38,572 nucleotides of DNA from Rubrivirga sp. GTDB lineage: Bacteria; Actinomycetota; Actinomycetes; S36-B12. The position numbers and the translations under genes are program-made. Within the stretch, counting starts at the first letter, position 1. Every line of letters starts with the position of its first letter. Shown here piece by piece: positions 1 to 38,572 of the stretch. The notes under the pieces were generated by a model. The model worked only from the letters and a program-made list of their open reading frames with translations. It was not told where the DNA came from and made no database searches. The DNA is taken from contig PBTV01000033.1 of assembly GCA_002729215.1 (NCBI GenBank), positions 1-38,572 on the forward strand, read 5' to 3'.

Positions 1-152
1 TAGGCGCTTTGGTCCAGATCCTGGACGACGCGCACCACTTCCCAGCCCTGGCTGTCGGCGTAAAAGCGGCAGGCTTCTTCTTGGCTCGCGGGGGACAGGC
101 TGGGGTCTCGTTCCCTCAGGACGCTCAGTCGCACGTAGATGCAGGCCCGCAC
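1..152 (-). CDS. Large serine integrase/recombinase, N-terminal 50 residues (runs off the left edge)
   Basis: Reading leftwards from a GTG at 152, the frame is open to base 1 and encodes 50 residues. They match the start of the resolvase catalytic domain of large serine integrases: a beta strand ACIYVRLS in which Ser10 lies at the position of the catalytic serine and Arg8 two residues before it, then SPASQEEACRFYA, GWEVV and VVQDLDQSA. This corresponds to the SPERQ...C...GWEVV...EDLDVSG pattern of Bxb1-like integrases. Such enzymes recombine attP and attB through a 5' phosphoserine intermediate. The frame has a stop just upstream (162-164), so GTG at 152 is the only ordinary start; no good Shine-Dalgarno is visible. 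The gene is cut by the window, not shown to be broken. Its start lies 19 bases from the end of a truncated ybaK, as expected when the integrase gene sits beside its attachment site. Confidence 0.82.
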   Translation of the reverse strand, partial: MRACIYVRLSVLRERDPSLSPASQEEACRFYADSQGWEVVRVVQDLDQSA

Positions 153-159
153 GGGAGCA

Positions 160-195
160 ATTTATCAGCCTTATTGTTCAGGAAGCTGCCTGCCC
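160..195. other. Probable attachment-site junction of an integrated element
   Basis: YbaK-like protein similarity stops at about base 189 and an integrase reading frame begins at 152. The crossover core of a serine integrase should lie in this interval, making it attL or attR. The core dinucleotide cannot be fixed without the other end of the element. Confidence 0.5.
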
Positions 196-398
196 GATGC
201 GATCACCAGCACCGGATCGCCGTCGGCGAGGAAGATCAACGAGCTTGCGATCTGCCCGACCTCGATCCCCAGGGCCTGGGCAGCCTCGACGGCGGTGCGG
301 GCGCTGTCGTCGAGCCGACGTACCTGACCGCTGACGCCCCGCTGGGCGAGCGCGGTACGCACCGCGATGACGGATTGCTGCTCGGTAGCCTCGGTCAT
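171..398 (-). pseudogene. YbaK/ProX-type aminoacyl-tRNA deacylase, truncated by the adjacent integration
   Basis: The 75-codon frame from ATG 398 matches the N-terminal half of YbaK/EbsC-family editing proteins, which hydrolyse mischarged aminoacyl-tRNA. Recognisable parts are VIAVRTALAQRGVSG, RTAVEAAQALG and IASSLIFLADGDPVLVIASG. Family members are about 150-170 residues. Here similarity ends after IASGR, followed by LPEQ and a TAA at 171-173. The missing half would contain the rest of the deacylase fold, so the product is probably inactive unless the element rebuilds an end. In-frame starts further upstream exist at 416 and 476, but neither has a clear ribosome site and the family start fits 398. 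The truncation point coincides with the start of a serine integrase gene, so integration into the coding sequence is the simplest cause. Confidence 0.7.
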
Positions 399-454
399 GA
401 GCGGTAGGGTATCCATCCGGCCCGTGAGTGATCCTGATCTCAGGCTGCTCGAGG

Positions 455-510
455 CAGGCCACTCGTGATCGGCCACTCAGTACGGGCCTTTCTCGACAGG
501 CCACTCGTGA
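455..510. repeat. Three short GGCCACTC repeats upstream of the ilvB promoter
   Basis: GGCCACTC occurs at 458-465, 471-478 and 499-506. The first and third copies extend to a perfect 14-base repeat (CAGGCCACTCGTGA at 455-468 and 497-510). The last copy overlaps the proposed -35 element of the ilvB leader promoter, so these may be protein-binding sites. No function is known. Confidence 0.45.
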
Positions 511-541
511 CAGATGGGGCTACGGGGGCTACAGTTCTCGG
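507..541 (+). promoter_or_regulatory. Promoter of the ilvB leader transcript
   Basis: A -35 GTGACA (507-512), a 17-base spacer and a -10 TACAGT (530-535) end exactly six bases before the GTG of the leader peptide at 542. The predicted transcript therefore begins at or next to the start codon (leaderless). Confidence 0.65.
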
Positions 542-580
542 GTGGCACGGATTCTCGTAGTAGTACCCAGGCGCGCCTGA
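542..580 (+). CDS. ilvB leader peptide with an Ile-Leu-Val-Val-Val run
   Basis: A 12-codon frame from GTG 542 encodes [12 protein letters not shown] and stops at TGA 578-580. Five consecutive branched-chain codons (ATT CTC GTA GTA GTA, 551-565) are the expected sensor of charged Ile, Leu and Val tRNAs. A hairpin with perfect seven-base arms (571-577 with 598-604) begins at the end of the peptide, and a U-tailed terminator hairpin follows at 606-638 before ilvB. Leader peptides of this kind have been predicted before ilvB in Corynebacterium, Mycobacterium and Streptomyces, so the assignment rests on both the sequence and known biology. Ribosome stalling at the Val codons should reduce termination when branched-chain amino acids are scarce. 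A -10 box lies six bases upstream, so the peptide is probably read from a leaderless message. Confidence 0.85.
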
Positions 581-605
581 CGACGCACCCCGTCGACGGC
601 GCGCT

Positions 606-638
606 CCCTCCTACCCACCCCGGGTGTGGAGGGTTTTT
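606..638 (+). terminator. Attenuator terminator before ilvB
   Basis: CCCTCC (606-611) pairs with GGAGGG (628-633), with further inner pairing of CCCACCC with GGGTGTGG, followed by five T residues (634-638). An alternative partner for GGGTG (622-626) is CACCC at 586-590, which could serve as an antiterminator. The terminator lies 40 bases before the ilvB start and 25 after the leader stop. Confidence 0.8.
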
Positions 639-678
639 CATTCTCACGACCGGAAAGTCTCAGGACAGGAAAGAGCAC

Positions 679-2421
679 ATGGGCGAGCAAATCACCGGAG
701 CCGAATCGCTGGTGCGGTCCCTCGAGGCCGCCGAGGCGGACGTCGTCTTCGGAATCCCCGGAGGAGCCATTCTTCCCGCATACGACCCCTTGATGGACTC
801 CACCAAAGTGCGGCACATCCTGGTACGCCACGAACAGGCGGCCGGTCACGCCGCCGAGGGATACGCCGGTGCGACAGGTCGGGTGGGCGTGTGTATGGCG
901 ACGAGTGGACCGGGGGCCACCAACCTCGTCACACCGATCGCGGACGCTCATATGGACTCGATCCCCCTGGTGGCCATCACCGGCCAGGTCCCCAGCCCCG
1001 CCATCGGGACCGACGCATTCCAGGAAGCGGACATCCGCGGCATCACGATGCCGATCACCAAGCACAACTACCTCATCACCGATCCCGACGAGATCCCGCG
1101 GGCGATCAACGAGGCGTTCCACTTGGCTGCGAGCGGACGGCCGGGCCCGGTGCTGGTGGACATTTCTAAGGATGCGCTGCAAGCCGACACCGAGTTCTCC
1201 TGGCCATCGGAGATCGACCTTCCCGGGTACCACCCGACGACGCGGCCGCACTCCAAGCAGATCCGCGAGGCTGCTCGCGCGGTCCTGTCCGCCCGGCAAC
1301 CGGTTCTCTACGTCGGCGGAGGAGTCATCCGCGGTGGAGCCACCGCGGCGCTCTATCAACTCGCCGAACTCACGGGTATCCCCGTTGTCACCACCTTGAT
1401 GGCTCGGGGTGCGTTCCCCGACTCGCACCCGCAGAACCTGGGCATGCCCGGGATGCACGGCACGGTCGCAGCGGTTGGGGCGCTGCAGCAATCAGACCTT
1501 CTCATCACGCTGGGAGCCCGATTCGACGACCGCGTCACCGGCAAGCTGTCGACGTTCGCGCCGAAGGCCTCCGTCATCCACGCCGACATCGACCCGGCGG
1601 AAATCGGCAAGAACAGAACCGCGGATATCCCGATCGTCGGCGATGTTGCGGAGATCATCCCCGAATTGATCATCGCGATCGAGGCTGAAATCTCCGAAGG
1701 TTCCCACCTCGACTACAGCGATTGGTGGAACCAACTGAACCGGCTCCGGGAGACGTATCCACTCGGCTACGACCTGCCCGAGGACGGATCGCTGTCACCG
1801 CAGTACGTCATCGAGCGGCTCGGAGCGCTGTCCGGCCCGGACAGCATCTACGCGGCGGGAGTGGGGCAACACCAGATGTGGGCCGCACAGTTCGTCGGCT
1901 ACGAGCGGCCGGGTACGTGGCTCAACTCCGGCGGACTCGGCACGATGGGGTTTGCCGTTCCCGCAGCGATGGGAGCAAAAGTCGGACGCCCCGATACGAC
2001 GGTGTGGGCCGTGGACGGTGACGGATGCTTCCAGATGACCAACCAGGAGTTGGCCACGTGCTCCATCAACGACATCCCGATCAAGGTTGCACTCATCAAC
2101 AATTCCAGCCTCGGAATGGTGCGCCAGTGGCAGACGTTGTTCTATAACGAGCGCTACTCGAACACCGATCTGCACTCGCACTCGTTCCCAGATTTCGTGA
2201 AGTTGGCCGAGGCGTACGGCTGCTACGGATTGCAGGTGACGAACGCCGACGACGTCGACAGCACGATCGAGAAAGCTCTTGCAATGAACGATGCCCCCGT
2301 CGTTATCGATTTCCGAGTGCACAAAGACGCCATGGTGTGGCCGATGGTTGCGGCGGGAACCAGCAACGACGACATGATGGTCGCCCGAGCTATGGCGCCT
2401 GAGTGGGGGAGTGACGACTGA
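679..2421 (+). CDS. ilvB: Acetolactate synthase (acetohydroxyacid synthase) large subunit
   Basis: This is the thiamine-diphosphate enzyme that condenses two pyruvates to acetolactate, or pyruvate with 2-oxobutyrate to acetohydroxybutyrate, the first shared step of valine, leucine and isoleucine synthesis. The 580-residue protein has the full family layout. The N-terminal TPP (PYR) domain contains the catalytic glutamate in [14 protein letters not shown] (Glu52). A central FAD-binding domain follows, and then the C-terminal PP domain with the GDGCFQMT and INNSS elements that bind the Mg-diphosphate. ATG 679 was chosen because an AGGAAAG ribosome site lies just upstream and family similarity starts there; the frame is open further back to 514, across the attenuator. 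Its TGA overlaps the ilvN start by one base, so the two subunits are translationally coupled. Expression is predicted to be controlled by the ILVVV leader and terminator upstream. Confidence 0.97.
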
Positions 2422-2945
2422 TGTCTCGACACACTCTGTCCGTTCTCGTCGAAGACAAGCCCGGCGTGCTTGCGCGAGTGGCGAGCTTGTTCTCACGACG
2501 CGGCTTCAACATCGAATCTCTGGCCGTCGGCCCGACTGAGGTGCCTGAGGTCTCGCGTATGACGATCGTTGTCAACGTCGACCGCCTGCCTTTGGAGCAG
2601 GTCACCAAGCAGTTGAACAAGCTGATCAACGTGCTCAAGATCGTCGAACTCGAAGACGATGGTTCTGTTCAGCGCGAGATCATGCTGGTCAAGGTCAAGG
2701 CGACGCTCGACACCCGCTCGCACATCCTCGAAACGGTCCAGTTGTTCCGGGCCAAGGTCGTCGATGTGAGCAATGAGGCCGTGACCATCGAAGCCACTGG
2801 CGCGCACGACAAACTCGAAGCATTGCTGCGCGTCCTGGAGCCCTTCGGCGTCAGCGAACTGGTCAAGTCGGGGCTCGTGGCCGTCGGCCGAGGGTCACGC
2901 TCGATTAGCGAGCGCAGCCTTCGTTCGGTCGAGCGCCCCGCCTGA
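2421..2945 (+). CDS. ilvN: Acetolactate synthase small (regulatory) subunit
   Basis: The 174-residue protein is the regulatory partner of IlvB and is needed for full activity and valine feedback inhibition. Residues 1 to about 78 form an ACT domain (HTLSVLVEDKPGVLARVASL, then RRGFNIESLAVGPTE). The C-terminal half carries the second conserved domain of actinobacterial IlvN/IlvH proteins (REIMLVKVKA, then the FRAKVVDVS segment). Length is normal. ATG 2421 overlaps the ilvB stop (TGATG), indicating coupled translation. Confidence 0.97.
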   Translation: MSRHTLSVLVEDKPGVLARVASLFSRRGFNIESLAVGPTEVPEVSRMTIVVNVDRLPLEQVTKQLNKLINVLKIVELEDDGSVQREIMLVKVKATLDTRSHILETVQLFRAKVVDVSNEAVTIEATGAHDKLEALLRVLEPFGVSELVKSGLVAVGRGSRSISERSLRSVERPA

Positions 2946-2974
2946 CCGCACTGAACCAGACCCACCTAGCCCGA

Positions 2975-4039
<1,065 letters not shown>

Positions 4040-4045
4040 TCCCGG

Positions 4046-4429
4046 ATGGCGGGCGCGGCTGGAGACACCAAGGTTTGTGCTTCCTGCGGTCGAGTGATGA
4101 CCTGGCGCAAAGCCTGGGAACGCACGTGGGATGACGTCAAGTACTGCTCGGATGCCTGCCGCAAGCGCAAGATCGGACCACAGGACACAGCGCTGGAGCA
4201 GTCGATCGTTCAGATGCTCGATCAGCGACAAGCCGGGGCGACGATCTGCCCGAGTGAAGCGGCGAAGTTCGTTGGTGCCGACAGCTGGCGCGAATTGATG
4301 GAGCCCGCCAGGCGAGCTGCCAGACGTTTGGTCGCCAGAGGCGAAGCGGAGATAACGCAACAGGGTCGAGTAGTGGATCCGTCAACAGCCAAGGGCCCCA
4401 TTCGCATTCGAAAGGTTGATCGCCGATGA
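4046..4429 (+). CDS. DUF2256-DUF3253 fusion protein (zinc knuckle plus winged helix)
   Basis: Residues 8-41 match DUF2256: CASC at 11-14, the W-R-K-x-W-E-R-x-W-D core, then YCSDAC with Cys34 and Cys38, giving a likely four-cysteine zinc site. Residues about 46-127 match DUF3253: [27 protein letters not shown], a glycine turn, and QQGRVVDPS followed by GPIRIRK, which looks like a small winged helix. Neither domain has an established biochemical role that I know of. The gene starts six bases after ilvC. Its TGA overlaps the ATG of the next gene (ATGA), a photolyase-family protein, so the two are almost certainly co-translated. From general knowledge DUF2256 proteins often occur beside cryptochrome/photolyase genes, so a role in DNA binding or in servicing that flavoprotein is a reasonable guess but unproven. 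Confidence 0.85.
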
Positions 4430-5661
4430 GCCGCACCCCGCTGCCGGCACCACCGGCGGACACCGATGGAGTCGTCGACTGGGTGAGCCATCATCTCGGC
4501 GACTTGGCGAGTGGTGATCCAACACCGTCACCCACTCGGGGTGGTCAAGCAGCAGCAGACGCGGCTCTCGACGGCTTCGACGTCACCGGATATGCGCGCC
4601 GGCGCAACGGCGTGCTCCCGCTCTCGGCCAGGGGTGCCTCTCGGCTGTCGCCCTACATCCGCCATGGCCTGCTGACTCTGCCGCGGGTGTATGAGCACGT
4701 GAAGTCCGGGCCAGCGTCGGACGTGGAGAAGTTCCGTGACGAACTGCTGTGGCAGGAATACGCGCGTCAGCTGTACGCGCGCATGGGTTCAGCGACCCGG
4801 ACGTCGCTTCGTTTCGCCGTCCGGGACGAGTACCCGCCGGGGGAGAATCCGTGGGACGTTGAGGCGTCCTGTTTGCAAGAGTCCTGGCGCGAACTCGTGG
4901 ACACCGGTTACCTGACCAACCAGGCGCGCATGTGGCTCTCCTCGCATTGGACCGTGCGTCAGGGCTGGGGTTGGCGTGACGGCGAAGACTTATTCTTTCG
5001 CCATCTACTCGACGGTTCGCGAGCGGCCAACAGATCGGGTTGGCAATGGACCGTCGGCGCGTTGACGGGAAAGCCTTACGGCTTTTCACGATGGCAGGTC
5101 GAGAAGAGGGCGCCGGAGTTGTGCCGGCGGTGCCCGGTGAGCGACGCCTGCCCCATTCAGGATTGGCCCGAGGACCAGCGCCCCGAACCTCGCTCGATGG
5201 TGGATCCCCGGATGCGTCGCGATGATGATGTGGAAACAACGGCGGGACCCATCGATCCTCGGGTGGAGGGTCGACCCGAAGCCGTATGGATCACCGCCGA
5301 GAGCCTGGGACGCGACGATCCCGCGATGACAGCCCACGCCGACCTTCCCGTGGTCTTCGTATTCGATGACGCGCTTTTACGGCGATTACGGTTGAGCTTC
5401 GCGCGATTGACTTTTCTGGCCGAGGCCCTCGCCGACCTGTCGCTCGAACGACAGGTGCAGACCTACCGCGGGAACGTCTCGGAAACACTCGCCGATGTCG
5501 GTCCGGTAGCCGCGACGTTCACCCCTGTACCGGGGTGGCGTCGAATCTCTGCGCGCGTCACCATCGCGGCCACCTACCCGTGGCCGTGGCTGCGTCGACC
5601 GCACGGTGGGTCGATCACATCCTTCACAGCGTGGTCTAAGTCACGTGCGTCCCGTCGCTAG
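4426..5661 (+). CDS. Photolyase/cryptochrome-family protein with swapped domain order and four candidate Fe-S cysteines
   Basis: The N-terminal part (about residues 45-230) is the FAD/catalytic domain normally at the C-terminus: [30 protein letters not shown] (the Glu and Trp of the lesion pocket), [10 protein letters not shown] (Asn, Arg and Met of the pocket), WRDGE, and AANRSGWQW, which keeps the Asn facing flavin N5 and the first Trp of the electron chain. Next comes GKPY, then C233-x2-C236-x5-C242-P. With Cys149 (SCLQESW) these are the only four cysteines and are spaced like the [4Fe-4S] ligands of iron-sulfur bacterial photolyases. After an acidic linker (about 255-283), residues 284-405 resemble the alpha/beta antenna domain normally at the N-terminus: [37 protein letters not shown] and SFTAWSK. 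DNA repair or light sensing is likely. The start overlaps the preceding gene by four bases. The permutation is inferred by eye and needs a structure model. Confidence 0.8.
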
Positions 5662-5664
5662 GCT
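5659..5664 (+). promoter_or_regulatory. -10 element of serA (leaderless start)
   Basis: TAGGCT ends six bases before the serA GTG at 5671. The TAG is also the stop codon of the photolyase gene. No Shine-Dalgarno lies before serA, fitting transcription that begins at the start codon. Confidence 0.6.
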
Positions 5665-5670
5665 TCCCCC

Positions 5671-7257
5671 GTGTCTGCATCCCGAGTATTGATCGCCGAA
5701 GAACTATCTCCTGCGACCGTCGAGGCCTTGGGCCCGGACTTCGAGGTGGTTCGCTGTGACGGAGCCAATCGCGATGAGTTGATTCCTGCGATAGCGGATG
5801 TCGACGCGATTTTGGTCCGGTCGGCGACGAAGGTCGACGCGGAGGCCATCGCTGCGGCGAAGCGTCTCAAGGTCATCGCGCGCGCGGGCGTCGGGTTGGA
5901 CAACGTCGACGTCAAGGCCGCCACCCAGGCGGGCGTCATGGTGGTGAACGCTCCCACTTCCAACATCGTCAGCGCCGCAGAGTTGGCGGTGGGACTATTG
6001 CTCGCCAGCGCGCGCAATATCGTGCCCGCGAATTCCGCGCTGCACCGTGGTGAGTGGAAGCGTTCCAAGTACACCGGCGTCGAGGTGACGGACAAGACCG
6101 TCGGCATCGTGGGGCTCGGCCGGATCGGGATCCTCGTTGCACAGCGCCTCGCCGCGTTCGGCGTGAACCTGATCGCGTACGACCCCTACGTTCAGCCAGC
6201 GCGCGCGGCCCAACTGGGTGTGCACATGGTCACCCTCGACGAGTTACTGGCCGACGCCGACTTCATCACCGTGCACCTGCCCAAGACGCCGGAGACAGTC
6301 GGTCTTATCGGGGAAGAAGCGCTCGGCAAGGTTAAGCCGACGGTTCACATCATCAATGCCGCGCGCGGCGGCATCGTGGATGAGGCCGCGCTGTTCACCG
6401 CGATGACCGAAGGCCGGGTAGCCGGAGCCGGTCTGGATGTCTACGCGTCTGAGCCGTGCACCGACTCGCCGCTCTTCACACTGGAGAACGTCGTGGCGAC
6501 ACCCCACCTGGGCGCCTCCACCGACGAGGCTCAAGAGAAGGCAGGCATTGCGGTCGCCAAGTCGGTTCGCTTGGCGTTGGCAGGGGAGTTGGTCCCCGAT
6601 GCGGTCAACGTGCAGGGCGGGCAGATCGACGAAGCCGTCAAGGCGGTTTTGCCGCTGGCGGAGCGGATCGGCGCGGTTGCTTGCGGATTGGCGACCGCTG
6701 CCGTCGAGCGAGTGGATATCGAAGTCCTCGGCGAAATCGTGGAGCACGACGTCCGCGTGCTCGAACTGTCAGCTCTCAAGGGAGTCTTCCAAGTACTCAT
6801 TCACGATCCGGTGTCGTATGTGAATGCGCCGGTGCTGGCTGAGCAGCGCGGAGTGGACGTTGCTTTGACAACGCAAAGCGCGAGCGGTGATCACCGTTCG
6901 CTGGTGCGCGTCAAGCTGACCCTGACCGATGGCTCAACCGTGCGCGTGGGCGGCACGGTGGCGAGCCCTCGGCAGCTCGGCAAGATCGTGGAGGTGGACG
7001 ATTTCGACGTCGACGTACCGCTCAGCGATCATCTGGCCTTCTTCCGCTACCACGACAAAACGGGCGTAGTTGGCATCGTCGGAAATCTCCTAGGTGACGC
7101 GGGAATCAATATCGGTGGCATGCAGGTGAGTCGCGACGACAGTGAGCACGCGCTGATTGTTCTCACCGTCGACTCGCCGATTCCTGCCGAATTGTTGGAT
7201 CAGATCACCGACAACATCGGTGCGCATTCCGGCCGTTTCGTGACCTTGATCTCGTAA
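5671..7257 (+). CDS. serA: D-3-phosphoglycerate dehydrogenase (long form with ASB and ACT domains)
   Basis: SerA oxidises 3-phosphoglycerate to 3-phosphohydroxypyruvate with NAD, the first step of serine synthesis. The 528-residue protein is the long type. Residues 1 to about 315 hold the substrate and NAD domains, with ARAGVGLDNVD, the dinucleotide loop GLGRIG near residue 149, NAARGGIVDE and the catalytic histidine in TPHLGAST. Residues about 320-450 form the allosteric substrate-binding domain. Residues about 455-528 form an ACT domain (KTGVVGIVGNLLGDAGINIG) that binds serine for feedback control in mycobacterial enzymes. GTG 5671 is the family start and lies six bases after a TAGGCT -10 box, with no ribosome site, so a leaderless message is likely. 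It converges on leuA on the other strand, 62 bases away. Confidence 0.97.
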   Translation: MSASRVLIAEELSPATVEALGPDFEVVRCDGANRDELIPAIADVDAILVRSATKVDAEAIAAAKRLKVIARAGVGLDNVDVKAATQAGVMVVNAPTSNIVSAAELAVGLLLASARNIVPANSALHRGEWKRSKYTGVEVTDKTVGIVGLGRIGILVAQRLAAFGVNLIAYDPYVQPARAAQLGVHMVTLDELLADADFITVHLPKTPETVGLIGEEALGKVKPTVHIINAARGGIVDEAALFTAMTEGRVAGAGLDVYASEPCTDSPLFTLENVVATPHLGASTDEAQEKAGIAVAKSVRLALAGELVPDAVNVQGGQIDEAVKAVLPLAERIGAVACGLATAAVERVDIEVLGEIVEHDVRVLELSALKGVFQVLIHDPVSYVNAPVLAEQRGVDVALTTQSASGDHRSLVRVKLTLTDGSTVRVGGTVASPRQLGKIVEVDDFDVDVPLSDHLAFFRYHDKTGVVGIVGNLLGDAGINIGGMQVSRDDSEHALIVLTVDSPIPAELLDQITDNIGAHSGRFVTLIS

Positions 7258-7319
7258 ACCCGCGTCGCCCATGCGCGCCATCGGGCATGACGTCCGGTTG
7301 GCTGCGACGGCGATTCGTT

Positions 7320-9213
<1,894 letters not shown>

Positions 9214-9243
9214 GAACCGTCGGCCTGGGGATGCAGCGAGCCA

Positions 9244-9288
9244 GTAGGCAACTACTCGGTAGGCGACGACTCAGTAGGCTCTTGCACC
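9244..9288 (+). repeat. Three 15-base tandem units before leuB
   Basis: GTAGGC recurs at 9244, 9259 and 9274 with a 15-base period. Units one and two agree at 12 of 15 positions (GTAGGCAACTACTCG and GTAGGCGACGACTCA); the third keeps only the GTAGGC head. The third copy supplies the leuB -10 box. Confidence 0.5.
9275..9280 (+). promoter_or_regulatory. Probable -10 element of leuB
   Basis: TAGGCT lies eight bases before the leuB ATG, which has no ribosome site. A leaderless or nearly leaderless transcript is likely. Confidence 0.5.
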
Positions 9289-10341
9289 ATGGCGCGAGAT
9301 CTAAACCTTGCTCTGATTCCCGGCGACGGCATCGGCACTGAGGTCGTTGCCGAAGCGATGAAAGTCCTCGACGCGGTCGCCCCGAAGGCGGGGATCAACG
9401 TCTCGACCACGCACTACGACTTGGGCGCAACCCGATACAACGCCACAGGCGAGCTGCTCCCGGATGCTGTCATCGAGGAACTACGAGCCAATGACGCCAT
9501 ATTGCTCGGGGCTATAGGCGACCCCTCTGTTCCGCCCGGAGTCCTCGAGCGTGGTGTTCTGCTGCCCTTGCGTTTCGTGATGGACCACCACGTGAACCTC
9601 AGGCCGGTCAAGTTGTATCCCGGCGTCCAGGGACCACTTGCGGGTGGAAAGGCAATCGACTTCGTCGTGTGCCGTGAGGGCACGGAGGGTCCGTACGTCG
9701 GGGCCGGGGGTGTGTTGCGTCGAGACACGCCCCAAGAAGTGGCGACCGAAGAAAGTTTGAACACCGCGTTCGGCGTGGAGCGGATTGTTCGCGATGCCTT
9801 CGAGCGTGCAACCAAGAGGCGTAAGCACGTGACGCTAGTGCACAAGACCAACGTCTTGACGAATGCCGGATCCTTGTGGAAGCGGACCTTCGATCGCGTT
9901 GCGTCAGAATTCGATCACGTGGCCACGGATTACCAGCACGTCGATGCAGCGGCGATGTTCTTCATCACCAACCCCGATCGATTCGACGTTGTCGTGACGG
10001 ACAACCTGTTCGGCGACATCTTGACCGATATCGGAGCTGCCATCGGTGGAGGAATCGGGCTGGCGGCCAGCGGAAACATCGATCCGTCTCGATCGAACCC
10101 GTCAATGTTCGAGCCGGTGCATGGTTCGGCTCCCGACATCGCAGGGCAGGGCAAGGCCGATCCGACGGCAACCGTTATGTCCTTGGCGATGCTGCTCGAC
10201 CATGTCGGGGAGAGCGAGGCGTCCGCGTGGGTGGAGGCCGCTGTGGCATCTGACCTAGAAGCACGGGGCGATGCGGTTCGCTCGACATCGCAGATCGGCG
10301 ACGCGCTCGCCGCCGGTGCTGCGGGGAATGCAGATCGGTAG
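9289..10341 (+). CDS. leuB: 3-isopropylmalate dehydrogenase
   Basis: LeuB oxidises and decarboxylates 3-isopropylmalate to 2-oxoisocaproate with NAD, the third leucine-specific step. The 350-residue protein shows the isocitrate/isopropylmalate dehydrogenase fold. It begins [14 protein letters not shown], has the substrate arginines around [19 protein letters not shown], the Lys of VHKTNVL, and the metal-binding aspartates in [17 protein letters not shown]. The adenine-binding [17 protein letters not shown] segment is also present. ATG 9289 fits the family start; an open frame extends upstream to 9034 but crosses the leuA leader. The TAG stop (10339-10341) is embedded in the -10 box of ilvE. 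Confidence 0.97.
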
Positions 10342-10344
10342 GTT
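10339..10344 (+). promoter_or_regulatory. -10 element of ilvE (leaderless start)
   Basis: TAGGTT ends six bases before ATG 10351 and shares its TAG with the leuB stop codon. No Shine-Dalgarno is present. Confidence 0.55.
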
Positions 10345-10350
10345 CACGCC

Positions 10351-11472
10351 ATGACCGCGACGGAAACCGGCTCTCGCCTATGGAACATATCGACGAATCC
10401 TTCTACGTCTCCGACGCCGAGCGCTGAGCGAGACGCGATCTTGGCGAATCCTGGATTTGGCAGAAACTTCACCGACAACATGGTCAGAGCCAAGTGGACG
10501 GCCGACAAGGGCTGGCGCGACGCCGAGCTCGTCCCGTACGGACCCTTGCTGCTGGATCCCGCCACCAACTTCATCCACTACGGCCAGGCGATCTTCGAAG
10601 GATTGAAGGCGTACCGGCACGCGGACGGTTCGATCAAGACTTTTCGGCCGTTCAAGAATGCTCAGCGGTTCGCAGCGTCCGCTCGCCGCCTGGCGATGGC
10701 GGAACTTCCCGAGGAATTATTCGTTGCCAGTATCGAAGCGCTGGTCCGGCAGGACCACGAGTGGGTTCCCACTGATGCTGAGAAGACGCTCTATCTTCGA
10801 CCCTTCATGTTCTCGACGGAGATCGGTCTGGGAGTCAAGCCTGCAGACAGTTACGAATACCTGTTGATCGCGTCCCCGGCCGGCGCCTATTGGCCGAAGG
10901 GCCTCAAGCCGGTGAGCGTGTGGTTGTCCGATGACTACGTCCGCGCGGCCCCGGGAGGAACCGGAGAAGCCAAGTGTGCGGGAAACTATGCAGCGTCGTT
11001 GATCGCGCAGGCAGAGGCTTCCCAGCACGGTTGCGATCAGGTCGTATGGTTGGACGCCGCCGAACGCAGGTGGATCGAAGAGATGGGCGGAATGAACCTG
11101 TATTTCGTGTACGGGTCGGGAGACTCCGCACGGTTGGTCACCCCGCGCTTAACCGGTTCGCTGCTACCGGGCATCACTCGTGATTCGCTCTTGACCGTTG
11201 CTGCGGATCTTGGGATGCGTGCTGATGAGGGTCAGATCAGCGTGGAGGACTGGAAGGAGGGCTGCGAGTCCGGCAAGATCACCGAGGTGTTCGCCTGCGG
11301 GACCGCGGCCGTGATCACACCGGTCGGAGAAGTCAAGTCACGGACCCATGGTTCGTGGAGCGTTGCCGATGGCGGCACCGGGCCGGTGACGTCACGCCTA
11401 CGCCAAGAACTACTGGATATCCAGACCGGAGTGATTCCCGACCGCCACAACTGGCTGCACGCGATCTGCTGA
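10351..11472 (+). CDS. ilvE: Branched-chain amino acid aminotransferase
   Basis: IlvE catalyses the last step of Ile, Leu and Val synthesis, moving an amino group from glutamate to the 2-oxo acids with pyridoxal phosphate. At 373 residues it matches the long fold-type IV class common in actinobacteria. Visible features are the N-terminal NMVRAKW segment, IHYGQAIFEGLKAYR, the arginine in LYLRPFMFST, the PLP lysine in GGTGEAKCAGNYAAS (near residue 209), and WIEEMGGMNLYFV. The C-terminal TEVFACGTAAVITPV lies near the phosphate site. The start is fixed by family alignment and by a TAGGTT box six bases upstream. Confidence 0.97.
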   Translation: MTATETGSRLWNISTNPSTSPTPSAERDAILANPGFGRNFTDNMVRAKWTADKGWRDAELVPYGPLLLDPATNFIHYGQAIFEGLKAYRHADGSIKTFRPFKNAQRFAASARRLAMAELPEELFVASIEALVRQDHEWVPTDAEKTLYLRPFMFSTEIGLGVKPADSYEYLLIASPAGAYWPKGLKPVSVWLSDDYVRAAPGGTGEAKCAGNYAASLIAQAEASQHGCDQVVWLDAAERRWIEEMGGMNLYFVYGSGDSARLVTPRLTGSLLPGITRDSLLTVAADLGMRADEGQISVEDWKEGCESGKITEVFACGTAAVITPVGEVKSRTHGSWSVADGGTGPVTSRLRQELLDIQTGVIPDRHNWLHAIC

Positions 11473-11484
11473 TCGAGCCCCGCC

Positions 11485-11775
11485 GTGGAATGGGACTTCG
11501 AGGCCGAGGTGTGGCTGTGGAAGTCCGACGCCGCGTGGCACTTTCTCACGCTTCCTCAGGATGTAGCTGATGAGATCGAAGATATGCCGATGAGTCGGGG
11601 TGGCTTCGGGTCTATCCGCGTAGAAGTCACGATTGGCTCGAGCACCTGGGGAACGTCGATCTTTCCCAGCAAGGAGATGAGTAGTTTCCTCTTGCCGCTG
11701 AAGAAGCCGGTGCGTGTTGCCGAAGGGCTGGGTGTGGGGGACTTGTGTCACGTCCACCTGCGGATCGCCGACTAG
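11485..11775 (+). CDS. DUF1905 family small protein
   Basis: The 96-residue protein begins MEWDFEAEVWLWKSDAAWHF and contains GGFGSIRVEVTIGSSTWGTSIFP, then LLPLKKPVR and GDLCHVHL. This is the compact beta-rich pattern of DUF1905. I know of no established function for the family. The GTG start at 11485 lies 12 bases after the ilvE stop, so it is probably co-transcribed, although no clear ribosome site is visible. It is the last gene before the cimA leader region. Confidence 0.75.
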   Translation: MEWDFEAEVWLWKSDAAWHFLTLPQDVADEIEDMPMSRGGFGSIRVEVTIGSSTWGTSIFPSKEMSSFLLPLKKPVRVAEGLGVGDLCHVHLRIAD

Positions 11776-11914
11776 CCGGGGCGTCGTCGTTCTCCTTCTG
11801 ATCCTCATGGACAGGTGCAGGTTCGAAGGCTCTTGGGCGCAAGGTCAATCACATATTTCCGGAGTTTCAACAACACCACCCGGCACGTTCGCGGGGTGTG
11901 GCAGGATATGCAAC

Positions 11915-11956
11915 GTGTCTAACACAGTCATCACCAGCATCATCATCATTACTTAG
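11915..11956 (+). CDS. cimA leader peptide with an Ile-Ile-Ile-Ile run
   Basis: From GTG 11915 a 13-codon frame encodes MSNTVITSIIIIT and ends in TAG at 11954-11956. Four consecutive isoleucine codons (ATC ATC ATC ATT, 11939-11950) sit just before the stop, with a fifth Ile codon and a Val codon a little earlier. AGGA at 11903-11906 gives a usable ribosome site. The stop codon overlaps the start of a perfect 11-base-pair hairpin, and a U-tailed terminator follows before cimA. The arrangement is that of a classical attenuator sensing charged tRNA-Ile, the end product of the citramalate route. I do not recall this leader being described for cimA; ilvB and leuA leaders are the known cases. Confidence 0.82.
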   Translation: MSNTVITSIIIIT

Positions 11957-11980
11957 CGCGTCGAGTTTTCTCGACGCGCT
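11955..11980 (+). promoter_or_regulatory. Leader hairpin of the cimA attenuator
   Basis: AGCGCGTCGAG (11955-11965) and CTCGACGCGCT (11970-11980) form a perfect 11-base-pair stem with a TTTT loop. Its 5' arm overlaps the leader stop codon, so a ribosome reaching the stop would block it while one stalled at the Ile codons may also reach its edge. It has no U-tail of its own. Confidence 0.8.
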
Positions 11981-12007
11981 GCCCTTCGCCAAGCGAGGGG
12001 CTTTTTT
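11981..12007 (+). terminator. Attenuator terminator before cimA
   Basis: GCCCTTCGC (11981-11989) pairs with GCGAGGGGC (11993-12001) through one G-U pair, with a CAA loop, and is followed by six T residues (12002-12007). It lies 21 bases before the cimA ATG. Confidence 0.85.
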
Positions 12008-12028
12008 GATGGTGGGAGAGAAGGAGAA

Positions 12029-13630
12029 ATGAGTACGTCACCGCTTCCCCAGCGCGACGCGTTTCACGTCTACGACACGACCCTGCGCGATGGTGCCCAG
12101 CGCGAGGGCATCTCGTACTCGGTCGTCGACAAACTCGCGGTGGCGCGACTGCTCGATGACTACGGCGTTGGCTTCATCGAGGGCGGCTGGCCCGGCGCCC
12201 TGCCCAAGGACACCGAATTCTTCGCACGGGCGCAAAGCGAACTGTCGTTGACGTATGCGCAGTTGGTCGCCTTCGGCGCAACCCGCAAGGCGGGGGTGGC
12301 AGTTGCCGAGGATCAGCAGGTGCGGGCCCTGCTGGACTCCGGTGCCCCGGTGATCACCCTTGTGGCGAAGTCCGACGTGTGGCACGTGGAGCAAGCCCTG
12401 AAAACCTCGCTTGATGAGAACGAGTCGATGATCCGAGACACCGTCGATTTCCTCATCGGTGAAGGTCGGCGGGTCTTCGTGGACATGGAGCACTTCTTCG
12501 ACGGGTACAAGCACGACCCCGACTACGGAGTGCGCCTGTTGGTCGCTGCCGCCGAGTCGGGCGCAGATGTCGGGGTCTTGTGCGATACCAACGGCGGAAT
12601 GCTGCCGCTGGGGATTGCCGAGATCGTGGCGGATGTGGCTGTTCGATCCGGCGTTCGGTTGGGGATCCACTGCCAGGACGACACCGCCAGCGCGGTGGCC
12701 AATACGGTAACTGCCGTAGCCTCGGGGGTGACGCACGTGCAATGCACCGCGAACGGATATGGCGAACGCACCGGGAACGCGGATCTGTTCCCCGTCATGG
12801 CGAACCTTCAGCTAAAGATGGGCATTGAATGTCTGCCCGAAGGCAAATTGGGGGAAACCCGGCGCATCTCGCACGCGATCGCAGAAATAGCGAACATCGC
12901 CCCCGACACCCATCAAGCCTATGCCGGTGTCTCGTCGTTCGCCCACAAGGCCGGACTGCACGCGTCAGCGCTCAAGGTGAATCCGGAGCTCTACAACCAC
13001 ATCGACCCCGCCCTCGTCGGTGGAGATCAGCGAGTGCTGGTTACCGAAATGGCGGGTCGGGCCTCGGTGGAGATGAAGAGCAAGGAACTGGGCTACGACA
13101 TCACCGGTGACGCCGAGCGGGTTACCCACATCGTGGAAACGGTCAAGGATCTGGAGTCCAAGGGCTGGACCTTCGAAGCCGCCGACGCATCCTTTGAGTT
13201 GATTCTTATGGGCTCCGACGAGAGTCAATCTCGATTCGAGGTGGAGTCGTGGCGGACAATCGTTGAGCAGGATGCCTCCGGTGACGTGCGCACCGAGGCA
13301 ACCGTGAAGGTCCGCGCCAACGGGGAACGCATGATCAGCACTGCTGAAGGCAATGGACCGGTGAATGCCCTGGACAAGGCGTTGCGCTCCGCCGTGACAT
13401 CCCTGCATCCGAAACTTGAGCCACTCGAGCTCATCGACTACAAGGTCCGCATCCTCGAGAAGAGCGACGCCGACACCTCCGGTACCGCGAGTGTGACCCG
13501 TGTTCTCGTGTCGACCTCCGACGGAAAGCGGGAGTGGACCACGCTCGGGGTGCACGAGAACGTCATCGCGGCCTCGTGGCGGGCGCTCGAAGATGCGTTG
13601 ACATACGGCTTGATGCGCTCGCAGGCGTGA
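12029..13630 (+). CDS. cimA: (R)-citramalate synthase
   Basis: CimA condenses pyruvate with acetyl-CoA to citramalate, giving a threonine-independent route to 2-oxobutyrate and isoleucine; LeuB and LeuCD carry out the following steps. The 533-residue protein has the HMG-CoA-lyase-like barrel with YDTTLRDGAQREG near residue 15, GGWPG, DTNGG and GIHCQDDTASA with the metal-binding residues. HKAGLHASA follows, and then a C-terminal regulatory domain of the LeuA type. Length and the GGWPGA motif fit the CimA group better than LeuA or homocitrate synthase. The ATG is preceded by AAGGAG (12021-12026), one of the few strong ribosome sites here, as needed when a leader peptide and terminator lie upstream. 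The Ile-rich leader suggests repression by isoleucine. Confidence 0.93.
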   Translation: MSTSPLPQRDAFHVYDTTLRDGAQREGISYSVVDKLAVARLLDDYGVGFIEGGWPGALPKDTEFFARAQSELSLTYAQLVAFGATRKAGVAVAEDQQVRALLDSGAPVITLVAKSDVWHVEQALKTSLDENESMIRDTVDFLIGEGRRVFVDMEHFFDGYKHDPDYGVRLLVAAAESGADVGVLCDTNGGMLPLGIAEIVADVAVRSGVRLGIHCQDDTASAVANTVTAVASGVTHVQCTANGYGERTGNADLFPVMANLQLKMGIECLPEGKLGETRRISHAIAEIANIAPDTHQAYAGVSSFAHKAGLHASALKVNPELYNHIDPALVGGDQRVLVTEMAGRASVEMKSKELGYDITGDAERVTHIVETVKDLESKGWTFEAADASFELILMGSDESQSRFEVESWRTIVEQDASGDVRTEATVKVRANGERMISTAEGNGPVNALDKALRSAVTSLHPKLEPLELIDYKVRILEKSDADTSGTASVTRVLVSTSDGKREWTTLGVHENVIAASWRALEDALTYGLMRSQA

Positions 13631-13644
13631 CGTCCCTTCGTCAT

Positions 13645-13650
13645 TAGGGT
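13645..13650 (+). promoter_or_regulatory. -10 element of the FAH-family gene (leaderless start)
   Basis: TAGGGT ends six bases before GTG 13657, with no ribosome site in the 26-base gap after cimA. Confidence 0.55.
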
Positions 13651-13656
13651 GGGGCG

Positions 13657-14451
13657 GTGCTGATCTGCCGCTTCGCCGTCGGCGAGGACATCTGGTTCGG
13701 AGCTGTCGACGGTCTCGACGATGACGATCAGGTGACGGACGAGTCAATCGTCGCGCCCATCGAGGGCCACCCCTTCGTAGATATCCGCCCCGAGGGAAGC
13801 GTGATGAAGTTGGCGGACGTCCGACTCTTGGCACCGGTAATCCCATCCAAGATCGTCTGCGTCGGGAAGAACTACGGTGAACACGCTGCCGAGATGGAAA
13901 GCCAAGTCCCCGATCAGCCGCTGTTGTTTCTGAAGCCGAGCACCGCGGTGATCGGATCGGGAGACCCAATCGACCTGCCGTGGCAATCCGAACGGGTGGA
14001 GCACGAAGGGGAGTTGGCCATCGTCATCGGCCGAATGTGCAAGGACATTCCCGTTGATCGGGTCGACGAGGTTGTTTTCGGATACACGTGCGCCAATGAC
14101 GTGACCGCGCGAGATGTGCAGAAGTCCGATGGACAGTGGGCTCGGGCTAAAGGATTCGACACCTTCTGCCCGCTGGGCCCATGGATTCAAACCGAACTCT
14201 CTCCCGTTGATGCGGACATCACGGTGCGTGTGAATGGGGAGCAGCGTCAACATGGGGGCATCGACGCGATGGTGCATGACGTACCGGCAGTGGTGTCCTA
14301 CGTAAGTTCGTGCATGACGCTGCTTCCAGGTGACGTCATCTTGACGGGAACACCCGAAGGCGTCGGCCCGCTCGCCGATGGAGACTCCGTCAGTGTCGGT
14401 ATCTCGGGAATCGGAACGTTGACGAACCCGGTGAGGAGTGCTGCCCCGTGA
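13657..14451 (+). CDS. Fumarylacetoacetate hydrolase family protein
   Basis: The 264-residue protein has a short N-terminal part and then the FAH fold: IVCVGKNYGEHAAEM near residue 68, the metal ligands in VEHEGELAIVIG, CANDVTARDVQ, GFDTFCPLGPW, and the C-terminal LLPGDVILTGTPEGVGPL. Members cleave or decarboxylate 2-oxo acids such as acylpyruvates, oxaloacetate or homoprotocatechuate intermediates; the substrate cannot be told from sequence. An FAH gene directly before gltX is common in actinobacteria. The start is set by the TAGGGT box six bases upstream, and the stop overlaps gltX by four bases (GTGA), so the two are coupled. Confidence 0.88.
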   Translation: MLICRFAVGEDIWFGAVDGLDDDDQVTDESIVAPIEGHPFVDIRPEGSVMKLADVRLLAPVIPSKIVCVGKNYGEHAAEMESQVPDQPLLFLKPSTAVIGSGDPIDLPWQSERVEHEGELAIVIGRMCKDIPVDRVDEVVFGYTCANDVTARDVQKSDGQWARAKGFDTFCPLGPWIQTELSPVDADITVRVNGEQRQHGGIDAMVHDVPAVVSYVSSCMTLLPGDVILTGTPEGVGPLADGDSVSVGISGIGTLTNPVRSAAP

Positions 14452-15917
14452 GCGATGTTCGTGTTCGCTTCTGCCCATCGCCCACGGGCAATCCACATGT
14501 GGGTTTGATCCGAACCGCCCTGTTCAACTGGGCGTTCGCAAGACACACCCAAGGCACCTTCGTCTTTCGCATCGAGGACACGGACGCATCGCGAGACAGC
14601 GAGGAGTCCTACCGAGCACTCGTCGATTCGCTGCAGTGGCTCGGACTCGATTGGGATGAAGGACCGGAAGTGGGAGGTCCCTTCGGCCCCTACCGACAAT
14701 CCGAGCGACGGGCGGACTACGACGCGATGGTGGACGCCCTCGTTGCGGGTGGACACGCGTACGAATGCTTCTGCTCCACCGAAGAGCTGGACGCACGACG
14801 CCAGCAGGCGATGGCTGAGAAGCGCGCCCCTGGCTACGACGGGCACTGTCGAGACCTGAGCGATCAGGCCCGGTCTGCCTATCGCGCCGAAGATCGTGCC
14901 CCGGTGGTCCGGTTTCGCATGCCCGATCGGGACTGCACGTGGAATGACCTCATTCGCGGTGAGATCACGTTCGCAGCCGGGCAGATCCCTGACTTTGTTC
15001 TTCAGCGTGCCAATGGGGAGCCGCTCTACACGCTGGTGAACCCCACCGATGATGCCGCCATGAAGATCACGCATGTGCTGCGCGGCGAAGATCTGTTGTC
15101 ATCGACTCCCCGACAAATCGCCCTGTACGAAGCCATGATCGACCTCGGGGTGTTCGACGGACCGGTGCCGCAGTTCGGCCACCTGCCCTATGTGATGGGC
15201 GAGGGCAACAAGAAGCTATCCAAGCGCGACCCGGAGTCGTCGTTGCAGATGTATCGCGACCGGGGATACCTGCCCGAGGCGTTGACCAACTACCTCGCGC
15301 TGTTGGGGTGGTCTCCGGGGGGCGATGTCGAGTTCTTCAGCAAAGAGCAGATGGCTCAGTCCTTCTCGCTCGAGCGCGTCAATCCCAATCCGGCACGCTT
15401 TGATGTGAAGAAGTGCACGGCCATCAACGGCGATTGGATTCGGCACCTGGCCATCGACGACCTCGTGGAGCGCCTGGTGCCGTACCTGCAGCGCGATGGA
15501 GTCATCGGCTCAACACCGTCCGCTGAGGACATGAATCTGGTCCGCGCCGTGGTGCCACTGATCTCGGAACGATTGGAAACCCTCGGGCAGGCCAGCGCCA
15601 TGGTGGGCTTCCTCTTCACAGACGACATCGCTATCGATGCCGGCGATGCCGAGAAGATCATGGGAGACCAGGCCGATGACGTTCTCCGGGAGGCCGAGGC
15701 GGCCCTGGCTGGACTCGATGAGTGGACCACGGAGGCGATCGAGCGTGCCTTGCGGGCAACGCTGATCGAGGAACGTGGATTGAAGCCGAAGGTGGCGTTC
15801 GGGCCAGTCCGCCTGGCTATCACCGGACGTCGGGTGTCGCCGCCACTATTCGAATCGATGGAATTGCTGGGCGCCGATCGCTCGCTCTCCCGGATTCGGT
15901 CGCTCCACGCGTCATGA
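14448..15917 (+). CDS. gltX: Glutamyl-tRNA synthetase
   Basis: GltX is the class I synthetase that charges tRNA-Glu and, in bacteria without a glutaminyl synthetase, also mischarges tRNA-Gln for later amidation. The 489-residue protein has the HIGH-equivalent PSPTGNPHVGL near residue 11, FRIEDTD, GPYRQSER, VLRGEDLL and the KMSKS-equivalent KKLSKRD near residue 255. The helical anticodon domain follows. Tidy features of the discriminating type are not assessable by eye. GTG 14448 overlaps the previous gene. Genes for tRNA-Gln and tRNA-Glu follow immediately, which fits a non-discriminating enzyme but does not prove it. Confidence 0.97.
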   Translation: MSDVRVRFCPSPTGNPHVGLIRTALFNWAFARHTQGTFVFRIEDTDASRDSEESYRALVDSLQWLGLDWDEGPEVGGPFGPYRQSERRADYDAMVDALVAGGHAYECFCSTEELDARRQQAMAEKRAPGYDGHCRDLSDQARSAYRAEDRAPVVRFRMPDRDCTWNDLIRGEITFAAGQIPDFVLQRANGEPLYTLVNPTDDAAMKITHVLRGEDLLSSTPRQIALYEAMIDLGVFDGPVPQFGHLPYVMGEGNKKLSKRDPESSLQMYRDRGYLPEALTNYLALLGWSPGGDVEFFSKEQMAQSFSLERVNPNPARFDVKKCTAINGDWIRHLAIDDLVERLVPYLQRDGVIGSTPSAEDMNLVRAVVPLISERLETLGQASAMVGFLFTDDIAIDAGDAEKIMGDQADDVLREAEAALAGLDEWTTEAIERALRATLIEERGLKPKVAFGPVRLAITGRRVSPPLFESMELLGADRSLSRIRSLHAS

Positions 15918-15936
15918 TTACACTAATGCGGTCTCG

Positions 15937-16008
15937 TGGGGTATGGGGTAATTGGCAGCCCGACTGGTTCTGGCCCAGTTAGTCTAGGTTCGAGTCCTGG
16001 TACCCCAG
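15937..16008 (+). tRNA. tRNA-Gln (anticodon CUG)
   Basis: A 72-base cloverleaf: acceptor TGGGGTA (15937-15943) pairs with TACCCCA (16001-16007), discriminator G at 16008. The anticodon stem ACTGG/CCAGT encloses loop TTCTGGC with anticodon CTG at 15970-15972, and the T loop has GGTTCGAGTCC. CCA is not encoded. A -10-like TACACT (15919-15924) overlaps the region just after the gltX stop. Confidence 0.95.
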
Positions 16009-16029
16009 CGATGAGCGTTTGCTCGGCAC

Positions 16030-16102
16030 GGCCCCGTTGTGTAGCGGCCTAGCACGCCGCCCTCTCAAGGCGGTAGCGCGGGTTCGAATCCCGTCGGGGC
16101 TA
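16030..16102 (+). tRNA. tRNA-Glu (anticodon CUC)
   Basis: A 73-base cloverleaf: acceptor GGCCCCG (16030-16036) pairs with CGGGGCT (16095-16101) with a terminal G-U pair, discriminator A at 16102. The anticodon stem CCGCC/GGCGG holds loop CTCTCAA with anticodon CTC at 16064-16066, and the T arm is GCGGGTTCGAATCCCGT. It lies 21 bases after tRNA-Gln and probably shares its transcript. Confidence 0.95.
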
Positions 16103-16103
16103 C

Positions 16104-16137
16104 AAGGGCCCTCCCGCAGGGGAGGGCCCTTTCTTTT
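16104..16137 (+). terminator. Rho-independent terminator after the tRNA pair
   Basis: GGGCCCTCCC (16106-16115) and GGGAGGGCCC (16120-16129) form a perfect ten-base-pair stem with a GCAG loop, followed by TTTCTTTT. Confidence 0.92.
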
Positions 16138-16206
16138 CCTCCGTAGACTGCTGCCTCCAGGAGGTTGCGTTCCGAAGTTGACGCACGAGGTGACATGGAG
16201 GAATCA

Positions 16207-17607
16207 GTGGGTCGCACTCTGGCCGAGAAGGTGTGGCACAACCACGTCGTCAGGTCTGCCGAAGGTGAACCGGATCTGCTGTACATCGATCTGCATCTGG
16301 TGCACGAGGTGACCAGCCCTCAAGCCTTCGACGGTCTTCGAGGTGCCGACCGACCGGTGCGTCGTCCGGATCTCACGGTGGCCACGGAAGATCACAACAT
16401 TCCGACCATCGATGTGGACAAGCCGATCGCCGATCCGGTGTCGCGAGCGCAAGTCGAAGCGCTGCGAACGAACTGCGCAGAGTTCGGTGTCCCGTTGTAT
16501 TCGCTCGGGAACGTCGAGCAGGGCATTGTGCACGTCGTTGGTCCTCAGATGGGGTTGACGCAACCGGGCATGACAATCGTGTGCGGGGATTCCCACACCA
16601 GCACGCATGGAGCCTTCGGTGCCCTGGCATTCGGCATTGGAACCAGCGAGGTTGAGCACGTTCTCGCGACTCAGACCCTGCCGTTGAAGCCTTTCAAGAC
16701 GATGGCGATCAACGTGGAGGGCGACCTGCCCGAGGGGGTGTCGGCAAAGGACATCATCTTGGCTGTGATTGCGAAGATCGGGACCGGTGGCGGGCAGGGT
16801 TACGTTCTGGAGTATCGCGGTTCGGCGATTCGCGGCTTGTCGATGGAAGGACGCATGACGGTCTGCAATATGTCGATCGAAGCAGGTGCGCGGGCCGGCA
16901 TGATCGCCCCGGATCAAACAACATTCGACTACGTCCAAGGCCGTGAGAAGGCGCCCAACGGACAGGAGTGGGACGACGCGGTCGCGTACTGGAAGACCCT
17001 CTTCACCGACGACGATGCCGAGTTCGATGCAGTCGTCGATATTGACGCATCCACACTCACGCCCTTCGTCACGTGGGGCACCAACCCGGGGCAGGGTCTT
17101 CCGCTGTCGGCGTCGGTGCCGTCGCCGGATGACGCCACCGATGATGTCGATCGGGTGGCGATCGAACGCGCCCTGGAGTACATGGATCTCACCCCCGGCA
17201 CACCGCTGCGGGACGTCGCCGTCGACACGGTGTTCATCGGGTCGTGCACCAACGGTCGCATCGAGGATCTGCGGGTTGCCGCGGACATCCTTCAAGGCCG
17301 TAAGGTCAAAGAGGGAATGCGCCTGATGGTTGTGCCGGGCTCAGCTCGGGTTCGTCTGCAGGCGGAATCTGAGGGCTTGGACCAGGTGTTCTTGGAGGCC
17401 GGTGGTGAATGGCGCGGAGCCGGGTGCTCGATGTGCCTGGGAATGAACCCAGACAAGCTCACGCCCGGCGAGCGAAGCGCGTCTACGTCCAACAGAAACT
17501 TCGAGGGACGACAGGGCCCCGGAGGGCGAACACACCTGGTTTCTCCGGCGGTTGCCGCGTCGACCGCAGTGACCGGGCACCTGTCGTCACCCGCGGATCT
17601 GGCGTAG
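16207..17607 (+). CDS. leuC: 3-isopropylmalate dehydratase large subunit
   Basis: LeuC with LeuD isomerises 2-isopropylmalate to 3-isopropylmalate through a [4Fe-4S] cluster; the same complex can act on citramalate from CimA. The 466-residue protein shows [41 protein letters not shown], and the cluster cysteines in IGSCTNGR and [11 protein letters not shown], with [10 protein letters not shown] near the end. GTG 16207 gives the usual length and follows GGAGG at 16197-16201; an open frame extends to 16165. No leader peptide or terminator switch is seen upstream. LeuD follows 14 bases later. Confidence 0.96.
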
Positions 17608-17621
17608 GCGAGGAGCGCATC

Positions 17622-18209
17622 ATGGAACCCTTCATTCGGCATACCGGAACGGCCGCACCCTTGCGCCGGAGCAATGTCGATACCGATCAGATCATCCCGG
17701 CGGAGTACCTCAAACGCATTACCCGTGATGGATTCGAGGACGGTCTCTTCTCCGCGTGGCGCAAGGACCCCGACTTTGTCTTGAATCGACCCGAATATCA
17801 GGGGGTCAGCATCCTGGTTGCCGGTCCCGACTTCGGTACCGGCTCCTCCCGGGAACACGCGGTGTGGGCCCTGCAGAACTACGGATTCTGTGTTGTCTTG
17901 TCCTCTCGCTTCGCCGACATCTTCCGAGGAAACTCAGGCAAGGGCGGACTCTTGACCGCCCAGGTGGCCCAGAGCGTGATCGAAGAATTATGGACTCTTA
18001 TCGAAGCGGATCCTTCCCTTCAGGTCACGGTCGATCTTGACGCACGGACGGTCCGCGCCGGTGATCTGACGGCGGACTTTGAGGTCGATGACTACGTTCG
18101 GTGGCGTCTGCTGGAAGGGCTGGACGATATCGGCATCACGCTGCAGCACTCCGATGCCATCTCTGAGTTCGAGGAGCGCCGACCGAGTTTCGCACCGCTC
18201 ACTCAATAG
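17622..18209 (+). CDS. leuD: 3-isopropylmalate dehydratase small subunit
   Basis: LeuD supplies the swivelling substrate-recognition domain of the dehydratase. The 195-residue protein has [37 protein letters not shown] and the [15 protein letters not shown] segment characteristic of the family. The ATG follows AGGAG by six bases, and leuC ends 14 bases upstream, so the subunits are made from one message. A GC-rich imperfect hairpin region follows the stop but has no U-tail. Confidence 0.97.
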
Positions 18210-18344
18210 CTGCGTGTGACGAAGATCCTGTGCCGCGCCGCGGAGCTGTACGGTGCGGCGACGGCCTGCAGGCTCTGAAGACGCTTACGTTCACTCCGGT
18301 GGCTGACCGGTCACATCCCAGCGCCCTTTGGAGGGGTACCACTC

Positions 18345-18695
18345 GTGAACAAGGCAGATTTGATCGACAACGTGGCAGAGCGTCTCGGCCATAGCAAAAA
18401 GGACGTCACCGACATTGTGGATGCGTTTCTACTCGAGACGAAGAAGGCCGTTGCGAAGGGCGAAAAGGTGGCCGTGGCGGGCTTCGGAGTATTCGAGTCC
18501 ACAGCACGCAAGGCTCGTATGGGCCGCAATCCGCGTACCGGCGATGCCGTGAAGATCAAGGCCACGAAGCTGCCGAAGTTCCGTCCGGGTGCAGAGTTCA
18601 AGGGCGTCGTTTCCGGCGACAAGAAGCTTGTGGAACCGGCCGCGAAGAAGACAACCGCGAAGAAGGCGAGTAAGCCGGCCGCGAAGAAGCGCTAG
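18345..18695 (+). CDS. hup: HU-family nucleoid DNA-binding protein with a lysine-alanine tail
   Basis: The 116-residue protein has a complete HU core in residues 1 to about 90: MNKADLIDNVAERLGHSKKD, then AVAGFGVFES, the DNA-contacting arm RKARMGRNPRTGDAVKIKA and PKFRPGAEFK. It ends in a short basic tail with repeated AAKK/AKKA units (about residues 98-116). Actinobacterial HU proteins often carry such histone-H1-like tails, much longer in mycobacteria; this one is short. HU bends and compacts DNA. GTG 18345 follows GGAGGGG by about ten bases. The gene has its own 135-base upstream region, including a CCGGT-5-ACCGG inverted repeat near 18296, and ends at a strong terminator. Confidence 0.95.
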   Translation: MNKADLIDNVAERLGHSKKDVTDIVDAFLLETKKAVAKGEKVAVAGFGVFESTARKARMGRNPRTGDAVKIKATKLPKFRPGAEFKGVVSGDKKLVEPAAKKTTAKKASKPAAKKR

Positions 18696-18704
18696 TCGGC
18701 TTCA

Positions 18705-19406
18705 TCAATCGTGCAGGGGGACGCCCGCCCGGGCGTCCCCCTGTTCGTACACACGTGTCGTCGCGGGGCCGAGGCCGATCCGATGGGCGTCCCATAGGTC
18801 GACCTCGGTGTCAACGTCGCGTCGAGCCCGCGTCCACAGGGAGGCGTCGTCGCCACTTCTTGCGGTCGAACCCAATTCGACGGCGCCGCTTGCTCGGTGA
18901 CGAGCGCGGGATCGCGAACCGAAGAAGGAGCAGGCGGTCGGTATCCGGGTGCACCACATCGTGGAACCGGTTCCGGCAGCATCGGCCACGAAAGAAACGT
19001 CGTAGTCGCCCGCCTGTGCCAGGACGGCGTCGAGAGTGGCTCCGGTAAGGCAGGGAGTGTCGGCGAGGATGGCGATCACGGGTTGATCCGGCTCGCAGAT
19101 CGCCCGTACCGAGGCAATCGCCTCATTGATTCCACCGGCCGAAGGCTCGAGCACGAACTCGCTGTTGACCTCGCGCGCGAGAGTTTCGATGGTTGTGTCG
19201 GGGGACACCACGATGGTCCGGCCGATATTCGCAGACCCACCACAGGCTCGAAGGACATCGCGGGCGAAGGCCTCAATAAGGCCCGGTGCCGGGGAAGACC
19301 CGGTAAACAATCGGGACTTTCCCTCTGTCAGGGAGCGCACGGGAACGACGGCCGTCCATAGTTTGCCGGCGCTGTGGTTGTCTGGCACGTCCCTATTCAA
19401 CGCCAC
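18705..19406 (-). CDS. cofC: 2-phospho-L-lactate/PEP guanylyltransferase for coenzyme F420
   Basis: CofC activates 2-phospholactate or phosphoenolpyruvate with GTP for attachment to the deazaflavin Fo during F420 synthesis. The 233-residue protein has the nucleotidyltransferase start AVVPVRSLTEGKSRLF, VVSPDTTIETLA, the ILADTPCLTG segment in place of the usual ADLPxL, DVSFVADAAGTGSTM and a C-terminal region ending ARAGVPLHD. Presence of cofC implies that the organism makes F420, as most actinobacteria do; fbiA and fbiB are not in this window. The GTG at 19406 gives a full-length product but has no clear ribosome site; GTG 19391 is an alternative. The gene is divergent from plsC (20 bases) and converges on hup, whose terminator lies inside its last codons. 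Confidence 0.85.
   Translation of the reverse strand: MALNRDVPDNHSAGKLWTAVVPVRSLTEGKSRLFTGSSPAPGLIEAFARDVLRACGGSANIGRTIVVSPDTTIETLAREVNSEFVLEPSAGGINEAIASVRAICEPDQPVIAILADTPCLTGATLDAVLAQAGDYDVSFVADAAGTGSTMWCTRIPTACSFFGSRSRARHRASGAVELGSTARSGDDASLWTRARRDVDTEVDLWDAHRIGLGPATTRVYEQGDARAGVPLHD
18714..18743. terminator. Strong hairpin between hup and cofC
   Basis: CAGGGGGACGCCC (18714-18726) and GGGCGTCCCCCTG (18731-18743) form a perfect 13-base-pair stem with a GCCC loop and TT on the hup side. It lies 18 bases after the hup stop and within the coding end of cofC, so it can act as hup terminator without being intergenic. Confidence 0.75.
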
Positions 19407-19414
19407 CGACCCGC

Positions 19415-19420
19415 TAGCCT
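19415..19420 (+). promoter_or_regulatory. -10 element of plsC (leaderless start)
   Basis: TAGCCT ends six bases before GTG 19427 in the 20-base gap between divergent cofC and plsC. Confidence 0.5.
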
Positions 19421-19426
19421 GCGCGG

Positions 19427-20209
19427 GTGTCGCGAGGAGGAGTGCCCCGAGTGCGCCGGTCCTGGAAACTCGGGCCGGGCTACCGCATAGCGGTCTTCCT
19501 CCTGTGGCCGCTGATGACCTGGTTCACCAAGCGTGACTGGCGGGGCATGGAAAACCTCAATACCGACGACGGAGGAATTATCGTCGCCGGCAACCACATC
19601 TCCTGGTTCGACCCTCTCGTCATCTCGCATGCACTGTGGGAGAACGATCGTCCCCCGCGATTCCTGGCGAAAGAATCGGTGTTCCGGGTCCCGATCGTCG
19701 GTTCCATCATTAGAAGTGCCGGACAGATCCCGGTCTATCGGGAGACCCGTGAGGCAATTGCCGCCGTGCGTGGCGCCGTCGCGGCAATCGAGGCAGGTGA
19801 GTGCGTGGTCGTCTACCCCGAGGGAACGATCACCAAGGACCCCGGCCTCTGGCCAATGGTCGGTAAGACGGGAGCAGCACGCATCGCCTTGGCAACCGGT
19901 CGTCCGCTTATTCCGGTTGCTCAGTGGGGAGCGTGTGACGTTATTGGCCCGTATAAGAAGGAGTTTCGCCTGTTGCCTCGCAAGACCATGCACGTGTGGG
20001 CGGGGAAGCCAGTGGATCTATCCGACCTTGCCGGTCGTCCAATGGATCATGCGACGCTCGATATCGCGACGGATCGAATTGACCAGGCCGTAACCGAGCT
20101 TCTTGAGGGTATCCGTGGCCAGAAGGCTCCGACCGAACGGTATTCCCCAGCGAAGGCCCGCCGGCAGGAACGCGAGTCGACCGAGGCCCTCGACAAGGAG
20201 AACCAGTGA
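19427..20209 (+). CDS. plsC: 1-acyl-sn-glycerol-3-phosphate acyltransferase
   Basis: This acyltransferase adds the second fatty acid to lysophosphatidic acid to give phosphatidate, at the inner face of the membrane. The 260-residue protein has an N-terminal hydrophobic stretch (YRIAVFLLWPLMTWF), the catalytic NHISWFD (NHxxxxD motif), the FRVPIVGSIIRSAGQIPVYR segment, VVYPEGT for phosphate binding, and PLIPVAQWG. A charged tail ends the protein. Two starts compete: GTG 19427, six bases after a TAGCCT -10 box (leaderless), and GTG 19451, ten bases after GGAGG; I prefer the first because the same spacing recurs across the window. The stop overlaps gpsA by four bases, forming a phospholipid-precursor pair. 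Confidence 0.93.
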   Translation: MSRGGVPRVRRSWKLGPGYRIAVFLLWPLMTWFTKRDWRGMENLNTDDGGIIVAGNHISWFDPLVISHALWENDRPPRFLAKESVFRVPIVGSIIRSAGQIPVYRETREAIAAVRGAVAAIEAGECVVVYPEGTITKDPGLWPMVGKTGAARIALATGRPLIPVAQWGACDVIGPYKKEFRLLPRKTMHVWAGKPVDLSDLAGRPMDHATLDIATDRIDQAVTELLEGIRGQKAPTERYSPAKARRQERESTEALDKENQ

Positions 20210-21216
20210 CCCGAGTAGCCATGATGGGATCCGGATCGTGGGGCACGGCGTTCGCCATGGTTCTTGCGCACGCCGGATGCGAGGTGACCATGTGGGCCCG
20301 GGACCCCAAGACCGTCGAGCAGATCACGACGATCCACCAGAACCGCACCTACCACCCGGGCATTGAACTGCCGGCCGAAGTGCGCGCAACCCTCACCGCT
20401 CAGGAAGCGGTGCAGGGAGCCGATTACGTCGTGCTGGCTATCCCGTCGCAGGTGGTGCGCGCCAATGTTTCGCACTGGAAACCGTTCATCCCAGAATCGG
20501 CCGTCATCATCTCGCTCATCAAAGGCATCGAAATCGGCACCAGCAAGCGCATGAGCCAAGTCATCGATGAGTTGCTGGGCACCCCCCCAAGCCAAGTAGC
20601 CGTCGTCTCCGGCCCCAACCTCGCCCGTGAGATCGTCCAACGCCAACCCACCGCGTCCACCGTGGCCAGCGTGGACGCCGATACTGCCCAGCAGGTGCAG
20701 GCCATCTGCACCACCAATTACTTCCGGCCGTACTGGACCACCGATGTGGTTGGAACAGAGATCGGTGGGTCAGTGAAAAACGTGATCGCGGTCGCCAACG
20801 GCATGGCCGTGGGTATGGGCCTGGGAGAGAATTCGCAGGCGTCCCTGATCACCCGCGGCCTGGCCGAAATGGCGCGACTCGGAGTGGCGTTGGGGGCCGA
20901 CCCGATGACGTTCCAGGGCTTGGCCGGCGTTGGAGATCTCGTGGCAACGTGCCAGTCACCGCTCTCGCGCAACCGAACCTTCGGAGAGAACATCGGCTCG
21001 GGGTTGACGGTGCAGGAAACCATCGACATCACGCGACAGACGTGCGAGGCGTACAAGAGTTGCACGCCCATTCTCGAGTTGGGCCGCGAGCACGGGGTCG
21101 AGATGCCGATAACCGAGCAGGTCGTCAACGTTTTGCATCACGATCACTCGCCGACGGTCATGGCCGCCGCTTTCATGGCTCGAGACACCCGAGCCGAATC
21201 CGACCTCGGACCCTGA
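20206..21216 (+). CDS. gpsA: Glycerol-3-phosphate dehydrogenase [NAD(P)+]
   Basis: GpsA reduces dihydroxyacetone phosphate to sn-glycerol-3-phosphate, the backbone for phospholipids, feeding PlsX and PlsC products. The 336-residue protein starts with the Rossmann loop MMGSGSWGTAFAMVLA, contains YVVLAIPSQ, SLIKGIE and VSGPNLAREI. The catalytic lysine lies in GSVKNVIAVANGMAVG, and GLAGVGDLVATCQSPLSRNR follows. Length is normal. GTG 20206 overlaps the plsC stop, with AAGGAG upstream, so the two enzymes are translationally coupled. Confidence 0.97.
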   Translation: MTRVAMMGSGSWGTAFAMVLAHAGCEVTMWARDPKTVEQITTIHQNRTYHPGIELPAEVRATLTAQEAVQGADYVVLAIPSQVVRANVSHWKPFIPESAVIISLIKGIEIGTSKRMSQVIDELLGTPPSQVAVVSGPNLAREIVQRQPTASTVASVDADTAQQVQAICTTNYFRPYWTTDVVGTEIGGSVKNVIAVANGMAVGMGLGENSQASLITRGLAEMARLGVALGADPMTFQGLAGVGDLVATCQSPLSRNRTFGENIGSGLTVQETIDITRQTCEAYKSCTPILELGREHGVEMPITEQVVNVLHHDHSPTVMAAAFMARDTRAESDLGP

Positions 21217-21227
21217 CGGATCGCGAA

Positions 21228-22319
21228 TCAAGCAGCGGCTATCGCGTGCGCGAGGTCGGCCCATAGATCGGACGGATCCTCGATGCCGACCGACAATCGA
21301 ACGAGATCATCGGGCACGTGCTCGGCCTCCAGGGGCCAGCGGCGACGCCTCTCCAACAGCGACTCGACGCCACCCAGGCTGGTGGCATGCGCCCACAACC
21401 GAGTTCCGTGACACACCCGGTCTGCTCGGGTCACATCGCCCCCGAATTCGATCGACACCATCGTTCCGGCTTGTCGAACACGGCTGATCGCGGGTTCGCT
21501 GCGGAGCTTGTCCGCGAGAAACTGCGCGCTTGATTCAGCCCGTTGGATCCGAAGAGCCAATGTTCGGATGCCGCGCAAAGCCAAGTACGCGTCGAAAGCA
21601 CTCGGCGCAGCACCGAGAAGAAGGCGTCGGGTGCGGAGTTCCTCCGCCAGTTCCGGGTCCTCGGTGACAAGAGCGCCGAGGAGTAGATCGGAATGCCCGG
21701 ACAGGCTCTTGGTCGCACTGTGCATCACGACATGCGCCCCGAGTTCCAACGGTCGTTGCAAGATCGGCGTCGCGAACGTGTTATCCACGACGGTGCGGAC
21801 GCCGGCGGATCGTGCGGCCGGAAGGCAGGTCGCGAGATCGGCCTCCTCGAGAAGGGGATTAGTCGGAGACTCCATCCATAGCGTGTGCACCCCGGTCGTG
21901 AGGCTGTCCAGGATGGCATCGGTGTCGGTGACGTCGATCAACGTCAAGTCGATGCGGCCCCGCTCGGCGAGTTCACGTAACCGGACGGCGACACCGGTGT
22001 ACGTAGTCGTCGGTGCGACCACCCGCCCTCCGACGGGAATGAGGTCGAGGACGGCGTCGGCGGCGGCCATGCCGGAGGAGAACGCCACCGCCTGGGCGGG
22101 CCGTGTCCGCTCCGCGCACTCGAGAGCCGCGATCACCTCCTCAAAGGCAAACACCGTCGGGCCACCTTCGCGTGCGTACTCCGTGGGCCCGCCGGCAATG
22201 AACGACGACGCGGGAACGATCGGTGTGTTCAGGGGAGCGTCAGGTTCCCGCGGCGGTCGGCCCTTGGTCACGGCGAGCGTGGACAGATCCAAGGCGGAGT
22301 GCTCAGGGCGCTGCGTCAT
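21228..22319 (-). CDS. Cystathionine gamma-synthase/lyase family PLP enzyme
   Basis: The 363-residue protein belongs to the Cys/Met metabolism fold-type I PLP family. Visible landmarks are AFSSGMAAADAVLDLI, WMESPTNPLLEEADL, DNTFATPILQRPLELGAHV, the PLP lysine in HSATKSLSGHSD, and the C-terminal SLGGVESLLERRRRWP and VRLSVGIED. These catalyse gamma- or beta-replacement/elimination on homoserine esters, cystathionine or cysteine. Which reaction applies here is not decidable, so no symbol is given. ATG 22319 gives the family start; longer frames reach 22421 across the ddl promoter. A TACGGT box lies six bases upstream on this strand, so it appears leaderless. It ends 11 bases from the end of gpsA (convergent) and is divergent from ddl. 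Confidence 0.9.
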   Translation of the reverse strand: MTQRPEHSALDLSTLAVTKGRPPREPDAPLNTPIVPASSFIAGGPTEYAREGGPTVFAFEEVIAALECAERTRPAQAVAFSSGMAAADAVLDLIPVGGRVVAPTTTYTGVAVRLRELAERGRIDLTLIDVTDTDAILDSLTTGVHTLWMESPTNPLLEEADLATCLPAARSAGVRTVVDNTFATPILQRPLELGAHVVMHSATKSLSGHSDLLLGALVTEDPELAEELRTRRLLLGAAPSAFDAYLALRGIRTLALRIQRAESSAQFLADKLRSEPAISRVRQAGTMVSIEFGGDVTRADRVCHGTRLWAHATSLGGVESLLERRRRWPLEAEHVPDDLVRLSVGIEDPSDLWADLAHAIAAA

Positions 22320-22325
22320 GCCTAG

Positions 22326-22350
22326 ACCGTAGTGGTGCGCCCGATAGCGT
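22326..22350. promoter_or_regulatory. Divergent leaderless promoters for the PLP enzyme and ddl
   Basis: In the 37-base gap, TACGGT (22331-22326, minus strand) ends six bases before ATG 22319 and TAGCGT (22345-22350, plus strand) ends six bases before ATG 22357. The two -10 boxes are 13 bases apart, so each -35 region overlaps the other gene's promoter or coding start. Confidence 0.55.
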
Positions 22351-22356
22351 GCGCCC

Positions 22357-23436
22357 ATGTCCACAGCGCGGGTAGCGGTGATTTTCGGGGGACGAAGTAG
22401 CGAACACTCGATCTCCTGCATCAGCGCCGCCGCCGTCTGGGAAGCCCTCGAAGCCGCAGGTCATGACGTCCTGCCGATCGCCGTCACCGCGGATTCGACG
22501 ATGGTGCGCTTCACCGGAATACCTGCTGACCTGCGCTCGGACGACCTGCCGAGAATCGACGGTGGGTCTTCGACCGTGATGATCGGTGCGACCGCCGATC
22601 GTGTTGGCGCGGTCATCGACGACCGCTTCGAAGCAATCGATGTGGTCTTCCCGATTCTGCACGGCCCCTGGGGCGAAGACGGCACCATCCAAGGACTTCT
22701 CGACTTCGTCGGTATGCCGTACGTCGGCTCAGGAGTGCTCGCATCCGCCATGTGTATGGACAAGATCACCGCCAAGGTGCTCCTGCGGGCGGCCGGCATC
22801 TCGGTCGCGGAGTGGGTAGCCATTGATCCTCGGGCCGATGTTGATGCAGCGTTGGATCGTGCCATGGCGATGTCCGCGGTGCTGTTCGTCAAGCCATCGC
22901 GAGCGGGATCCTCGGTCGGCATAACGCGAGTCGACCTCGAGACGGCCGGTCGCGACTCTCTCGCGCAGGCTGTTCGCGACGCTCGCGAGCACGACCCCCG
23001 GGTCATCATCGAAGCGGGCGTAGCGGGGGCTCGCGAGATCGAGTGCGGGGTTAGACAAACACCCGACGGGGCAATCGATACCAGCCAGGTCGCCGAGATC
23101 TCGGTGCGCGACGGCCACGACTTCTACGACTTCGCCGCCAAGTACGTCTCAAACGGTGCCGATCTGCTCGTCCCGGCCGACCTTTCTGCCGAGATATCGG
23201 ACCGCGTGCGAGAAACGGCCAGGCGGTGCTTCGTCGAATTGGGGTGCGAAGGATTGGCGCGCGTGGACTTCTTCGTCACCGACCACGACATCGTGGTGAA
23301 TGAAGTGAACACGATGCCCGGATTCACACCGATCTCTCTGTATCCGCGCATGTGGGAAGCCAGCGGTGTGTCGTACCGCGAGCTCGTCGACTCTTTGGTC
23401 CGCGAAGCGCTCGCGCGACCGCCAGGCCTTCGCTAG
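22357..23436 (+). CDS. ddl: D-alanine--D-alanine ligase
   Basis: Ddl joins two D-alanines with ATP for peptidoglycan precursors. The 359-residue protein has the ATP-grasp layout: VAVIFGGRSSEHSISCISAA at the N-terminus, ILHGPWGEDGTIQGLLD, LFVKPSRAGSSVGI, YDFAAKYVSNGADLLVPA, and the metal-binding RVDFF and NEVNTMPGFTPISLYP. The size agrees with actinobacterial enzymes. It begins at a leaderless-type start and overlaps the end of the convergent TetR gene by four bases. Confidence 0.96.
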   Translation: MSTARVAVIFGGRSSEHSISCISAAAVWEALEAAGHDVLPIAVTADSTMVRFTGIPADLRSDDLPRIDGGSSTVMIGATADRVGAVIDDRFEAIDVVFPILHGPWGEDGTIQGLLDFVGMPYVGSGVLASAMCMDKITAKVLLRAAGISVAEWVAIDPRADVDAALDRAMAMSAVLFVKPSRAGSSVGITRVDLETAGRDSLAQAVRDAREHDPRVIIEAGVAGAREIECGVRQTPDGAIDTSQVAEISVRDGHDFYDFAAKYVSNGADLLVPADLSAEISDRVRETARRCFVELGCEGLARVDFFVTDHDIVVNEVNTMPGFTPISLYPRMWEASGVSYRELVDSLVREALARPPGLR

Positions 23437-24044
23437 GACTGCGACGAGGTTAGAGCCAGGGCGCGCACCCCGGCCACGGTGAAATCAGCGACCGCAACGA
23501 TCTCGGCTAGCGCATCCTGACCGGGCGTGATGCGGCGCGCAGCCGCCTCGATCGCCGCGTGGACGTACTTCGTTGCCTGGTCGACATCTCGAATGCCGAT
23601 CTGCGCGAGCGCCTCGGCCAGAGGGGCGACCGCCGCGGCGTGGGCTGCTGACAACCGTTGACGCACATCCTCAGCGAGGGTCTGCATCGTCAGCAGCACC
23701 AGAAGCGAGCGATTTCCGTCGGTGACGAGCCCTATGGCGACCTCGACGTAGATCCTCATGGCGGTGTCGAGGTCGCCCGCTTCGGGCGGGGCCGCGTGCA
23801 GTCGCTGGCGAAGTGCCGCCTGCCACAGGACCATCTGGTCACCGAGCACGACGGCTACCAACTCGTCGGCGGAGGTGAAGTATTCGTACACGGCCGTTCG
23901 CGACAGACCCGCCCGGGCGGCGACAGCCGTCATGGTGACGGCATCGGGCCCTTCAGCGACAAGGAGTTCCTGGCCGGCGGCCACGAGATCGGCACGGCGT
24001 TGATCGCGATGCTCCGCGACCGTCGGAGCGGTGATGCGAGGCAC
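23433..24044 (-). CDS. TetR/AcrR-family transcriptional regulator
   Basis: The 203-residue protein has an N-terminal TetR helix-turn-helix (about residues 15-60: RRADLVAAGQELLVAEG, then MTAVAARAGLSRTAVYEYFTS). A helical ligand-binding domain of unknown specificity follows. TetR proteins repress neighbouring promoters until a small molecule binds. No obvious transporter or enzyme partner lies beside it; its nearest divergent neighbours start far off, so its target is unclear. GTG 24044 gives the usual start, with a CAAGAT hexamer six bases upstream resembling the leaderless -10 pattern. It overlaps the ddl stop by four bases in convergent orientation and is followed upstream by the DUF3515 lipoprotein on the same strand. 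Confidence 0.88.
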   Translation of the reverse strand: MPRITAPTVAEHRDQRRADLVAAGQELLVAEGPDAVTMTAVAARAGLSRTAVYEYFTSADELVAVVLGDQMVLWQAALRQRLHAAPPEAGDLDTAMRIYVEVAIGLVTDGNRSLLVLLTMQTLAEDVRQRLSAAHAAAVAPLAEALAQIGIRDVDQATKYVHAAIEAAARRITPGQDALAEIVAVADFTVAGVRALALTSSQS

Positions 24045-24081
24045 ATCGTGATCTTGTCATAGGTCCGACGGCACAGTCGGG

Positions 24082-24555
24082 TCACGAAAGCCCATCGAGG
24101 GAGAGGGTTGCGGTGATGTCCACGACGGCATCGATCTCCGGTCGATACGCGGCAGGTACCCGGACCTGAAGAACGGGCGATGTGTCGACGGTCGTGAAGA
24201 CTGTGCCGTCGTTCTCGCCGACGGGCGAGGCGATCCACTCGATCGAATCGACCGCGACCACTTGCGCTGTCGGTGACGTGATCGGTTCCACGCCACAGGC
24301 GAGAACGATGGGCGGGTCGCCCCATGCGACTGCTGCGGCATCGGACGGCTGGGTTTCACGCTGCAGTTGTCCGAGAAGTTTGATGGGTGTGTTTGCCAAA
24401 ATCTGCTCGCACGCGGAGCTCGTCGGGGGTGCGTCAACGACCACGGCGGTGGAACACCCGGACAAGACGACGCACGCTGCAAAAGCGAAAACGATGGTGC
24501 GCCGCGTCGCGCTGTGCCGAGGGGTGCGTCGAAAGACGTAGGCTGACGCAATCAC
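24082..24555 (-). CDS. DUF3515 lipoprotein
   Basis: From GTG 24555 the 157-residue product has a basic start, a hydrophobic segment (TIVFAFAACVVL) and a lipobox LSGC with the cysteine near residue 34, so it should be a membrane-anchored secreted lipoprotein. The rest (ACEQILANTP, VAWGDPPIVLACGV, VAVDSIEWIASP, FTTVDTSPVLQVRVP) matches DUF3515, an actinobacterial family without a known function. Its place between ddl and thiL is the conserved location for this family. The reading frame is open much further upstream to 25050, but that part overlaps thiL in antisense. A TACGCT box lies six bases before the GTG, supporting this start and leaderless expression. thiL starts divergently 28 bases away. 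Confidence 0.85.
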   Translation of the reverse strand: MIASAYVFRRTPRHSATRRTIVFAFAACVVLSGCSTAVVVDAPPTSSACEQILANTPIKLLGQLQRETQPSDAAAVAWGDPPIVLACGVEPITSPTAQVVAVDSIEWIASPVGENDGTVFTTVDTSPVLQVRVPAAYRPEIDAVVDITATLSLDGLS

Positions 24556-24561
24556 GGCACG

Positions 24562-24567
24562 AGCGTA
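24562..24567 (-). promoter_or_regulatory. -10 element of the DUF3515 gene (leaderless start)
   Basis: TACGCT (24567-24562 on the minus strand) ends six bases before GTG 24555. Confidence 0.5.
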
Positions 24568-24583
24568 CTTCGAAGGTGGGGCT

Positions 24584-25555
24584 ATGGCCGACGGCAAGAC
24601 CGACCGAACAGTGGGCGACATCGGAGAGTTCGCTCTGATCGAGCGGCTGGTGTCGGACACTCCGACCTCCAAGGCGATCGAGGTCGGTCCCGGAGACGAT
24701 GCCGCGGTCATCGGCCTGCCAGATGGTCGGGTGGTGGCGTGCGTCGATGTCCTGGTCGAGGGGAGGCATTTTCGCCGCGACTGGTCGAGTGCGGTCGACG
24801 TCGGGCGTCGGGTCGCCGCCGCGAGCCTGTCCGACATCAATGCGATGGGTGCTGAGTGTTCGTCTCTGCTGGTCGGACTCGTGGCGCCGGGCGAGCTTGC
24901 GGGTGCGTGGATCATGGAAGCCGCGGCCGGCCTGAAAGAGGAGGCTGCCGCTGCGGGGGCGCTGCTCATCGGTGGCGACACCACGCAGGGGGACTCCATC
25001 GTGTTCTCGGTCACGGCATTGGGATTCCTCGATGACCGAGCCCCGGTCACGCGCGGGGGAGCGCAGCCGGGTGATCGTGTGGCGTTGTGCGGACGGTTAG
25101 GTTGGGCGGCGGCGGGGCTAGTGGTTCTCGGTCGAGGATTTCGCTCGCCGAAGGTCTTGGTCGATGCGCACCGCTTCCCCGTGATCGACTACACCTGTGG
25201 TCCGCGCGCCGCTACAGCTGGAGCCACGGCGATGATCGACATCAGCGACGGACTGATCGCCGACGTGGGTCACATAGCGGCTGCGTCGAACGTCGCGATT
25301 GATCTCGACTCCACCACACTCGAGGTCGCCGAGCCGCTGCAGGCTGCTGCGGCCGCCTACAACGTGAATCCGAAAGTCTGGATGCTGACCGGGGGAGATG
25401 ACCATGCTCTTGTCGCATGCCTGCCAAATGGCGTCGAATTGCCGGATGGCTTTCTCGAGATCGGACGCGTGAGCAAGGGAGCGGCGCAGGTGACGGTGGA
25501 TGGGTCAGAGCCCGAATGGCTCGAAGGGCCTGGAGGTTTCACGCACTTCGCGTGA
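24584..25555 (+). CDS. thiL: Thiamine-monophosphate kinase
   Basis: ThiL phosphorylates thiamine monophosphate to thiamine diphosphate, the cofactor that the nearby acetolactate synthase also requires. The 323-residue protein starts GDIGEFALIERL and contains GPGDDAAVIG, CVDVLVEGRHFRRDW, GRRVAAASLSDINAMGA and LLIGGDTTQGDSIVFSVTA. ATAMIDISDGLIADVGHIA and the C-terminal LTGGDDHALV are also present, all typical of the PurM-like ATP-binding fold. A TAGGCT (24539-24544) about 40 bases upstream could be its -10, giving a short leader. It converges on rpmB with a nine-base gap. Confidence 0.95.
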   Translation: MADGKTDRTVGDIGEFALIERLVSDTPTSKAIEVGPGDDAAVIGLPDGRVVACVDVLVEGRHFRRDWSSAVDVGRRVAAASLSDINAMGAECSSLLVGLVAPGELAGAWIMEAAAGLKEEAAAAGALLIGGDTTQGDSIVFSVTALGFLDDRAPVTRGGAQPGDRVALCGRLGWAAAGLVVLGRGFRSPKVLVDAHRFPVIDYTCGPRAATAGATAMIDISDGLIADVGHIAAASNVAIDLDSTTLEVAEPLQAAAAAYNVNPKVWMLTGGDDHALVACLPNGVELPDGFLEIGRVSKGAAQVTVDGSEPEWLEGPGGFTHFA

Positions 25556-25564
25556 GGGGTGCCG

Positions 25565-25753
25565 TCAGGCGCGGGTTACTTTGCCCGCTTTGATACACGA
25601 CGTGCACACGTTCAGGCGCTTGGGGGTAGAGCCGACCACGGCGCGCACCCTCTGAATGTTGGGATTCCAGCGACGCTTGGTACGCCGATGGGAGTGCGAG
25701 ATGTTGTGGCCGAAGCCGGGTCCCTTGCCGCAGACATCGCAGTTGGCAGCCAC
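25565..25753 (-). CDS. rpmB: 50S ribosomal protein L28 (zinc-binding form)
   Basis: The 62-residue protein is L28: CDVCGKGPGFGHNISHSHRR, then TKRRWNPNIQRVR and VCTSCIKAGKV. Cys5, Cys8, Cys50 and Cys53 form two CxxC pairs, the C+ zinc-ribbon type. In actinobacteria C+ and C- versions of L28 can coexist under zinc control; only this copy is visible. GTG 25753 follows AAGGAG. A TACTCT -10-like hexamer on its strand (25834-25829) lies within an inverted repeat. Confidence 0.97.
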   Translation of the reverse strand: MAANCDVCGKGPGFGHNISHSHRRTKRRWNPNIQRVRAVVGSTPKRLNVCTSCIKAGKVTRA

Positions 25754-25817
25754 GGTGCACTCCTTGCATTCGTTGTCGTGTTCATCGCTGTAACGTCCGT
25801 GCGCTGAAGCCAGGACG

Positions 25818-25843
25818 TGAGTCGGGTAAGAGTAGCCGACTCA
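25818..25843. promoter_or_regulatory. Inverted repeat in the rpmB-recG divergent gap
   Basis: TGAGTCGG (25818-25825) and CCGACTCA (25836-25843) are perfect eight-base arms ten bases apart. They enclose a TACTCT hexamer reading toward rpmB, so this could be an operator, or a hairpin near the rpmB 5' end. It is also about 28 bases before the recG -10. Confidence 0.45.
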
Positions 25844-25870
25844 TTCCACTGTGGCAGGACCAGCCCCCGG

Positions 25871-25876
25871 TAGCGT
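25871..25876 (+). promoter_or_regulatory. -10 element of recG (leaderless start)
   Basis: TAGCGT ends six bases before GTG 25883; no ribosome site is present. Confidence 0.55.
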
Positions 25877-25882
25877 CGCCTC

Positions 25883-28078
25883 GTGGCCGGGGACATAGGG
25901 CTGGAAACCAGGCTTCGCGGTGTCGTCGGAGGGCGTACTGCAGGCGCGCTGGAGCGAGGGCTGGGCCTGACCACGGTGGGGGACCTCCTGCGCCACTACC
26001 CCCGTCGCTACGCCGAGCGCGGCGAATTGACCGCCATGTCAGGGCTCACCGACGGCGATCACGTGACGATCGTGGCGGACATCGCCTCGGTCACGGCCCG
26101 ACGGATGCGCAACAAGCGCGGCTCACTCCTGGAGGTCCTCGTCAGCGACGGCACCGACTCGCTCGTCATCACGTTCTTCAATCAGGCCTGGCGTGAGCGC
26201 GAACTGCGCGTGGGGCAGCGGGGCCTGTTCGCGGGGACCATAAGTAGTTACCGGGATCAGCGGCAATTGGCGCACCCGCAATATGTCCTGCTCGGCGAGG
26301 GCTCTGATGCCGAGAAGGTCGAAAGTTTCGCGGGCGCTATCATCCCGGTCTACCCGTCCACGAAGTCTGTGACAAGTTGGCAGATCCAATCTTCGGTACG
26401 CATCGTGCTCGATTCGATTGATGCCGATCAGAGGATGCCGGATCCAATTCCAGCGACGATGCGCGCAGAGATGGACCTGCCGGACATCGATCGTGCACTC
26501 GAAGGTGTGCACCGACCGGCTACCTGGCAGGACATCGAGCGTGGACGGGAACGGTTGGTATTCGAAGAGGCGTTGGTACTCCAGGCGAGCCTGGTGCAGC
26601 GCCGTCATGCTGCTCGCACGTATCGAGCCTCCGTGATGCCCCCGGCGGGATCGATCTTGCGGGAGACTTTCGATGCGGCGCTGCCTTTCGCCCTGACCGA
26701 CGGGCAGAAGGCGGTGGGCAACGAAATCGCCGCCGATCTCGCCCAAGAGGTACCCATGCAGCGGCTGCTGCAAGGAGATGTTGGTAGCGGCAAGACGGTT
26801 GTTGCCGTTCGCGCGATGTTGGACGTCGTGGCTGCGGGCGGCCAAGCAGTCTTGCTGGCACCGACCGAAGTTCTTGCGGCCCAGCACGCGGCGGGGATTC
26901 GCCGACTCCTCGGCCCGCTCGCGGAAGTTGATTCGCTACTGGGAGCCGCAGCGACGGTTGACGGAACGTCGGTTGTCCTGTTGACCGGCTCGGCGCGTTC
27001 GGCGCAGCGGCGGCAGGCCCTGGAAGCTATCGAGTCGGGTGCGGCCGGTTTGATCGTGGGAACGCACGCCCTGCTGGAGGAGTCCGTGCAATTTGCGCGC
27101 TTGGGGTTGGTGGTGATCGATGAACAGCATCGCTTCGGAGTCGAGCAGCGAGCGGCCCTGGCTGGCCGAGCCCCCGACGGCACACATCCGCATGTGTTGG
27201 TGATGACGGCCACGCCGATCCCACGCACCGTTGCGATGACCGTGTTCGGGGATCTCGACGTGTCGACCTTGGACGAAGTCCCGGCGAGCCGGGCAGAAGT
27301 GACCACCCACATCATCAACCCGCTGACGCAGCCACGCCACGTGGACCGGTTGTGGGAGCGGGCTGCGGAGGAGGCTGCGGCGGGGCACCGAGTGTTCATC
27401 GTCTGCCCTCGGATCGATGCCACGAATGTCGAAGAGGGCTCCACGGCGTCCGTGGCCGGGGAGGCCGACGTCAGCGTCGCGACCGTCGAAGAGACCTTTC
27501 GCGAGGCGGTGGCTCGACTCCCGAATGCCCGGGTGGCTGCCCTGCACGGGCGTATGCCCTCAGAGGACAAGGAGTCCGTGATGGCGGGTTTGGCGGCCGG
27601 CGGAGTCGACGTCGTGGTTTCCACCACCGTCATCGAGGTCGGCGTCGACGTTCCCGACGCCACCATGATGATCGTGTTCGATGCTGACCGATTCGGTATC
27701 TCGCAGTTGCACCAACTTCGCGGCCGTATCGGTCGAGGCAGTCTGCCGGGCGTCTGTCTGCTTGTGAGCGCAGCCGAGGACGGCACTCCCACGCGCGAAC
27801 GGCTGGACGCGGTGGCCTCGACACGCAACGGGTTCGATCTGGCTCAACGCGATCTGGAGATTCGTCGAGAAGGGGACGTGTTGGGCGGTTCCCAGTCGGG
27901 TGCTCGATCGTCGCTGCGCCTGTTGCGCGTGGTCGAGGACGCCGACGTCATTGCGCGCGCGCGCGCGGCCGCCGAGGAATTGCTCGAGACGGACCCCGAT
28001 CTGGAGTCCTGTCCGGCGTTGCGCGAAGCGATGGCTCGATTGGACGCCGAGCAGGCCGAATTTCTGGAGAAGTCGTGA
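25883..28078 (+). CDS. recG: ATP-dependent DNA helicase RecG
   Basis: RecG reverses stalled replication forks and migrates branched DNA. The 731-residue protein has the N-terminal wedge/OB domain (from LTTVGDLLRHYPRRYAER to about residue 160) and superfamily 2 motor motifs: motif I GDVGSGKTVVA near residue 298, LLAPTEVLAAQ, the DExH box VIDEQHRFGVEQR near residue 413, and VMTATPIPRTVAMT. The C-terminal helicase domain has HGRMPSEDKE, VSTTVIEVGVDVP and QLRGRIGRG. Length is normal for actinobacteria. It is the first gene of a long co-directed run, and its stop overlaps rsmD by four bases. No dihydroxyacetone-kinase-like gene lies between rpmB and recG, unlike in many actinobacteria. Confidence 0.97.
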   Translation: MAGDIGLETRLRGVVGGRTAGALERGLGLTTVGDLLRHYPRRYAERGELTAMSGLTDGDHVTIVADIASVTARRMRNKRGSLLEVLVSDGTDSLVITFFNQAWRERELRVGQRGLFAGTISSYRDQRQLAHPQYVLLGEGSDAEKVESFAGAIIPVYPSTKSVTSWQIQSSVRIVLDSIDADQRMPDPIPATMRAEMDLPDIDRALEGVHRPATWQDIERGRERLVFEEALVLQASLVQRRHAARTYRASVMPPAGSILRETFDAALPFALTDGQKAVGNEIAADLAQEVPMQRLLQGDVGSGKTVVAVRAMLDVVAAGGQAVLLAPTEVLAAQHAAGIRRLLGPLAEVDSLLGAAATVDGTSVVLLTGSARSAQRRQALEAIESGAAGLIVGTHALLEESVQFARLGLVVIDEQHRFGVEQRAALAGRAPDGTHPHVLVMTATPIPRTVAMTVFGDLDVSTLDEVPASRAEVTTHIINPLTQPRHVDRLWERAAEEAAAGHRVFIVCPRIDATNVEEGSTASVAGEADVSVATVEETFREAVARLPNARVAALHGRMPSEDKESVMAGLAAGGVDVVVSTTVIEVGVDVPDATMMIVFDADRFGISQLHQLRGRIGRGSLPGVCLLVSAAEDGTPTRERLDAVASTRNGFDLAQRDLEIRREGDVLGGSQSGARSSLRLLRVVEDADVIARARAAAEELLETDPDLESCPALREAMARLDAEQAEFLEKS

Positions 28079-28710
28079 CGCGGATCATCGCCGGGCGTGC
28101 CCGTGGTCGTCGCGTGAAAATCCCCTCGGCCGGAACTCGACCAACCTCGGATCGACTGCGCGAAGCTCTGTTCGCCAGTGTGGAATCTCGACTGCGCGCC
28201 GTCGGACGCGGCTGGCACGACGTCGCCGTTGCCGACCTGTGGGCGGGATCGGGAGCGGTCGGCCTGGAGGCGTGGAGTCGAGGTGCCCCGCGCGTGCTGC
28301 TGATGGAAAAGAACCCGGCGGCGGTCTCGGTGATGATGGGCAACGTCTCCAGCCTGGACGCCGACGGCGAAGTCGAGTGCCGCCGGGCAGATGTCGGTCT
28401 TGTGGTGACGTCCGAACCACCCGGGGGGCCCTTCGATGTGATCTTCGCCGACCCTCCCTACGCCTACGACGACGCCTCGCTGTCGGGTGACCTGGGCAGC
28501 GCAGTGCGATCGGGATGGTGCGCCCCGGACGCCCTTGTCATCGTCGAGCGAGCCAGTAAGCGGGGGAGATCAACCGGGAAACGTTCTAGCCAGGGAAGAA
28601 CAGAGCCAGACAGCCAGGACATGCTCGCGCTTCCGCCCGAGATAGAGATCGTCGATCATCGGGTCTACGGAGACAGCGCGCTTTGGTACGGTCGCGTGAG
28701 CGGTCCTTGA
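28075..28710 (+). CDS. rsmD: 16S rRNA (guanine966-N2)-methyltransferase
   Basis: RsmD methylates G966 of 16S rRNA using S-adenosylmethionine. The 211-residue protein has the family start TRIIAGRARGRRVKIPS with TRPTSDRLREALFA. The SAM loop is DLWAGSGAVGLEAWSRGA, an acidic residue lies at MEKN, and the catalytic motif is DPPYAY. A loop near residues 161-182 (KRGRSTGKRSSQGRTE) is more basic and longer than usual. GTG 28075 overlaps recG, and coaD follows after a hairpin-bearing 51-base gap, the usual rsmD-coaD pairing. Confidence 0.95.
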   Translation: MTRIIAGRARGRRVKIPSAGTRPTSDRLREALFASVESRLRAVGRGWHDVAVADLWAGSGAVGLEAWSRGAPRVLLMEKNPAAVSVMMGNVSSLDADGEVECRRADVGLVVTSEPPGGPFDVIFADPPYAYDDASLSGDLGSAVRSGWCAPDALVIVERASKRGRSTGKRSSQGRTEPDSQDMLALPPEIEIVDHRVYGDSALWYGRVSGP

Positions 28711-28712
28711 AA

Positions 28713-28732
28713 GCGCCGCCTGAAGGCGGTGC
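28713..28732 (+). promoter_or_regulatory. Hairpin between rsmD and coaD
   Basis: GCGCCGCC and GGCGGTGC form an eight-base-pair stem (one G-U) with a TGAA loop, beginning two bases after the rsmD stop. No U-tail follows, so it is more likely an mRNA-stability or processing element than a terminator. Confidence 0.5.
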
Positions 28733-28761
28733 ACGCAACCAGTGCAGTGGGTGGAGGTGTG

Positions 28762-29229
28762 ATGAAGGCGATCTGCCCCGGGTCTTTCGATCCGGTCACC
28801 AACGGTCATCTCGACGTCTTCACGCGTGCAGCCAAGATCGCCGACGAAGTCGTCGTCGCGGTTCTCGTCAACCGATCCAAAGCCGGCATGTTCAGTGTTG
28901 AAGAGCGCATCGAAATCCTCACCGACGTCACCGCGGATCTGCCCAACGTGCGGATCGACTCTTTTCACGGCCTCCTGGTGGACTACTGCCGGGACAACGG
29001 AATCCAGGCCATCGTGAAGGGGCTCCGTGCGATCAGCGATTTCGATTACGAGCTGCAGATGGCCCAGATGAACCACCGGCTGGGGGAGGTCGAAACCCTG
29101 TTCGTTTCTACCAATCCGCAGTACAGCTACCTGTCCTCGAGCCTGATCAAGGAGGTGGCCCGGCACGGCGGCGATGTGTCCGGTTTGGTGCCACAGGCCG
29201 TGTTGGATCGCTTCCCGGAGAAGTTCTGA
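28762..29229 (+). CDS. coaD: Phosphopantetheine adenylyltransferase
   Basis: CoaD transfers AMP from ATP to 4'-phosphopantetheine, the penultimate step of coenzyme A synthesis. The 155-residue protein has CPGSFDPVTNGHLDVFTRA with the T/HxGH nucleotide motif, VAVLVNRSK, FSVEERIEIL, VKGLRAISDFDYELQMAQMN and the second nucleotide motif YLSSSLIKEVA. ATG 28762 is preceded by GGAGG at 28753-28757 and matches the family start; a frame from 28729 is open but lacks a ribosome site. Confidence 0.97.
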   Translation: MKAICPGSFDPVTNGHLDVFTRAAKIADEVVVAVLVNRSKAGMFSVEERIEILTDVTADLPNVRIDSFHGLLVDYCRDNGIQAIVKGLRAISDFDYELQMAQMNHRLGEVETLFVSTNPQYSYLSSSLIKEVARHGGDVSGLVPQAVLDRFPEKF

Positions 29230-29315
29230 GCCACAATGTGCCTAGTCCGGCGGCCGATGGCCAGCCGGAGCCAGCAGCGCCTGAAGAAGCCGCGGTACAA
29301 CCGAAGGAGCAGCGA

Positions 29316-29834
29316 GTGGACGTCCAGGAACGACTCGATGAGTTGAACGTTCTTGTTGAGGATGCCAAGTCCATGCCCCTGTCGGCATCGTGCGTAGTGA
29401 ATCGATCCCAGGTGCTGGACCTGATCGAGGAGATTCGGCAGATGCTCCCGGAGTCGGTGCATCGAGCGGACGAGCTGCTTGCCGACCGCGAGGCCGTCGT
29501 GCAGGACGGGCGACGCGAGGCCGACCGAATCTTGGAAAGAGCGCGAACGGAAGCGGACAAAATGGTTTCCGAGCACGAGGTGTACCTCGCTGCCGTCGCA
29601 GAAGCCGAAGCGCTACGCAAGGAGACGCTGTCAGGCACCGCCCGTATGCGGCGGGAGACAGACGACTTCATCGACGCGAAACTGGCGAGCTTTGAAATCA
29701 CTTTGCAGAAGACGTTGCAGACTGTCGACCGAGGTCGCGAGCGTATTCGCAGCCAGATGTATGAAGACCTCGCTCCGGTGGACAGCGATGAATTCTTCGA
29801 TGGGGCGGCGGAACCGGAACGCGAGGATTACTAG
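29316..29834 (+). CDS. sepIVA: SepIVA-like DivIVA-family coiled-coil division protein
   Basis: The 172-residue product has the start pattern of mycobacterial SepIVA (Rv2927c): ERLDELNVLVEDAKSMPLSA, SCVVNRSQVLDLIEEIRQML and ADELLADREAVVQDGRREAD. A coiled coil of ADRILERARTEADKMVSEHE type follows, and then a conserved C-terminal part around DDFIDAKLASFEITLQKTL and VDRGRERIR. In mycobacteria SepIVA is needed for septation and cell-wall precursor control. The position between coaD and DUF177-rpmF-rnc is also as in mycobacteria. The coiled coil is shorter than in M. tuberculosis. GTG 29316 was chosen because AAGGAG (29304-29309) lies six bases upstream; the frame is open to 29238 with a proline-alanine-rich extension but no ribosome site. 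The gene ends two bases before the next. Confidence 0.85.
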   Translation: MDVQERLDELNVLVEDAKSMPLSASCVVNRSQVLDLIEEIRQMLPESVHRADELLADREAVVQDGRREADRILERARTEADKMVSEHEVYLAAVAEAEALRKETLSGTARMRRETDDFIDAKLASFEITLQKTLQTVDRGRERIRSQMYEDLAPVDSDEFFDGAAEPEREDY

Positions 29835-29836
29835 CG

Positions 29837-30445
29837 GTGAGTGGTTCCCGGCCTCCTGTCCAGGAATCACCCGGTGACAGGCCCACAACGATCGACGTCT
29901 CTCGGCTACACCGACAACCTGGTTCCCTTCTTGATTTGAGTTTCGAGTTTCCCGCTCCGGGCGAGCTGCACGTCGCGATGGCTCGCGTGCCAGAAGGATC
30001 GCCCATCGAGATGGATGTTTCCGTGGAATCCGTCGTCGAAGGAATCTGGGTGAGCGGTACCGCGGACGTCGACGTCGAGGCGGAGTGCTCGAGGTGCTTG
30101 GACTCGGTGGAGTGGACGCAGATGGTGCCGATAGAGCAGATGTTCCGATATCCAGCCACGGATGCACGAGGTGCCCTGATCGAGGAGCCGCAGGACGACG
30201 ACGAGGAAACCCCCGAGGTCGTCGTCGACACCATCGACTTGCATGGGCCGCTGCGCGACGCCGTCGTACTCTCCCTTCCCCTTGCCCCGTTGTGTTCCCC
30301 GGACTGCCAGGGCATCTGCCCCACTTGTGGGGAGCGAGTCGAGGTTGATGGAGCGCCTCACGACCATCCCGTCTCCGATCCCCGGTGGTCCGCGCTCGAA
30401 CAATTGCTGACCGGAAGCCCGCCTCAGATGCCCGAGGAGCGATAG
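29837..30445 (+). CDS. DUF177 (YceD-like) metal-binding protein
   Basis: The 202-residue protein is the DUF177 gene that precedes rpmF in most bacteria. It has an N-terminal segment with TTIDVSRLHRQPGS, then ECSRCLDSVEW (CxxC), an acidic stretch, LRDAVVLSLPLAPLCSPDC and ICPTCGERVE. The cysteine pairs suggest a zinc site. YceD in E. coli and the plant DUF177 proteins are linked to 23S rRNA accumulation or processing; the actinobacterial protein is not well studied. GTG 29837 starts two bases after sepIVA, and rpmF follows 74 bases later. Confidence 0.88.
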   Translation: MSGSRPPVQESPGDRPTTIDVSRLHRQPGSLLDLSFEFPAPGELHVAMARVPEGSPIEMDVSVESVVEGIWVSGTADVDVEAECSRCLDSVEWTQMVPIEQMFRYPATDARGALIEEPQDDDEETPEVVVDTIDLHGPLRDAVVLSLPLAPLCSPDCQGICPTCGERVEVDGAPHDHPVSDPRWSALEQLLTGSPPQMPEER

Positions 30446-30519
30446 GGCACAAACGTTGCCGCCATGTCGGTTCAGACGGCACTGAGTTACGCTCTGCGTA
30501 CCCGAGCTAAGGAAGAACA

Positions 30520-30693
30520 GTGGCTGTCCCCAAGCGCAAGATGTCCCGGTCCAACACGCGAAGTCGTCGCTCGCAGTGGAAAGCCAGCGCACCGACCCTC
30601 GTCACCTGCGCACGCTGCAAGGAAAAGCGTCCCTCACACACCGCCTGCCCCACGTGCGGGACGTACGCGAAGCGTCGCGTTCTGGACGTCTAA
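30520..30693 (+). CDS. rpmF: 50S ribosomal protein L32 (zinc-binding form)
   Basis: A 57-residue frame from GTG 30520 encodes L32: [20 protein letters not shown] followed by a zinc ribbon with CARC and CPTC pairs and the end YAKRRVLDV. The ribosome site AAGGAAG lies directly upstream. The two CxxC pairs mark the C+ form, like L28 in this window. It sits in the conserved DUF177-rpmF-plsX order; the upstream TACGCT near 30488 might be a -10 for separate expression. Confidence 0.97.
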
Positions 30694-30710
30694 CTCGGAT
30701 CAGGCTTCCC

Positions 30711-31748
30711 ATGGCGCGGGTTGCCGTCGACCTCCTCGGCGGTGACGAAGGTGCTCCCGTTGTAGCCGACGCCATCGCGGCCGTCCTGGCCGGCGAAACC
30801 GATGGGCGTACCGCAGGCAGCACCCCACAATCCATTCAGATTTGCGTGGTCGGGCCACGCGACCTTGCTCGAGACCTTCTCGCCGAGCGAGGCATTGATG
30901 CGGATGCCCACGGCGACATCACCATTGCCCACGCGCAAGAGTCGGTCCCGATGTCCTCGTCGAGTCACGACACGCTCGACATGCTTCGCGAGCGCCAGGA
31001 CCTGTCGAGTCTGGTCGGCGTGGAGGAGCTTCGATCCGGACGCGCCGATGCCTTTGTGTCGATCGGGCACACCGGTGCGACGGTCGGAGCCAGTGCCTTC
31101 GGTCTAGGTCGCGTCCGAGGTATGGGTCGTCCAGGTCTTGCCGTCGAGTTACCCACGGCGCATGGGCCGGTGATCCTGCTCGATTGTGGCGCGGCACCAC
31201 ACGCGACCGCAGAAGATCTCGTTCGTTTCGCCGCCGTGGGTGCGTCCTACGCACGAATCGTCGGCATTGATTCGCCGCGTATCGGCCTCTTGAGCATCGG
31301 CGGTGAAAGGGGGAAAGGTGATCACCTGCGCAAGCAGACGGATATTCGCCTCGCCGAGGAGTTTCCGGCGGAGTACGTGGGTGCAGTCGAGGGCCACCAC
31401 CTGATGGCGGAAGGGCGAGCCGATGTCATCGTCGTCGACGGGTTCACCGGGAATGTCGCACTGAAGTCGATGGAAGGAGCCCTGCGGTGGTCCGTGGGTG
31501 CGATGGGAATCGCCTACGGGTCGATCGGGCCAGCCCGTGAGGTGCTGCGGTCGACCCATCTGCTGTCCGGCGCATCGCTCCTCGGGGTAGACGGCAACAT
31601 CGTGGTCGGACACGGTGCATCGCGTGCGGATGAGATCAATGGGTGTATTCGCCGAGCCGCGATGCTGCACGAGGGGTCCATAGTTGAGAGCGTTCGCGCA
31701 TCTGTTTCCGGTCTCCCGGAACTGAATGCACGTGGAGAACTCGCATGA
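30711..31748 (+). CDS. plsX: Phosphate acyltransferase PlsX
   Basis: PlsX converts acyl-ACP to acyl-phosphate, starting phospholipid synthesis in the PlsX-PlsY route. The 345-residue protein begins MARVAVDLLGGDEGAP and contains GRADAFVSIGHTGATVGASAFGLGR, VILLDCGAAPHATAEDLVRFA, IGLLSIGGERGKGD, VDGFTGNVALKSMEGA, SLLGVDGNIVVGHGAS and a C-terminal helix. ATG 30711 lies 17 bases after rpmF with only a weak ribosome site; a longer frame overlaps rpmF. Its stop overlaps the ACP-like gene (ATGA). Confidence 0.94.
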   Translation: MARVAVDLLGGDEGAPVVADAIAAVLAGETDGRTAGSTPQSIQICVVGPRDLARDLLAERGIDADAHGDITIAHAQESVPMSSSSHDTLDMLRERQDLSSLVGVEELRSGRADAFVSIGHTGATVGASAFGLGRVRGMGRPGLAVELPTAHGPVILLDCGAAPHATAEDLVRFAAVGASYARIVGIDSPRIGLLSIGGERGKGDHLRKQTDIRLAEEFPAEYVGAVEGHHLMAEGRADVIVVDGFTGNVALKSMEGALRWSVGAMGIAYGSIGPAREVLRSTHLLSGASLLGVDGNIVVGHGASRADEINGCIRRAAMLHEGSIVESVRASVSGLPELNARGELA

Positions 31749-32032
31749 CGGAGCCTCGTGATGACGAGCCGAACAGCCGTACTCCCGACGTTGTCGCGTT
31801 CGCGACAGCGTTCGATGTGGATCCACGGAACATTCGCACCGACACCCCCTTGAGCGTCGTCGACTGGCGAGGATCGGCAACAGATTGGCTGATGGTCACC
31901 GAGCACCTGGGCGTGAGTTTTTCGGGAGACGGTCGCGCCTTGGACGATGTCGAGACGGTGGGTGACGTGATCGCTATCGTCAGGGCAGCGAGTAGGCCCC
32001 GCTCGGGTGGTCCAGCCGACGACAGGATCTGA
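31745..32032 (+). CDS. Acyl-carrier-protein-like protein lacking the carrier serine
   Basis: The 95-residue protein lies where acpP is found in many plsX-acpP-rnc clusters and follows an ACP outline: a first helix [21 protein letters not shown], a second-helix region [20 protein letters not shown], and the closing [18 protein letters not shown], which matches the TVGDVV end of ACPs. Aligning the LGV after helix two places Asp40-Trp41 where ACPs have Asp-Ser, so the phosphopantetheine-bearing serine appears replaced by tryptophan. Ser44 is the only nearby serine, three residues off. It may be a non-acylated regulatory or scaffold relative of ACP or a degenerating paralogue. Overlap with plsX (four bases) and intact length suggest that it is expressed. 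A normal AcpP must be encoded elsewhere. Confidence 0.7.
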
Positions 32033-32054
32033 CGCAGAAGGGAAGTGGTGCGGG

Positions 32055-32768
32055 GTGGCCCTCGGCGCGCAGGGACAAATGGAGTCGTTGGATTCCCTGA
32101 TGGGGGCGCTGGGCCAGCGCATGGACGCCGACCTTCTCCGGCAAGCCATCACCCATCGCTCCTACGCATACGAGCACGGCGGGCTACCCACCAACGAGCG
32201 CCTGGAATTCCTCGGCGACTCCGTCTTGGGCATTGTGGTCACCGAACGGCTGTTTCGGGACTTTCCCCACGAGCCCGAGGGGCAACTTGCCAAACTGCGA
32301 GCAGCCGTCGTGAATGCATCCGCCCTCGCGGAGGTAGCTCGGGAACTCGATTTGGGTTCCTTCCTGCTTTTGGGCAAGGGTGAGGAGAGCACCGGTGGCC
32401 AAGACAAGTCCTCGATCTTGGCCGACGGGATGGAAGCGGTGATCGGGGCGATGTATGTGTCCACAGATCTGGAAACCACGCGCTCTTTCGTTGAGCGCAT
32501 TTTCGGCCCATTGATCGCTGAGTCGGCGCAACTCGGGGCCGGACTCGACTGGAAGACATCCCTGCAGGAACGTTCCGCCGAACTCGAGCGAGGTGTTCCC
32601 GAATACCGGGTCACCGACACCGGACCCGATCACGCCAAGGAATTCACCGCGAGTGCGGTGATCGGCGGCAACGTTCTCGGAACTGGACACGGTCGGAGCA
32701 AGAAGGTCGCTGAGCAAGAGGCGGCCGCGCAGGCCTACGCCGCTCTCGGCGGCACCACCGATGCCTGA
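32055..32768 (+). CDS. rnc: Ribonuclease III
   Basis: RNase III cuts double-stranded RNA in rRNA precursors and some mRNAs. The 237-residue protein has an RNase III domain ([10 protein letters not shown], the signature [34 protein letters not shown] with catalytic acidic residues) and a C-terminal double-stranded-RNA-binding domain from about residue 160 ([33 protein letters not shown]). GTG 32055 gives the usual length and follows AGAAGGGAAG; ATG 32079 is an alternative and the frame is open to 32007. It overlaps mutM by eight bases. Confidence 0.96.
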
Positions 32769-33627
32769 ACTTCCCGAAGTGGAGGTGGTGCGTCGGGGAA
32801 TCGACGCATGGGCGACCAAGCGAACGATCAGCGGCGTGGATGTGCTGCACGCTCGATCGATCCGTCGTTGCGAGGGGGGCGCGGCGGAATTGCGCGCCGC
32901 ACTCAAAGGAGATTCCTTTCGCTGCGCCAGCCGCCGAGGCAAGTACCTGTGGCTCCCGCTGGCGGGCGCGAAGGATCAAGCTCTCGTCGTGCACCTCGGC
33001 ATGAGCGGCCAAGTACTCATGCAGCCGCCGAGTGAGGCCGAGGAAACGCATCTGCGCGTGCGAGTTTGCTTCGCCGACGATGATCGCGAGATGCGCTTCG
33101 TCGATCAGCGGACCTTCGGTGGGATGCACGTAGACGAGGTGATCGACGGGGTGCCGTCGAGCATCACCCATATTGCCCGCGATCCACTCGACCCCGATTT
33201 CGACGACGCCGCAACCGTGCTCGCTATTCGTCACAAGGACTCCGAAGTCAAGCGTGTTTTGCTCGATCAGTCGGTGGTCTCAGGAATCGGCAACATCTAT
33301 GCCGATGAGGCGCTGTGGAGATCGGCGATCAATGGGCGCCGTCGGGGCTCCGCCCTGACGTCCACGCAGGTCCGCACTCTTGTGTCGAACGCCCGCGAGG
33401 TCATGCTTGAAGCGCTCGCCCAGGGTGGCACCAGCTTCGACGCCCTGTACGTCAATGTGAATGGGGAGTCGGGCTATTTCGAGTGTGCCCTGGACGCTTA
33501 CGGCCGGGAAGGCGAGCCATGCCGACGGTGCGGGGCGGCGATCCGGCGGGAGGCCTTCATGAACCGGTCCAGTTATCGGTGCCCCCGATGCCAGCGCGCC
33601 CCGCGTGGTGGCGCAGGTACCGGGTAG
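32761..33627 (+). CDS. mutM: Formamidopyrimidine-DNA glycosylase (Fpg)
   Basis: MutM removes 8-oxoguanine and formamidopyrimidines and nicks the abasic site. The 288-residue protein starts [13 protein letters not shown], supplying the catalytic N-terminal Pro and Glu. It has the [10 protein letters not shown] lysine, LGMSGQV, the helix-two-turn-helix [20 protein letters not shown] and the C-terminal zinc finger CRRCGAAI plus YRCPRCQR. It is a complete Fpg rather than an Nei-type enzyme. It overlaps rnc by eight bases. Confidence 0.96.
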
Positions 33628-33712
33628 TCCGTCGGTAGCATCTACCCGCGCCTTCCCCGCACCGAGTTTCCGCCCTCCGGCGGGAACGCACCCGAATGGA
33701 GTTGGCCGGACC

Positions 33713-36700
33713 GTGCATCTGAAGTCGCTGACGCTAAAGGGCTTCAAATCTTTCGCGTCGTCCACGTCCTTGGAGTTCGAGCCGGGCGTGACATGCGTCG
33801 TCGGGCCGAACGGCTCGGGAAAGTCGAACGTCGTCGATGCCCTCGCCTGGGTCATGGGTGAGCAGGGAGCCAAGAGCCTTCGCGGCGGAAAGATGGATGA
33901 CGTCATCTTCTCTGGGACGTCCGGCCGCGCGCCGCTTGGCCGAGCGGAAGTGGCGCTCACCATCGACAACACCGATGGGGCCCTTCCCATCGAGTACACC
34001 GAGGTGACGATCTCCCGCACGCTGTTTCGCAACGGAGGATCCGAGTACGCGATCAACGGAGAAACGTGTCGCCTGTTGGATATCCAAGAACTGCTGTCCG
34101 ATTCCGGTATCGGTCGCGAAATGCACGTCATTGTCGGGCAGGGGCAACTCGACACCATCTTGCATGCAACACCCGAGGATCGTCGTGGCTTCGTCGAAGA
34201 GGCCGCTGGGGTGCTTAAGCATCGCAAGCGCAAGGAGAAGGCCCTACGCAAACTCGATGCGATGGAGGGCAACCTCACGCGGTTGCAAGACCTCACCACT
34301 GAACTTCGTCGTCAACTGAAGCCGCTGGGTAAGCAGGCGGAGGTTGCGCGCCGCGCCGTGGTTATTCAAACCGACGTTCGTGACTCTCGACTTCGACTGT
34401 TGGCGGATGATCTCCACCAGGTGCGAGAAACTCTCGAAGCCGAGGTGGCCGACGAGACGGCTCTTCGTCAGCGGCAGGCGAGCGTGGGGTCGACTATCGC
34501 GGAGCTGCAAATGCGCGAGCAGGCAGCCGACGATGCTGAGCGCACGGAAGGCCCGTTGCTGTCGCAGGCGCAAGAAGTGTGGTTCGCCCTGTCGGCGGCC
34601 CAGGAGCGCTTCCATGGATTGGATCAACTGGCGCGGGCGACGGTTCGCCACCTCCAGCCTGAGGACGAGGAATTGGCCGTGTCTGGGCGCGACCCCGAGC
34701 AACTCGACGCTGAGGCTCGATCGCTACGGGCTCAGGAATTCGAGCTCGGTCGTGAAGTGCAGGCGTTGCGCGACGGTCTCGCCGTCGCCGAGTCCTCTCG
34801 ACTGCGCGCGGAGGACGCGCTGGCAGCCGAGCAGCGTCGAATTCAAGCTGTCGAGGCGTCGAGGGCCGACCGGCGCGAGGGGTTGGCGACGACCGAAGGC
34901 AAGGTCAATGCGGCCGTGTCGCGACGCGACGCGCGGGCGTCGGAGATAACACGTTTGTCGAACCAGATCGACGAGGCACGGCAGCGTGCGGAGACTGCGC
35001 AGCGAGAGTTCGCCAGGGTCGAGGTCGACATCGTCGGCCTCGGTGAAGGCGAGGTGGGACTCGACGAGATGTACGAGCGCGCGCAGCAGAGTCTGGAACA
35101 CGCTGACACCGAGGTGGAGAAGTTGCGACAGGAGGAGGCTCGTGTGGAGCGCGAGCGAGCCGCCGCTGAAGCCACCTGCCAGGCACTCGAACTCAGCCTG
35201 AAGCGGTCTGACGCCGGATCCGTTGTGATGGACGCGGCTGTGCCGGGGGTCGTGGGCGCCCTCGCCGAGCAGATCCACATCGACAATGGTGCCGAGCGGG
35301 CGGTTGCGGCCGTGCTCGGCGATTTCGCCGATGCGATCGTCGTGCGAGGACGGTCGGCTGCGATGAACGCCTTGGCCGTGGTGAAAGAGGCCGACTCTGG
35401 TCGTGCAGCGCTGGTGATCGTCGACGAGGCACTTGAGGCCGTGGCACTCGAAGCGAAGAATCCGCCTGGCGGCCGTTGGCTCCGTGAGGTTGTGCGCAGT
35501 GACGAACTTATGCGGCCCGTTGTCGAGACCCTTCTCGCCGATGCGGTCCTTGTCGACGATGTGGACGCAGCCGTTTCCGGGAACCGACAGGCGCCACAAT
35601 TGACGTGGGTGACGCGCAGCGGGGACCTGGTCTCGCGCGGCACGCTCCGGGGTGGATCGGGCGCCCAGGATTCCCTCGTTGAGGTACGCGCCGCCTACGA
35701 GCACGCGAATGCCGATGTCGAGGGCTTGACCCAGCGCAGCGAACGATTGCGATTCGATCTTGCGGCTGCACGGGATCGACAAGAGGCCACCTCCCGAGAT
35801 GTCGAAGCAGCCCTGAAGCAGCTTCATGAATCCGACGCCCAACTCGCCGCTGTCGCCGAACAACTCGGGCAGTTGGGACAGACGGCGCGTTCAGCGACCG
35901 CCGAGGCCGAGCGCCTCGATGAGGCGCTAGCCGCGGCTACGCAGGCCCTCGAAGCCGACGAGGCCACCGTCGATGACCTGCGCGCGCGATTGGCCGGCAT
36001 GGAGTCCGCGCCGGAAGAAGACACCGGAACCGATAGCCGAATGGAATTACAGACCGCAGCCGAGGCCGCCCGGGCATCGGAGGTGGATGCCCGGCTGGCG
36101 ATGCGGACGGTGGAGGAGCGGAGTGCCGCGGTGAATGAGCGTGCCGCCGCACTGGAGGCCGACGCCGAATCAGAGCGACAGGGTCGTCGAGTGGCCCTGC
36201 AAAGACGCGAAAGGCGAGCCCGCGATCTGCTGGTCGCCGAGGCGGTTGTCCAGGCGATCACCACCGTGCGCGCGCACGTAGGACGATCGGTGGCAGCGGC
36301 GCAGCATCGACGCGATGAGTTGCAGCGCGCTGCTGGTGAGCGCAGCGAAGAATTTTCCGAGGTCCGAGAGCAACTGAGGGCACTTGCGATCGAAGCGGAT
36401 GGATTGCGTGACAGTGTCCATCGAGATGAACTAGCCCGCGCCGAACAACGCATGCGTATCGAGCAGTTGGAAGCCAAGGCTCTCGAAGAGTTCGGGGTGG
36501 AGGCCGATGTCCTGATCGACGAGTACGGCCCCGATCAGATGGTTCCCCCGTCCCCGCGGGCGCCGGGCGACGAGATACCTGAGGGTGAGCCCGAGCTTGC
36601 GCCCTACCCCTACGTGCGAAGCGAGCAGGAGAAGCGACTCAAGGAAGCCGAGCGCGGTCTCGCCTTGCTCGGCAGAGTCAACCCGCTCGCCCTCGAGGAG

Positions 36701-37276
36701 TACGCGGCGTTGGAGGAGCGCCAGCGCTTCCTGACCGAGCAACTCGACGACCTCAAGCGCTCGCGAGATGACCTGCTCGACATCGTCAAGGAAGTGGACG
36801 CACGCGTGGAAGAAGTCTTCACGGAGGCTTACCGGGACGTGGAGCGCGAGTTCGAGCAGGTCTTCGCGCGGTTATTCCCCGGAGGCGAAGGCCGACTCGT
36901 CCTGACCGATCCCGCGAACATGCTGACGACGGGAATCGACGTGGAGGCGCGTCCACCCGGCAAGCGGGTCAAGCGATTGTCCTTGCTCTCGGGCGGCGAG
37001 CGAAGCCTCACCGCGGTGGCGTTCCTCGTGGCGCTATTCAAGGCGCGACCGAGCCCGTTCTACGTTCTCGACGAGGTCGAGGCCGCCCTCGACGACGTGA
37101 ACCTCGGCCGGTTGATCGACATGATCGATGAGTTACGCAGCAGTTCTCAACTCATCGTCATCACCCACCAAAAGCGCACGATGGAGATCGCCGACGCCCT
37201 GTATGGCGTCTCTATGCGCGGGGATGGCGTCACCCAGGTCATCGGGCAGCGGATCCGCGAAGCCGTCAGTGCGTGA
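33713..37276 (+). CDS. smc: Chromosome segregation protein SMC
   Basis: The SMC ATPase forms the core of the bacterial condensin with ScpA and ScpB. The 1187-residue protein begins with HLKSLTLKGFKSF and the Walker A loop GPNGSGKSN (residues 31-39), followed by DALAWVMGEQGAKSLRGGKM. A long coiled coil (about 170-500), a hinge domain (about 503-650, ending in SRGTLRGGSG) and a second coiled coil (about 655-1000) follow. The C-terminal head has signature LSGGERSLTAVAF (about 1091) and Walker B FYVLDEVEAALDD (about 1116). GTG 33713 matches the family start, with GGAG 12-15 bases before it; the longer frame from 33605 overlaps mutM. TAGCAT at 33636-33641 may be its -10. No acylphosphatase gene lies between mutM and smc. 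Confidence 0.96.
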   Translation: MHLKSLTLKGFKSFASSTSLEFEPGVTCVVGPNGSGKSNVVDALAWVMGEQGAKSLRGGKMDDVIFSGTSGRAPLGRAEVALTIDNTDGALPIEYTEVTISRTLFRNGGSEYAINGETCRLLDIQELLSDSGIGREMHVIVGQGQLDTILHATPEDRRGFVEEAAGVLKHRKRKEKALRKLDAMEGNLTRLQDLTTELRRQLKPLGKQAEVARRAVVIQTDVRDSRLRLLADDLHQVRETLEAEVADETALRQRQASVGSTIAELQMREQAADDAERTEGPLLSQAQEVWFALSAAQERFHGLDQLARATVRHLQPEDEELAVSGRDPEQLDAEARSLRAQEFELGREVQALRDGLAVAESSRLRAEDALAAEQRRIQAVEASRADRREGLATTEGKVNAAVSRRDARASEITRLSNQIDEARQRAETAQREFARVEVDIVGLGEGEVGLDEMYERAQQSLEHADTEVEKLRQEEARVERERAAAEATCQALELSLKRSDAGSVVMDAAVPGVVGALAEQIHIDNGAERAVAAVLGDFADAIVVRGRSAAMNALAVVKEADSGRAALVIVDEALEAVALEAKNPPGGRWLREVVRSDELMRPVVETLLADAVLVDDVDAAVSGNRQAPQLTWVTRSGDLVSRGTLRGGSGAQDSLVEVRAAYEHANADVEGLTQRSERLRFDLAAARDRQEATSRDVEAALKQLHESDAQLAAVAEQLGQLGQTARSATAEAERLDEALAAATQALEADEATVDDLRARLAGMESAPEEDTGTDSRMELQTAAEAARASEVDARLAMRTVEERSAAVNERAAALEADAESERQGRRVALQRRERRARDLLVAEAVVQAITTVRAHVGRSVAAAQHRRDELQRAAGERSEEFSEVREQLRALAIEADGLRDSVHRDELARAEQRMRIEQLEAKALEEFGVEADVLIDEYGPDQMVPPSPRAPGDEIPEGEPELAPYPYVRSEQEKRLKEAERGLALLGRVNPLALEEYAALEERQRFLTEQLDDLKRSRDDLLDIVKEVDARVEEVFTEAYRDVEREFEQVFARLFPGGEGRLVLTDPANMLTTGIDVEARPPGKRVKRLSLLSGGERSLTAVAFLVALFKARPSPFYVLDEVEAALDDVNLGRLIDMIDELRSSSQLIVITHQKRTMEIADALYGVSMRGDGVTQVIGQRIREAVSA

Positions 37277-37281
37277 CGGCT
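37261..37281 (+). promoter_or_regulatory. Hairpin spanning the smc stop codon
   Basis: AGCCGTCA (37261-37268) and TGACGGCT (37274-37281) form a perfect eight-base-pair stem with a GTGCG loop, the TGA stop being the first bases of the 3' arm. No U-tail follows, so it is a weak terminator candidate or a processing site before ftsY. Confidence 0.4.
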
Positions 37282-37304
37282 GACCCCTGAGAGACTAATC
37301 AATT

Positions 37305-38495
37305 ATGGAGTCGCTGACCTGGTACGTGGTGATCGCCGTGGTGCTTCTTGGTTTCGTCATCGGCGCGGGTATCGCCCTCATGCGCGGGCGGGGATCGACG
37401 ACGTCTGCGCCTGCCAAGCCGCGGCCCGGCATCGATTACGCGCCGGGCGTGGGAGACGACGACTCCGTTCCGCGTGACACGCCCAGGCGCAGCGTCACCG
37501 ATGTCGCCGCCAGCGTGCTGGACGAGCCACAAACCGAACCGGATTCTGCAGATGCCACCTGGGAGGTCGAGGATCCCGAGCCGACCAAGGGTCGCCTGCA
37601 CCGACTTCGTGAACGACTCGCGCGAAGCAACAACGCCCTCGGTAAAAATCTACTCTCGCTGCTCGCCAGAGACGACGTCGACGAGGACACCTGGGAGCAG
37701 GTCGAAGAGATCTTGCTCACCGCGGACCTCGGTGTCTCGGCAACCAACGAATTGATGGAACGGCTCCGCAGCCGTATTCAAGTGGCGGGTGCTCGCGATG
37801 CGGAGTCCGTGCGCTCCTTGCTGCGCGATGAGTTACTGGTCCTGGTCGATCCGACTATGGATCGCACCGTGAAGACGAAGGCCGACGGACGACCTGCGGT
37901 CATCCTGGTGGTTGGGGTCAATGGCACCGGGAAGACCACGACGAGCGGAAAGTTGGCCCGAGTTCTTGTGGCAGACGGACGCACTGTCCTTCTCGGCGCC
38001 GCGGACACCTTCCGAGCTGCCGCAGCGGAGCAACTGCAAACGTGGGGCGACCGAGTGGGAGCCGTCGTGGTTCGAGGCCCGGAAGGGGGAGACCCCGCGT
38101 CGGTCGCCTTCGAGGCGGTCGACGTAGCCAGCAGCGCCGGCCTAGACGCCGTGGTTGTCGACACTGCAGGGCGCTTGCACACCAAGACGGGCTTGATGGA
38201 CGAACTGGGCAAGGTCAAGCGGGTGGTCGAGAAGAACAGCCAGGTCGACGAGGTCCTCCTCGTGCTCGATGCCACCACCGGCCAGAACGGCCTCGTGCAG
38301 GCCCGGGTCTTCGCCGACGTCGTGGACGTCACCGGCATTGTGTTGACCAAACTCGATGGAACCGCCAAGGGCGGAATCGTGGTGTCTGTTCAGCGCGAGC
38401 TCGGGGTGCCGGTCAAGCTCGTGGGCCTGGGGGAGGGTCCGGATGACCTCGCGCCCTTCGAAGCAGAAGAGTTTGTCGACGCACTCCTTGCCTAA
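37305..38495 (+). CDS. ftsY: Signal recognition particle receptor FtsY
   Basis: FtsY receives ribosome-SRP complexes at the membrane. The 396-residue protein has an N-terminal membrane segment (about residues 6-26, WYVVIAVVLLGFVIGAGIAL) typical of actinobacterial FtsY, then a variable acidic linker, the four-helix N domain (about 95-185) and the G domain. The G domain has G1 GVNGTGKTTTSGK near residue 204, LGAADTFRAAAAEQL, VVDTAGRLHTKTGLMDEL, TKLDGTAKGG and a C-terminal GLGEGPDDLAPF. ATG 37305 fits the membrane anchor; no ribosome site is visible and a GAGACT hexamer eight bases upstream could act as a -10. smc ends 28 bases before, the usual order. Confidence 0.96.
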   Translation: MESLTWYVVIAVVLLGFVIGAGIALMRGRGSTTSAPAKPRPGIDYAPGVGDDDSVPRDTPRRSVTDVAASVLDEPQTEPDSADATWEVEDPEPTKGRLHRLRERLARSNNALGKNLLSLLARDDVDEDTWEQVEEILLTADLGVSATNELMERLRSRIQVAGARDAESVRSLLRDELLVLVDPTMDRTVKTKADGRPAVILVVGVNGTGKTTTSGKLARVLVADGRTVLLGAADTFRAAAAEQLQTWGDRVGAVVVRGPEGGDPASVAFEAVDVASSAGLDAVVVDTAGRLHTKTGLMDELGKVKRVVEKNSQVDEVLLVLDATTGQNGLVQARVFADVVDVTGIVLTKLDGTAKGGIVVSVQRELGVPVKLVGLGEGPDDLAPFEAEEFVDALLA

Positions 38496-38504
38496 GCGGC
38501 TGAT

Positions 38505-38551
38505 GTAACGCACCCGAAACATGCGGGGCGGTTTCGTCACCGGCGCGAAAC
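38505..38551 (+). promoter_or_regulatory. Double GlnR-type operator after ftsY
   Basis: Two half-site pairs of the actinobacterial GlnR form GTnAC-N6-GAAAC are present: GTAAC/GAAAC at 38505-38520 and GTCAC/GAAAC at 38536-38551. Their centres are 31 bases apart, about three helical turns. In Streptomyces the amtB-glnK-glnD nitrogen operon follows ftsY and is controlled by GlnR, so the gene just beyond the window is probably amtB. Confidence 0.65.
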
Positions 38552-38572
38552 CTTTCACGCTACTTGCTGAAA

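Follow-up and report, generated by a model that had tools for sequence, protein, structure and literature searches.

Our results revealed that cimA, which encodes citramalate synthase, is preceded by a short leader that very likely subjects the gene to isoleucine-responsive attenuation. The leader lies in a stretch of 38,572 nucleotides from Rubrivirga sp. (hereafter, the window), and it combines a run of codons for the amino acid made by the pathway, an intrinsic terminator in front of the structural gene and, as modeled, folding that depends on the position of the ribosome. Interpreted as a whole, along the lines set out below, the element is probably an Ile-responsive, ribosome-mediated transcription attenuator. 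The conserved Ile-specific leader and its terminator fit control by the charging of tRNA-Ile; we infer that termination occurs and depends on tRNA-Ile, and likewise the sign of the leader hairpin's effect.

A leader ORF, a hairpin, and a terminator in front of cimA

The features of the region are collected in Table 1. The leader ORF consists of the codons GTG TCT AAC ACA GTC ATC ACC AGC ATC ATC ATC ATT ACT TAG, and the four adjacent Ile codons that the original prediction had placed before its stop were correct to the base. Folding recovered the 11-bp hairpin (H1) that had been described as overlapping the stop, with the 5′ arm beginning inside the stop codon and taking in its AG. Both folding and a terminator scan (9 pairs, 7 of them GC) found the terminator (T) that had been placed, with six U residues, just before the ribosome site of cimA. 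In the window fold, T adjoins H1 with no spacer. The fold of positions 11890–12040 had an MFE of −60.8 (z = −4.4), which was equaled by 0 of 200 shuffles. The assignment of the downstream gene to citramalate synthase also held, as its product scored 587.6 bits against the TIGR00977 equivalog model, for which the cut-off is 450. Upstream of T, the window carries ilvE and a small ORF, and the genome from which the window was taken, a MAG with affinity to Candidatus Nanopelagicales, also encodes a threonine deaminase.

Table 1. Coordinates of the cimA leader and its gene in the window
Feature	Positions	Strand	Basis	Remarks
Extended −10 promoter, TGTGG-CAGGAT	11897–11907	+	Predicted, comparative	Start codon 7 nt downstream
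Leader peptide ORF, MSNTVITSIIIIT	11915–11956	+	Sequence	GTG start, TAG stop (11954–11956)
Putative regulatory codon run, ATC ATC ATC ATT	11939–11950	+	Sequence and relatives	Ile x4
Hairpin H1	11955–11980	+	Fold	11 bp; arms 11955–11965 and 11970–11980; loop UUUU
Intrinsic terminator T	11981–12007	+	Fold, terminator scan	9-bp stem 11981–11989 and 11993–12001; loop CAA; six U at 12002–12007
Shine-Dalgarno AAGGAG of cimA	12021–12026	+	Sequence	
cimA, citramalate synthase	12029–13630	+	TIGR00977 equivalog	533 aa; ATG at 12029

Conservation and distribution of the leader

Comparison of the regions upstream of cimA in 85 genomes of the window's family and at 80 named loci revealed a near-universal order of promoter, tiny Ile-run ORF, a stop beside or inside H1, H1, T, and cimA. 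The Ile run and the terminator are thus kept in relatives, and the loss of either among them, which the original prediction had named as counter-evidence, did not occur. A covariance model (R1), built on an alignment (A1) of 58 distinct sequences from relatives, matched 248 of the 395 genomes sampled from the class, 313 of which have cimA. Specifically, matches were present in 242/313 cimA-bearing genomes and in 6/82 genomes lacking cimA, although the genomes are related and these counts are not independent; in the remaining 71 of the 313, the R1 search detected no element. Many cimA-bearing genomes of two families, f27 and f21 (genus g55), had no match. Among the matches whose surroundings were fetched, the downstream gene was cimA in 68, from more than 20 families, and ilvB in 7. 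Streptomyces-like genomes carry MLSFAMIIGSRRAGPQ or MLSFATIIGSRRAGPQ before cimA. The leader of Streptomyces hydrogenans is degenerate (MLATTMIMGSSAPVRSDR; locus L109, 1217–1271): ATG ATT ATG (M-I-M) replaces the Ile run, while the promoter and the terminator are retained. In a sample of the phylum, R1 matched 26 of 197 genomes, some of them members of the class, and matches were sparser outside it; leaders with IIII nonetheless precede cimA relatives in other classes (R1 matches L212, L214, and L217). Weak second matches in the window's genus (L189–L192), together with L193–L194, were rejected as probable chance hits in coding DNA that do not involve cimA, ilvB, or leuA.

Both helices are also supported by covariation. 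In A1, which was not fitted to the structure, 95% of cells pair and covariation was 0.269, versus 0.178 when shuffled; a class-wide alignment of 92 sequences (A2), which was fitted to the structure and is hence biased towards it, gave 0.383 versus 0.205, and both partners had changed in 12 of its 18 pairs. Changes on both sides affected 6 of the 9 modeled pairs of H1, whose lowest three pairs (GCG/CGC) are practically invariant, and the stem of T covaries too. Because covariation in both helices accompanies the recurrence of the in-frame Ile run, H1, and T before cimA across the class, the leader is a feature beyond chance.

The geometry of the leader is conserved in a manner that centers on the Ile codons. 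Two to four adjacent in-frame Ile codons occur in 86 of 92 cimA leaders (runs of two in 38, three in 42, and four in 6), and the six exceptions mostly have Ile codons one codon apart. From the start of the last Ile codon to the first pair of H1, the distance is 8 nt in 58/86 leaders and 7–9 nt in 78/86. Leaders are of two types, in one of which the stop borders H1 while in the other it lies some 10 nt within the hairpin, and the Ile-H1 register is common to both; hence, it is the distance from the Ile codons to H1, rather than the position of the stop, that is conserved. The last Ile codon is ATT in 69/86 leaders (positions 11948–11950 in the window), whereas cimA itself favors ATC (p = 5e-28), a bias that points to a constraint at the nucleotide level. 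Upstream, a promoter consensus TGTGGCAnnnT was apparent: in 69/86 cimA leaders, the end of [TC]AnnnT lies 6–7 nt upstream of the start codon, as opposed to 2.7% of control start codons with this motif at such spacing, and TGTGG on the 5′ side of the −10 hexamer is conserved as well. Since this promoter sits at a fixed distance of 6–7 nt from the start codon, we predict that the codon lies at or beside +1 and that the transcript is leaderless.

Leader codons follow the downstream gene

Beyond the conservation of the run itself, the identity of the codons changes with the gene that follows. The cimA leaders hold 242 Ile and 65 Leu or Val codons, versus 9 and 29, respectively, in ilvB leaders (Fisher p = 2e-11). 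In the window's family, the ilvB leaders (MALVVVVIERAG, MANNVVVIRRAG, and MAQSLVVIERAG) have LVVI or VVVI where the cimA leaders carry Ile runs. Outside this class, a leuA relative follows a leader with LLLL (L215), and leuB-like genes follow leaders with VVII or VII (L216, L200). This natural swapping of codons between leaders, in effect a natural experiment, constitutes the strongest evidence that the codons act as a sensor.

Several further leaders were seen in passing. The window's own ilvB leader (542–638, + strand) has the architecture of the cimA leader: its ORF (542–580) looks leaderless, with TACAGT six nt upstream, and has mixed branched-chain codons, followed by a hairpin (570–605) and a flush terminator (606–633) with U5. 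The leuA leader of the window, of the LeuL type (9178–9137, − strand), shows no obvious U-tailed terminator. Read by eye, L200 (...SIVIIR) and L216 (MSFSQVVIIR) have a cimA-type architecture before an apparent isopropylmalate dehydrogenase gene (leuB). Also by eye, a cimA-type element with the leader MFTPRIII in L159 (reverse strand, 1277–1201) precedes a small ORF that is neither cimA nor ilvB and resembles an ACT-domain regulatory protein, and a leader ...RVLLIT in L199 precedes a gene resembling prephenate dehydratase.

Ribosome position and the proposed switch

The effect of the ribosome on the leader was modeled with its leading edge 12 nt past the first base of the A-site codon. In this footprint model, the masked part of H1 grows from 0–3 nt of the 5′ arm with the ribosome at the first Ile codon to about 5 nt at the last; with the ribosome at the stop, at least 8 nt of the arm are masked and, in nearly all leaders, all of it. 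Folding of the exposed RNA retained H1 at 0.92 with a stall at the first Ile codon versus 0.01 with the ribosome at the stop, while thermodynamic folding formed T at 1.0 in both states. These folding results, together with the duplex comparisons given below, indicate that the ribosome would toggle H1 alone and that T is untouched by base-pair competition.

The junction of the two hairpins may provide the coupling. Transcription would start at the leader start codon, with a 70S ribosome initiating at the 5′ end. With ample charged tRNA-Ile, the ribosome would reach the stop and its leading edge would cover the whole 5′ arm of H1, such that the terminator alone folds and RNA polymerase halts before cimA. 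When charged tRNA-Ile is scarce, the ribosome would stall at the first codon of the Ile run and leave H1 free to fold; H1, flush with T, would then hinder closure of the base of T in the polymerase exit channel and permit read-through into cimA. Coupling by abutment is proposed because the H1-T spacer is zero in 70/86 relatives and the ilvB leaders are flush too, while among about 20 unrelated sites that resemble terminators in these loci, 4 were flush on reading by eye. If cimA is under Ile-responsive attenuation, we would give this abutment switch slightly less than an even chance of being the way in which it works.

A different role for H1 would be that of a pause or protecting hairpin favoring termination, through anti-antitermination or by stacking on T, so that stalled ribosomes would remove H1 and raise read-through. 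The masking at the last Ile codon and the possible stacking of flush H1 and T speak for such a role. Against it, stalling is likeliest at the first Ile codon, where the ribosome leaves H1 free, and H1 is masked most by a ribosome at the stop; unless release is fast, the sign of the effect would be wrong. Moreover, T is a strong terminator on its own (mean −17 kcal/mol). We regard this role as possible but doubtful; given that H1 may refold after release and is partly masked at the last Ile codon, geometry does not by itself set the sign of its effect. A classical trp-type attenuator, in which stalling would let arm 2 of H1 and arm 3 of T form a base-paired antiterminator, is appreciably less probable. 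The order of codons, hairpin, and terminator does resemble that of trp and ilv attenuators, and an antiterminator involving the 3′ shoulder of the terminator and the P1 loop has been predicted for Corynebacterium ilvB-II (PMC10272879). However, the 2:3 duplex was weaker than with a shuffled arm 2 in 78/86 leaders (mean −3.3 versus −4.6), the 2:4 and 1:4 pairings were no better than shuffles in the window and 86 relatives, the H1 loop has just 4 nt in the window, and T forms in both ribosome states. The textbook switch implied by the original prediction thus found no counterpart, as no base-paired antiterminator was apparent in the window or the 86 relatives, and our claim is accordingly limited to an attenuator-like working rather than one of the classical trp type.

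Readings that dispense with the ribosome fare worse. As a good intrinsic terminator that follows ilvE and a small ORF, T could in principle serve those upstream genes beside a chance ORF, with cimA driven from its own promoter and free of Ile control. This is highly improbable, given the conserved promoter upstream of T at fixed spacing, the association with cimA, and an in-frame Ile run retained in more than 20 families even as its codons vary synonymously between ATC and ATT. Direct sensing of isoleucine or tRNA by a riboswitch or T-box RNA would suit a position before an Ile pathway gene, but we consider it the most improbable reading of all: neither the window leader nor the leaders of 11 relatives had an Rfam match at the gathering score, aptamer-sized structure was absent, and the codons track the downstream gene. 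Matches to anti-hemB (22 bits versus 49.5) and tpke11, which surfaced below threshold in a loose search, were judged to be chance.

Relation to known leaders

The trp, ilv, leu, thr, and his leaders of Escherichia coli sense aminoacyl-tRNA through regulatory codons in their ORF and thereby govern an intrinsic terminator, and the cimA leader would be alike in this respect. The E. coli leaders differ in having a Shine-Dalgarno site and a competing 2:3 antiterminator, with the stop codon of trp placed between arms 1 and 2. Canestrari is said, in a citation in PMC13236596, to have described leaderless poly-Cys uORFs in mycobacteria in 2020; these share with the cimA leader a leaderless short ORF and a single-residue codon run, but the residue is cysteine and the genes are others.

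The closest resemblance is to the leader attenuators of actinobacterial ilvB (PMC1262725, Seliverstov 2005; PMC10272879, the Corynebacterium ilvB-II motif; PMC13236596, Mycobacterium tuberculosis ilvB1), which likewise have a short ORF of branched-chain codons, a first hairpin reached by that ORF, and a U-tailed terminator. R1, although a model of cimA leaders, also matches the ilvB leaders of the window's family, such that one covariance model finds both. The cimA element departs from those attenuators in its target, in codons that are Ile-only as opposed to mixed Leu/Val/Ile, in an H1 loop that can be as small as 4 nt, and in that no base-paired antiterminator was found. Because they are Ile-only and precede cimA, these leaders represent a sister element rather than an ilvB leader; because the architecture is the same, they join that kind of attenuator with a new target and a single amino acid specificity. 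Counting against Ile-responsive attenuation are the 71 cimA-bearing genomes in which no element was detected, the M-I-M leader of S. hydrogenans, and the ilvB leader of Streptomyces coelicolor, in which codon changes were without effect, according to the citation of that work in PMC1262725. Similar, too, are LeuL (leuA) of Streptomyces and further leaderless peptides known from S. lividans (PMC8079986), which are likewise rich in the amino acid of their pathway, but the Streptomyces leuA leader, unlike that of cimA, is without a typical terminator (PMC8079986).

The original prediction had named attenuators of actinobacterial ilvB and leuA but none of cimA, and we likewise found none of cimA in the open-access literature, to which our search was confined. 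Conserved structures for amino acid pathways beyond those listed were not reported in PMC1262725, and the list of eight attenuators of S. lividans in PMC8079986 omits cimA. The element has apparently been overlooked, despite its presence in most sampled cimA-bearing actinomycetes, Streptomyces included.

Implications for isoleucine control in actinomycetes

More tentatively, and with odds clearly against it, a single principle might extend across the family of cimA, ilvB, leuA, and leuB leaders, whereby a ribosome-gated flush hairpin controls an autonomous terminator without a base-paired antiterminator. If true, a flush hairpin and terminator could not both close fully inside the polymerase exit channel; with no base-paired antiterminator, a general question on actinobacterial attenuators becomes testable. 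For the organisms themselves, the cimA leader would fill a gap in how actinomycetes control isoleucine, in that a separate sensor for Ile alone appears to serve the citramalate entry to isoleucine, distinct from that of ilvB, with its mixed codons, and that of leuA, for Leu. Given that threonine deaminase is also encoded in the genome, this sensor would decide the use of the second, citramalate, route. In most sampled actinomycetes, that route to isoleucine would very probably be on only when the ribosome is short of isoleucine.
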